Assembly (NCBI GenBank): GCA_000611775.1
Contig: KK106983.1
Location: forward strand, 5,647,818-5,711,817
Length of the DNA: 64,000 nucleotides
Reading direction: 5' to 3'
From: Umbilicaria muhlenbergii
Lineage: Eukaryota; Ascomycota; Lecanoromycetes; Umbilicariales; Umbilicariaceae
A model generated the notes under the pieces. That model was not told where the DNA came from and searched no databases. It saw only the letters and a program-made list of their open reading frames with translations. Below are positions 1 through 64,000 of the stretch, piece by piece. The translations under genes and the position numbers were made by a program. Position 1 is the first letter of the stretch; each line of letters starts with the position of its first letter.

Positions 1-2209
1 TCCAGCCCCTGCCCCGTAAGCACTCGCCCCGAACCTAGTCCAATTCATTAGGCAACGACGACGCCCTCAGTGAACCAAAACCATCTCAATCGCACAACCA
101 GCCCCACTAATCGTCAGCAGCGCTCACAGACAGTGAGTGACTCACATTCACACGGCCACGCCCGTCCGGACGCCGCGCCCAGGTCGTCAAGGTGAAACAT
201 GTTCGAATCCTTCCGCCGACGCGGTGGAGAAGGGTCGACGAGCTGGCTACGGAAAGGGTGCGAGACGGGGAGAGGTTAAATTCTGGAATGCCAATGTCAG
301 GCAGAATGGCGACAATGCCGTTCTGCTGGCGTGGTGAGTGCGCTATCTGCAGAATGAGTGGTTCTCGTCCAGGGCGGTGAATCCATTGGGTTTGGTCCTG
401 GGCGGTGAACCGACTCTCGGGGCACAGGGCACACAGCCACGGCTGGACATACCACCACAGCCTCGACGACCATTGGCGTGAGGTCTGCCTCGCGCGACGG
501 ATTCCATCCTCACCACAGCTGCGTACATGTAATCAGACAATAATAAGCCTGGTCCAGAACAACGCACGATGCGGTGCGATCGAAACATGCTACCCTAGCC
601 GCCGAAGCTTTCCAGAAGGCTTTGCCCTCGTCTCCCCAGCTGCGGGCGCAGTAGCGGAGCTGAGAAGATTACGACGCGAACTGCCTCGGGCACGACTGCG
701 AACCTGACAAGCTTCGCCTTGTTGCATCGATTGAGGCTAAGCCCGGCGCTGAACCGTCTGACGCGCGGAAAGCCTTGCGAACCGCAGGCTTGCAGTCTCG
801 AAACACATTGAACGATGATGACGACTTTGTCAAGGGCCGCGGTTTCATGATTGGAAAAAATTGATTATGAGTCGAAACTCCTAGAACGCAATGCGTGCTG
901 CTTGTGCCGTATCTGCCACGACGACATCCTACCTCTTGGCCCTGTGATACCAAAATAGCCATTCATTCTAGGCAGACAAGGCACCGCTAACCCCTTCCCA
1001 AAGCACCGAGTCTCGTAGAACAAAGAAACCAGCAACCCTGCGCTGCACCGATACGAAGTAACCGGCAGCCCCAAACGCCAATGCCCGCCCCTCGAACGCC
1101 CCTAGAACAGGCCAAGACGACATACCGCCGACGAAAGGTCCATACCGCCCACTGCAAACAAACACCGCACTAGAACACGCCAAGAACACCCACATCCGTG
1201 CCCGACGCGCCCATCTCACCCCCTGGAAAATGCCGCACGCGTCCCTCTCACAATGAGGCGGACACAAGACAAGAGAACAAGACCAATACCAACTCGGGAA
1301 AGACGTGACTCGGGAAATAGGACAAATGACAAACAAACACAATACCAGCCTCCATACCGACACACTCCTGAAAATGCCGCACGCAGAGATAGACTAGAGA
1401 CAGACAAGGGGCGAGAGAGACACACAGAGAACGGACAGGGAAGAAGAGCGTCTGTACATCGGTGCAATCACAGTCTTCCTGACCCAACAGAAAGGAAAGG
1501 AAACGCCCCACTCACCTACCCCCTCCGCCCCCTTGGCCCTCATGGCCGCCACCACAGACACACACAACCAACAGACCCAAGCAACGAAAGACTCGGGAAA
1601 GAAAAGCAACGCAACGTAAACACAACACCCCCCCACCCACTAAGATCCCCAGATCCAGCGGCGTGGACTGTACCCCTTCCACCCGCCCACCAGGCGCTCA
1701 TTAGCCCCTGCGGCATGGTGACTCTGCCCCTTCCGCCGCACCTGCCATGGAACCTTTCCTCCAGCGGCGGTGACTGTAACCCTTCCACCAGCCTACCAGA
1801 AGCCCATTAGCCCCTGCGGCTCGAATGTGACCCCTTCCACCGCGCCCGTCATGCAACTTTTCGTCCAGTGACTAGGATTGTCTACCGTCGGCTGTAACAT
1901 AGACGTTACTTTTTCCATGGTCAAGATCTCCTCGACCGGTATTTCTCCCCGTGCTTTCTTCCCCCCTTCCGGCTCGGCTCTTGCTTCCGAACAGCCTCCG
2001 TCTCTCGTTGCGTCTGATGTATGCCTCCGCGTGTCCACTGTGCCGCCTCGCAGGGGCGTCCTCGTCGCCCAATGCGTGGACTGTCGTGGGGTATCCTTCG
2101 TGTCTTGTTTCGCTGCCGTCACCGATGACGCGGCTGACTCGCTTTGCTGATTCCCTGGTTGTGCACTCCTGATGTGGAACTCCACCGGCGAGATCGGATG
2201 GACTTGCTT
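1..2209. other. Intergenic stretch without a supportable gene
   Basis: Only short overlapping frames with compositionally biased translations occur here, and none shows a recognisable domain or a consistent exon structure. The part from about 1050 to 1700 is rich in C and A with recurring short words such as ACTCGGGAAA. An imperfect 106-bp tandem duplication lies at about 1655-1866 and is listed separately. The stretch ends at the stop codon of the Srs2-type helicase, so it is presumably 3' flank plus unknown upstream DNA. Confidence 0.5.
1655..1866. repeat. Imperfect 106-bp tandem duplication
   Basis: Two consecutive copies start with CCAGCGGCG at 1655 and 1761. Both contain GACTGTA, CCCTTCCAC, the shared word ATTAGCCCCTGCGGC and a closing TTTCxTCCAG. 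The copies differ at scattered positions, so the duplication is not recent. A third start (CCAGTGACTA, near 1866) is visible but does not continue. It lies in non-coding DNA as far as I can see. Confidence 0.7.
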
Positions 2210-5200
2210 TCACGGCCGTTGGCTAGCTCTGCCGGGAACAGAGAAAGCCTGCCCACGCCGACTGCTCCATCCGTTCATACTCCGCCGCACACCCAGTGTC
2301 TTCTTCTGGACCACGGCGGCGGCTTGGACTTGTGCAACGCTTGTTGTGTGGAATGTAGCTGCCGGCCGGCTGTCGTTGTGTTTCGGAGCCGGCTGTGCTG
2401 GCATGTTGTTTTCTTGCTCGATACCTTTCGGCTTGAGAGGCGAGTTGGTTGTATCGGGCTCTTCTTGGGCGGCTCTTGGGGGAGAGCTCGAGAGGAAGAT
2501 GTAGTCTTTTTGGCCATGCGATTCCTCGTCTGCGTTGAAGCGCGGTCTGGTTGTGTTTGGTATCGGTCGTAGTTTGTGGCTGGCGAGGGGTTGGGGAATG
2601 GGGAGCATTGGCGCACGGGTGGGTGGAGCAGGTCTCGCCGCTGGTAAGCCCCCGCTTCTTGAGCTTGGTCTTGATGTTGGAGGCATGGGGAGAGGGTGTA
2701 GATCGTTTTGAACATCCGATGGTGGCTCGCTTCTCGAATGATGTGACCTGTTTAAGGTATCGAAAGTCTTGTTTCTAGGTTGTGGTATTGTCGACGGAGT
2801 TGGTTTGCTTTTCGCATGCATGTTGTTGCTGCTGCTTCGAGCCCAGTAATTTGTCAGGCTGCCTTGAGCCTCTGGACGTTTACTGGTCTTCGACAAGCCG
2901 GCTTTGCTATGCGATGCTTTTCGAACGTCGTGGACATCTGTTGAGTCTTAGCGATGGTGACTGCAGCTGAGATGGCAATACCAAGAGATTTCCCTACCGT
3001 TTTCATTCTTTTGATGACCAACGTGTTGGAGATGAGATGCAGCGGTGACAAAGCCACTATTGATATTGTTGATCGAGAATGATGAGCTGTTTTGCATCGT
3101 GACCGATGTATATGTGGAAGAGGTAACTGTTGTGAAGCCTTCAGTCGTCATGCCGACAGAGGTCCGCTTTATTTCATCGCCCGAGATCTTGCGCCGCTTG
3201 GTGATGTGCTGATAGGAATTAGTCGATCCAGCGCCGTCCCATGTATCCCATTTCGACACTACAGCATCCAAATCCTCTTCTCCGTTGGTAGGCCACAGGT
3301 CATCTTCTATGTTCTCAACTTTCCCATAGCACTCACCAAGATCTCGTTCAGTTGGGCAAGCGCGACGGAGGATTTGCGACATGTCCTGGACAGCGCCGTG
3401 TGTGAAAGAAGGACCCTTGTTAACAAGATATGGTGTAAGTTTGTTGGAGAGGAATGGTGAGAGCTTGGTTTCTTCACTCTGAGAATTCTTAATAGGGCAG
3501 CTCATGTATAATAGAGCTTGAGCTCTTGTCATGGCAACATAAAGCAGCCTTCTTTCTTCGTCCGTGTCTTCCGCTCGCGAATGTGGTATTGATCCTTCGT
3601 ATACTGCTGGGATGAACACAACAGGCCACTCTAGCCCTTTGGCCGCGTGTATGGTTGATATGGTGACCTTCTTCTTGGATCCTTCCTCTTCGTCGTCTTC
3701 TTCGTCTTCGGTTCTCAGTTCTGACGAAAGAGCGACATTGGCGAGGAACCTTGAGAGCGCTTCTTCGGAGCGCCCTTGAGTTCCCTGCTCCAAGCCTTCA
3801 ATGCGTGGCAGCGCTTCGTCTTCGTCTTCGATTGATTCGTCAGGGTCGGTCGCTAACATGTGGGAGCAATCTGATGCTTGAGCAAGGAGTTCTTCCACAT
3901 TTGCCCACCTGTTTTCGTGGTCTTCCGTATAATTCTTCTCAAGGTATGCTTGAAAGTCGAGTTTCTTCGTGATGTACTCGAGAAGTTGTTGCGGCGAGAG
4001 TGGATTCTCAGACTCCTGCATCTTGATTTGAGCAGTGAGAATGATGTTGATTAGGTTACCCAGCCCTTGCTCGGCGGTTTTTGATATTTTTGTTGCAGGT
4101 ATGCTATGCCCTTGAACAGCATCTCGCACAAGACTCCAGAGCGTAACTTTTTTCGCTTCCGCTTCTTCGAGTAGTGCTTTGACTGTGGGTTCCCCTATTC
4201 TTCGGGGGGGAGTGTTGATGATACGTGCCAGCGCATCATTGTTGTCCGGTTGACTAACAGTTCGTAGGTAATCTAGAAGTATTTTGATCTCGATTCGATC
4301 GAAGAAACGTTGGCCACCAACCATGCGATATGGTATGCCGGCTTTACCCATTGCTGATTCGACGTGTCGAGAGAGGGCCGCGGTACGGAGTAGGATGGCA
4401 AAATCGGAGTAATTTAGAAGCCTGCCGGTCATGCCGATGCATCTTTTGATCTCAGACACTATCCAAAGGGCCTCGATGGCCGCAGATGGTAATTTGCGAA
4501 GGACCGGTGGTGTACCGGGACAGTGAGTAGGTAAGAGAGGTTTGACAGGTCGAGATTCATCCTGCTGGATGATTTCAAGAGCTGCAAGTAAGATAGCACC
4601 CGAGGAGCGATAGTTATCTTCGAGATGGATAACAAGTGTGTCTGGATATTGTTTCTGCATTCTCTTCAAGTTCTTGATTTCCGCTGACCGCCATCCATAT
4701 ATACTCTGATCTGGATCGCCGACCGTTGTTATTCGCTTTTGCTTTGTGGCAAACAGCCTCATGAGATCGAATTGGACTATATTCGTGTCTTGGAATTCGT
4801 CGATCAACACGGCTTCGATATTGGAGACGCACGTTGGATGCTGTCGGAGGAGGTCGACACATCTCAGAAGCAAGTCATCGTAGTCGAGAAGGTTCGAGGA
4901 GGCTAATTGTGTCTCGTATTCAGCATACACCCTTACAAACTCCTGCTGGTCCACGTTCTTCTTCTTCGTGGCTTCGAGAGCGAGTTCCTCGTAGCCAATG
5001 CCTTTTGCTTTCGAGCTGGAGATACGCGACCGTGCTGTATCTGCTTTGATGTTGAGATCCAGTCGCTTGATGATCCGCTTGATAATGCTCAGACTATCAC
5101 CACTGTCCGCGATACCGAAGCCTTTGCGTATTCCTATTAGATGCCCGTAGGTCACCAAATATCGCCGGCACACTGAATGGAAGGTGCCAAGTATGAGTTT

Positions 5201-5446
5201 TGTTTCCAGGCCATTCCCGAGAAGTCTCGCAATCCTCTCCTTCATCTCCCGCGAGCTCTTGATAGTGAATGTTAGACATAATATGTTCCACGGCTTGTAT
5301 TGGTGATATGAGAGAAGATAGGCGACACGTGAGGTAAGTGTTTTTGTTTTGCCCGAGCCTGGAGGTGCGAGGATCTGTAATACATCTGCTGGAGAAGTGA
5401 CTGCGGTACGCTGTGCGGCATTGAGGCCGTCGAGAATGGGATCCAT
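2210..5446 (-). CDS. srs2: Srs2-type UvrD-family DNA helicase
   Basis: Superfamily 1A 3'-5' DNA helicase of about 1058 residues. Srs2 strips Rad51 from DNA and restrains recombination at replication forks. Exons are 5446..2998 and 2937..2210, with a 60-bp intron (GTAGGG..CAACAG, branch GCTAAGAC) that keeps the frame. The chosen start gives the N-terminus MDPILDGLNAAQRTAV, directly before the Q-motif and Walker A (GSGKT, Lys about 33). Other motifs seen in order are LIDEFQDT (II), VGDPDQSIYGWR (III), EDNYRS (IV), STIHAAKGLEW (V) and LLYVAMTRA (VI). The C-terminal exon is disordered. It holds QGSLTNYW (841-848), which fits a PCNA-interacting box, and YIFLSSS (962-968), which resembles a SUMO-interacting motif. 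Both are expected in Srs2 and argue against a plain UvrD assignment. It lies 153 bp downstream of the USP gene on the same strand. Confidence 0.93.
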
Positions 5447-5599
5447 GAGGTGAAATGGATTTGGTGGAGTCGTGAGTGTGGGGTGAATCGAGGGTAACGC
5501 GACGCGCACTAGCGCCAATCGCCAGATCATGTGCAGCAGGAGTCGGGCTGAGGAGGCTTGGCAGGCGCAACGTCTCTCTCCGTCCAACAGGCGACGTCT

Positions 5600-7907
5600 C
5601 TAGGATGAGACTTTCCGCAAGAAGAATTGACAACCACGCTGCAGCCGTGGTTTGTCGAAATCGGTATCTGTGACCTTGGAGACCCTTTGGTCGTTTAGAT
5701 TCCACCATTGGCCATCGACCTTTAATAGGGCAGTATAGTGACCGTCCTTGTGACTGGACCCGTGGTGCTGTACAACGCCATACACCTCGAACTCAGCGTC
5801 TGGGGAAAACGGAGCCCTCAGGCGGATCGTTCCTTTCGGAATTGTGACTTTCGTCTGGATCTTGCCTATGTTGTAGTCCGTCCTATTTGCGTTGAGGATC
5901 AGGTACTCCTGGGTCGCGATGCTGGTCAACGTGTCTGTACTGCCGAGTTCCAGGCAGTGTTCACATTTATAATCCGGCAGTCGGGTCCTGTTCTCGAAGG
6001 ACGAGAAGCATTCCTCAAGAGACAGAGGCTCCTTTTGGTCGGGAATGGCTGCATGAAGCCACCACGCTTTGACGTCATTAGAATCTCTGTGCCCGCAAGC
6101 CGTGCAAATGGAATTGCTCTTGGTCTTGACGCCAAATACCTCATCCATCACCGTAGGCTTCTCGGTCCAGATCTCCCGGTTGTTCAGCTCTTCCTCGTCG
6201 AGCTTGGGAACCAGATGAGTGATGAACTCGAAAGATTCCTCGGATCTCTCACCGTCCATCGGCTCGCCCAAGTCGTTCTTACATCGGGTGCCAACCGCCT
6301 GTTGGAAGACGAAAGGGGAGACGCTGGGATCCGTCGCCGTGGACATCCGCTCACACAACTCTCCGAAGTACGCTGACAGCGAGACTTTCTCGGCTGACTG
6401 CCGAAGGGCTCTTCGAACCAAGCCCTTCTTGGCCTCAATTGTCCGAGTATTGCTGCCTGTCATGATCCGAAGGTCTCCCTCAGTTACTCCACAATTTGTG
6501 ACGCTAGGGAGAACACCCTTCGTCTGCCTGCGATAGTAACTGTTGATGGGAGCCGTACCCTGGAGACATCGGGTGACTGCATTGGCGAAGCAAGCCCGAC
6601 GAAAGTTCAGTAGGCCGACTGGGGCACGTCTGGCCTTCTTCACTTCGGACTTCTCTTCGAGTTCTGCCTGGACTGCCGACCTCTTCTTCGAGGTACCGCA
6701 GAGCTCCGGGCCAGCGGCCTTGCTCTTGTCGGTGTCGGTGATGTCGCCCTTAATAGTGCCAGGGAGCTCGGGGCCAGCGGCCTTGCTCGCGCTGGACTTT
6801 CCGGTTCGAGGATCTGTGGCATGATCCTTTGCGGGTGTGTTAGAGAGCTCTAGGCCAGCGGCCTTGCTCTTGCCGGGGTCGAGACGGTCGCCTTTACCAG
6901 TGCTAGTGAGCTTCGGGCCAGCGGCCTTGCTCATGCTAGACTCAGGATCTATGACATGATCCTTTGTTGAGGTGGTGATCGTGGTACCAGAGAGTTCCTC
7001 GGCGGATGCCGTGCTCTTGCTGGCTTTGTCGGATTCTTGGTCTGTGACATGACCATTTATCGGACCGGCAATCGTGTGGGCATCGGGGGCGGAAATGCCG
7101 GGGAGCTCGGGGCCTATGGCCTTGCTTCCACCGGTCTTGCTGTTCTCTGGATCTGTGACAAGATCTGGGACCTTGCTGTCCTTCTTCGTAGTTGGCGTCG
7201 CTTCAAGAGGCGCTTCAGTCACCTTTCTCCTCTTGTTGGCCAGCTGCTCGACTTCTTCAGCCTTCCTCTTGTTCTCGTTCGAGACGGCCTTGTCTGGTCC
7301 AGGTGCCGGAGTCGAGGAAATGGGATTGGCCTGCGACCGACGCTTACATTCGCCAGAAGATCCCTTTGTGCTCTCCTTCCGGGACGAGGTAGGCCTTGGC
7401 CATGCGGTATAGACGGTTTCGACCATGGCCTATTTCGAATGTTAGCTTACGTAAAATCAAATGGCCTCGGCTGTTCGGACACATACCTGGGACGGCATCG
7501 GCTTGTCGCCCTTCTTGTGGAGATAATTGAAGAAGCTAGAGCCACCAGCCTTCCTCAGGACTGGCTTTACCTTAAGCACCTCTTCACGCGTCTCAGTCTG
7601 CCAGATCAGATTAGCTTATTCACGTGGGTAGTAGTTCCACAAGTACCTTCTGCATCTTGCTTGACGGTGTCTTCCCTTCTCCTTCGCACTTTCTCTTCAT
7701 ACCAGCTGCTGGAGGCGGCATGATATCTCTGTCCCGATGGACCTCGAACTACCAAGTGTCAGTATTAGAAACTCAGAATGTCATTCGGAACTAGTCTACC
7801 TTCTTCATCCTCTCGTTCCGCTGTTTCTTCTCCTCCGCCTTCTTCTCTCTCGTTGCTTTCAACACCTCCAAATCCGCTAGACGTGCGTTCCTCTTACTTG
7901 GCTCCAT
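5600..7907 (-). CDS. Ubiquitin-specific protease (USP, peptidase C19)
   Basis: Cysteine deubiquitinase of about 716 residues. Exons are 7907..7800, 7748..7647, 7597..7487 and 7429..5600, with introns of 51, 49 and 57 bp and all phases at zero. The start MEPSKRNARL opens a lysine-rich helix. Residues 110-370 are low-complexity and contain five to six degenerate units around SKAAGPEL. The catalytic domain follows: Cys box GLLNFRRACFANAV with Cys about 387 and the oxyanion Asn five residues before it, zinc-ribbon pairs CTAC and CEHC, and His box DGHYTALL with His about 671 and Asp about 687 in WNLND. The residues between Asn and Cys (FRRA in place of xGNT/xGAT) are unusual, but the triad is intact, so I infer an active enzyme. 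The basic N-terminus and architecture recall Ubp10/Ubp16/USP36 nucleolar enzymes, but that is a guess. Confidence 0.9.
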
Positions 7908-9051
7908 GTCTGGACTCGAGAAGACGCAAGTTCAGTATCTATCGGTGTTTCTAGCTCAAAGTCTTTGGAAACGTGTATGTTACGAGAACAAGGACTGGCA
8001 AAAGGACTCTGGATATGAGAAAGATGGATGGAAATGAAGTGCGTACACAGGGAGAAGAAATGAGAAGAAGAGGGCTTTGGTAAAGCTCAACACCATGTTA
8101 GAGATTAGTACGGCACTAGCGTGGCTCATCCAGATAGACGCTGTGTTATTGGCTCGTCATCAAACGAGCGGAACAATTCCATTGAAAATCTTAAGAGTGG
8201 AATTGGTATATCAGGGGGCTGGTATTGTCTACACCTCTCCGACTACAATGGGCAACGACATAGATGCATAACGTACTTTTGCATCGGTCATCTCTTATTG
8301 AGATGAGTGTGGTCTCCAACAATAAAGCCACAATGGCAATGACCTCTGGTGTTTCAATTGCAAATGGATGTTCTATGAGTGCTTCATCTACAATGGATCG
8401 AGGAGTTGCAACAATGGAGGACTCCAGAGCTGAAGTTTGAGACTTTACTCCTTATGCGTCTCGTCTGCTATGGTACTTTTGATACTCCAAGTACTATATT
8501 CAAAGCTTCAGTCTCATCTTGAGTAGACCCTTAAGGTCCGCTTTGCGAGGTTTAGAAGCTCGAATTGGTTTAAGTCAAGTATCAATGCCACACAATGAAT
8601 ATCCTCCAACTACAATGCGATTAATGATCCTAAACCACCTTGAACAAGCCCCTGAACCTCCACCTGAAGCTATGCCCTCGCCATAGGCGTGGGCAGCTCC
8701 AGTGTCATCCAAACACCCATCGACTAAATAAGACCGACCATTGACCTTTGAACGTTGCCAAGAGTGTGTCGTTCCATCTCAAATCCCGCAACCAATCAAA
8801 CCACCTGCATTCCCAACCCCTGCGCGGAAACTACCACTAGCCTCGCATCGCGGGTTCCGCCCGCACAGCCACAGCCACACCTCCACAAGCGACCTCCACT
8901 CCACACCCAGGGGATCCTCAAAGCCAGATCGCAGCAATTGTTCCCCTTTACCACCTTCCCCCCATCAATTCCCTCCATCCATTCTCAGAAAACACCCACA
9001 CCCACACCCACACACCCATCCCCTCCATCACCACAATCCCCCACCCCAACA
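7908..9051. other. Divergent intergenic region between USP and FKBP genes
   Basis: It separates two divergently transcribed genes and so carries both promoters. The 8080-8750 part is balanced in composition with no coherent frame. From about 8760 it becomes strongly C/A-rich with short CACACCC runs before the FKBP start, which looks like a 5' leader. No RNA gene or repeat was recognised. Confidence 0.5.
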
Positions 9052-9693
9052 ATGCGCCTCCTCCCCCTCACCCTCGCCCTCGCCCTCCTCACCACCTCCT
9101 CCCTCGCCGCCGCCGCCGACGAAGTCACCACCGAAATCACCCACGCCGTCGACTGCGCGCGCAAAACCCAAAAGGGCGACAAGATCAGCGTGCACTACCG
9201 CGGCACGCTCGCCGCCGACGGCAGCGAGTTCGACGCCAGTTATAACCGCGGGCAGCCGTTGAGTTTTACGGTCGGGAATGGGATGGTGATTAAGGGGTGA
9301 GTTGTGTGGGTTTTTTAAAATGCCTATTGTGATTCTGGGGGGGAAAGTAGAAGAGACGTCGTGGTGGTTGGTGGGTGGGGGATCGGGTATTATGGGGGGC
9401 GGGATGGAAGCATTGACATGTGTTGTGGTTGGCTAATTGCCTTTTTGTGCGACAGATGGGATGAGGGGCTCTTGGATATGTGTATTGGCGAGAAGCGGAA
9501 ATTGACGATTCCGCCGGCGTTTGGGTATGGCGAGAGGGCTATGGGGCCGATTCCGGCGGGGAGTACGTTGAGTAAGTTGATTTCCTCCTTTCTTTCGGGG
9601 TGGGGCTGGTTGCGAGGGGAGGTGCTGATGGTGGGTGGTGCAGTTTTCGAGACGGAGTTGATGGGGATTGAGGGGGTGAAGGACGAGTTGTAG
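9052..9693 (+). CDS. ER-lumenal FKBP-type peptidyl-prolyl isomerase (FKBP2 class)
   Basis: Proline cis-trans isomerase of 136 residues that assists folding in the ER. Exons are 9052..9296, 9456..9571 and 9644..9693, with introns of 159 and 72 bp. The start [13 protein letters not shown] begins a clear signal peptide ending near residue 20. The FKBP core follows, with [50 protein letters not shown] and [12 protein letters not shown]. These are the family's FK506-pocket blocks, and the pocket Trp is created across the first splice junction. The last four residues are KDEL, an ER-retrieval signal, which fixes the compartment and supports the splicing. A C/A-rich leader precedes the ATG. It is convergent with the b5-like gene. 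Confidence 0.95.
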
Positions 9694-9961
9694 GTGTGGC
9701 GAATGGTAAGGCGAGAGGGTGGGACGGGGACGGTTGAGGGAGTAGATAGATATTAGGTGGATAGAGGGGAAAGAGCTTGATATTGGTTTGTTGCATATTT
9801 GGGTATCTGAAATCGGCCACCTGAGGCTTCTTTGTCTATATTCATCCGCAAGGTGTCCTAAATCCTCAGCTCGCAAACCCACATCCGTTCCCCCACCGCC
9901 ATTCACGCATCCAAGCCTCCAAGCTACCCCAAAAGCCTCACTCCAACCCGTCCCACCCGCC

Positions 9962-11038
9962 TCAATCCATCTCCTCCAACCCGCCTCCCTCCCCACGCCC
10001 CTGCCCCTCCCCTTCCCCCTCCCCCACCAAAACCCCCACCAAACACTCCCCCAACAGGCCCTCCCAACTAACCCACGGATGCGTCTCCAAAAACAACCTC
10101 TCCGCCACCCCCTCCTTCCCTACCCCCCTCATCAGCTCCCCCTCCCCCCCCGGATGAAACCCCATATACGGCGTCAAATTATACACCCGCCCCTGCCACG
10201 TGCCCCACGCGTCCCGGCCCTTGCGCCCGTTGTGGTAGCGCAGCAGGGAGGGGGGAACGCGGATTAGGTGCGCGGGGAGGGAGGCGCCGCGGAAGAAGGT
10301 CGGGGTCGGGGGGTGCGTGAGGAGGTGGGCCCAGTCGAGGGGGGAGTGCGAGGGGGCGAGGAGGACTTTGCGGGTGGGGCGGAGGGAGGGGGGGAGGGTC
10401 GAGGTTGTGGGGGGGAGGAGGGACGGGGTGGGCGTGGGGCGGGTGGGGGCGCGGAGGGTCGAGGCGGAGGAGGGGGGTGGGCGGAGGGGGTTGCTGTTGG
10501 TTGGACGAGGTGGTGGCGGCATCTGCGTGGTGGCGGTTGCTTGGGGTTTTCGTTTTGAGGTTGAGGTTGGGCGTGGGGGAGGGGGCATCGAGGGTTGAGT
10601 TGTGGGTGCGTTTCGGTTTCGGTCGAGGCTGGGGTTTGTAAAGAGGCTTGTGTTTAGATTGGTGGCGTTTGCGGACGGACTGGTGGTAAAGGCAGTGGAG
10701 ATTTCGGGGTTGTCTCCGTCGCTGAGTGTAAAGGAGGGTATTGGAGCAGAATTTGTTGTCGTTATCGGCGTCGCTTTGGGAGTTGTTTGAGGTGAGGCAC
10801 GCTCGTGGTCCGTCTCATCGCGAAGCCCATCGTCCCGAGGAGAATTCGACTCGGTCGAGGTGTCCCTCTTGTTTTTGCTCTCTGTGTTTTCCTTTGTTTG
10901 CTGCTCGCCCCTCGCCTGATCTTCAATGCCCTCCTTTCGCCGCCAAGGAGTGACCAGATCCGAAAATGAGGATGCCTTGCTCTTGTAGACGAGAAATGAC
11001 AGTGACACGACTAGAATCCCCAGTCCCAGATACACCAT
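9962..11038 (-). CDS. Membrane-anchored cytochrome b5-like heme-binding protein
   Basis: Single-exon protein of 358 residues. An N-terminal hydrophobic segment (about 2-18, MVYLGLGILVVSLSFLVY) should anchor it. It is followed by a long, disordered, Pro/Thr/Ser-rich linker to about residue 235. The C-terminal domain carries the cytochrome b5 signature YMGFHPGGEGELMRG with axial His about 295 (HPGG), and a second candidate ligand in LETHPWVSW (His about 320). This arrangement is that of the Irc21/Ncb5or-type b5 domains rather than classical small cytochrome b5. No reductase domain is present, so an electron-transfer partner would be separate. The tail is Gly/Glu-rich. It shares a 173-bp divergent promoter with the small mitochondrial gene. 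Confidence 0.85.
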   Translation of the reverse strand: MVYLGLGILVVSLSFLVYKSKASSFSDLVTPWRRKEGIEDQARGEQQTKENTESKNKRDTSTESNSPRDDGLRDETDHERASPQTTPKATPITTTNSAPIPSFTLSDGDNPEISTAFTTSPSANATNLNTSLFTNPSLDRNRNAPTTQPSMPPPPRPTSTSKRKPQATATTQMPPPPRPTNSNPLRPPPSSASTLRAPTRPTPTPSLLPPTTSTLPPSLRPTRKVLLAPSHSPLDWAHLLTHPPTPTFFRGASLPAHLIRVPPSLLRYHNGRKGRDAWGTWQGRVYNLTPYMGFHPGGEGELMRGVGKEGVAERLFLETHPWVSWEGLLGECLVGVLVGEGEGEGQGRGEGGGLEEMD

Positions 11039-11211
11039 TTCCTGCTGCTTTGCTTTTCCAAAGGATTCGTGTGCTCACAATCATCCGATCTTCGCCGCAC
11101 GGCAAAAGAAACGCAGGGTTTAAGTGCATAACGTCATTGTGCATATCTATTCGACCCTGAGACAACGGTCTTTTAAACCCCTTATCCAAACCCAAAAAGA
11201 TACGATTGACA

Positions 11212-11763
11212 ATGATTCCCCGACTAATCCTCAGACGGGGGATCCCCTCCCGAACCATCACATCCCATGTCACTCCCCGTCCAATCTCCCGTCCCCACCC
11301 CCTCCACACCGCCCTACCCTCCCAGCGCCGCCACTACGCCGCTCCCCCCACCGCCGACGCCATCCTAGAAGATCTCCAAGAATTATATGCCACTGCCAAA
11401 GACGAGGTATCTACCATCCTCTCTTTCTCTCCTCCCCCCCCGCCTCTCCCCTTTTCTCCTACCTCTCTTCTTTCCCCCATCCCTCCCCCCTCCTCCCTTA
11501 TTCCCACTCCTTCCCCCCAGTCACTGAACCACCCACAGTTCGAAATCGCGCACGAAGAAACCACGGCCAAAACCATCTACGCGGCCTCCGACCGCGCCGC
11601 CGCGCGCGAAGAACTCGAGAAATTCAAGACGGCCTTCGAGGAAGCCGTGCGGAACAGCGCGCCGGATGTGGGGGCCGAGGTGCAGAGGCGGGTGGGGTCG
11701 CGGGTGAGGGAGTTGGAGAGGGCGGTGGAAGGGATGGAGGAGATGGCGTTGGAGGAGGGGTGA
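11212..11763 (+). CDS. Small predicted mitochondrial coiled-coil protein, function unknown
   Basis: Protein of 139 residues. Exons are 11212..11406 and 11539..11763, with a 132-bp pyrimidine-rich intron. The 3' splice site after CCACAG is preferred because CACTGAAC lies just upstream as a branch site. A site 18 bp earlier would add six residues in frame. The first 45 residues are rich in Arg, Ser and Thr without acidic residues and include RRHYAAPPTAD, typical of a mitochondrial presequence. The rest is helical and charged (EELEKFKTAFEEAV, RVRELERAVEGMEE), likely a coiled coil. I do not recognise a named family. Confidence 0.75.
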   Translation: MIPRLILRRGIPSRTITSHVTPRPISRPHPLHTALPSQRRHYAAPPTADAILEDLQELYATAKDEVSTILSFSPPPPPLPFSPTSLLSPIPPPSSLIPTPSPQSLNHPQFEIAHEETTAKTIYAASDRAAAREELEKFKTAFEEAVRNSAPDVGAEVQRRVGSRVRELERAVEGMEEMALEEG

Positions 11764-12014
11764 TCGGAGAGGGAGGAGGGAGGAGGGAAGGAATAAGGAA
11801 GGAGGTGGGAAAGGAAAGGCGGTGCGGGTTTGTTCAGGAGGGGAGCCGATGAAGCGTAAAGATTGAGGTAGAGCTACCGAAGCTATGTATATAGCACTGC
11901 TGGAGTAGGTGTACGGAGTTTAATGGGGCTGTTTTAGTAATATGTATATGGGGTCGAGCTCATTCAATATACGGTCCCCAGCTACAGCAAAACATCGTAT
12001 CTGACTCCACCACA

Positions 12015-14735
12015 TCACCTCCTCCTCTTGAACCTAAACTTCAACTCATCCTCGCTCTCGCTCTCCTCCTCCCTAACCGCGAACACTTTCTGCTTCTTCG
12101 CTGCTGCTCCTCTCCCCACCCCAATAGCAGGCGTACTCCTCTTCCCATTGGCATTCCTATTCCCAGTACCATTTCCGTTCTCAACGTCACCGCTCTGCTC
12201 CATCAGACTCTCCCCCTCCCGATCCATCCCCCTCGTCCTCCTCGGCGCCTCCACATCCACCACCTCCGACATATCCGCATCCCCCTCGTTCAAAGTCTTA
12301 ACCTCTCTATCCAGCTGACTCGTCGCCGTCGCAAACGGCGTATTCTGCGACTGACTCTTCTCCTTCCTCTTTTTCTTCGATTTGTCGCTTTCGAGCCAGT
12401 ACTCATCGCCGATGCCGAATTCCTTCTTCTTGACTTCTTCGAGCGGAACAATGACGCTCTGACCTCGACGCGGCTGGATGCCATCGCCGCGTCGGCGGAA
12501 TTTCTTGAAGTTTTTGCGCCCGTTCCAGCGCTCGTCCCAGCGGGTGTTGGCGTCGCCGTCAGCTTGGGCACGGAGAGGTCGGTCGCGACGGTCGGGGATT
12601 TCCATTTCTTCGACGACGGCGAGGTTCTTCATCTCCTCGATGGCCAGATCGTTGGGGGTCTCCTTTAGTGATTCTTCGTCCTTTCTAGCGGCTTCTTCTT
12701 CGGCTTCACGACGCTCACGCACCACTTCTTTTATGTTGATTTCCTTCTTCGGTTGCCTCCTCTTCATTGGCTCTTCTGGCTTCTTTTGGGACTTTCCAAA
12801 GGAAGGTTCAGTTGACAAGCCTCTCCTTTGAGCTTCTTCTTGTTCTTCAAGCCTTCTTCTCTTCATTGCAGCTGCAGCCGGTAGCAGACTATCCACCATT
12901 TCATCCTCATCTTCGTCGTCGTCGTCGGAAGGCGGCTGCGGTCTCTTTCTAGGGTTGTTCACCGAGGTACTCTCATCCTCATCACCTTGAGGATCTACAT
13001 CCATATGAGAATCTAGAAATGAGACACCGTGCTAGTCGCTGTCAGCACTCTGAAGGGTCGATTGAGTGGTACTAATGGCTTACTGAACCGCGTTGCGACC
13101 TTCCATCAATGCTGGTGCTGTCCAGCTGGGATACGCTCTCCAGCTTGCGCGCTGGTGTAGGAAACGACGACACATCGAAGCCATCGTCAAAGCCCTTGAA
13201 AAGCGGGGCTATGGTTCCTCGAGGACGAGCACGCCTGGTGAGCGGCTGCGAAACTTCAGGCTGTGCCGAAGGCGGCGTATCCTCCGGGACCACAGGATGG
13301 CTCTGGACTGACGCTGCATTTCACTGTCAGAATCGTACGGCTGTCTGGGAGATTAGGACTTACCAGCTGTTGGCGGAGGTGCTGTGACACCTTCATCTTC
13401 TTCTTCTGGAAGTGGCCTTCTGAGTATGCTGGCATCATTCGTCAAGATAGCGTCAAGGAACTCGCTTTGCTCAATGAGCCGCTGATCCAGAGCCAACGCT
13501 ACTTGATTACCCAGGTCCATTGCCCAGTCCTGAGCATCTTTGGAACCTCTGAACCTGACAATGACGACCCCTTTGCCCACGCTCCCATCCTCGAATTCGC
13601 CAAATCCCTTTTCACCAGCAACATTCTTGACATAGCGCACCATCTCCTCTGCGGTCGTCTTGCCGGTATTCAGTGTGAAGAACAGCGCCTTGCCACTGCC
13701 ATTAGTGATTGGCGCTTGTAAAGTGTCAAATTGCGTCTTATCGCAGAAGATGAATGTGTAGCCTTCAAAGACATTGGCTCGTTGGGGGTTAGGAGTGAAG
13801 AACTCCGATGGACGCTGGCTCGGCTCTTTACTGCGAGGTGGCAAGTGTTGTAGCGCATCCGGCCAGTTGGCATCGAAGTCTTCCTCGAGCGGTGACAAGC
13901 TTTCTGGCTCGTCGAGATCCCCAGGTGTTGCAGCGTAGACCACGGCATCAACAAAGGAGTCTGTGACGATGTACTTGCCGTTGATGAGAGCCTGTAAGCC
14001 TTTGGCCGTGTTACGTTTGCTGGCGACAACGTGCGTAGTCTTGTCGATGATGTAATGTATGATGGCTTTGATATCGAGGTCTTCAAGCCGACTTCGGATG
14101 GGAATCAGAGGGTCTTTGCCTCCTTTTAGTTCTTTCCCTGAAAAGGAGAAGGAAAGCACCACAGGCTGCCATGTAATCCTGCTCCGTGTTAGCCATAGTT
14201 TGGTCCAAAGATAGTGCGAGCGTACTTGAAGAGACCCTCAAAGCTTCCGAGCTTGAAGACGTGCTCATCGTTCCTGAGTACTTTCGTCTCGCCTTTTCCC
14301 CTGACCTTTTCTCCATCAACAGTCGTGCCGACTTTAGTGTCCTCATCTTCAAGAGTAATCTCAGATCGTGTATGTACAAGTGACTGTGACGTTGAGTCAA
14401 TTCTGTCAGGGTAGGTCGGCTGAGAAGAACATACCCCTTCACCAGGTTTGACAGATGACACTGAGAGAGTGAGATGCTTCCTCGATACAGACTTGTGGTC
14501 GATCACAAAGCGACCTAAGATATAAGTATCGTATCTCTAACCTCCAGATGGATGTACCTACCAGCATATCTTCCGCCTTCTTGCTTCGTCCTCCCGAAAA
14601 GGTACTTCTTCCCTGGCCTCAGCCATATTCTCTTGCCTAGATGCTCGAGGTTAGTAAGAATTACGACATAAGCCGAAGAGAGGCTGAGATGAGAGTACCT
14701 TGAAAGATCTTGCCGTCGCATTCTAGTATCCACAT
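12015..14735 (-). CDS. nbs1: Nbs1, MRN-complex subunit (FHA-BRCT)
   Basis: Regulatory subunit of the Mre11-Rad50-Nbs1 double-strand-break sensor, about 803 residues. Seven exons: 14735..14699, 14636..14562, 14514..14435, 14383..14226, 14178..13364, 13313..13084 and 13031..12015. All introns are 47-62 bp and all phases close. The FHA domain (about 1-115) shows LFGRTKQ (Arg28) and SVSRKHLTL (Ser48, His51), the phosphothreonine-binding residues. BRCT repeats follow to about 330 (THVVASKRNT, LINGKYIVTDSFVDA). After a disordered acidic stretch comes the Mre11-binding region with NFKKF (639-643) and VIVPLEE..FGIGDEYWLE. The tail is acidic then KFRF (796-799), matching the Tel1/ATM-binding FxF/Y motif. 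The last intron ends at GCGACTAG with branch CTGAC, the only acceptor I found that keeps the frame. Confidence 0.94.
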
Positions 14736-15338
14736 CTCAAGGTCTGGAGTTTGGGTGGCTAGCTAGCTGTCCACAGCCAGTCAGCAAGCACTTGGCAGCG
14801 GAATGGAGAGGAGCAGAAATCCGGGGCGACGTGCCGAAACTCAATTTCACGCGACACGTGGTCAGCTGATCAATTCATCCAAAGACAGTCGAAGGGAGAA
14901 GCTCCAAAGTATGTTCAGTAGTACCTTAATCTTACACTCCAGGAGGCTATGACAAAGATTTTCACGTCTCCAAACGTAGCAAATAAAACCCAGGAGGGTT
15001 CCCCAGGCTACAGCTTGCCCCTGCATGCAAGGATCCGACCCATGCACCCTGTCACCCATCGCAAACTGCAGCTCTGCAGCGGTGCAGCTGTGCAGCCCAG
15101 CTCGCATTGACTGTAAGCGCCGAAAGCGAAATCGAAGCCTGCCTCGGCCCTTCCCGGCGCTAGTCGAACGAACTCGTTGCCCCGCCATTCAGCCTTGCCT
15201 GAAGCTTTACCAAAGGAGGGGTTCAAGCTTCAGGCACTCCCAGTAGTAGTGTCTCACTCGTGCAGCTTCAACTTCAGTCAACCCAAGACACCACTCCAAG
15301 CTCCAGACCAATCCAGTCAACATCACCGATCCACAATT
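14736..15338. other. Divergent promoter region between nbs1 and the RPEL gene
   Basis: About 600 bp between two divergently transcribed genes. The half next to the RPEL gene is C/A-rich and probably transcribed leader. No repeat, RNA gene or further coding frame with support was seen. Confidence 0.45.
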
Positions 15339-15890
15339 ATGGCCGACCCATCCCAAGCCCCCAAAATCGACTCCACCCCCATCTCCAACCTCGAGCGCCG
15401 CGACTCACTCGAGAAACACCTCCAACACCGCCCCGACCCGCAAGACCTGAAGAACAGAAACATTCTCCTGGACACCAATGCCGCACCGTAAGCAAATGAA
15501 CGCACTCTACCCTCCCAAAGCGTATTATACTCACAACTTTCCCTCCAGCGCACTTCAATCCGCCGCCCTTGAGCTAGAGCGCCAACGCACAACCGACAGT
15601 CTCAAAAAAGGCCTCGAGCGACGCCCGGAGCGAGAAGAACTTATCGAGCGTACGTCCCACACCCTCCGCAATCGCACACATTATATTTCGCTACTAACAT
15701 TCGGGCGTACTTGACAGGCAACATCCTCCCCGACTCGACCGCCGCCCCCGCCATCCAGGGCCAGCAGCGCGAACTGCAAAAACACATGCGCGCCGACAGT
15801 CTGGAGCAGAAGATTTCTAACCGACCGAAACCGGAGGATTTGGTGCGGGAGGGGATATTGAAGGAGGAGGAGGATGCTACGAAGGAGTAG
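15339..15890 (+). CDS. RPEL-repeat protein
   Basis: Small protein of 140 residues. Exons are 15339..15487, 15549..15649 and 15718..15890, with introns of 61 and 68 bp. It is almost entirely made of three RPEL units: RPDPQDLKNRNIL, RPEREELIERNIL and RPKPEDLVREGIL. Each is preceded by a basic or amphipathic helix (RDSLEKHLQH, TDSLKKGLER, ADSLEQKISN). Two introns fall at the ends of repeat units, suggesting growth by exon duplication. In animals RPEL motifs bind G-actin (MRTF, Phactr). The fungal stand-alone proteins of this type have no settled role that I know of. The start has good context (ATTATGG) and follows a C/A-rich leader. Confidence 0.85.
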
Positions 15891-16074
15891 GAAGGGGGAT
15901 GGTGGTTTTCGTCTGAGAGGGGAGGTGGATTGATATTGCGAATACCCGGATATGGTGGTATCTTATGAAACATGCAACAAACCACAAGCTAGCGAAAAGA
16001 CAGCCGTAAAGGCCTCCTTGCATTGAGATATTGGTACAAATTTGTGTTGCAAAGTAAAGATGTACTGGCTGGTA

Positions 16075-17032
16075 TCAATAACTCTCAACCGATTCCCTCC
16101 CCCTTTCCTCTTCACGCAGGTCGGGCACCCACCCTTTGGGCCTCTCCCTCCCTCGTACAATCATCCCATATACCGCATTTTCTACCTTCTCCACACACGT
16201 CTTCATCACCTCCATCTTCTTCTCCACCTCCCTTCCCAGCGCCGCCCCACCCCCTACTCCTATCCTAGACGTCGTATTCAACGCCTCGAAATGTGTGCGA
16301 ATTGATCGCAGATCCGCTAGTATATCCCTACTTCCTTGTTCTGAAGCTTTAGACGATAACGATGAAGATGAACCACCGGGTAATTCGCCAGTCGTAGCCA
16401 TACTCGTGATTGCAAATCGCATTACTTCGCCGACGAGATCGAATAGACCGAGGAGGTAGTCTTCTTCCGTCAATGCGACTCCGCCCGGGATCTTTGATTG
16501 CGCTTCCGTGTAGGTGATGAGACGTTGCGTGTCGAGGTAGTGCTGAAACGAAACGGCTTCCATGTATTCCTGAACACCGCCCGAGACTTGTTTTTGGTAC
16601 CTCCACGCGTTGATGCCCCTGAGGTCTGCGGAGATAGAGGTGAAGAGTTCATCAATGGTAGATTGCCGAGGCGTGTTCTCCTTGCTGACATTCGCGGGGA
16701 TTGGGGAGTTGAGCTGTCGAACCCTAGAGTAGGAGCAGAATATAAGCCATGCCCATACAGCAACGAATCCTGGAAGAACAACTACCTCTGCAACGAAAAT
16801 ATCCTACCAAGCCATCAGCATCGTCCGAACCCTAAGCCACTCTCGCGGCTCACATCTTCTTGCTGAGAGCAGTGATGTCGCGAGACGCTTTAATGATGCG
16901 TTCGCGGCGGTCATGGTGCTGGTCCAGCTCGTCGCGGAAGCTTTCGAAAATGGGCAAGAAGGCGGATGATAAGGTGGTGGCGGTGGTGTCTATTACGTCT
17001 GCGTCGTCGTGGGGACGTTTGATGCCGGCCAT
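16075..17032 (-). CDS. Translin-associated protein X (TRAX)
   Basis: Translin-family subunit of 281 residues. With translin, TRAX forms the C3PO endoribonuclease. Exons are 17032..16854, 16803..16786 and 16723..16075, with introns of 50 and 62 bp. The middle exon is only 18 nt and, with the flanking split codons, encodes MIFSLQR. The family pattern RERIIKASRDITALSKKMIFSLQR is complete only when it is included. The second half has YLLGLFDLVGEVMRFAI, where the acidic Glu-x-x-x-x-Glu/Asp helix of TRAX's active site lies, and KVENAVYGMIVRGRERP near the end. Translin itself is not in this window. It is divergent from GPI14 with 301 bp between starts. Confidence 0.92.
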
Positions 17033-17333
17033 GGTTTCGCGGCATCCGTGGTTTGGGTAGGGGAGGGCGGGAGTGAATGCTTGGGATTCATGCGGAGGCG
17101 TGGGATAGGGCTGTGAACGGCGGAACCTTAATACACCCCTTGTCGACGATGCTTTGGCTTATCCGACTGCTGGTTTGGCATGTCGACTTCTTGTCCCAGT
17201 CAACTGCGATCGTCCATGTTTGCTTTTCTATAGAACTCTTGTTCCAGCTGTACATCATGTCTCCCATCTTCCATCGTTCTGATTTCTGAATTTTCATCAA
17301 AACACCAAGAGTTGCATTGGGAAAACCCAAAAA
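17033..17333. promoter_or_regulatory. Shared divergent promoter of TRAX and GPI14
   Basis: The 301 bp between the two start codons must hold both promoters. No clear TATA box or strong symmetric site was recognised. Confidence 0.4.
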
Positions 17334-18785
17334 ATGTCCGCCTCCTTCTTTACCACCCCCAAAGTCTTCTTCTCCGCGGTTCTCCTACGCATAATCCTCC
17401 TGTTCTACGGCCTATTCCAAGACGCCTACTCCCCCCTAAAATACACCGACATCGACTACTTCGTCTTCACGGACGCCGCCCGCTATGTCTCCCGCGGCCT
17501 CTCCCCTTATCAACGAGAGACTTACCGCTACACGCCTCTCCTAGCCTGGCTTCTTTTACCCACTACATGGGGTGATACTGCATGGTTTTCTTTCGGCAAA
17601 GTTGTCTTCGCCCTGGCTGATGTCGTTGCGGGATGGCTCATTGTTCTGGTATTACGATCGCCGGCGGGAGGTGACATGACCACTAATAGGGCACTCAAGT
17701 TTGCGAGTATCTGGCTGCTTAACCCGATGGTCGCTACGATCAGCACCCGCGGCAGTTCTGAGGGACTATTATGCGTCATCGTGGTCGCCCTGCTGTGGGC
17801 AGTGATGCACCGGCACATCAAACTCGCAGGCGTCCTTCTCGGTTTGGCAGTGCACTTCAAAATTTACCCCTTCATCTACGCCACATCCATAATCTGGTAC
17901 CTGGACTCCTTGCAATCTCCCGCGACAACATATCAAGCGCCACCATCACCGGAACAGCCATCTTTCCCAAAACCCAACCAACTCAACATCTCCTTCCAAA
18001 CTCTCACCGCAGCCTCCATCGTCGGCGGCCTCAAAGCCTTCCTCACCCCGACCCGGCTCATCTTCACCTTAATCTCCCTCTTCACCTTCCTACTCCTCAA
18101 CTTCGCCATGCACGCCCTCTACTCCACACCCTTCCTAACGCACACCTATCTACACCACCTAACACGCATCGACCACCGGCACAACTTCTCACCCTACAAC
18201 ACCCTCCTGTACCTCTCCTCCAGCAGCCCCCCCAACGCCTCCAGAAACCTGCATTTCGAATCCCTCGCCTTCATCCCCCAACTCGCCCTCAGCGCCGTCG
18301 CCATCCCGCTCGTCCTCGCAAAGAGAGACCTCCCCGGCGCGATGCTCGCACAGACGTTTGCGTTCGTGGCGTTCAACAAAGTGTGCACGAGCCAGGTAAC
18401 CCCACCACCCCTTCCCCATCCGTGCACTTTCCCCATCCACTCATCCCGTCAACCCCAATCTCTCCCACCACCCTCTAACACCCGCCTCCAGTATTTCCTC
18501 TGGTACCTAATATTCCTCCCCCTGCACTTACCCTCGTCCTCCCTCCTCCGCCGCCCCCGGCTAGGCCTCGGCGCCGCAGCTGTGTGGGCGGGCACGCAAG
18601 CGCTGTGGCTGCAGCAAGGGTACGAGCTCGAGTTCTTGGGGCGCAGCACTTTCGTTCCGGGACTCTGGGTCTGTGGGATGGGGTTCTTTGTGGTGAATAT
18701 CTGGATCTTGGGGGTTATTATCGAGGATGTGGGAGGTGGGGCTTTGCTACCTACGAAGAAAGCGCCTTTGTATGGTAGGTTGTAG
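17334..18785 (+). CDS. gpi14: GPI mannosyltransferase 1 (PIG-M/Gpi14)
   Basis: Multi-pass ER membrane enzyme of about 451 residues that adds the first alpha-1,4-mannose to GPI anchors from dolichol-phosphate-mannose. Exons are 17334..18395 and 18492..18785. The 96-bp intron is a multiple of three without a stop, so read-through is possible on paper, but the translation there is proline-rich low complexity and interrupts NKVCTSQ-YFLWYL, a conserved block. The DxD motif sits in the first lumenal loop, YTDIDYFVFTDAA (Asp39, Asp41). Other family blocks seen are TYRYTPLLAWLLLP, LNPMVATISTRGSSEG and LAVHFKIYPFIY. About ten hydrophobic segments are visible. Full length for the family. Confidence 0.94.
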   Translation: MSASFFTTPKVFFSAVLLRIILLFYGLFQDAYSPLKYTDIDYFVFTDAARYVSRGLSPYQRETYRYTPLLAWLLLPTTWGDTAWFSFGKVVFALADVVAGWLIVLVLRSPAGGDMTTNRALKFASIWLLNPMVATISTRGSSEGLLCVIVVALLWAVMHRHIKLAGVLLGLAVHFKIYPFIYATSIIWYLDSLQSPATTYQAPPSPEQPSFPKPNQLNISFQTLTAASIVGGLKAFLTPTRLIFTLISLFTFLLLNFAMHALYSTPFLTHTYLHHLTRIDHRHNFSPYNTLLYLSSSSPPNASRNLHFESLAFIPQLALSAVAIPLVLAKRDLPGAMLAQTFAFVAFNKVCTSQVTPPPLPHPCTFPIHSSRQPQSLPPPSNTRLQYFLWYLIFLPLHLPSSSLLRRPRLGLGAAAVWAGTQALWLQQGYELEFLGRSTFVPGLWVCGMGFFVVNIWILGVIIEDVGGGALLPTKKAPLYGRL

Positions 18786-19182
18786 CATGGTGACGCCGCA
18801 TCGGAATGAAGTGGTAGATTTCCGATGGGGAGGGATTCTCGCTCGGCCGGCAACGCTCTGTGGATAGGGCCAATTGGCTGAGCTTAGATTGGAAATGCCG
18901 ACTAATCACTGGGCCACGACTATGAAACGCTGATGTTCCTAAGTCCATGAGCAACAGCAACCAGAATACCCCAAGTCATGTAAATACGGAGTCGAGTGGC
19001 TTGGTATACTCTACAACATGCGCCGCAAATCCCTCAATCTTCAAAGGGTATCTCCAAAACCGCAGTGCCCAGAAAACTCTACAAGGCCCCCCAACCCCAA
19101 AGCCGTGCCCCAAACACCAAGACCATGCAACTCCAACACCCAACACCCCGATTCCCCATCCCGACAACAAAACCAACCCCTG
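18786..19182. other. Convergent intergenic region
   Basis: It lies between the 3' ends of GPI14 and the coiled-coil gene. It holds only terminator/UTR-type sequence, and no feature was recognised. Confidence 0.4.
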
Positions 19183-21213
19183 CTACAGCCTCAACTCATC
19201 TCCCGGGCTATCCACCAACATCTTCAACTCCGGCCCCCACTCCGGCGTCCTCGCAACATCAACCCCACTATCCCGATCAACCTCCCCCTGCACCCCCTCC
19301 CCCTCGCCCCCGCCAAACCCCCACGGATTCCCCACCGGCACCCGCACCGGCGACAACAAGCCGCGCGCAAGCGTAGTCTCAACCCCGACCTCATCCGGCG
19401 GCAGCACCCTCCCGCCGACATCGACGTCGCAGACGCGGACTTGGTATTCGAGGGCTTTGGTGCCTTGGGCGATCAGGTCGTCGGTCCGGCACAGACAGCG
19501 CTGGAGGCTCTGGTTGAGCTTCTGGCTGTCGACGAGCAGGGCGTGGTGTTTGGCCAGGTCGAGCTGCAGGCGCTGCTGGTCTTTTGCGCGGGTGCGCGCG
19601 GCGCGGTCGGCGTGCGCGGTGGGGCTGGATGTGCCGTCGTCGTGGTCGATCGGATCGTCTTCGTCTGACACCTCGGGCTCAGCGGCGTCATCGTCTTCTT
19701 CGTCCGAGAAGCCGGAGGTGGCGCTGAGAGTGTCGCTTTCGCCGAGGGTGGAGAGTCGGCCCGAGGTGGAGCGGGTGCTGGTGGTGGTGGTGGTGGTGGT
19801 GGTGGCCGTGGAGAGGCGGCCGGAGCGGCTGAGACGCCGGAAGCGGCGCAGTTCGGCGGATTGTTTGCGCATTTCGCGCTCGAGGGTGCGGTTGATGGCG
19901 AGGAGGGAGGAGTTGCTGATTTCGAGGTCGAGGACTTTGCGTTCGCGGCGGGCGTTGGCTGCCAGCTCGTTCATCTGGTCGAGTCTGCTTTGGCCGAGGC
20001 TGGGTTTCGGTGTGCTGGAGGGTGTGGCGTTCTCGGGGGTTGGAGCGCCGTGCGAGGCGTTGTTGATGCCTTCGAGTTCTGGTGCCGCGGTTTTGTTGGA
20101 TGGCTCGGTGAGGATGGAAGCTCTTCGTCCCGGTATGGTTGGGCTTTGTTTTGGAAGAGGACTGGGAAGGATCGAGCTGAGGCTTAATGACTTTACATGA
20201 CCAATTCGGCCGGTTAGTGGCGTGTTGACGCTGAGGCGCCTCACGGGGTCAGTCTGGCTGGGCGAAGGAGTATCGAGGGGCTTTAGCTCAAATTTGTGGG
20301 CTGAGCTGTTTGAGACTAGGCGTGTATGCTGCCTAGGTGAGACTTTGCTGCTTGAGGACGATTTTCGTGATAATGATCCATCTTTGAGAGGTGATGGAGG
20401 CCGTGGCGGGATAGCTCTCGGAATGGGACTGAAAGTCGCTGGTTGTGGTGATTTTGTTGATATCATCGAAGGCGAAGGAACGCTAGAGGATGTTGGTTTT
20501 GGTGATTGTGACTCGGGAATTCCGTTGGCGTAGAAAAACTTGGGTTCCTGCTGCTCAAAGGGAGGGCTGGTGCTCAAAGAAGATGGGACGTCATCCAGTT
20601 CCTCTTCGCCATTGGCACGGAAGAAGCTCGCCGTCTTTGCCTGTAGCTTTGGTCGTTGCGATTCCGCTCGTGCTGATGTCGCCGACGTCGCATCGCTGGC
20701 AAGAAAGAACTGTGGTGAGTTCTCAGGGCTTGCAGCTCTTCTTCCGTACAAATCTCTACTCAGTGAGGCCAATCCAAGGCCCAGTGATGTACTTTTGCCC
20801 TCGCTGACGATACTTCTTGGCCTTGGACTCTGTCTAGAGCCAGCACCTTGTATGCCTGACCCTAACCCTGCCCCTGCCCCTGCCCGGACATCTTCTGCTG
20901 TACGGGATTGAGTCCCAGTTGTAGACGCTGGCTTTGAGCTACTGGGCGTCCCCCTTGGTGTTCCGTTTGGCGTGGACGACGCGCTATCGAGTCTTGCCTT
21001 CCTTGATCCAGATCTTGGAGTAATGTTCGAGCTCAAGAACGATTTGACTGGGGTAGCAATGTCTCCGTTCGAATTGCCTTTTGATGCTTCATTCGGCACG
21101 GTTCGTCCATCTCTTCGGAGGGTAGGAGACTCTTGTCGTGCTGGTGACCCGGCCAACTTCGGCGTAAATGGATTTCTGTTTCGTAAAGGGAGGGTACTGG
21201 TTGTGTTCGCCAT
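19183..21213 (-). CDS. Large disordered protein with a central coiled coil, function unknown
   Basis: Single-exon protein of about 676 residues. An in-frame ATG at 21306 would add 31 residues. The inner start (MANTTSTLPLRNRNPFTPKL) is preferred because the upstream part looks like leader. Residues 1-410 are Ser/Pro-rich and disordered, with many SP/TP sites that would suit CDK or MAP-kinase phosphorylation. A helix of about 60 residues follows (LDQMNELAANARRERKVLDLE, then LLAINRTLEREMRKQSAELR). After that come a poly-Thr run encoded by GGT-type repeats, an acidic block (DEEDDDAAEPEVSDEDD) and a second helical stretch (QRLQLDLAKHHALLVDSQK). I do not recognise the family. The layout suggests a cytoskeletal or spindle-associated scaffold, which is inference only. 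Confidence 0.75.
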   Translation of the reverse strand: MANTTSTLPLRNRNPFTPKLAGSPARQESPTLRRDGRTVPNEASKGNSNGDIATPVKSFLSSNITPRSGSRKARLDSASSTPNGTPRGTPSSSKPASTTGTQSRTAEDVRAGAGAGLGSGIQGAGSRQSPRPRSIVSEGKSTSLGLGLASLSRDLYGRRAASPENSPQFFLASDATSATSARAESQRPKLQAKTASFFRANGEEELDDVPSSLSTSPPFEQQEPKFFYANGIPESQSPKPTSSSVPSPSMISTKSPQPATFSPIPRAIPPRPPSPLKDGSLSRKSSSSSKVSPRQHTRLVSNSSAHKFELKPLDTPSPSQTDPVRRLSVNTPLTGRIGHVKSLSLSSILPSPLPKQSPTIPGRRASILTEPSNKTAAPELEGINNASHGAPTPENATPSSTPKPSLGQSRLDQMNELAANARRERKVLDLEISNSSLLAINRTLEREMRKQSAELRRFRRLSRSGRLSTATTTTTTTTSTRSTSGRLSTLGESDTLSATSGFSDEEDDDAAEPEVSDEDDPIDHDDGTSSPTAHADRAARTRAKDQQRLQLDLAKHHALLVDSQKLNQSLQRCLCRTDDLIAQGTKALEYQVRVCDVDVGGRVLPPDEVGVETTLARGLLSPVRVPVGNPWGFGGGEGEGVQGEVDRDSGVDVARTPEWGPELKMLVDSPGDELRL

Positions 21214-21780
21214 GGGTCTGTCGCTGTGTTGTTTATCCAATGTTATGGTCGTTACATGCCCGCTTCGTCCTGTTGTGGGTGAGCAGGTCTGCGGCCCGCG
21301 CATCATGACATTATGATTCCTTGAGTGAAAGGAGGGCCATCATACTCATGGCCACTGCGAAGTCGAAGAATTGCGAATTCGTTGTCGCTGGTTGCGATGC
21401 TCCATTGTTCTCGTCATTGGATGCATCTACATTCCACCCTAGCAGTCTTAGCGTCACCACCAAAGTTTCCCCCAATCACGCACGTGAAGTTCGACTTAGA
21501 CCTTTACTCGTATAATTTGGGCTATTGGCGTGAACACGCTGGCGTTCGTTTCTATTTGTCTACCATGAGAGCAATACCAACCACCACAGTGAGGAGATTA
21601 TCCAAATCGTTACCCCTCTGCTTGCAGACACACCTACACCGCGGAAACCTCCAGCGGCGTTAAGGCGCGTCTACGCGTGCTTTATTCCTAGCGGCAGATC
21701 GAATTGGCCACAACAACAATTTGCAAGCTGGCGGAGGTTCAGATGCAACGTTGGGAGTTGAGAGTGCCCACCCGCACGAT
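21214..21780. other. Divergent region upstream of pol kappa
   Basis: It separates the coiled-coil gene (-) from pol kappa (+). No repeat or RNA gene seen. Part of it may encode the extra N-terminus of the coiled-coil protein if the start at 21306 is used. Confidence 0.4.
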
Positions 21781-23747
21781 ATGACATCTGATGAGCCACT
21801 TGCTGCAAAGGAAATTCAGCATGTAGCTGCCGCCAGCGCAGACGTCGCGGAGCATGATACACTCAAGTACCACCTACTTGGTCCCTCCTTGACTAAAGCT
21901 GGACAAGACAGTGTTGATCAGCAGAAGGTTAGGTCTGGCGTTCTTCCCTAGTCAAGAACTTTGGAGCTGACGGCTGCTGCTAGGTCTCGGAGATTATCTA
22001 CAATGCCTCTAAAGGCTCGAAATTCTTCAACAACGAGGAAGTCAAGGACAAGAACCTTACACAGAAGATCGAACGTATCCTGTCCCGGAAGAGGCAACTT
22101 GAACGGATCGATCTTGCCTCGGACCTCCGCCGCGCGGATGACTACATTGCTGAGCTAGAGTTGTCTCGAGATCTCTCTCAGACGGTGGTCCATATCGATT
22201 GTGACGCTTTCTATGCCGCAGTGGAGGAGCTTGATAGACCAGAGCTGAAAAATGTGCCCATGGCCGTAGGCAAAGGGGTGCTCACTACCTGCAACTACCA
22301 TGCAAGGAAGTTTGGGTGTAGAAGCGGCATGGCAGGCTTTGTGGCTATGAAACTCTGTCCGAACCTGATCTGCCTGCCACTGAACTTTGAGAAGTATACA
22401 GCGAAAGCGCGGGAGGTCAGGGAGATTCTGGCGGACTATGACCCGCGCTTTGAAAGCGCCAGTATTGACGAAGCCTACTTGAACATTACCCAATACTGCG
22501 AAGACAAACACATGGAACCAGAGGATGTCGTAACCCAACTTCGCAACGAAGTCGCCGAGAAGACGAAGATTACCATCTCCGCCGGCATTGCCGCGAACGC
22601 TAAGATTGCAAAGATTGCGTCGAACAGGAACAAGCCGAACGGGCAATTTCGTGTAGCTAACGACAGACCTACAATCCTAGCTTTCATGCGCGACCTTCCT
22701 ACTCGCAAAGTCAACGGTGTGGGCCGTGTCTTCGAGCGAGAACTGGATGCCATCGGCGTGAAGACCTGTGGGGATATCTACAGCCAACGCGCATATCTTT
22801 CTAAGCTTTTCGGCGAGAAAGCTTTCCAATTTCTCATGCAATGCTATCTCGGGCTGGGACGTACCAGGATACAACCAGCGGAAGAATACGAACGCAAGAG
22901 CGTGGGCACCGAAACCACGTTCCGCGATATGAGTGGCAAGCCAGAACTACGCGCCAAGCTACGGTGGGTCGCTGAGGAGCTGGAGAAAGATCTTGCGCGT
23001 ACGCAGTTCAAGGGCCGAACGCTAGTGCTGAAGGTCAAGTTGCACACTTATGAGGTACTGACTAGACAAGCCGTGCTCCCGAAAGCTGTACACATGGCAG
23101 ATGACCTCTATAACTTCGCATTGCCAATAATGTCGAAGTTGGAGAGAGAGATTCCTGGTATGAAATTGCGACTTATGGGGCTCCGTTGCACGCATCTTGT
23201 TAGCATGAAGAAGAGCGGCATCGACTTCTTTGGCCTGCGGCGACACAATTCTTCTAATGGAGGCGAGTCACAGCACAGTTCGCCCAGACGTGCTGCTTCC
23301 ACCGCCACTGATCAAGAAGGCGAATGGGAAGTCTGGCCCGAGGAAGAGTTCGAGGAAGCCGCACGGCAAGAACGCCAGGACGAAATGAACGAGATGGAGC
23401 TCCTGAGTCAGGAAGATCAGCTTTCCTTATCAAACGATCTGGAAGAGGCGAATCGCCGCCACAAGCACGGCAGAGAAATCCTACCCAATCCCACTCCCCA
23501 AAAAGACATCAAGCCTCCGGCAGAGGCGCAAGACGAGTACTGGAATTGCCCTATTTGCGCAAGACCGCAACCTGCGGACGACAAAGCATTTAATGAGCAT
23601 ATCGACTACTGTTTGTCGAAACAGACGATTAAGGAGGCGGTCAAAGAGACGCCGTCGGCGCCGGAGAGGCCTCCGTCGACCGGGAAGAGGAAAGCAGGTA
23701 CTACGGGTGATGACATGGGACGGAAGAGGCGTCTTTTCTTTGGATAA
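21781..23747 (+). CDS. DNA polymerase kappa (Y-family, DinB)
   Basis: Translesion polymerase of about 636 residues. Exons are 21781..21927 and 21984..23747, with a 56-bp intron (GTTAGG..GCTAG). The N-terminal extension (LGPSLTKAGQDSVDQQKVSEIIYNASKGSKFF, given here only as landmarks LTKAG and SEIIYNASKGS) is the N-clasp that distinguishes kappa from bacterial DinB. Catalytic carboxylates are Asp121 in HIDCDAFYAAVE and Asp211-Glu212 in SASIDEAYL. The helix-hairpin-helix (VNGVGRVFERELDAIGVKT) and little finger follow. A UBZ zinc finger C-x2-C..H-x3-C spans about 571-592 (CPICARPQPADDKAFNEHID), suited to bind ubiquitinated PCNA. The last residues RKRRLFFG combine a basic cluster with a degenerate PCNA-binding LFF. 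Confidence 0.95.
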
Positions 23748-24716
23748 GCAAGCATGACTGGGATTTGGGCTTGCGCACATGTGCATTAGCGACAGGCGTG
23801 GGGCTGCATTGGTCGGCAAGGGTATTTTCGACGTCGGTTTGATATTCGAGAGCAGCAGCGCCAGCATTCTTCTACCCATTGTATGATTTCTCGACGTTGA
23901 TCTGTGACAACAAATGCGACATCCGCCTGCTGTCTGATGTGCAATACCCGCCGTGGTGACGATATGTTGACGAGCACGGTAAAGTACGGTCGCACGCGGG
24001 CATCATTAGTGGCTAACATTTCACTCCGACAGGGTTACGAACGACCTGGGCATCTTGACATCCCATCTCTCCCTTGGTGTTGGCAGCAACCCCTCTAGTG
24101 GCTCAGGCTTGACGTCAGACTGCGGCACAGTTAGGGCTGGTTGCCCTAGACCCTTTTCCTAGCATCGGCATGCTCCCTGCTCCGATCCTCGGAACTAAGG
24201 CAATAGGATTGTGTGCTTGTATACCTTAAGCCTCTTGAAGCTTGTGCAACGCTGTTGATAGCTCATCGTGTGCCTTTGTTTTGACCATCTTCACGAACAC
24301 GTACCGTAGTGCTTCCCCTCATCGTCTCGGTCCTAATTTTCCTGTTGTTACACACGGCTCATGATGCCCCTCTGCGTTATTTTCAATGACCCTGGTCTGT
24401 GGCGTTCTCAAGAGCTCCAACTAGACTAGACCCAAGCTCAACGGTCCGCAAGGTAGGTCTATAAATAGCGGGCAAGAGACTTGCCCGCTACGTCAAATCC
24501 CCCCCGCCTTCAAAATCTTTGAAAGGATTGCCGACTTGTTCGTCTTTCGTCTCGACCTTTGCTTGTCTCTTGTAACCTATCCTTCACCTTCATTCACATT
24601 TCTTGCTTCTCCAGCGGACTCGGTCTTCCTTTCTGCTTTTTTACCGCCGCTCCCTGCAACTTGGCTTGTCCACACATTCGCTACCTACCATTCTTCTGGT
24701 CACTTCCGATTTCAAA
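23748..24716. other. Intergenic region with a TATA/hairpin element near its end
   Basis: About 970 bp downstream of pol kappa and upstream of the membrane-protein gene. No coherent coding frame. The recognisable structure is the TATA box and hairpin at 24458-24490, listed separately. After that the sequence is a C/T-rich leader. Confidence 0.45.
24458..24490 (+). promoter_or_regulatory. TATA box followed by a perfect 11-bp hairpin
   Basis: TCTATAAATAG at 24458-24468 is a consensus TATA box. It overlaps an inverted repeat TAGCGGGCAAG (24466-24476), spacer AGA, CTTGCCCGCTA (24480-24490), with 11 of 11 bases paired. The start codon of the membrane-protein gene is 227 bp further on. The palindrome could be a binding site for a dimeric regulator overlapping the core promoter, or, if transcription starts upstream of it, a stem at the mRNA 5' end. 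Confidence 0.65.
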
Positions 24717-25845
24717 ATGCCCGTTCCATCGTTACCTTCACCGACTCCAGTTTCCATGCAGACCTCTACTGCAGACTCAAGCTCATGGCCTCCGAAAGAT
24801 ATCGTGGGAACAGTTATCGGAATTCTCCTTGTCATACTAGCAGTCGTTAACCTTGTCATCATCGCACGTAGCCAGGGACGTAGAGAAGCACAGTACATCG
24901 GACCGCCACGACGCCATAAACGAATCGTAAGATGGCTTCTCGCAGTGAACAGGTTTATCGATTGGTGCTTGGTAGGCTTGGGAAGGCAAGACTGTTAGCA
25001 CATCCACTTGGATCCTTATTACTTCTCGAGCTTACACTTCTTACAGGGGCAGTTCGCCTTCCGAACCCCGCGATAGCCCTACCCATGGATCCAGCTTTCA
25101 ATGAACGCCCTCCCAACTCCGCGGTAGCCCAACTTATGGGTCCAATTCTCAATCAGCCTCATCCGAACCCAGTGGCAGCTCCTGCGGCTCAGCCTGGCAA
25201 TCAGATTCTGAACTTGGTATTCGCTCAAGATATGCACCAAGTGATCGTACAGCCTCAGGCTTCTCCACAGCGGGACTCTGTGCATCAGACCCGGGCAATT
25301 ACAGGTAAGTATCTCAAAGTGATATGCTAGTATAGTACTAATTTTTCTACGCAACAGAGGATCTATCACCGCGTCCCACTACTTCTAAAACACCGTCCAA
25401 TGCTGCCCGTTCAGGCGTCCCCGCTCTTTCCCATACAAGGCCCTCGGGCACAGCTGATGCCTACACGGATCTCCAACCGGTTCAAACGTCCTCCGCGCTC
25501 GGTCCCAGCGGCGTGCACACTTCTGCTGATCCACCAACCAGCACTTCTTCCACTCCGTCGAACATCGTCGAAGCCAGCTCAAGCAGTCCTCCCAAGCTCC
25601 CATCCAGTCTCGCCGCCATCAACGAAGATCACACCGACGAACCCGACCCGCATGCCCCCGACCTCAACCCGGCATTCCTGGGCCAGGAAGACCGCCGTCC
25701 TCTCCTCCACCGGCACCACTCTCTCAGCGCGGTGGATACTACTACGGCGAGGAAGAAATCGCTCAAGGGTCATAGGCGTCACCGCTCCCTTGACAGCAAG
25801 TCGTTGAAGAGCATGGCGTCCATCACTAGTATCAAGTCCGGGTAG
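24717..25845 (+). CDS. Single-pass membrane protein with short internal repeats, function unknown
   Basis: Protein of about 321 residues. Exons are 24717..24926, 25047..25314 and 25358..25845, with introns of 120 and 43 bp and frames that close. A Ser/Thr/Pro-rich N-terminus is followed by one strong transmembrane segment (about 29-50, IVGTVIGILLVILAVVNLVIIA) and a basic stop-transfer stretch RSQGRR. Exon 2 encodes three imperfect units of about 17 residues beginning PNPAIALP, PNSAVAQL and PNPVAAPA. The long C-terminal tail is Ser/Thr/Pro-rich and ends in basic LKGHRRHRSLDSKSLKS. The layout (outside Ser/Thr stub, one TM, long cytosolic tail) resembles fungal mid2-like surface proteins, but I see no diagnostic domain. 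Function not assigned. Confidence 0.75.
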
Positions 25846-26892
25846 CGGGGAGCTGCTGCTAGCTAGCTGGTGCTGAAGAGTAAGGGATCCATCACTGGTG
25901 TGAGGGCCAGGTAGTAGCTAGCTGCTGCTCCTGGAGACGGGGAGTGTTTACGATGTTTATGAGTATATGAGGCGCTCAGACGAGCATGCGGGGGGTGTGG
26001 CACTGTGAGGGGGTGGGGTTACGGTCTTTTTGTCTGTTTTGGTTTACTGTCTGGATTACAGTCCTTTCATCTGTTCTGATCTATTTTCTAAAGTAAAGTC
26101 TTTTCTGTCTGGATTACAGTCCTTTCATCTGTTCTGATCTACTGTCTGGATTACAGTCCTTTCATCTGTTCTGATCTACTGTCTAAATCACGGTCCTTTC
26201 ATCTATCCTATCTACTGTTTAAATCATTAGTCTCTAGAACGGGGTCGTATCCAGTCTGTATCTATAGTTGACGCCGGCCGTCGACAATAAGAACACCTTT
26301 ACACCCCTTTAACTACGTCTCTGCGTTTGATAGAAACTTTTTTGGTCCATGTGTGCTTTAAGGATATAATAGAGACTGTGAGCCAGCCAGCGCAACTGCT
26401 TCATAGAGGTTGTTAGGTGCGTGGGACACGATGGAGTCAATTGACTGTTGTGTGGCCAGGGCGGATCCTTGTAAATCGATCCCCTCAGTTTCTTACATTG
26501 ACACTCACGACTGTTTATAAACAAGTGTTTTTTAACTCAAACCACCTAACCGCCCGCTGTGCTCGCCCCTCCCTAACCATAGCCTCCAAGACCGGTAGGA
26601 GGGGGTGGTCATGTAAAGAAATCAGGGGTGTCGTTCTACGAGGACCTGGACGAACAATATTCCGCTCATAGCGCCGTTTGGGAAAAAGGGGCACGGTGCA
26701 TTTAGCCCGTCCCATCGCATCGCATGATACTTTCAAGTTATCTACACCTAACATTTCACAGCTTTAACCCCGGGGTATACCACTCCCACAACCAACCGGA
26801 TTCCCCGATCCCAATTCCGCACCGAACCAGACACAAACGCCACAAAAACCCCCCACCCCCGCGCCCCATCCCTCTATTCTCTCGCTCCACGC
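25846..26892. other. Convergent intergenic region with tandem repeats
   Basis: It lies between the membrane-protein gene and the PHAF1-like gene. It begins with two diverged copies of a stretch containing AGCTAGCTG and GGATCCATCACT (continuing the gene's final codons), then the 37-bp tandem repeats listed separately. The rest shows no gene. Confidence 0.5.
26046..26237. repeat. 37-bp tandem repeats (about four to five copies)
   Basis: The unit begins CTGTCTGGATTACAG and ends CATCTGTTCTGATCTA. Copies lie at 26046-26082, 26105-26141, 26142-26178 (identical to the preceding one), 26179-26214 (diverged, one base shorter) and a partial copy from 26215. A 22-bp spacer (ATTTTCTAAAGTAAAGTCTT..) separates the first from the second. 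The array is about 200 bp past the stop of the membrane-protein gene, so it may lie in its 3' UTR. Confidence 0.85.
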
Positions 26893-28550
26893 TCAAAAAA
26901 CCGTCAAGCATCCCACCGCCCCATTCTTCAACACCTCAAACACCAACCCGGGAAACCCAAAGAGTTCCGTATTGCCCTCCCCCGCCCCCGCCCCACCCGC
27001 ATTCCTGGCACCGCCCCCCGCGGCACCACCGTCGGTGTTTTCCTCCCACCCACCCAACAATTCGCAACTGCTCCCCGGACTGTCGCCCCAGCCTCTGTTG
27101 AGCACCATACCCCGCTGGGAGGCGTTTGCGTCGGCGTCGCTGGCGTAGGTGGGGTGCCAGAGCTGGCGGAGGGTTGCGGAGAGGGTGGAGAAGGGGGTTT
27201 CGGATGTTAGTAAGGGCGTGGGCGGGGTGGGTGGATTAGGGGGGGCGATGAGCCAGCGGCTGCGGCGGTGGCGGTTGAAGGGGTAGGAACCGGGGACGTT
27301 GCCGTGGAGGAGGAGTTTGGTTGCTACGAGGCGGGTGGATGGGGGTGCTTGAGGGGGAGAGGTGGTTGAGTTGGGGTCGGTGGTGCTAGGGTTGGGGAAG
27401 GGGGGGGAGGGGTCGGTGGGGTAGGAGATGAAGACGTCGAAGCCGTGGTGGAAGTAGTTGTAGAAGCATTCGGCGGATAGGTCGCTGTTGGGTTGGTCGG
27501 GCCGCGGGGGGTGGGATTCGGGGTCGGAATCGTCGGTGGTTGTGTTTGCGGAGGATTGGTCGTTGTCTGTTAGGTCATCGAACCTGCCGGGGGACACACC
27601 GTACGACCTGTGGGGCTGTTTGCTGTCTCTTGTTCCGGTCTTGTGGATGGATAGCCTCCGGTCGTTCTTTCGGTAGATCGCGTCTGGTGGACCTAGTTCT
27701 GCTACTAGGTCTTGAGGGGTTGTCTGGCTTAGTGTCATTCGAAAGGGCGGAGATGATCGGCGCGTCATCTCTATCTGTCCCTGACCGAACACCTTGACCA
27801 GCTCGATTTCGTCCGGAATGCCTTCTCGACCTCGGCCTGACAATGCAAGTGATCGGGGATTGGGCGGAGTTCGTGTGAAGAGGCTCTGACGTGCCTCTTG
27901 CCACGATGATCCGTTGAATATGGCCAATGATCTTGCTGGCGAAGCGGCCGAAGAAGAGAGGAGAGATACGAAGTCTATCTTAGGTGACCACGCAGAGTTT
28001 TGTAGCGGGAATGAAAAGGCGATGCCTGGGTATGATAGAATGTATGTGCCTTCGCTTTTCTCATCACCGGATGGTGGTGGTACGTACTCCCCTGGAAATG
28101 TTGGTCCGATAAGCCTGTGGTAGATATGCCGAAACGCTGGTCCTGTCGGTTCTTTGGGTGTATGGCCTGATGTGACTGACGGTGCATACTCAGGGAGTTT
28201 GATAACGTCTATATTCTTGTAGCTCAAAGGTGTCTTCGTGAAGTCGAGCACTTCGATAAGTCGGAGTCGCTGGTCGGGCCCATCAAAGCGCAGACGTATA
28301 CCGTTGTGTGGTAATGTCAAAACGACAGGGGAGAGCAAGGGCTCTGAAGGTGAGTATGAGATGTCGATGGTAGGATATTTGAGCGGTTGGGACTTTAGCC
28401 GTGTCAGGACATCGTGTAATGAGGCTCCCAGAGCTGGATTTGGGCTGTTAGCAGGGTACACTTTGAAGCTGGGGAAGCGCTATCTTGCTTACTTAGGAAG
28501 CCCAGGCCTTTGCCAGGGTAGACCTGCAAAGGCGTGCTGTGCTCTGCCAT
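26893..28550 (-). CDS. PHAF1/UPF0183-family protein
   Basis: Homologue of human C16orf70/PHAF1 (MYTHO), about 532 residues, which in animals associates with phagophores and in older work was named LIN-10-like. Exons are 28550..28493 and 28433..26893, with a 59-bp intron (GTAAGC..ATCCAG, branch GCTAAC). This acceptor is the only one that gives the family's GFLTLGASL block. Other matches to the animal protein are LTLPHNGIRLRFDGPDQRLRLIEV (landmarks NGIRLRFD, QRLRLIEV), YPGIAFSFPL, ELGPPDAIYRKND, FYNYFHHGFDVFI and, at the end, GFPGLVFEVLKNGAVGCLTVF without its last residues. Two low-complexity inserts (about 295-335 and 360-390) make it longer than the animal protein. It is divergent from kinesin-5. 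Confidence 0.9.
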
Positions 28551-28905
28551 GCACCGCTCCCTTTCACCTTTGGTTCTCCAAAGTGAGGTTGTCAGTGTCT
28601 ATGGCATGATGGGTAGAAGAGTACAAGCATGAGGTCCAAAGTACCTGAGAGGTCATGGGTCAGGGTCTGAGGCTCCACAGTCTCACATGCCAGCCTTCTT
28701 ACCCCACGCTTGTTTTATGCACGTTGTGCTGCTTGCATAAAGTTAAAGTTTCACCCGTTGGAATTCTGTTTGTTGACACTTTCAGCCCTAAAAACATCAT
28801 CGGTGTTTGTACTTGTTTCTTGTCTTAACTAAGGTACGTATCATTTGGCGCATCGCATCGCTCATTCGTGCGGCGCAATCCCAGTGTCCTCTATCCGTTG
28901 GGACA
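28551..28905. promoter_or_regulatory. Shared divergent promoter of PHAF1-like gene and kinesin-5
   Basis: The 355 bp between the two start codons serve both genes. No TATA box or symmetric site stands out. Confidence 0.4.
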
Positions 28906-31900
28906 ATGGCAGGTCTGCCACGACCAGCTGCTGGCTTGCCTACAAAGAAGCATTCAATGCGACCACCAAGCGCGCGACCATCCACGGCCAGGGCGCAATC
29001 AAGCGCACCTTCAATGCAAGGGCGCGCTCAATCCGGCGCAGTATCTCCTGCAGAAAGTGTTGCCTCGATCTCGACAAATACCTCGCGGTCGCGGTCACCG
29101 ACTTCTCAGCTCAATGGAAGCACGAAACGCAAAGAGCGAGATTTCGATGGAGACGTCGGGGAAGAGACAAACATACATGTCGTAGTGAGGTGTCGAGGAC
29201 GCAATGATCGCGAGGTGCGAGAAAACAGTGGAGTGGTTGTTTCCACGGGTGGAGTCAAGGGCAAGAGCGTGGAACTGTCGATGGGCCCCAGTGCCTTGAG
29301 TAACAAAACATACCACTTCGACAAGGTTTTCTCACCGGCCGCAGACCAGGCTATGATATATGAGGATGTTGTGACACCAATCTTGGACGAGGTAAGCGCG
29401 TAATACGTCAGGGAGCCTGAAAGTGTATCTGACACAGTATGACAGATGCTTCAGGGTTACAACTGTACCATCTTCGCGTACGGCCAGACTGGCACTGGTA
29501 AAACCTACACCATGTCCGGAGACATGTCTGACACCCATGGACTGCTATCGGACTCAGCTGGTATCATTCCGCGAGTGCTGCATTCGTTATTTGGCAAGCT
29601 CGAGGCCGATGAAGCAGAAAGTTCTGTCAAATGCTCGTTCATCGAGCTCTACAACGAGGAACTACGGGATCTCTTGTCGGCAGAGGAACATGCTAAACTG
29701 AAGATATATGAAGATGGCCAAAAGAAGGGTCACAGCGCTACCATTGTCCAAGGAATGGAAGAATGCCACATCAAGACCGCAGGCGCAGGCATAAAGCTAT
29801 TGCAGGATGGTAGCTACAAACGTCAGGTGGCTGCCACAAAGTGTAATGACCTCAGTTCCCGAAGTCATACTGTCTTTACAGTGACGGCCTACATTAAGAG
29901 GACATCTGAAACCGGTGAAGATTTCGTAAGTGCAGGGAAATTGAACCTCGTGGACTTAGCAGGCAGCGAGAACATCCAGAGAAGTGGAGCGGAAAACAAG
30001 CGCGCAGCAGAAGCAGGGCTTATCAACAAGAGCCTGCTAACTCTGGGACGAGTCATCAACGCACTCGTAGATAAGGGATCACACATCCCGTACAGGTGAG
30101 CAGTAGTTGTGTTACTTTGCGTTTTGTTTCATTCTGCTAACCGTTCTACAGGGAATCGAAGCTCACCCGTCTCCTGCAAGACTCACTTGGAGGCAGGACG
30201 AAAACATGCATAATCGCAACGGTCTCGCCTGCAAAGAGCAATCTGGAAGAGACAATCTCGACCCTAGACTACGCTTTCCGCGCTAAAAACATTCGTAATA
30301 AGCCACAGGTGAACCAGATGATCTCTAAAAAGACACTCTTACGGGAATTTACCGCAGAGATCGAAAAGTTGAAGGGCGAGCTAATTGCTACGCGGCAACG
30401 GAATGGTGTTTACCTGACGAACGAAAACTATGAGGAACTAACTGGAGAAAGCGAGTCGCGGAGGATCCTCAGCGAAGAGCAAAAGGCCAAGATTGAGACC
30501 ATGGAAGCAAACCTAAGGAACAAGGTGCAGGAACTGTTCTCCCTCACAAGCAATTTCAACCTCCTGAAAAAAGATAATGAAGGTACTCGGTTGCTACTCG
30601 ATGAGACCAAGGGGGTTCTAGAGAAGACAGAGATCGTTCTTGCGGACACGAAGCAAAACCTGGCCGAGGAGACGACCCTGCGGAGAGCTCACCAGACGAC
30701 CGAGGAACAGCTCAGCAATGTGGGAGGAGAGCTCATAGCAACACTTGAAAAAACTGTCAGCGACGTCGGGGGCCTGCATTCAAAGATTCGTCGGAAGTCG
30801 GATCTTCAGACCGTCAATCGTAGCAATTGGCAGTCTTCTCAAGTCACTATCGCCGATGTCACCCAACTTGTAGAGTCAAGGGTCGGCGAATTTCAGGTGG
30901 AGCAAGAACAGCTTATGGCGAAGTTGTCGTTCAGGATGCAAGGATTTGTCCAGGAAGAACTGCGGAAGCTTGGAGATACCCAAACCTTTCTACGAGAAAA
31001 AGTTTCCGCGTTCGAGACTTCGGAAAGGGACGTCAATGATGAGACTTCAAAGGCAAAAGAAGAGATGAACGAGGTCCTCGAGGAGATTAAGGTTTTGCGT
31101 GAAGAGGTGAAGCAAAAGGTAGGGGAAGGCCTCAATGGGCTGTCAGCAGCAGCAGGGCGTATATCTGCGGAAGTGATAAACGAGCTTGGGGGTTTCCATA
31201 CACAGGTAGGATGACTCATTCCATCGATATGCGTAAAACCTGAACTTACTCTGCCTGGTAGCTCCACACTTCCTACAGCTCGTTAGGCAGGGATTTCAAA
31301 AACATCTTCGAAGAGCTGGTCAAGCATCTCAACACGCAGAAAGTGGAGGCAGTTTCCCTTAGAAAACAGCTTTCAATAGCTAGCCAGGCTGCTATGCAAG
31401 CAGATGCTGATGTCTCAGCCAGACTGCAAGCTTGCCTCACGGAAGAACGGGAACAAACCGTCCTGGATCGTCAGAGCCTACTGTCTCAGATTACAGACCT
31501 TGTCAACAAGTGTGGAGAACAGCAAGACGCTCGATGGGCATCAAAAATTGACAACGTCCGCTCTGACATTGCAAGTTCCACATCGAAGTTCCAAACGGCG
31601 GACAAGCTATATAGTGAAGGCATGGACGTATGGTTTCAGAAAGAGAGTCTTCTCGTCGAGGAAGTGTTGAAATCAAGAGAGACCTTGAAAAGCAAGATGA
31701 AGAAGGATTGGAACGTAAGTTGCATTGTGTAGCCCTCACAGGCGCAAAAACTAAGAGAAGACAGGCCGTCAACGAGCACAATACCTCCATTCAAACAACA
31801 ACGAAGTCTGTCCACGAAGAGACCGTCCGCATCGTCGACGCTCAGATGAAAGACATGGCCGTTCAAATGCAAGCCCTGGACGACTTTGTGACGCGCGCCC

Positions 31901-32667
31901 GCTCTCAAAACGAGCGCCATCACGAGACCCACGTCCGTTCCCTCCAAGGCATGGCCACCACAGTCCGCCAATCCTACACCAGCATGCGCGACCACTTCGA
32001 AGCTACATACTCGCGGGTCCGTGACCTAGGCGACGACATGGCAGATCGACGCACAGCCCTGCAGAACACCATATCTCCTCTCAACACTACTCTGTGTCAA
32101 CCACTATCGGAACTCCGTGCGAACATAACCAATGCCCCGCTTAAGGAGTATACACCAACAGGGGAGACACCTTCCAAAGTGACATACACATACCCAACAG
32201 CTCTCCCACGAACAGAAGCCCACGAGAAGCTCCTCGCAAAACTCACCAAGGGCTCTCACCCCACTTCATCTTCTCCAGCCGACATCTCCCCTACCCAACC
32301 CTCCCCAAGCAAGTCCATCATCTACACCGACGCCGCACCCGTCGACGAGATCGCCCTCGTGCAACCCAGCGATTTGGAATCCAAGCCCGCAAACATCCCC
32401 GGCGGCCAGACCCACACTGCGGGCTCCAACACCGGGCTTAGAGAAGTCCATGTCAACATCAACGCCGCCCTTCCCGCTTTAAGAACGAGCGATCCGGTCA
32501 TAGCGCAGGAAACGATGATGCCGCCGCCGTTGAAGAGGCATGCTACTATGGAGAGTAAGCTGCCGCAGAAGTTTGGGGGAAAGGGGGTTGTGAGGGCGGA
32601 GGGGAGGGAGAATAGTTTGCCGAGTTTGGGGGCGGGGAGGAGGTTGAGGAGTAGTCCCAGTGGGTGA
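28906..32667 (+). CDS. bimC: Kinesin-5 (BimC/Cut7/Eg5) mitotic motor
   Basis: Plus-end-directed tetrameric motor that slides antiparallel spindle microtubules, about 1181 residues, close to the 1184 of A. nidulans BimC. Five exons: 28906..29391, 29446..30095, 30152..31205, 31262..31714 and 31765..32667, with introns of 50-56 bp. After a basic Ser-rich N-terminus the motor domain (about 80-430) has P-loop GQTGTGKT (175-182), switch [10 protein letters not shown], switch [10 protein letters not shown] and [16 protein letters not shown]. Long coiled coils follow. The BimC box near the C-terminus reads [17 protein letters not shown], with the CDK1 site at about Thr1016-Pro. The first intron lies inside the motor just before the P-loop. 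Confidence 0.96.
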
Positions 32668-33507
32668 GGGGGGGTTTTTTGTGGGATTGGATAGTGCTGT
32701 TGGAGTGGGTGCTGTTCTTTGAAGATGCCTTGTGGGTATGGGCTTCGTCGGACTTGCTGGAGGCGATTGTAGTATTAGGGTGGTTTTTGTTTTTCAGGGT
32801 GTGCTGTTCTAATTAATTCGGTGCGTAGTATTGTTTGCTCACTATTCAATGAACCTTTCGACGAGCTTATCTCTTTCTCATTGTCTGAGAAGTGTAGGTG
32901 GATCGACTATACTTGTTCCTGAGCGATACTGTCGCATGCACATGGTCATCGTACAGGATCAGGAGTTCATGCCAGGCACAATAAACTTGATGGGCTATCT
33001 TGACTCTTAGCAATGGCTCGAAGATGAATTGAATACAGAGTAGCAACCCTCAAACTTTTGGATCCAGCCAGCTGCACTAATTGCAGTCTAGAGTTTTATG
33101 AGATTTTGCCTTGAATCAAACACATATCAGGGGATTATGCTGCCCAGATCGGGTCTTTGTGAGATAACTCCCTGACTTCTTACAAGGACGCTTAACATGA
33201 TACATACTAAATCCCAATCACCAAGTCAATCGCCTCTAAACTATACCCTCTGAGGGTGAGTGTAACGAGAACTCAGGCATTTGCATTGTGATCGTAATCT
33301 TTAGTTGACGGTTCAGGCGGGCCCCTAACGAGGGTCCTCGATTTAGGCTGCCGTAGGTGTCTCATTCTTAGGAGCACCCCCCCAGCTCACGTCGCTTCTT
33401 GGCTAGCCTAGCAAACACGTTCATCTGAACCTCATTTCTCCCTCCTGCTTTCCCAAAAGCACAGGCATTCGCTTTAGAAAAGTTCTACGTTATGCTACGG
33501 CCGTAAC
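32668..33507. other. Intergenic region between kinesin-5 and IleRS
   Basis: About 840 bp of mixed composition with no supportable gene. The last part is the IleRS promoter and leader. Confidence 0.45.
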
Positions 33508-36500
33508 ATGCTTGTTCCCACTTGTGTTCTCCGCGCATCATGGTCCTCTACGCTCCTCCTGCCCAAGTCCCCGCTTCCAGCACGAGCTCTGCCTGCGGAT
33601 CAACCAAGATATCTGAAGCAATGCACCGATGACCTTTACGAGTGGCAGCGCCGGACTCTGCCAGTGAAGGACTACCATGACGGTGCCTTCATTCTCCACG
33701 ATGGGCCTCCATACGCGAACGGAAGCTTACACGTTGGACATGCGCTGAACAAGATCCTAAAGGACATCATATGTCGTTTCCAAGTGGGCCGGGGTTACAG
33801 GGTCGACTACGTGCCGGGCTGGGACTGTCATGGCTTGCCTATTGAGCTCAAAGCGCTGCAGCAGAAGAAGGCTTCGGACCTAGTTGGAGACAAGGCACAA
33901 CTGAGCGCAGTTGCAGTAAGAGGTGTCGCGAGGGAATTAGCCAGCCGGGCTGTAGAAACGCAGAAGAAAGGCTTCAGAGAATGGGGAGTTATGGCTGACT
34001 GGGACAACGCGTGGAAGACCATGGACAAGGGATTCGAGATCAAGCAATTGGGTGTCTTTAGGGAAATGGTAGACAAGGGACTTATCTACCGCAGGTACAA
34101 ACCTGTCTACTGGTCCCCTTCATCAAGAACCGCTCTCGCGGAGGCTGAACTCGAGTACAAAGAAGATCACGTCTCAACAGCCGTTTATATCAAGCTTCCC
34201 ATAGCGACTCTTCCCTCACTACTTCGTGAAAATCCCAGCGTCATTGTAAAGAACCTCGGCGCCGTCATATGGACTACTACTCCATGGACTATTCCTGCGA
34301 ACAGAGCCATTGCTGTCCGCTCCGACTTGGAGTACGCTATTGTCGAATCTGCAACATTTGGACAACTACTCATTGCTAAGTCACGTGTTTCAGCAGTTGA
34401 GAACGCCTGCAAAGAAACATTTAAAACTGTAATAGAGCTCATTCATGGATCAGATCTCATTGGTACCTCATATCGCAACCCTTTTTCAGGATCCACGTCT
34501 TCGGCTCAACTAATCATACACGCGGACTTTGTCTCTGCAGAGTCAGGCTCAGGATTAGTCCATCTAGCGCCGGGCCATGGAATGGATGACTACGAGGTGT
34601 GCTTAACCGAAGGTGTTGATGCCTTCGCGCCGCTGGATGACGAAGGCCGCTTCACCCGATTTGCGGCACCAGACCATCCAGAGCTCCTGACTGGGAAAGA
34701 AGTGCTGAAGGACGGTTATCAAGCGGTGCTGAAGTACTTGACTGATGGTGGATATATTCTCGCAAGCCACAAGTACAAACACAAATACCCATACGATTGG
34801 CGGTCGAAACAGCCTGTCATCATACGAGCTACAGAGCAATGGTTTGCTGATGTGGGTGAAATCCGCGAGGCTGCTCTGCAATCGCTTGAGGCTGTCACCT
34901 TTATCCCCGAAACTGGTCGAGAACGGCTTGTGAGCTTTGTGAAGACGCGTAGCGAGTGGTGCATTTCCCGACAACGTGCCTGGGGTGTGCCAATTCCAGC
35001 TCTTTATCACATCAAAACCGGGAAAGCACTTCTAACCAGGGAAAGCGTCTCCCACGTCATGTCAGTCATAGAAGCCAGGGGCATTGACGCATGGTGGATG
35101 AATGCAGAGCTTGATCCGGAATGGACGCCACCAAGCTTGCGGGATGAGGATGGCCAGACCGCATATCGAAGGGGCAAAGACACCATGGATGTATGGTTTG
35201 ACAGCGGGACTAGCTGGACACAGATCAAGTCCCCTGGCGATAGCCAATCAGGGCACTTCGCTGATGTCTACATCGAAGGCACTGACCAACACCGTGGGTG
35301 GTTCCAGTCAAGCCTCTTGACACATGTGGCACACCAGATAGCGTCGGGTGTTAACAGGAACTCGGTCAAGGCTCCCTACAAGACTCTCATCACCCATGGC
35401 TTTACACTTGACCAGCAGGGTCGGAAAATGAGCAAGTCCCTCGGCAATGTGATCTCACCAGAGGAGATCATGAGCGGCACGTTACTACCGCCGATGAAAC
35501 GAAAGAACGTAAAGGGTGACGCGACGACAGACAGCAAACCCATGTACGATGGAATGGGACCAGACGCTCTGCGTTTGTGGGTTGCCAGTAGCGACTTCAC
35601 CAAGGACGTTGTTATCGGTCAACCGGTGTTGAAGGCTATCAACAACACCTTGTCGAAATATCGCGTGACGTTCAAACTTCTCCTAGGTCTGCTAGAAGAT
35701 TACGACCCGAGTGGCAGGGAGTACTACTTGGAGGATTTGCATAAGATTGACCAGATCGTGATCTCGCAGCTTTTAGGAACAGTTCAAAAAGTTCTTGAAT
35801 ACTACGAAGAGTTCGAGTTCCACAAAGCCATCCACGCCGTCAATCAATTCATCAATCACGACCTCTCCGCTGTCTATTTTGAAAGCATTAAAGACCGTCT
35901 CTACGCTGATGCTGCAGGGTCTGGGAGCCGGGATAAAGCTCGTTTTACTCTCTATCAGATATATGACCATCTTACTGTTATGTTGGCTCCTGTAACGCCT
36001 CTCCTGGTCGAGGAGGTATGGGATTATACTTCTCAGCAGATTAAGAATACCGTCGATCACCCGCTACGACGTTCTTGGCTGGACTTGTGTCTTCCCTGGC
36101 TCGGTGGTGACGGGTCTGAGCACTACCCGAGTGTCAATCCATATCTGTTTCAGGCCAACGAGGCTGTGAAATTTGCGCAGGAGATGGCAAGAAGTGACAA
36201 GAAGATGGGGTCATCGCTGCAGTCATTTGTGATGCTTGCGGTGGAGGAAGTCCCCACCGTTTCCCATAATCAACTCCTGGAATTGTTCCGGGAATATCGA
36301 GAAACCCTGGAATCTCTATTTGTCGTTTCTCGCGTTGATGTCTGTGCTGCTGGCTCTGTGCCAGCTGCGGTGGCCGAAGCTGAATGGACATACAAGACCC
36401 ACTTCGAGGTTCATGGTCAGATGGTAACGGCTTATGTATACGCGCCGCAAAAGGAGAAGTGCGCGCGATGTTGGAAGTATACCGCGAGTATTGAGGTAGA

Positions 36501-36654
36501 GAAGGATACTATGTTATGTGGACGGTGCGTAAACGTCGTACATAAACTACTGGATAAGACACCAGAGCTTTTCGAAGACAAGACCACTTGGGAAGTTCTG
36601 GCGGCTGCAGCAGCACAAGTACAAAGCGGAGTGGACGCAAGATCTTCCACCTAA
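33508..36654 (+). CDS. ism1: Isoleucyl-tRNA synthetase, mitochondrial
   Basis: Class I aminoacyl-tRNA synthetase of 1048 residues in one uninterrupted exon. The first 30 residues (MLVPTCVLRASWSSTLLLPK..) are basic and hydrophobic without acidic residues, a mitochondrial presequence. HIGH-type motif HVGH at 75-78 within PPYANGSLHVGHALNK, and KMSKS at 640-644. The CP1 editing domain (WTTTPWTIPANRAIAV) lies between them, and WFDSGTSW, with GTDQHRGWFQSSL, marks the Ile/Val/Leu group. The C-terminal zinc-binding pairs CARCW and CGRC are typical of bacterial-type IleRS, supporting mitochondrial rather than cytosolic function. Confidence 0.96.
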   Translation: MLVPTCVLRASWSSTLLLPKSPLPARALPADQPRYLKQCTDDLYEWQRRTLPVKDYHDGAFILHDGPPYANGSLHVGHALNKILKDIICRFQVGRGYRVDYVPGWDCHGLPIELKALQQKKASDLVGDKAQLSAVAVRGVARELASRAVETQKKGFREWGVMADWDNAWKTMDKGFEIKQLGVFREMVDKGLIYRRYKPVYWSPSSRTALAEAELEYKEDHVSTAVYIKLPIATLPSLLRENPSVIVKNLGAVIWTTTPWTIPANRAIAVRSDLEYAIVESATFGQLLIAKSRVSAVENACKETFKTVIELIHGSDLIGTSYRNPFSGSTSSAQLIIHADFVSAESGSGLVHLAPGHGMDDYEVCLTEGVDAFAPLDDEGRFTRFAAPDHPELLTGKEVLKDGYQAVLKYLTDGGYILASHKYKHKYPYDWRSKQPVIIRATEQWFADVGEIREAALQSLEAVTFIPETGRERLVSFVKTRSEWCISRQRAWGVPIPALYHIKTGKALLTRESVSHVMSVIEARGIDAWWMNAELDPEWTPPSLRDEDGQTAYRRGKDTMDVWFDSGTSWTQIKSPGDSQSGHFADVYIEGTDQHRGWFQSSLLTHVAHQIASGVNRNSVKAPYKTLITHGFTLDQQGRKMSKSLGNVISPEEIMSGTLLPPMKRKNVKGDATTDSKPMYDGMGPDALRLWVASSDFTKDVVIGQPVLKAINNTLSKYRVTFKLLLGLLEDYDPSGREYYLEDLHKIDQIVISQLLGTVQKVLEYYEEFEFHKAIHAVNQFINHDLSAVYFESIKDRLYADAAGSGSRDKARFTLYQIYDHLTVMLAPVTPLLVEEVWDYTSQQIKNTVDHPLRRSWLDLCLPWLGGDGSEHYPSVNPYLFQANEAVKFAQEMARSDKKMGSSLQSFVMLAVEEVPTVSHNQLLELFREYRETLESLFVVSRVDVCAAGSVPAAVAEAEWTYKTHFEVHGQMVTAYVYAPQKEKCARCWKYTASIEVEKDTMLCGRCVNVVHKLLDKTPELFEDKTTWEVLAAAAAQVQSGVDARSST

Positions 36655-37030
36655 AACTCCTCAGGTATGTAGGAATACTATCTTAGGACTTATAGTTCTT
36701 ATAAGGACAAATCGTAATGATCTCCTGGCAACCTCCGTGGTGTGATGGTTTGTGATACAGACCAAATCTGACGAGTGTTAGCAGTGTTAGCGTGAAAGAA
36801 AACACGCTTAGGGCACTCTACTACAAGTGCAGATATATCCCCTTTATCTTTCAACTTCGGTGAGACTGCACGCGACTTCTTGTAATTGTTCCGTCTCGTT
36901 ACTCTGAAGTCCGCCATGACCATCGCAGGCAGGAAAGCTGAAAGACAGTGCTGATGCGCTGGCATTCACTGTCCTCATCACGTGCCCCCCTGTCGTTTGT
37001 GGATCTCTTTTAAGGTCAAGACGACTTCGG
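36655..37030. other. Short intergenic region
   Basis: 376 bp between IleRS and the next gene on the same strand. One antisense frame of 88 codons (36699-36965) has no recognisable motif and is not called. Confidence 0.4.
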
Positions 37031-38761
37031 ATGGATACGCCAGACGCGATGGCACCTCCAGAAGGTCTCCAAGCACAGATAACACTTGACTTACTAGACA
37101 GAGTTCGATGTCTTGAGCGGCGTCTTGGTCAGCTTGAGGAAGAGAACAAGAACATTTACAAGCTTATCAATGACGCTGGTCTCACCATCTCCTCCCGCAA
37201 GCCATTGACTACCAACACCACAGAGTCGGGCTCCCGCGGAGTAAGCTCTACGCTCACAGCGTCTCATCACGATGTTCAGGATCTACTCAAGGATGGGATC
37301 ATCAATGGAAAACCATCTCTTACAGCAAACGCAAGTCCGAAAGTGAGAATAGAAACGATGACACATCACTCATTATGTGGGGGCCTTGTGCTGATGGATT
37401 CCCAGTTCAACAGTGATTCCTTCTCACTTGATGAGGCTGCCGCAAGCCACCCCAAGCCGATGAACATCGATCAACTAGCTCATCACATTGAGACACAAAG
37501 GGGTCAGGGAGATCTGAGGGCCCTCAACGCTTCAACACAAAGCTCCCACAGCAAGTCTGTCCCATCAGAAACAGTCGCATCTCCACCAAAGCCATCACAG
37601 CAGGTTCTCCTGCCTGACACTCAACAAGACGCTGCCTCCTTACAGGAGCAAGTCATGCGGGAGAAGAGAGAATTGGCTACGAGGCGGAAAAGAGAAGAGG
37701 AGGAGAAGGAAGAGGCAGAAAAGAGGGATCGAATAAGGCAAAAAATGGAGAAATTGGGTTTGGCTGCTTTACCCGTCGTACGCCAAAGGCCAACGACGAC
37801 CCCTCTCGAACCACGGAAGCCACCTAGTTACCTCCCAATCACTACGTCAGCTTTGGTGCTCACTGTCGACCACGCTAGGTCAAACGCTCCACAGAACTTT
37901 GCAGCCTCTGCTCCAGATCAGCCTCAATCAACAGCCTGTCTACCAGAACACAGAACCAACCCTTTAGTTGCCGGCCTTGTCAATTCTACCGGCTATCTCA
38001 TAAAGGCCGTCGACGTCGCCATTAAAGTCTTTGGAAAAGAAGGGCACGCACAAGCCGGTCAACTCCAACCCCCTTCGCCGAAAGACTGGCAGATTCGCGT
38101 CCGCTTCCAGCTCGACCCTACCGGTGCCCCTACCATTAGCCTAGTCGGACGGATCTCAATGCGAGGCCCGCTCCTTGCGTTCGCCGAAAAAATGGGCCAC
38201 AAGGTTCCCTTCGCGACCTTTCGGGTCATTTTCGACGTCAAAGATATCTGGGAAGCGTCTCTCGAACTTGGCGGCGTCGCCGACCCAATGTTGCTTCCAC
38301 CAGATCTGGTAAAGCAGCTTGACGATCCAAACGAAACACCTTCAAGCCTACGGTACTTGACCTTTAGGTGGCGGAAATGTCAATATGTGGGGTTTAAGGA
38401 CCTCCATAACATGCCGAAGGTATCGGAAGGTGGACTCGCGCTCTTGAAGGCGCTGAAGCTGCTTGGATCCTGTCCCTCCAACGGAATACAGATGTGGTTT
38501 TTGCTTAGCGATCAACCGAAAACGGTGGCGGCTATTGAGTGTGCCTTTCGAGCTGTGAGCCGGGCCCAGGATAAGATGCACAAGACTTACTGGGGCCACC
38601 GAGGAGACACATGGGTCCGCTACCTTGTGGATGGCAGAGTGGTGTGGCAATTGCAGGGGATTCCTAAGTCGCCTGCAAGGATACATCCGCCAGCAAGCAG
38701 TAGCGAGAAGTCACCGCAAGAACGGGGAGATGTATCGATGAGCGCGAGTATCTGGTCGTAG
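37031..38761 (+). CDS. Unrecognised 576-residue protein with an N-terminal coiled coil
   Basis: Single exon. Residues 10-45 form a leucine-rich coiled coil (LLDRVRCLERRLGQLEEENK). A disordered Ser/Thr-rich stretch follows to about 195, then a highly charged helix (REKRELATRRKREEEEKEEAE). From about 335 a globular domain begins (WQIRVRFQLDPTGAPTISLVG) and continues to about 555 with WRKCQYVGFKDLHNMPK, GIQMWFLLSDQPK and KTYWGHRGDTWVRYLVDG. Its regular alternation of hydrophobic and polar residues indicates a real fold, but I cannot name it. No signal peptide or membrane segment. Codon use resembles its neighbours. Confidence 0.8.
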   Translation: MDTPDAMAPPEGLQAQITLDLLDRVRCLERRLGQLEEENKNIYKLINDAGLTISSRKPLTTNTTESGSRGVSSTLTASHHDVQDLLKDGIINGKPSLTANASPKVRIETMTHHSLCGGLVLMDSQFNSDSFSLDEAAASHPKPMNIDQLAHHIETQRGQGDLRALNASTQSSHSKSVPSETVASPPKPSQQVLLPDTQQDAASLQEQVMREKRELATRRKREEEEKEEAEKRDRIRQKMEKLGLAALPVVRQRPTTTPLEPRKPPSYLPITTSALVLTVDHARSNAPQNFAASAPDQPQSTACLPEHRTNPLVAGLVNSTGYLIKAVDVAIKVFGKEGHAQAGQLQPPSPKDWQIRVRFQLDPTGAPTISLVGRISMRGPLLAFAEKMGHKVPFATFRVIFDVKDIWEASLELGGVADPMLLPPDLVKQLDDPNETPSSLRYLTFRWRKCQYVGFKDLHNMPKVSEGGLALLKALKLLGSCPSNGIQMWFLLSDQPKTVAAIECAFRAVSRAQDKMHKTYWGHRGDTWVRYLVDGRVVWQLQGIPKSPARIHPPASSSEKSPQERGDVSMSASIWS

Positions 38762-39843
38762 TTCTTAGGTTGTCAATGTCCGGGGCAGCATCGGTCTAGG
38801 ATAGCGACTTTATTTCCAAAATCGATAATGGACTGGCAATCCCAGGACTGAAAGCCAGAGGGTTTCTATAATCGTTGACTGTGTTTGTACTTTTTGTTAT
38901 GAGTGAAACCTTGGAAATAACAAATCAGTATGCCTCGTAACCCTCTCTCGCTCTCGAAATGGCAATACTAACACCAACACCGATCCAAACCCTCCCTTCC
39001 CTCTTTCCGGCCATCGTATCCCACCACCCACGTCCTCCCCCGACTCCCGACTCAGCCACTCCTTTTCACGAGAACGGCACCGTACGGACTACCATCACGA
39101 CAAAGCATTCACTCGGAGACTTGCAACAGACACTCCCCGTTTGTACATGGCTTTAGCGCAGGTCTGCAACAACGCAAGCGTGTGCGGATCTCGATTGGGA
39201 CGAAAGAAGGAAAATAAAAGGATCAATCCATGGGTCTGTCTATTCTGCTTCGTGGCTACTAGATCGACCTCCAACCCTTCTCTACTCTAGATCAAGATAT
39301 CCTGCTTTACTCTATCCCTTCATTCTCTATTCTATCTAATTTCATCCCATCCCATCGTCTACCATCTCTACCCCCCCCCACCCCAATTTTACTTTCCCTC
39401 CGCCCTCTTCCACATCCAACTCCCTCCCCCGCCTCTTTTCAGCTTAAGGGCTTCCTCTACGCCTTTTGACTTACCGCACGTACCTAATCTCTAGTGCCTA
39501 CCGCACATCTCACCCTACCCTCCCATTCTATCCTGTAAGAGAGTAAGCGCATCCGAACTTCTTAAAACGGGCAGCAAGAGACGCCGCGAACGTTATCGTT
39601 AAGAAGGCCTCTGGGTGCTACCTGTTTCAGAAACGAGAATACTGGATTTCAATCCCATGGGTTGTGTGAGTGCTAATAGATAGATACTTCTCTTTGTGTC
39701 TATCCCCACTACGGTATTGTATGTGCAACGACCGGCGGGGTCTTGAATGCAAAACAGCAACAACAGTACAATAACGACATAACTCAGGGTATCATATTTC
39801 CCATTTCCATCCCATCGTCCCCAAACGCCTTTCTCCCACACAT
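38762..39843. other. Convergent intergenic region
   Basis: About 1.1 kb between two convergent genes. It contains a 65-codon ATG frame at 38959-39156 with a Pro/Thr-rich translation and no known motif, and a pyrimidine-rich tract around 39330-39470 with a run of nine C. Nothing here is firm enough to call a gene. Confidence 0.45.
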
Positions 39844-42835
39844 CTAAACCTCCTTCCCTTTCCCTCCAGCTACCTTCCCTCCCTCCTCTTCCTCCTCTCC
39901 CCACTCACAACCCGCCCCCAGCCCCAACTCCCTCATCCCTCCCCAACCCCTTCCCCTCCGCACCCTCCCCAACTCCTCCCTCAACCCCCTATTCTCCACT
40001 TCCAACCCCTCCAACCTCTCCAACCTCCCCTCCCTCTCTTCCAACTCTCTCACCCTCCCTTCAAACCAGCCCTTCTGCCTCTGATACTCCATCACCATCA
40101 TGGCCTGAAAAGCAGCCAGTTCTTCCCTCAGTCCCGCTTGCGCTTTGAGGACTTCGCTTTGGATGTCGGCTTGCCAGGTGCTGGAGGCGTGGGAGGGGTG
40201 GCGGGCGGGGAGGGGGGGGCGGAGGGAGGATGTGCTGGTGGAGGTGGGGGTGGAGTGCGTGCGGGAGTGGGGGTGGGTGTTTAGGTTGAGGTTGTTGGAG
40301 GAGGGCGCGAGAGGGGGGATGGTGAGGGCGGGGCTGGGGAGACGGAGCGTGGTGGTGGTGGTTGTAGAGGGGCGGTGTGGGCCGGGGTAGTATTTTTCCG
40401 GGTTGGGCGCAGCCGAGGGCTCGGGGCGGTCTTGATGGATGGTGAAGCTCGTGCGGGGGTTTTCAAGGGGGGGGCGAGGTTCCCATTCGAGAATGGCGTC
40501 GTTGGAGAGGGAAGAGCTGGTGTTCGTGGCGCTGAACACGGATTCGCCGTCTCGGATTGAGTGGTGGGTCTTTAATGCGGCTTGTGGTTTCGGGGGAGGC
40601 GGCGGGGGCTGCTCGTCGATTTGTGGCAATGAGCCTGGGTATGATGACCGGGGCTGAGCGGAGCTCGTGGACCAGTCGATTATGGTGTCGTTGGAGGTTT
40701 CGGAGGGGCCGGGAGATGCGGTATGGAATGAGACGGTCTTGCGGCTCTTCAGGCTGATGACTGAGGAACTCTTCGACGGTCTGCGGCGCGACTCGGCGAT
40801 AATGTCCGTCCATACATCATCTGATTCGAAATTCTCGGACTGATTGGGAACGGGTTTTATGGCTTGACTGGCCGCTACTGTGGTCGAGCTCGCTGGAACA
40901 AATGTCTCTTTGAGGACCTTGTTCTGCATATATGGAGCGAACAGGGCAAACCCTGCGCTGCGAACGTTGGCAAGCACTCTGTCGGACTCTGAATCGTGGC
41001 TGGTTGATTGGGGTCTGGTTTGTCCCATTGACTGGGCGCGGCGCACTGCCAGCTTTCCGTCTTTACGTGGTGTTGGTCTGGCAGGTACTGCAGGAGGTGT
41101 TTTCCGCCTCTTGATGGTAGAGCCGGAATCTGTCGAGCCGCCACGAGTTCTCTCAGAGCTACCGCTGGTCATCGTCCAGCCGTCATCGTGGACAGGTGAA
41201 GTCGCATCAGGTAGAGCCACAGACTTGTTAAGTTTGGTAGTTTTGACTGGCGAAAAGAAATCCATGTAGTTCGACGTCGAAGGGAGGGGAATCTCCCGGG
41301 TAGTCGGAGCTCGTGATGTAAGTTTACTTTCTAACATCGCTTCTGGTTCGATCTGTGCAAGAGGTGTTTGCTCGCTATCGTCTAGTACAGCAATTACTTC
41401 CTCCTCAATCGGGCGGCCTTTGGCCATGATTGAGCCTAAACTCTTCCTCGTGCCGCTCGTACGAGATTTCCGCCGTGCTATTTTCGGGGTATCACTGCCG
41501 GATCTCTGCCTCGAGCGCTCATTGTCGCCGGTTCCACTGAGCCATTCAACGTCGATTATGCGCGCAGCTTCATCATCGATGGTCTTCTCACCGGCTAGTT
41601 CGCCCGTAAGATCGTACAGTACCACTCTGCCGTCCTGACGCCCTATAGCAAGGAGAAGGCCTCCAGATGTCTGATTTCCATCGGTAGCTGGGCCGTCAAC
41701 CTGGTCTCCTGACGGACTAAAATTCGCCGACAAGATCGACAAGCTTGTCGCTGGCCCTTTTACATGCCACGACCTGACCAGACTGGCTGTACTCGGCTGC
41801 GATCTATCAAAGTCGATAATGCAGCACTTGCCATTGGCTCCCACTGTTACGGCGGTAGCCCTTAGTCCAGGAATGAATGCCACGCTAGTGATTCCGAGGC
41901 TTCTGCTGCCTACACTAGTCGACGTTGTAGCTCCATCAAATCCACCGAAGTCCTCTGTAAGGTCAGAACAAGTTGGGGTAATCGTAAATCCAACTGCATG
42001 AACTCTCTTTAGGTGGCTAATCTCTCCGCCTTTGCCATTGCCTGCTGGCCCTGACCGGCGATTGCCATAACCTCCCTCACGGAACAAGTGTACAGCATCG
42101 TACGCAGCTACTGTCCCATCCGCAAAGGCAAGTACAAAGATGCTCGGTCTTTCCGGGTGGAATGCGGCGGCGACCACTGCAGTTGACGAACATGAAGGCC
42201 GTAGCGAGATCGGACGCGTATTGAGTAACAGATTCGTCACATGTATGGTTGGCGGACTGGCCGACGCGGACACGAGAAGGTGGGAGGTCGATGAGATTGC
42301 AAATACGGTGGGAGGGGATGGGTGAGTATGCGATGGATCCAAGAGCCGGGATTGCTTCAGAGAATATGACTGGACCGAGTTTTGGAGAGTGGTCGTGAAG
42401 AAAAGACTTTTCGAGTCGCCAGCATATCTCAGCAAGCGGACTTGTCCCTAAGTGAGTCAGTCCTGGTGTACCTACTCGAGTCCACGCTTGGAGCCTGCGG
42501 GTACATACATCCGATCCCTTCAGCTTATAGCTCTTTTGCATGCCCTTTTCCGTGTCATGCAACACGACCACCTGGCTGTCGGCTACAGCCAGCAGGCTGC
42601 TCCCATTCTGCGCCTTCTTTGCGGCTACGATGCCTCCAGAGCCCGAGCGGAATATTTCAGTGACTCCATTCCGACCCCACGTGTAGACGCCTCTCGTCGT
42701 CGTTATGACTAGGTGGTGTGACGGCGGGAACGAGGGCTCGATACTGGGTGTTTCCACGGGAAGCAAGGGTAAGGGCTTCTTTTTCAGGCGTGCATTTGTA
42801 TGCGCAGTAAAGGGTCGCGAGGACGGAGAGGCCAT
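39844..42835 (-). CDS. WD40 protein with a NEDD1-like C-terminal helix
   Basis: Protein of about 976 residues. Exons are 42835..42509 and 42447..39844, with a 61-bp intron (GTATGT..ACTTAG). The first 400 residues read as beta-propeller strands (HHLVITTTRGVYTWGRNG, LLAVADSQVVVLHD, FAISSTSHLLVSASA, FVLAFADGTVAAYDA, LLAIGRQDGRVVLYDLTG). A long disordered middle follows. The C-terminus is helical: ADIQSEVLKAQAGLREEL, FQAMMVMEYQRQKGWFEGRV, then LEVENRGLREELGRVRR. That pattern (EVL..LREE..FQ..M..EYQ..K..ENRGLREEL) resembles the animal NEDD1 C-terminus, which docks gamma-tubulin complexes. I infer a fungal gamma-TuRC targeting factor. The WD40 call is firmer than the NEDD1 one. Confidence 0.82.
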
Positions 42836-44035
42836 TGCAAGGCGATGTTATCGATTCATGGTCTGTCCGAATGCCATGGCCCCGTGGTACCTCGCACGCA
42901 GCATGAGGAGCCCTGGCGCACGGGCGAGTGTGCCAAGAGTAAACACAGCAACGTGCTCGACTCCTTATGGAATAGCGTACCGTGCTTTCCACTGCCGGGC
43001 TGCCGCTTTGAGGAACCTCGTTGACATGCTCGACATGCACATTTTCGGACACTTCGTAAAAGCGGCGCGCGCATCCTGCTGTCAGCCGAACCATCCAAAT
43101 ATGTGCCAGTTCTCTGATGGCGGGGCCCCTCTCGACGTTCTGATAGTTTCAAAGAAGATCAAACTCGCAGAGGTAGAGCCTCTATCACTACGCTCTTGCC
43201 TTGACGAAGGACAATGTGCTGTTCACTCCTGTTATTTTGCTACTTCTGCTCTGAAAATGCCACTTATTCCCATGCGCCGCCTACCCTAGCCCGTACGTAC
43301 CTTACGGAAGAGCTTCCGGAACCAACCTCCTGCAGACGTCATCTCTGCCCTAGTGCGTTGTTCATAGTCAAAGCACAAAGCAAGAACAGCGCGACATGAG
43401 AACCGCCCAACCAGATCTTTGGTCTGGTCCTTTCTTGGACTACGGTACAGCTACGTATCTGCACTATGCGGATAGATAATGATCCGGGGTTGCACCGCAG
43501 CCAGTCCTATGCCTCCCTGCTCCCACCGTCGTTTTGATCTTCAGGCCCAAGAGCGAGAGGGGCGAATAAGCTGCACGTGCGGTGTTGATTAATGACAAAT
43601 GAAGAAGCCACCCTTAGGCCCAGCACTGCTTTCGGCCGTGAGCTTCTGTGATCCAGCTGCGGAGTCGGAACTTCGAAGGCAGTGATTCTTAATCATGCTT
43701 ACCTTAGTAACCAGAAGAACCGATTGTACGAGGCCACTTGAGGCAACAACGGTCTGGTCTAGATGCTCACGACCTGCTCGGCGCGTCGGTAGTGAAGACG
43801 TCATACTGAGCCCAGCGGCATCCGCGCCTGCCATGGTGCATGAGAACGGCTTCTTGCGCGGTCTGAGGTGAGAACGGTTCAAAGGATAAGAGAGAGCTTC
43901 GAGGGGCGATGTCGGCCAAATTCTATCCCTCCCTATCTCATCTCTTGCTTCCGCACTGCCTCTCGATTGTCATTGGAAAGCAACCACATAATTTCCTATA
44001 TACTTGCTTCAATTGATGCGTGGAAAGAGCAAGTC
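42836..44035. other. Divergent intergenic region
   Basis: 1.2 kb between the NEDD1-like gene and the alpha/beta hydrolase. It contains one low-confidence small antisense gene (43589-43834, listed). The remainder shows only short frames without motifs. Confidence 0.45.
43589..43834 (-). CDS. Candidate small gene, 62 or 81 residues
   Basis: The ATG lies in an ideal context (CACCATGGCAGG) and opens MAGADAAGLSMTSSLPTRRA. An internal 57-bp stretch starts GTAAGC and ends ATCACAG, so it could be an intron. It is a multiple of three without a stop, giving either 62 or 81 residues. The translation ends GPKGGFFICH. No family recognised. It could equally be the 5' leader of an unrecognised transcript. 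Confidence 0.25.
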   Translation of the reverse strand: MAGADAAGLSMTSSLPTRRAGREHLDQTVVASSGLVQSVLLVTKVSMIKNHCLRSSDSAAGSQKLTAESSAGPKGGFFICH

Positions 44036-45509
44036 ATGTACTCATCATTATTCCTCATTGCCTCTGCCGTCGCTGCTCCGGTGTTGGCAAAGCAATGTAT
44101 CAATATTACCGTCCCTGTGGACATCTCTGCCCGGAACGGAGTTTTCAACCTTCCCACCCTCGAGACCAACTTCGATGCTACCACGTTCGCCCAGAACTTT
44201 ACGAACATCAAGGGCAATTTCACTGAAGAGACACTGCTCAACTATACGACCATTACCGGAACGTACGAGATCAGCGCCAAGTTCTGTAAGCCAGACAATG
44301 CCACCGATCAAATGCCCACTGTGCAGTTCCTTACTCATGGCCTCGGCTTCGATAAAACGTGAGTAGCTCTATACAGACTGTCTGAGCAAGAGAAACATCA
44401 CGACACTGTGAGCACCAGCTAATGAGATTTTCCGTCACAGGTATTGGGACCTAGCATACAACAACTACAACTACAGCTATACAGACGTCGCCGTTGACCA
44501 GTATGGCTTCTGTACTCTGGCCATTGATCGACTTGGCGTTGGCAACTCTTCCATCGCAGACCCTCTGGCCATCCTCCAAGCTCCCGCTGAGCTCTCGGCA
44601 ATCTATGAAATCACTATGATGCTACGGGCAGGGACACTACCCAATGTGCCTCACACCTTCAACAAAATCGTTCATGTTGGCCATTCCTTCGGATCCATAC
44701 TTAGCTACACTTTAGCCGCTATGCACCCCAACGTTACTGATGGCGTCGTTCTCACCGGATATTCGAACAATGGTTCATATGTGAACGAGTTTGCAGCATC
44801 TTTGGATGTCAAGTTGGCGCGTCTCAATCAACCATTGAGATTCGGTAATATCAGCTATGCCGCCGTTACTCATGGCCTGGCAACGCTTGGTAACCTGCCC
44901 TATAATGTGAGCGCTATCGCTCAAGAGCTTGCCTCACTTAACGTTTCCATCTCGGTGCTTCTCTCGGTTTTCGAGAGTACCGATCTTGCAGACTTTGCCG
45001 CAGGACTTGATCCGACAAACCTTCCCCACATGCAAGATCTTCCGACTGGGTATCTCACCTGGAATGATATCGGCAGCAACCAATACAGTTTCCTATATCC
45101 TCCATATTATGACATGAACCTTGGCGTGTTCACTGAGCGGACCAAGTTTCCCTTCACGCTGGGAGAGTTGCTCACCATTGGGAGCATACCTAGGGCGGCT
45201 CCGGGTTTCACTGGTCCGGTCCTGGTGCTCACTGGGAGTAAGCTCTTCCTTTGAATGTTGATTGGGTACCTCGACTAACATCTGACAGATCAAGATAATA
45301 TTTTTTGTGGTGGAGACTGCCTGGCCACCGGCGACCCAGCCTTGTCGTCGATCCCGGCTGATGTCGCCGCGTCTTTCCCAGCGGCAAGTGCGTTCGAAGC
45401 CTATATTCAGCCGAACACGGGGCACGGTATTAACGTGCATTACAATGCGACTGCTGCGTACCGGATTATACAGGAGTTCCTGGGCGCTCATGGGCTGGCA
45501 TCATCATGA
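44036..45509 (+). CDS. Secreted alpha/beta hydrolase
   Basis: Secreted serine hydrolase of about 446 residues. Exons are 44036..44358, 44441..45237 and 45289..45509, with introns of 82 and 51 bp. The signal peptide MYSSLFLIASAVAAPVLA should be cleaved near residue 18. The nucleophile elbow is GHSFGS (Ser about 190). The likely acid is Asp about 376 in NQDNIF, and the likely base is His about 419 in NTGHGINVH. The first residues of that last block are joined across splice junctions, which supports the exon model. More than ten Asn-x-Ser/Thr sites fit an extracellular glycoprotein. Substrate unknown. The family includes fungal lipase/esterase-like proteins. Confidence 0.9.
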
Positions 45510-45630
45510 CTGGAGTCATGGTCTTTTTTTGCTTGAGAATATATAATGAAAATATAATGTAATGTTGAATTCGAGCCGAGCTGTGGCTGTTTTATAGTAG
45601 CCACTGCAACGGCCTGGGCTATTTGACGTC

Positions 45631-45749
45631 TAACGTATCCCACGGGGCAACGCCGCACTATAGGCAACGCCGCACCCCCCCCCCCCGGGGGGGGGGGGGG
45701 GGGGGTGCGGCGTTGCCTATAGTGCGGCGTTGCCCCGTGGACTACGTTA
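45631..45749. repeat. Near-perfect inverted repeat with C12/G19 centre
   Basis: Left arm 45631-45674 and right arm 45706-45749 are 44 bp each and complementary at 42 positions. The only mismatches are TC against GT, eight bases in from the ends. The centre is C12 (45675-45686) followed directly by G19 (45687-45705). Each arm holds the 13-mer GGCAACGCCGCAC twice at 17-bp spacing (45646 and 45663 in the left arm). It starts about 120 bp past the hydrolase stop codon. The structure could form a long hairpin or cruciform. It may be a small fold-back element, or a misassembly at an inverted join. Confidence 0.9.
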
Positions 45750-46083
45750 ATGATTGAAACGATGATAGATTTAAAGTGTACATCCATCAATTGAGCTCGA
45801 TAAACCTGTGCTGTCCAGATGTATCCAGAGCTGGTTCATTAATTTGATTGTGCCGTTGTCTTAAACGGGCTGTTCTGTAGCGAGCGACGTCAATCGCTCA
45901 CTACTCCACCGCCCGGCGCACAGTAACCACTCCCTCCCTCTTCGCCATCCACAACATATAACACCCCTCCACTTTCCATCCCCACCAACCGTCACCCACA
46001 ACACCATTCTTCACCATTCTCCTGCCCACCCCCACCATACCTCCATTCTCCACCAATTCCTCTCCACCGCCCACCTTCCCCCC

Positions 46084-46386
46084 NNNNNNNNNNNNNNNNN
46101 NNNNNNNNNNNNNNNNNNNNNNNNNNNNNNNNNNNNNNNNNNNNNNNNNNNNNNNNNNNNNNNNNNNNNNNNNNNNNNNNNNNNNNNNNNNNNNNNNNNN
46201 NNNNNNNNNNNNNNNNNNNNNNNNNNNNNNNNNNNNNNNNNNNNNNNNNNNNNNNNNNNNNNNNNNNNNNNNNNNNNNNNNNNNNNNNNNNNNNNNNNNN
46301 NNNNNNNNNNNNNNNNNNNNNNNNNNNNNNNNNNNNNNNNNNNNNNNNNNNNNNNNNNNNNNNNNNNNNNNNNNNNNNNNNNNNNN
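46084..46386. other. Run of 303 N (sequence gap)
   Basis: All bases are N. The flanks are C/T-rich simple sequence (CCCACC.. before, CCTCCCCCC after), which may explain the gap. The true length is unknown. The 5' leader or a first exon of the next gene could be hidden here. Confidence 0.99.
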
Positions 46387-46457
46387 CCTCCCCCCCTCAC
46401 TTCATCCCCTCCTCTACCTCCCTTCTCCCCCTTTCCTTCTCTACCTTCAACCCAACC

Positions 46458-47513
46458 ATGGCACCCCTCCGCCGCTACCTCCGCATCACCCCCACTTCCG
46501 TCCTCGAAGTCCGCATCTACCTCGACAACCCGGCCGACACTTACCGCTGGCTGCTGAACGAGAAAAAGCCGATGCTGGGAAGAGTGGTGGAGGCGGTGCG
46601 GCCGCTCGTGTTGCCGAAGTTGAGAGAGGAGAATGAGAATTCGAGGGTTGGCAAGGGCGGGGTTGTGAAGAAAGGGAAGGGGAAGAGGAGGGGGGTTAAG
46701 GATGTGGTGGGGACTGGTATGTGCGCTTTTTGCCCCCGGGTGGTGGGAACGGGAAATGGAAAGGGTGGGTGGAGTTGCGAAGAGGCGCTGATGTGTGTGG
46801 GGAGAGGGTGAACAGATGATTTCGAAGTCTCGATTTTCCTGACCGAGCTGAGTACGAGACATTCGATCTTGACGAGGCGGAAGGTCTTTAAGAGCGAGAA
46901 GGAGAGGTTGGGGAATACGCGGGGGAAAATGGTGGGGGAGACGAGGGATAGGCCGGTGGAGATTGAGGGAGAAGCGGAGGAAGATGGCAGAGGAGTGGTG
47001 GCCGGGGTGGTGGTGAGAGAGGAAGAGATAGAGGAGGAGGGGAAGGAAGGGCTGAGGTTGCGGGATATACCTGCTGCTGCAGACGACGACCGGGAAGCAG
47101 GGCCAGGAGGCGAAGCGGATGGGAAAGGGAGTACGAGGAAACGTCGTCGAGACCCTACCGATGACGAAGACGACGAAGAAGGAGAAGAGGAAGAAGAGGG
47201 CCTTTTCCTCTCCGACGACTCGGCCAGCAGCGATGCGCACTTCCAGACGCAAAAATCCCCGCCCTCCAAACGGAAGAAGAACGCCGCTCCCACCATCACG
47301 ACCGGTACCACGGACGATGGCGACGACGAGAAAAAGAAAATGGCTGTCAATACTACTTACGATGGCTATGCGATTTATGGGAGGATACTTTGTTTGATCG
47401 TTAAAAGGAGGGGCGTGGTGAGGGGGAAGGAGGTGCAGGGGGGGACGGGGCAGGCGGTTATGGAGGAGTGGGTTAGGAGTACGCAGGTGGGTGGGGGGGA
47501 GGAGGGGGAGTGA
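46458..47513 (+). CDS. Acidic nuclear-looking protein, family not recognised
   Basis: Protein of about 318 residues. Exons are 46458..46716 and 46816..47513, with a 99-bp intron whose removal joins KDVVGT to DDFEVSIFLTELSTRHSILT in frame. The N-terminal 120 residues look like a conserved globular domain (LRRYLRITPTSVLEVRIYLD, RVVEAVRPLVLPKLREE). The middle is disordered and strongly acidic (DDEDDEEGEEEEEG) with basic clusters TRKRRRD and SKRKKN that could be nuclear signals. The C-terminus returns to order with YDGYAIYGRILCLIVKRRG. I do not recognise the family. The start is 71 bases after the sequence gap. Confidence 0.8.
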
Positions 47514-48272
47514 GATGTGGGTGATATGACGGGGTTGGATTATTTGGGACAAAAAGATAGGGAGTGAGGGTTGGGAACCTTCGGGAGCCCGCCCCCGAAT
47601 GGGCGTTGATGGTTCGAGGAACGGGGAAAGATTAGAGGGTGCGGTTGCAAGAGAAAGATGAGGGAAAGTGTCAGGCCGGCCTTTGGAGGTGCTGATAAGG
47701 TAGGACGCTATCGGTGCTGTGCTCATTGTCGGGAGTTGCTGACCTAAGCTACTGCAGCAGCCATGGCGGAGGTATAGGTGCACAGTGAGGACGCCAATTG
47801 ATGAACAGGGGCAGGACTAGCTGACCTCTTACCTACTAGCAGGCCGCTCTTTATCACGCTGCTGTAGTCGTTCATGGAAGATGGCATATCCGGCAATACA
47901 AGACTTAGAACGTCAATTTCTGAAAATTAGATGTCTTCTGGTTTCGACAGAATATCATTTTGGTTGAGAAAAGAGTTCATTAGGGCTTCCCCCTTAAGGC
48001 CTGCCACTTAGTTTGATCATGCTTGAAATACTCATCAAGTAGCGAAACCCCGCCCGTGCCCTCCCTCAAGAATCTCCACGCACGCCTCTGCCCTATACAC
48101 CGCATCATCAACCCCAGCCCCGTTCCCATCCCCGCCTCTCCCTTCAGCTCTCAACCTCATTTCTTTAAACCACTCACTTCCCCTCTACTCACTCACCTCC
48201 TCCCTACCATCCCCCCAACCCTACTCACCCACCTCAACCTCCTACCTGCCATCCCCAATCCCATCCTCAACC
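47514..48272. other. Intergenic region with a possible repeat relic
   Basis: 759 bp without a gene. The word GCCTGCCACTTAGTTTGAT near 47999 resembles the end of the dispersed repeat listed at 48961, so a decayed copy may end here. From about 48040 the strand is C-rich and lies over the 3' end of the next gene's antisense. Confidence 0.4.
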
Positions 48273-48791
48273 TCAAACCTCCCCCTTCTCACCTCGCTCC
48301 CCCTTCCACCCCTCATCCCCAATCCTCTCCACATCCACATCCCCATCCCCATCCTCAACCTTCTCATTCCCATCCTCCCCTTCCCCCTCCCCCTCCCCAC
48401 CCCCAAGCAAACACCTCTTCTGCACAATCACCCACACCGTCTGCGCCACCATCGGGCCCCCGACTTGATAACACATGTCGGCCCCGAATTGCAGCAAAGG
48501 GGGAAGAGCCGAGTCTTCGTTCAGATACGCGATGCCGGCTTCTGCGAGGAGCATCAGCGCGTAGATGAGCACTTGCAGCGGGTGCGGGAGGAAACGGATG
48601 AAGGCGTTGGGGCGCGGTTGATCGGTGTCGAGGGGCGGAGGGGTGCGGCTGAGGAGCGGGGTGGTTGTGGTGGGGGTGGTGGGTTCTTCTTTGGAGGGAG
48701 ACATCGGGCGGGAGGTGGGGATGGTGGTGCGGTCGAGGTGGGGGGACTCAAGTGGAGATTTGGGGTGGGGATGGGGATATAAGGAGGACAT
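48273..48791 (-). CDS. Possible small membrane protein, function unknown
   Basis: Single frame of 172 residues. The N-terminus is Pro/Ser/Thr-rich (SPLESPHLDRTTIPTSRP). Residues 65-130 look structured: FLPHPLQVLIYALMLLAEAG is a probable membrane segment, and MVAQTVWVIVQKR a second amphipathic one. The tail is an acidic Gly/Glu/Asp low-complexity run. Composition bias on this strand can create spurious frames, but the hydrophobic block is not low-complexity, so I keep it at moderate confidence. No family recognised. Confidence 0.5.
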   Translation of the reverse strand: MSSLYPHPHPKSPLESPHLDRTTIPTSRPMSPSKEEPTTPTTTTPLLSRTPPPLDTDQPRPNAFIRFLPHPLQVLIYALMLLAEAGIAYLNEDSALPPLLQFGADMCYQVGGPMVAQTVWVIVQKRCLLGGGEGEGEGEDGNEKVEDGDGDVDVERIGDEGWKGERGEKGEV

Positions 48792-49626
48792 ATGCAGGCA
48801 GGCAGGAGTGATTGTGGGGTTCGGCGCGGTGGAGTTGTGGGTGCGGAATGAGGCATGAGGCTCGGAGTGGCTGAGTAGAGGTTAGTTGATCCAAGCTCTT
48901 CGTATACGGACGGGAGTGGCTCTATTAATAGCGTTGATACGAGTACGAGAAAGATGCATGGCAGGCAAACCGTTGAAACAAGCGGCAATGGTGGAGCAGG
49001 GAAACATGGAGATGTCCTTGGTAGTGGAAGAATAATGCATAGTACGTTGTCGCTCGAGGGTGTGGTGCTCAAGCTCAATGACTTCAATCCTTCAGCGTCC
49101 GCGCTTTTGAACTTGTCGTAAATTCTCATCGCTGACAGAACGTCGAAGGGGGCCCTCCTGATCGGAAGCCTGCCACTTATTTTGATAGTTCGTCCTGTAC
49201 CATGTAGTCACCGGTTTCTGAGTCTTGCATCAACATCTTTGTCTTTGGAATCGTTTGCTTCGCCTATCGGACCGTCTAGGGCAAATCCCCATCAGCCCCA
49301 ACTCAAACCCTACCTCAACTTCAATAACCCTCCTCACCCTCCCAAGCATATAACAGCAGCAATCATCAACTTACATCATGCCATCATCACCTCTCCCCAC
49401 AAACCCTCCCCATCCAGGAGCGCCCGCCCCTCCCAACCCCACAGCGCGATCCGGCCCGGCCCGATAAAGTGGGCACCTCCCGCGATCCAAGCGTCCCCAA
49501 ACCCCACGCCCTCATCCCTCATAAAACGCTCCCTTTCCTCCCCGTCACTCCTTCTTTCCCCTCCAATCCAATCCTATTCATCCGCATATCCATCCATCCA
49601 CACCCACTTATATATCCCAAGAAAAA
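48792..49626. other. Divergent intergenic region with a dispersed repeat
   Basis: It lies between two small divergent candidate genes. It contains the diverged repeat copy at 48961-49197. The last 100 bp are C/T-rich and hold TTATATATCCC shortly before the ATG of the next gene. Confidence 0.45.
48961..49197. repeat. Diverged dispersed repeat, copy A
   Basis: It shares an ordered series of words with 51061-51274: GAGCAG, GTGGTGCT.., ATGACTTC, TCAGC.TC.GCG, GGGGGCCCTCCTG and TTTGATRGTTCG. Divergence is high with small gaps, so it is old. Strand and family cannot be told. Confidence 0.6.
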
Positions 49627-50196
49627 ATGCCAAACCCATTCAACCCCCTCCCGCCCCCCCTCCCCATCTACGAACCCGCCTCCCCTCCCGCCTTCACCAT
49701 CACCACCGCCCCAACATTCCACTCCTCGAAACCATCCCCCACCACCACCACCGCTCCCGCCCCTCCCGCCCCGCCAAAACGAAGCCTCCGCGCCCGCCTC
49801 TTCCACCTCCACATCCTCCCCCCCCTAAACCTCCTCCTCCAACTCGCCACCATCTTCAGCACCGCGCACTTCCTGCCCTCTCTCCCGGATTCCACCCTCG
49901 ACATCAACCCCGACGACGGCGGCGGCAGCATGCGCGTCACGACCTTCAGTATCTGGTGGCTCGCTCTCGCCGGCACGACGTTTGCGCGCCTGTGGTGTTT
50001 TCCGCTGCGGGAGGGGTTGGGCGAGGTGAGGGATCGGGGGTGGATTGGCGGTGGGAGGGGGTTGGGAGAAGGGGAAGGGGGGGGGAGAGATGAGGTTCTG
50101 AGGGAGAGGGTGTGGGGGGCGGTGGTGGAGAGTTTTTTGCCGTGGTTCGAGGCGTTGGTTTGTGCGTTGGTTGGGATGGTGGTGTTGGAAGGGTGA
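49627..50196 (+). CDS. Small predicted membrane protein, function unknown
   Basis: Single exon of 189 residues. The ATG has a good context (AAAAAATGCC). The first 50 residues are Pro/Thr/Ser-rich. Then come HILPPLNLLLQLATIFSTAH (probable first membrane segment), TTFSIWWLALAGTTFARLW (second) and, at the end, WFEALVCALVGMVVLEG (third). A Gly/Arg/Glu-rich loop links the second and third. Three spaced hydrophobic segments make a real protein likely. No family recognised. It is divergent from the other small candidate at 48273. Confidence 0.6.
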   Translation: MPNPFNPLPPPLPIYEPASPPAFTITTAPTFHSSKPSPTTTTAPAPPAPPKRSLRARLFHLHILPPLNLLLQLATIFSTAHFLPSLPDSTLDINPDDGGGSMRVTTFSIWWLALAGTTFARLWCFPLREGLGEVRDRGWIGGGRGLGEGEGGGRDEVLRERVWGAVVESFLPWFEALVCALVGMVVLEG

Positions 50197-51060
50197 AGAG
50201 GGTGGGTTGTCTGGGGGGTGGAGGGGGTGGGGGAGGAACGGAGGGATGTAAGCGTTGTGTTGGTGGAGGTAGAGCCGAAGGGGTGGCTGGGGGATTATTC
50301 TTCTAGTTGGTGGAGGTTCGTGGCGAGGTTTGGTATGGTACTTGGTCGTCTTGATGGAGGCTGATCGCCTGTCGAAGAGGTCTGTTCCGGTGTTGGTCAG
50401 TGGACCGGTCTGGTTGGTGAGTTGGAGCTGAGAGGCTCTGAGAGCGAATGGAGGTTGCCTAGCACCGAGCCAGTGATGGTGTAAAGGCGATAGCTGGGGC
50501 CAACGCAAACATGGTCATGTTGGTTATTCAGTCGTGATTCAAAAAGTGAATGGGTCGGCGTCGAGGCCAATGCCAATTTTATTCCGTTCAAAAGTACTTC
50601 TTTCCCATTGTCGACTGCAATACTACCATATTAAATCTCCTCAACGTAGGCGGCAAGAAAGCTGTCTCAGACGATTATCGGATATGTGTTACGGGCTGAA
50701 TTGCCCGAAGCACGAATGATGCGCCGAACAGCTCTTTGCTAGCTATCTCTCTGCACCAGGGGCTACACCATTCTCTTGTAGCCATTTCTGCACCCCACGT
50801 CGACCATACTTAAGCATGGTTCGAGGAGGCGACCAACAAGGGCTCTCCATGCTCGCCAAAGGTTTCTAGATCATATCTGGCGGTGAAGCCCTTGCTTTCA
50901 TCTTGTGGTGAAAGCTGAGGCTCTTTTCAGAGAATGGTAGTTTTGCTTCGAAGGTGTAGGTCTGGTCATCAACTTTGTCAGCGCACAACTGCAACTCGTA
51001 CAGGTCTGAGGTGCCTCACTTATATGCCTTGTATTTCCACGCCGTGCTTCCTCCGAGAAA

Positions 51061-51274
51061 TGTTAGACAAATTGTCAAAACAGGGGGCAGTTTTAGAGCA
51101 GACAAATCCGGGGGATCCAGCAGCGAAACAATGATTAATGGTTTGGTGCTAGGATTCGATGACTTCCACTTTCAGCATCTGCGCATTTGATCCTCTATGA
51201 AATCTTATTGCTAACAAAATATCGAGGGGGCCCTCCTGGTTGAAACACTACCGCTTGCTTTGATGGTTCGCCTG
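51061..51274. repeat. Diverged dispersed repeat, copy B
   Basis: Same order of shared words as copy A at 48961-49197, in the same orientation, about 2.1 kb away. Similarity starts near AGACAAATTGTCAAAACAG and ends at TTTGATGGTTCG. Confidence 0.6.
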
Positions 51275-54200
51275 CGTATTTCAGGGGTGTAGTGGACCGA
51301 GGTGTGCAAGGCGCCCTGACTGGTTGTATTTGCAGAGAAGTGAAAAAGAGTTGAGACATATCATCGGATGATCTATGGTGAACGTGAAGAGACAAAGTGG
51401 TGTGATTGGTATGGTGAAAATTGGCGGGTTAGTGCTTGTGGCGTTGTAAAATAACCCAGTCTGTCAGAGGATTGTGATCATTCAGGTTCTTACCAAGGAC
51501 ATGTCATACGCAGGGGTTTCGCTCAGATTTCCATTTTCGCCCTTGTACTTTCTGATAGCCTCGCGGCTGTCACTAAGCCAGCGTTGCCACCAACAACAAC
51601 CACCTAATCAGAGGATTTGATAGTCGGGCACTCCAAAGGATGGGCCTAATAGTGTCGAATGGTGAGAAGTGGTCTCAACGTCGGTGCTACTTGGACAGAC
51701 ACGGCAAATACTAGAAACCACGTTGCGCTATTGGAAAAACAAAACACCACAAGGCGAAAGAAGTTGGATTCCGACTGAGCTTTCTTCTGATAATTGAGAT
51801 TGGGAGAGACTCAGACAGATAACAGAGAGCCCATATGAAGTCGATAACTTGAACAGGATCCATGTACTGTAGGGAATACGTTGGATCACCAGCATAAGTA
51901 GCGCACTGATACCTGCTGGAATGCTTCATAGGAGATGTTTCATTGAACCTCAAGGCAAAAATCTTGATAGTCTACCGCAGACTTCTGTCACATGTGTGCC
52001 GTGCTGTCTTTGTCCGTGGAGACCAAAAATATCCAAAAATTGCCTATGTTAGCTAGCTACATACTGAAGGATGTAAGGCGCTTGACATCTGATGCGGTCA
52101 GCTTAGGAGGCCCGGGGTAACACCGGCCCGCCCTGCGGCCAAGCACAAATGGAACCCTTCTCATCCATTTCTGGACTCACAGTTGTCGATCAATAGATAG
52201 GCATGCTCCCACCCTCGGCTCGTTTTTCAAAGATCCATCACGACCACATCGCCCGCCCCGATTGCCGACCCGCCATCAGCTTGCATCGGACGAGGCTTTT
52301 TCATACTGGTTGCGTTATGGGCGGGAACCCCATCTTGATCGACGTGGAGGCATTCCTCCGCAGATTTCTGATCATCCTCTATGCCAAGTCCGTCATGTGC
52401 GGGAGGTATGAACAAAACAAGTGACAGTCTCCAACTGGGGGGGGCGGTTCAATATTACAACGATGAAAGAAACGCATCCAACTCCTCGAAGTAAACGTTG
52501 TGAAGATCCATGGCTTCTGTCATCTCTGCATTAACCGGTCAAAATCTGTCTTGGGTGTTGCGTGGTTAGGACTCCCAGTGAAAGTATGCCACTTGTTTTG
52601 TGCACAAGCCTGGCGGCCGGGTAGGTAAGAGTAGGTAGGATGACCTTGTATGGATCCAGGAAGTAACGTAGCGTTTGCGTTGCCCGTCAGTGCCTCTGAG
52701 TATAGTCCGACGTTGGACGATGAGAAGCACAAAGCACGCAGAGACGATATTCACACGGCTCGATTGTTTAACGGGCAGCCAGCGGCCCATCTCCTCCAAG
52801 GTCCTTGAGGCTGCTAGGAGCCGAGGCATACCTAAAATGATCATTGGTTCTGGAAGTTCTGTCCGAGCCTAACACCACTCCATCAGGATCTGTTATGCGC
52901 AGAAGTCTGCGGTGCAACGACCGAGACGCAGCGGTTAGCCCAATCGTGTGAAAAAGGAGTAGGGAAATCGGCAGAGAGTTTGGTCCGTAACAGCAATGAA
53001 CACTCGCGCTGCTCAGCTGTGGTGGGATTGACGTCCAATATGTGGCTGGCTCTCAGATCGCAACTAAAGCATACGAATAGGAGAGAATGAAGCTGAAGCT
53101 GGTCCTTATGCGAGGCTCGGTGGCCGGCGCAGGCTAGAGGTGGCCACGATGGCGTCCTTCCAGGAGATTTCTTCGGGTCGTCCAATCTCGGCCAGGATTA
53201 TCCTTGGAGAGGCTCGAGCCCAGCGCGGTGGCATCATGTCATGCAGATTGGGGCAAACGGCATCTTTACTCCGATACGGAGTAAGGTACGGTTCACACTT
53301 CAAAGGCGTCCGTCGGGTGCGTGTGACTCGCTGGTTCCTACGCAATATTGGGTGGCTGTGGAGGGCTTTCTGCTCTTTGACCACGCCGAGTCTCTGCTCA
53401 TATCCTCACTATACGCTGTTCTGGGTATGGACTGCAAGCGGAGGAGAAACCAACGATCCGATGTTGCACTCGCTTGTGGAGCTTCTCGACAGCAAATGGA
53501 CAGCATCAGCAAGCCAAGGCGAGCAACATTGTTGGATGGCTTTGCTGATCCTGCGGCCGGAAGTAGGGCCCAAATTCCAGAGAATTCTATGTACAGTACA
53601 ATGTCCAACCAGGCTTGCGAGCTGGCCAACAAATAGGATCTCAGTGCGGACCAGGTCGTGATGTGCAGCCCAGCAGGCCCCCTTAATCACCGAAAACCCC
53701 CATGCCGATGCTGGCGAAGTCGATCGTCGTCTCTTTGACCGTTTCTCCACTCATCTCCAACACGGTCAGGTCACGTCAAAGGCCGACAAGAAGGTCGCGC
53801 AATGCCCATGATTGCATGGCACTAAGAAATCCCACGTGGCCCGCGTTCCTGCTTTTTCACACTCGCCCCTGCATGCTCCCGTGCGGTCTTCCGTAGTCTA
53901 TCGAAAATCACGCGTGGGCGCACATTCTTACGCCCGCTCAGACCGACCACAGCCTTTCGACCCCCTGGAAGAAAGACTTCCCTTCGCCTTCGATTGAAAC
54001 AATTGAAACAAGGCGCTGCATGCAGGCAGCCATTTCTAACGTCCTTGCTGAAACCCTCACACACATTTCCGCACACACCCACACCCACACCCACATTCTC
54101 GCCCCCACATTCGATGGCAATTTGGAGGGTGCGCCAAGCTCAACGCAAAGCGCTGAACATTCTCAACCATGACTAGACATATCCGGGGATGCCGATCGCT

Positions 54201-55718
54201 CCAAAGTGCTCGCATCAAGAATAAATACAATTTCCACCTGCAAACACGCAACACGAGCTCGGGTCCCTGCGCCCGTGCCGTACTCGTACCTCGCAGTTTT
54301 CCATACCTAGCCTGTTACCTAGCCCGTTGGCCAACCGGGCCATGGGAGTACGAAGCGTAGGTAGTATCCTCGGTGCCCTACGATTACCGCGTGATGCGCA
54401 TTAATCACTCAGGAATGAAACGCCTGCATCGTCATCATCCCATCATCTTCTTTCCAAGCTAGACTGCCAATCCCAATTTCAATCCAAAACACGCCCTGGG
54501 CGGCCGGGTTAAGGCTATAGTAAAGTACGTTGAGAAGTCAATCCTGGGTCGGAAAACGATGGACAAGCACTCGAACACCCGAGTGAGACCAGCATTACTC
54601 CACTAACCCTCTTCTTCCAACGTTCCTTTCGCCGTTGCCCCCCTTTCATCGAGAAGCTTGGCGTTTGGCAGCAGTATCATCCTTGGCTGCGATTTAGTAC
54701 CATCGTTCATACCGTCTGATTGCCACCAGTTCCATGATGTGTGACTGGAAACGGTGAAACATGGGTCGCGGGGCCACGCACATGCGGACGTGGACACCGC
54801 TTCTCTGCCGCGACATGCCCAAACATTGTTTCCAGATCCCCAACTTCCAGCCTCGTATGCCGAGTCTATCAATGCGGGGCGTCTCCGCCGTAGGATGCCC
54901 GGCCATCCATACGGCCAGGATTCTGCTTCTGCTTCCGCTCCCTCGTATCAAGTCTCTTATCTTCTCACCGAAAACAAGCAGCAAGAACTAAGACGCACAA
55001 TCAATGACTCAAACGTCGACAAAAATATGGGGCGTGGGGCGCAGCGGTCCATCCAGATTCCATACCACCCTAGCAAGTGAAATCAAAGAATGAATGGCAC
55101 GCTGATGCAGGGGCCCGGAGGCCGTCATGTGCTGATGTGCTCGGCCAGCCTTGTCATGGATTGCATGGAAATTTCTTGCTCACCGCTATCAGGCCTCGTA
55201 GAGTCGCCGGCCTCACACTCACAGGCATGCCAGCGACCAGGGGGCCTAGCACCGGCAACCCGGTCAAATTAATCTCGTTCCAGCAGCTCGGGTCTGAACT
55301 CTGCCTGCCCTTGGTGCCCTGGTTCCCTGAATAGCATCGTCACTAGCGGAAAGTCAGTTATCAGCTTGACTGTCGCAAACGGCAGATGATTAAATTGGGT
55401 GGTATCGAAAATGTTGGTGTCGTTACGTATGTGTGCTGACTCTGACAACGGACACGAAATGACAATATATTATGGACCTCGCTCACCCTGCCCACATCGA
55501 TCTCTTCTTCACCAAGCCCAATCCGAACCAATCCGCTCCAACACATCACTGTGACCACCTTCCACTCCGCATCTTCACTGCACAAGTTTGAGATCTCCAA
55601 ACTTTGCAAGACCTTCGACATCAACAGCAAGCCACTCAAGCGTTCGGCACTTGCTCTCACTGCCGGCCCACCAACATCTACCCCGTCTCCGTCCACCCAT
55701 CCATCCAGCTACCTCATC

Positions 55719-56016
55719 ATGCCTGCCCACTACAGCGGACCGCAATCGTCATACCCACCCTGTCCGGGCCCGCCACCAAACAGGCCTCTGCCACCTGTTC
55801 CGAAATAGACGTCGACGATCTTCTCCCCCGTCGGTCAGGCAGCAAGCGTCACCTGCACAGCCAGCATCCACACATCGCAGCGAGCGTCCACCGAGTCCAC
55901 TTTTCCTCCAAAGCTTCCCATCAAGAATGGACCGCAAATTGCAACCACTCGAGGCTGCCAAGGTCCAGGCGCCTCAGCCTCACCCAGGCCCAGATGATGT
56001 GGACGCTTTGGATTGA
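55719..56016 (+). pseudogene. Possible small proline-rich gene with a one-base frame break
   Basis: The ATG at 55719 (context ATCATGC after a C/T-rich leader) opens 29 codons, MPAHYSGPQSSYPPCPGPPP then NRPLPPVPK, ending at TAG 55806. RPLPPVP is a classical class I SH3-ligand pattern. From about 55803 a second frame, shifted by one base, reads on without a stop through RRRRSSPPSVRQQASPAQP to MDRKLQPLEAAKVQAPQPHP and ends at TGA 56014-56016. The two parts match in composition. The break lies at an AAA, so either a sequencing error or a true frameshift is possible. Both frames could also be chance. Confidence 0.3.
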
Positions 56017-57090
56017 GTTTGGCCCGGCCCGTGTCTAAGAGTCGACCTTCGCTAAACGTCGGCCAATCGTGTACTTTATTTCTTCCGCCCTTTCACCCAG
56101 TCTGCTCGATGTCTCAACTACCCCTATTCCGTACTTTCCAACACAACGGCGCTGTCACAAAGAAACAAAGTTCGAGTGCGGCGCCACCGGCACACCATCT
56201 CTTCACCCCTGAGCTGGGCGGGCAAGCGAAGCTTCATCGGACTGCTGGTTCGGTCTGGATTGGCTCGTCAAGCCCGTTGACAGAGTCGGATGCTCGCGAT
56301 TATATCTGATTCACCGCTTGTTTTATCATACCGGACCGAGACTTCGATCGATTCCATTTACCGCGTCATACTATGTTTCGTCTCTTGAGCGTTTGTACTC
56401 TACCCTCGCCTCGGAATTCTGATACCCCTGTATATATTACATCGACACGGCAGCATTTTGGAGGATTTCATTTATAAGAAAGGGGTAGCTGGGTTGAGAT
56501 AGGAGAACGAGACACGGCTATTTCCGCATATCGTCGGCTTTGTTTGGGAAATGTGAGGGCTTTCATTTCCGCTCCGCTCCGGTACGGAAGCAAGGGGTGC
56601 TTTTAACGTCTCACAAAGTTACAGTAGGGGAATTAAGCTTGTTTCTTTTGCGGATAATTTCACGTGACGTGCTACGATGTGAAGACTATGAAAGCCATGA
56701 TTCCTCTAATGGATCAAATGGGAATTAACCCTGCGACTTGTTTCTTGACGAAATCCTGCCCTAAGGGGTACCAAAGGGTTTAGCTAGCGACTGTGGTGCG
56801 GCAGCCGTAATCTTAGCGTTGCAAACATTTTTGAGCTTCGGGACGACCTCCGGCTGCTCGTACTCGTATCGCTTACACTTCACCCCGCTGACTAACGCAA
56901 GGTACTCGTACTGCTGATTGGTTCGCCTAGTGGACGGACAAACATCGTCGTGTTTGCATGCTCGAGAGGCTCTGCAGTGTGGTCTCGCCGCGAGCTTTGT
57001 ACCACGACTCCAGACTGACTCCTCTCAGCCCGGTTCCAGACTCCTCTGCTCTCGGCCCAGACTCCTCCCACCGCGTCACCACGCTCGACA

Positions 57091-58708
57091 ATGGTCTTCG
57101 AGCTGCACATTTGGGGTCCCGCCTTCTCTCTCCCTTCAATCGACCCCGAATGTCTGGCTGCAGTCGCATACTGTACCCATGCCGTACCGAGAGGGGAATG
57201 GGTGCTTGTGGCGAGTAGTGATCCGAGTTTGAGTCCGACAAGTGTGTAAGCCTGCCCTTTACGCGCTGGTTGTACCCTCTGTTACTCTGGCGTGTACATT
57301 CTGGGACTGAAAAGGGACTGGGTCACTGACTTCGACCCGGACTGCAGAAGACTTGCCGGCGCTTCGTGACGACACGAGATGGATCGGTGGATTCGGAAAT
57401 ATTGTCGACTATCTACGAGAATCCTCTGCAGGTCAATGGGATCTAGATAGCCATCTCTCACCCCCGCAAAAAGCTGACTGCACAGCGTACTCCCCCCTTC
57501 TCCGCCCCCCACCCGGAAACGTCTACAAAACTAACACCCCCACCAGCTTCTCCACCTTCCTCCGCACCCACCTCTCCCCCCTCCTCTCCCTCTCCCTCTA
57601 CGTCTCCTCCACCAACTACCCCCTCACCCGCACCGCCTACTCCCCCCTCCTCCACTGGCCAACCCAATACCTCATCCCGCCCCATCTCCGAGCAGCCGCA
57701 AAAGCACGAACCGAATACCTCGGCCTCTCGTCCCTCGACCTCGACACCGCTACCGAAACCGACAACGACAACAAAAGGCCCGGCGAAGACCAGATCCCTC
57801 AATCCTTACGCATCCCCAAAAGGAGCGTCACCGCCGCCCTGAAGCGGGGCGAACAGGCCGCGAGATTCAAACTCGACAAACTGATGGAGGCGGCGTTCGC
57901 CCCATTACAACAACTATTAGGCCCGAACCGGTTTTTCCTCGGTGGTCCGAAGCCCTCGAGTCTCGACTGTCTAGCTCTCGGCTACCTGTCCCTCGCGCTC
58001 GTCCCCCCGCTCCCCCAGCCCTGGCTCGCAGAAACGCTGAACGCGAAATCCCCGCCCTTGTGCCGCTACACACGCGTCTCACTCGATGCTATCGGGGCCA
58101 CGAATACTACCCTCGAGGACGCCTTCCTGCCTTCCCCAACCCCGCAACCGGCGACCAACCGCGCCTCCACAGACGATACCACGGGCACGCGCACCATACT
58201 CCCGTGGCAGCAGCCACCGGCTAGGAATTTCACCTCCGCCGCAGCTGTCCTTGTAGACCATACCCTCGCCTCCCTTCCCTTCCGGTCCGCGCATATCATC
58301 CTCCCGCTTTCTTCGTCGTCCGCGCACCACCACTCCCACTCCCATTCCGCCTCCCCGCCGCCACCGCAACCGCAACCGCCATCGCACTCTCGACCCACCC
58401 CGCACCTCCTCTCCCTCGGCGCGGCGGCCCTGGCACTCGGTGCCTATCTCGTCTACGCATACGCGGGCCTACTCGGCTCGTCGGATAGCGGCGGCGACGC
58501 GAAGCGGAATTTGCGGGATATGGGCGAGGCGGGGGCGATGTTGGCGATGGCTGGATTGAGGGGGGATGGGCGGGGGGAGAGGGTGGGGAGGGGGAGGGGG
58601 GCGGATGGGGATGGGGATGGGAAGGAGGATGTGGATGTGGATGTGGATGTGGTGGGTGAGGATCAGAGGCGTGGGGGGAGCGGGAAGGAGGGCTGGGCTG
58701 GTCCGTAA
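57091..58708 (+). CDS. sam37: Sam37/metaxin, mitochondrial outer-membrane sorting component
   Basis: Subunit of the SAM complex that inserts beta-barrel proteins into the mitochondrial outer membrane, about 503 residues. Exons are 57091..57241 and 57348..58708, with a 106-bp intron (GTGTGT..CTGCAG) that joins SLSPTK to DLPALRDD in frame. The N-terminal thioredoxin-like fold starts MVFELHIWGPAFSLPSID and leads to WIGGFGNIVDYL. The GST-like C-terminal part has RAAAKARTEYLGLSSLDLD and NRFFLGGPKPSSLDCLALGY, metaxin signatures. One membrane segment (about 403-426, LLSLGAAALALGAYLVYAYAG minus its last residue) is followed by a Gly/Asp-rich tail encoded in part by a GGATGT hexamer repeat. Confidence 0.93.
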
Positions 58709-59183
58709 TTCGCATGAGGGATTGTGGGGTGGGGGGAGTGAGGGGGAGTAGGGAACGGAATGGAATGACTTCGTTCTGGGTATGGTGGAAGTATAGCTAG
58801 AGGCTTGAAATATGGCTCCCATGCATCCCACATTCCCCGTCGCATCTCATGTTATCGCTCATCATGAAATGGCCTCTACCAGTTTCCCCGTTCTTTACAA
58901 TGCTATAGATATTGGGATCCGTTCATCTGCGTCGCTGCAGCTGTTTTTTCTATATACATGGTACAAAGATAAACCTCGGTCTCGGGAAACGAAGGTGCGG
59001 TATCAGAGATCCGGATCTTGTTATTTGTGTTCGAGGTTCGGCGAGTGATGTTTATATACGTTTGTACAAAATATATGCAACTCTTCTTTTCCCTCCCAGC
59101 GGCCCCCAGCCCTTGCTCCATCCGATTCGATTCGATTCGACTCCGACCCGTATTGTAGAATCCATACCAACCGGCCGAAACAG
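58709..59183. other. Convergent intergenic region
   Basis: 475 bp between the 3' ends of SAM37 and the ZIP transporter. It includes a short GATTC repeat (near 59128) and no gene. Confidence 0.45.
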
Positions 59184-60697
59184 TCATGCCCATTTGCCCA
59201 ACAGCGCCATCAGACCTATCCACCCGCAACCGCATTAGCCCCATGCCTATATCGCCAAAGCACACGTCTCCCCACACGACCCCCCCTCACGGCAAAGCAC
59301 CCAAAGGGCGGAAACAGAGGGCCCAGGGGAAGGCAACATACCCGCACCCAAACACATCATGCCAAACGCCCCCGCCACCACCCTCCCCTCCGCCTTCCGC
59401 ATCACCTCGCTGAACATAAACTCATGCGCCATCAACTCCACCAGCCCCGTATAGATCAAAATCCCCGCGCTGACCGCATCAAACACCCCATTCACCACCA
59501 ACCCGGCCTCGCTCCCCGGCCGATACCGCGCCCGCACCCCGAGTCCCACCGCAATACTCAGGGGCGTCGTGACCGCGTACCCCACCGCCATATAATACGG
59601 CATCCACCTCCGCTTCCCGGGTGGGAACGGCGCGACCGCCAACCGGGATCCGAGCCCCAGGCCTTCGAACGTTTGGTGGAAGGTGAGGACGATGTAGAGG
59701 ATTGTGAATTCGGAGCCGGCGACGGCGAGGGTCAGGCCGACGAATATCGAGTGGAAGATGACGCCGAATTCGAGGATGAAGATGGCCGTCATTTGCGCGG
59801 CGGTGTCTTCGAAGGGGAGGTGCGTGGTGCTGGGGGATTCTTTGTCGGTGTGGGTGCGGGTGTGGCCGAGGTGGTCGTCGCCGGGGGTGTGGCTGGGGGA
59901 GGGGTCGGGGGGGTGGTCTTCGCTTTTTGGGGGGAAATCGATCCCGGGGGGGAGGTCGCTTTTGAGAGGGAGGGTGGCAGGGGCGGGCGTGGGGTGTTGT
60001 TCTGGGTCGTGGGTGTGCGAATGGGAGTGCGAGTGGTCGGAGTGCGAGTAGCGCATGGCCATCAGTTCGACGAAGAAGAGGATGAAGATCATCATTAGGG
60101 CGATGCCTTCGGCCCAGTCGTAGGAGGTGATGGGGCCGGTTAGGCAGGGGTTGGTGAGGGCGGAGGAGGCGGGGGCGAGGAGCTGGGGCCTGTTAGTCTT
60201 CACGGGAAGTGGGAGGCTTGAAGTCCTAGCAACGGCGCCTTCTTCGGAGGCAGTTGCTGGCCTGATAGAAACGGCTTGTATGTCTAGTTGATAAAGGGAC
60301 TGGGGGATCATCACTGGGGTTTAACGTACGTGTATGAATGCTGTCGCTATGATAACTCCAGACCCAAAATACTTGGCTATGAAAAATGCCCATTCCGGTA
60401 CTCCAATGCCTTTATGCCGGTTGGCATAGATTGGGAATACGGCGCCTTGATTGACAGTTAGTCTCCGTCATAATGTCCCACCGTTTGGGAGGTCTTGTCA
60501 CACATACCGAAAAGAGACCCAGCTAATATAACAAAAATGGCAGATACCCTCAGGCCTATTCTCCCGTCAAACTCATTTTCAGGTGCGCAGGCGGGTTTCG
60601 CAGCGGCCTGATTTACTGTCGACCCCGTCGCCGAGCCATTGACAGCGGCAGCGACCTGACGGCCAACCAGATAGGCCACTTCTCCGAGGTTTGACAT
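59184..60697 (-). CDS. ZIP-family zinc/iron transporter
   Basis: Plasma-membrane divalent metal importer of about 392 residues with eight expected membrane segments. Exons are 60697..60508, 60445..60330, 60182..59342 and 59215..59184, with introns of 62, 147 and 126 bp. The third exon's acceptor (CCCCAG) is chosen because it gives FIHLLAPASSALTNPCLTGP, a hallmark of fungal ZIPs. The final 32-nt exon supplies the conserved end GLMALLGKWA. Without it the frame runs into a nonsense tail. A His-rich loop (HSDHSHSHSHTHDPEQH, about 149-165) lies between segments 3 and 4. FHSIFVGLTLAVAG and FHQTFEGLGLGSRLA are the metal-path helices 4 and 5. Confidence 0.94.
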
Positions 60698-62775
60698 GCT
60701 CCTTCCTCCTCTACCCCGACCGCAACGAAGCTTGTCGGGATATGACGGACAAACAAAGGCAAGCAAGATAACAATATGCAGCGGTAAGGATTGAAAGACG
60801 GACGATTGCGTAGACCGTTCACACGATAGCCGATAACGGAGAAGGGACAGCTAGTAGATGTATGCCCTGCGAAATGTGTCTTGCTGGCGGCGTGGGTATG
60901 GTGGTGCAATCAAGCTTTCTAGCAAGCAATGCGAAGGTCAGCATTTATAGAACACACAGGTTGGAGGATTAGAGTGTCAGAGAGGTGAGTGATTCGTACC
61001 GTGGACATGGAGATGCCATAATTTTGGCGTCATGCGAGCAGGCCTCCAAGGTGCGCATTTGTGGAAGTCTCGGCGCTCGATGCGCACCTTGGTGGCCATT
61101 TTGAAAAAGTCTCATGTGTATGCACCCAGCGCCCACTAGAGAGACCCCACCCGTTCGTTCGCACCAGAACGGAGAGGACCGGTAAGGAAGAGAATTGCCA
61201 TCTTCCTGTCGTCCTTTATGTGGCGTTCAGATGAGGGCTGGAAGAATCCACTGCTTCGACCTCTATCTCCGTTTATTGGTCGTGGACTTTGTTACGCTCT
61301 TGGTCCTGCACTGCCAGCGCTATCGTGCCCAGCACCCTCCTCGGGCCAACGGTGCTTCTGACGACGTCTTTCAATGACACCCACGACTGTCCCTGTCAGC
61401 AGAAGTCCCTCAGTCATGAGGCTTGGCTGCATATGGCACAAAACCATTTCCCAGGTCCATAGACGTCTCGACGTACAACGGGAACAGCTCCGCCTGAAGA
61501 TGGTCTCCCCGCATTGCAATTCTGCGAGACCTTTTCGTGCATTGCATCACTTCAGTCCACGACCTTAGCTCTAGACCAAGTCGTTATCATTGCGTGATCG
61601 GGGATAAGTTCGAGTATGGCCCCTTCAAGCGGCCCAATGTCCTCTGTGTCCTTATGAATCAGCGTTGATTCCCTCCCAGCCATCAATGATAGGGCATTCG
61701 ACCAGCTCATAATGGTGAGGTAACCACCACCTTCTTCGACTCAGGAAGAGGCTTCGGGATAACGCCACGACGAGGGGAGTCAGGAGGTCTCGGATATTAA
61801 ACACGGACAGGTGTTAGTAAGCACCAAGATGACCAAGAGCCCCCAAAGCCCTAACAATGTCAGCCTAGCCTGTTTCGTAATGTAGGCTCCAAAGTTATCG
61901 CAAGGCCGTAGTAATATATATTGATCACGTCCCAGTCCTGCGATGGCAATTTGACAATACTCTGGGACTGATGTTGCTTCGGCGAGCGCGGATATGCATG
62001 ATTAGGGATTCCCCACAGGTCGTACACCCTGTGTGGTTACACGATCACAAGGAATCTTGCAGCAGGCGGGGAAGACGCCGTGTCTTCACTGCATCTACCA
62101 TGTGATCCTTCATTCCCGGTCGTCTCCTTTCTCGACACTCGCCGAGAAGTCTTCTCCCTCGTACGCAGGACGCTGGGCAGAAGCACAGAGAGTGTGGCAG
62201 TCTGTAGCTGGGCACTACCCTTGAGCATGCAAACACGAGATCATCATTTGGAAAATGTATGATTTTAGGTCGTAGAGCCAATGGCTTTTGGTCCTTCACA
62301 TCAAAGGTTCCTCGGCTCTTTACTGGTTTCTAAATAGTCGAGGGGAAGACCCAGCTGGATGGGACTGTCACTGATTCTGTCCGTATGCTTACCAGGCTAT
62401 TCAGCAGACATTTGTGCCCGTATGCCACGCGGTTGTAGTACTGTCGGGTCACTGCTCCTCCCACCACTTGCAGGTGCCCTCCCACTTCATGCATGTACGC
62501 GGGAATTGGGAGTATCATGCGGAGAAGCGAGTACATGGTTTCATATATTAGTACAGTACAATCGTTTCGCAATGCTGGCAAAGGCCCGGAAGAAACAGCA
62601 CTCGCAAGAAACGAAATCCTTGGCTTCTCAATTTTTGAACATCGACCCATCTTGTCCACTACTAAAACTGCAGATCCTCCCGACTGCACTGCGTCTCATT
62701 CTCATATTCATGTTTTCCGTCCTTCCCTAGTTTTTATCGAGTCCGTGCATGGTCTGGGATGCTATTGGCACACCT
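60698..62775. other. Intergenic region upstream of the ZIP gene
   Basis: About 2.1 kb between the opsin 3' end and the ZIP start, both on the minus strand. It contains only short motif-free frames on both strands. No repeat or RNA gene recognised. The ZIP promoter must lie in the first few hundred bases. Confidence 0.45.
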
Positions 62776-63902
62776 CTACGCACCCTCGTCATCCTCGCCG
62801 ACACGGATGGTGCCATCCTTGGTGACGCCGTGGGCCCAGAAGCCATCAATGGAGATGGAGCTGTTGACAGTTGTTAGTGACGATTCCAACACTACAAAAA
62901 TATGACTACTTACGTGGCTGACGAAGCGTCGTGAGTGAACAGAAGCCAGAAACCAAACACTGGCTTGGCGAGAACGTCGAGGACAGCATAGCAGACAATC
63001 TCAGCATCAACACCGATGGTGCGGGATCCGTCGGCAATACCCCAGATGCTACGAGTGGTTAGCATAGTTACCCAAGTGGGAAGACTTCGATGACATACAT
63101 TGGGTAGATGGTCCAGAGGACCAAAGTGAAACCAGCAATGGCGGTGAAAAAGGTGCCGGTCTTCTTGTCCTTGGCCATTGCCGAGGAACGGCCGTGGACG
63201 GCAAGCTGGTAGATGATCACAAGGTAGGCGATGCAACCCATGGCGTAGTAACCCCACTTCTGACCACCCTCGTTTCCGAAAGCAGCGAAGAGACCAGTCA
63301 TGATCATGACCAGGTCAGCAACGATGGCGACGAGGATGTTGGCACCGCTCAATCCAGCGAGGAAGGCAAGATCGAGGAGCAAGAGCGGGGTGGTGATACT
63401 CCAGTCCACGTAGCGAGCCCAGTATACCTGGCGGTAGATGTCCTGAGTGGTGTCGGGAGTGTGCTTGTGGGATTCCTTGAGGACGATGTGGTTATAGGAG
63501 ATGCCGTCACCGGAAGCCATGGCGAAGTACGAAATGGCAGCGAAGGTGGTGATGAAGGCAGTCAAGATGTGGAACAAGCGTTTTTGCTATGTCAAGTTAG
63601 CTTTAGGCGCTGCTCATGAAGGATCATAATCCTTACGACTGGGACTCGGAAGGCCATCACGTAGAAGGCGAGGGAGGAGATGATCATGATCACGAAGACG
63701 GCCCTATCAAGATCAGCTTGCAATGCAGATCGTACGAGTTCCGTGTCAATTACCATAGTGTGCGATGCCCAGTCTCCCCGGCTTTGGCGTAGATGGGGGT
63801 GTTGCCTGGCACCACGGTCGGCAGAGGTACATGCGGGTACGACGACGATGACGTTGGCACCAGGATGTTGCTCTTCTTGAAAGCTTCGACGGGGTCAATC
63901 AT
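62776..63902 (-). CDS. Microbial (type I) rhodopsin, proton-pump type
   Basis: Seven-helix retinal protein of about 307 residues. Exons are 63902..63754, 63703..63637, 63586..63099, 63048..62914 and 62860..62776, with introns of 50-53 bp and frames that close. Helix C reads ARYVDWSITTPLLLLDLAFL, placing Asp133 and Asp144 where bacteriorhodopsin has Asp85 (acceptor) and Asp96 (donor). Arg130 matches Arg82. Helix G has LDVLAKPVFGFWL with the Schiff-base Lys262 and counter-ion Asp258. Asp240 and Glu250 fall where BR has the release-group residues 194 and 204. All positions argue for an outward proton pump like Leptosphaeria rhodopsin, not a sensory opsin or the ORP class lacking the lysine. Confidence 0.95.
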
Positions 63903-64000
63903 CTTGACGGTCGTTGATTGATGATTAGATTAGTTGTTCAGATGTTGATGATGTGGTGAGATTGGATGATGAAGCTCTTGATGTAAGACGAGAGGGGGTG
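63903..64000. promoter_or_regulatory. Start of the opsin promoter/leader
   Basis: The last 98 bases lie upstream of the opsin ATG. On the minus strand they read C/A- and T-rich (CATCAACATCTGAACAACTA and similar), typical of a fungal leader. The promoter itself runs past the window. Confidence 0.4.

Follow-up and report, generated by a model that had tools for sequence, protein, structure and literature searches.

Among the described systems, fungal Tc1/mariner transposons and the short derivatives of such elements come closest to the locus analyzed here. The relevant passages of PMC3441728 present DAHLIAE1 and DAHLIAE2 of Verticillium dahliae as Tc1/mariner elements of ~1.9 kb with a DDE_1 domain and a TA duplication. 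For Trem, Aft1, and Tan1, the direct repeats within the ends are thought to be transposase-binding, as stated in the cited part of PMC2836289, and a TcMar-Pogo family of Sclerotinia sclerotiorum is listed in the corresponding section of PMC4188875 with ends that do not carry ACGT. In Drosophila, the short Bari MITEs are traced in the pertinent text to internal deletions whose breakpoints fall within the set of direct repeats in the terminal inverted repeats (TIRs; PMC4877112), and the pertinent text on Galileo names aborted repair, slippage, and template switching (PMC4168063). Abortive gap repair is named as a source of defective transposons in these portions of both accounts (PMC4168063, PMC4877112).

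Here, we analyzed a 119-bp inverted repeat at positions 45631–45749 of a 64,000-nucleotide stretch of Umbilicaria muhlenbergii DNA, the whole of which we refer to as the window. We consider it likely that this palindrome represents a MITE reduced to its ends (an ends-only copy), its non-autonomous family being derived from a Fot1/pogo-type Tc1/mariner transposon. On this reading, a striking palindrome becomes an ordinary transposon derivative, and both its C/G hinge and the two mismatches between its arms are accounted for.

Structure of the palindrome

The two 44-bp arms match at 42 of 44 positions, with mismatches at arm positions 8 and 9. If the C and G runs are included, each arm is 56 nt long, the complementarity is 96%, and 7 nt separate the two arms. 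A 13-mer, GGCAACGCCGCAC, occurs twice in each arm at a spacing of 17 bp; its exact matches in the window number four, all in the palindrome, and allowing up to three mismatches yields 23 window matches, approximately the shuffle level. After the window had been shuffled 20 times, the top-scoring 44-bp arm pairs matched at 25 to 28 positions, compared to 42/44 in the palindrome, which rules out a chance origin. Considered as RNA, the palindrome has a predicted fold of −127.6 kcal/mol versus −62.2 kcal/mol (sd 4.4) in 200 shuffles. The architecture given in the preliminary description, namely arms pairing at 42/44 positions, a 13-mer twice per arm, and a C12/G19 core, was thus confirmed, with a small correction concerning the borders of the core: the second 13-mer ends in the first C of C12, and the third starts with the final G of G19 (Table 1). 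For a neighboring ORF in the window, no PDB chain was matched; for an L3 fragment of the host, the closest PDB chains were those of 7r81 (Neurospora), 8oo0, and 7olc (Chaetomium). The sole N run in the window (303 N, 46084–46386) begins 335 bp after the palindrome on its downstream side and is surrounded by C/T-rich sequence.

Table 1 Features of the palindromic copy, in window positions
Feature	Position	Strand	Basis or remark
TA, left copy of presumed target-site duplication	45631..45632	.	presumed from empty sites of three other copies
Left TIR, TCCC type, begins ACGT	45633..45675	+	same end in other copies
13-mer of first 17-bp direct repeat, left end	45646..45658	+	compare two 17-bp repeats in fungal TIRs
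13-mer of second direct repeat, left end	45663..45675	+	
C12 tract, left end	45675..45686	+	C-runs of variable length here in other copies
G19 tract, read as left G-run fused to right G-run	45687..45705	+	fusion presumed
13-mer of inner direct repeat, right end	45705..45717	-	
13-mer of outer direct repeat, right end	45722..45734	-	
Right TIR, GTCC type, begins ACGT on minus strand	45705..45747	-	same end in other copies
TA, right copy of presumed target-site duplication	45748..45749	.	presumed on the same basis as the left TA

A MITE family with Fot1/pogo-type ends

Searching the genome (34.8 Mb, seven contigs) with the 30-bp core of the palindrome returned 70 matches at up to three mismatches, 47 of them exact, and none for the reversed control. 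A 28-bp pattern of the family end matched 64 times (control 0); these ends combine into 26 inward-facing pairs within 10 kb and leave 12 ends without a partner under this pattern. Most pairs (20/26) span 376–470 bp, one (the window copy) spans 119 bp, and the remaining five span 1120, 1989, 2766, 2776, and 5351 bp, one each. Across the 40 loci examined, 28 yield an end pair under one pattern. Of these end-paired copies, 27/28 start with TAACG and 28/28 finish with CGTTA, the sole non-TAACG copy being L033, in which the left end is shifted by one base. The family displays the properties that define MITEs, as its members are short, non-coding, and present in many similar copies with TIRs and a target duplication. 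An ordinary member, L043 (449 bp), has TIRs of 59 bp; the interior common to other MITE copies is missing from the window copy.

The preliminary description had proposed that copies with target-site duplications would support an element. We joined the flanks of 18 copies, including the window copy, and compared them with the genome. Among the matches listed, those spanning the join belonged to three copies (L070, L033, and L045). Eight of these uninterrupted sites were examined; their identity over the join was 78–94%, and a single TA was found in 8/8. For the other 15/18 copies, the window copy included, no match spanning the join was present among those listed. The duplication proposed for the element was found at three other copies, and at the window copy the observation is a TA on both sides, without a matching empty site.

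Concerning the parent element, L043 matches L033, a copy of 1989 bp, at both ends of the latter (positions 68–279 at 84% and 277–448 at 79%), which identifies the MITE as an internal-deletion relative of the L033 element. L033 and a second copy, L087, are 91% identical, and each contains a DDE_1 match holding seven in-frame stops. At ~2 kb, these two represent full-length-size relatives with DDE_1, as for Fot1/pogo-type Tc1/mariner elements. In a genome search that scores candidates only, 43 DDE_1 matches were obtained; among the matches listed, no stop-free DDE_1 lies within 30 kb of any family end, so that no intact transposase with family ends was found. The family ends, with TIRs of about 40–60 bp that start with ACGT and hold a pair of 17-bp direct repeats, and the use of TA as target agree with published features of fungal Tc1/mariner elements. 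Judged from DDE_1 and the end structure, a Fot1/pogo-type Tc1/mariner derivative appears to be the best explanation of the family. The window copy codes for nothing and is mobile only via transposase supplied in trans.

An earlier suggestion that the palindrome could be a fold-back transposable element holds in part. The repeated ends, the TA, and DDE_1 support a transposable element, which we take to belong to a Fot1/pogo-type Tc1/mariner MITE family and probably not to the classical foldback elements. The window copy fits the classical foldback shape only because its middle is gone; two other members, L060 and L039, do have that shape.

Several members carry changes of their own. Inside L033:486-2474 and L087:385-2379, the CpG observed/expected ratio is 0.15 and 0.06, respectively, versus 0.86 in the window. 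Substitutions between the two copies are transitions in 161 of 167 cases, and their terminal repeats keep CpGs, as judged by eye. Classical RIP is not indicated in L033 and L087 by the canonical indices (TpA/ApT 0.78 and 0.79; (CpA+TpG)/(ApC+GpT) 1.64 and 1.66), and the change is accordingly described as C-to-T decay with CpG loss and not as RIP. Two other copies are interrupted. At L081:499-5849 (C2:5550898-5556248), the MITE is split by ~4.9 kb encoding NDC10_II and GCR1_C domains, which we take to be a nested Crypton-like element. At L034:486-1605 (C7:165162-166281), it is broken near position 133 by ~670 bp that probably represent a different mobile element, with ends seemingly inverted on visual inspection.

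Origin of the hinge and competing explanations

Like many left-right copies, the window copy combines an end of the type TAACGTATCCC with an end of the type TAACGTAGTCC; a third end type in the family is TAACGTAACCC. By comparison with these sequences, the two arm mismatches correspond to the family's usual difference between left (TCCC) and right (GTCC) ends, and neither arm is a copy of the other. Among the TCCC ends with a readable interior, 15/16 lead into a C-run, a G-run, an A-run, and TCAGAATTTCACC, the exception being L038, in which a TCCC end is followed by a right-type interior. GTCC ends continue with a C-run and then mostly AACTATTGAAATTACCC; on the left-end strand, the right end of an ordinary copy reads AATAGTT followed by a G-run. 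The G after C in the hinge is explained by TCCC ends running on into the C-run, G-run, A-run interior. In an alignment to L043, the 330 bases that separate positions 57 and 388 have no counterpart in the window copy.

If the palindrome is an ends-only copy, it would have started as an ordinary copy of ~430–450 bp with both ends and TA flanks, and its 330-bp middle would have been lost in the cell. The G-tracts may have mediated this loss, the left G-run being joined to the right G-run so as to leave C12 and a longer G-run in this one copy, and the occasion may have been interrupted gap repair or slipped replication. Rubin and Levy 1997 appears among the references in the cited Galileo and Bari accounts of abortive gap repair. 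The 17-bp direct repeats in each end would presumably serve as transposase sites. The 119-bp form occurs in 1/26 pairs, with a junction for which there is no sister copy to confirm it. A random deletion of this size has a chance of ~0.10 of placing both borders in tracts, and the tract-to-tract fit is thus weak evidence alone.

The strongest competitor is an assembly collapse, in which the locus would be an ordinary ~430-bp copy whose left and right ends were fused at the G-tracts by the assembler. Such a collapse would give exactly the fused sequence of the window, and the form is known from a single copy. The assembly is moreover weak at the tracts, as N runs begin at or near them in seven other copies (L038, L053, L054, L056, L057, L066, and L069). 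However, the window join is contiguous without N, whereas difficult copies are shown with N, and L031 and L032, at different places, share their capture junctions at this tract, which indicates that at least some tract junctions are real. We regard a collapse as the less likely alternative to loss in the cell. The preliminary description had taken the two mismatches as a mild argument against a pure artefact. They do represent two end types, which contradict a mirror copy, but the collapse of an ordinary copy retains the minor share of probability that we assign to it.

It is very improbable that the window copy descends from a fold-back copy like L060 or L039 that lost the middle of its palindrome. 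Fold-back copies are present in the family and L038 is a known case of a TCCC end with a right-type interior, but the left-type interior prevails among readable TCCC ends (15/16), and both fold-back copies have one ACCC and one GTCC end. We give hardly any credence to the initial suggestion that the palindrome works for the upstream hydrolase-like gene as a terminator or a structured 3′ UTR: it does lie 121 bp past the presumed stop (45507–45509) with a very stable predicted fold, but its ends are repeated at dozens of unrelated sites in both orientations, which leaves this role unsupported as the primary explanation. No evidence of a role of the window copy for the neighboring gene was seen. 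The likewise proposed false inverted join, a read-back artefact with one arm as the mirror copy of the other, would agree with arms alike at 42/44 positions but is contradicted in that form by the right arm, which has a GTCC end, not the second TCCC end expected of a mirror copy, and its own, different flank; we consider it extremely improbable.

Rearranged relatives and comparison with known systems

In the fold-back member L060 (L060:286-721, C5:1394213-1394648, 436 bp), two 213-bp arms flank a 10-bp loop and are free of mismatches from arm position 59 to the loop; in L039 (L039:286-701, C1:7174355-7174770, 416 bp), a 77-bp spacer separates 170-bp arms that are 97% alike. Both have the right-type interior at both ends. 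Deletions bordering a tract were found in L050, L041, and L051, and ~55 bp are absent beside the C-run in L088 compared to L033. These fold-back and tract-bordering deletion copies may be assembly effects too.

Two 2.77-kb family members, L031:486-3261 (C2:636869-639644) and L032:486-3251 (C3:2840328-2843093), carry additional DNA. They are 99.4% identical over the element (identity 100, rounded, for a 2.2-kb query) and their flanks are unlike each other. In both, MITE positions 1–399 are followed by ~2.3 kb of other DNA and then by the outer part of the right end, beginning at the G-tract, the insert replacing part of the right end's tract. Since the same junctions occur in two copies, this rearrangement is likely real. 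Two ORFs in the insert look on visual inspection like a pair of exons, apparently with an intron. The second has a FAR-17a/AIG1 match (PF04750, E 1.1e-6), and for the first no Pfam family was matched. Outside its first 89 bases, which belong to the MITE, the insert query had L031 and L032 as its only places among the matches listed. A diverged PF04750 gene is located at C3:4339662-4340328.

As a tentative idea that we consider rather doubtful, the inner C/G tract could act as a template-switch hub for deletion, fold-back, and gene capture. Strands in post-excision repair would then slip between tracts, and the products would be the ends-only palindrome of the window, right-right fold-back copies (L060, L039), tract-bordering deletions (L041, L050, L051, L088), and the capture of a host-like gene (L031/L032). 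By randomization, a border within ~3 nt of a tract in 4/4 chosen deletions has P ~0.002, and for one or more deletions having each border in a tract, P is 0.15; this statistic was made post hoc on four deletions (L050, L041, L051, and the window copy) from the gaps of 27 aligned elements with ambiguous alignment at the tract borders, and is suggestive only. It left out losses or gains around single 17-bp units (in L036, L045, and L047 and at one place in L041), small length changes within or next to the tracts (L037, L044, L046, L052, L055, L064, L067, L068, L070), N-bearing copies (L053, L054, L057, L066), the fold-back copies L039 and L060, and L056, which has two small deletions outside tracts and a further one beside N. 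If the idea were true, the family would offer a compact natural case of ends-only, fold-back, and gene-carrying elements from the same ends. In the passages covered by our literature search, no earlier description of a tract as a shared breakpoint for deletion, fold-back, and capture was found. A text search of the literature covered with four end sequences gave no match.

Compared with the closest fungal systems, the family resembles DAHLIAE1 and DAHLIAE2, as portrayed in the cited sections, in its ACGT ends, TA duplication, TIRs with 15–17-bp direct repeats, and DDE_1, and the direct repeat of DAHLIAE2 includes a C-run comparable to that of the family (PMC3441728). Unlike DAHLIAE1 and DAHLIAE2, which are described there as full-length and coding elements with other repeats, the 2-kb copies found here are broken and the window copy consists of ends only. 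Trem, Aft1, and Tan1 likewise have TIRs with two 17-bp direct repeats but differ in sequence, and palindromic copies are not mentioned in the relevant part of their description (PMC2836289). ACGT ends, a TA duplication, and MITEs of the same superfamily are shared with Tc1/mariner elements of Sclerotinia sclerotiorum, where, however, the section concerned reports TIRs without direct repeats and MITEs of 481–813 nt (PMC4188875); judging from these families, published families do not all show both ACGT and direct repeats.

Outside these fungal families, Galileo of Drosophila is similar in that its TIRs change and extend, but it belongs to the P superfamily and has long TIRs, according to the portion cited (PMC4168063). 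The histone H3-like transduplication in Pyrenophora tritici-repentis is, like L031/L032, a fungal DNA transposon with a host-like gene, but the passage in question concerns a hAT element in many copies and not a Tc1/mariner MITE (PMC3538342). The short Bari MITEs, as depicted in the text cited, are ends-only Tc1/mariner copies too, some of them below 120 bp (PMC4877112); they stem from an animal and comprise many like copies of one deletion, whereas here a single copy was found with its break in C/G tracts. As for the window copy itself, both ends-only Tc1/mariner MITEs below 120 bp and a C-run in a fungal TIR are already published.
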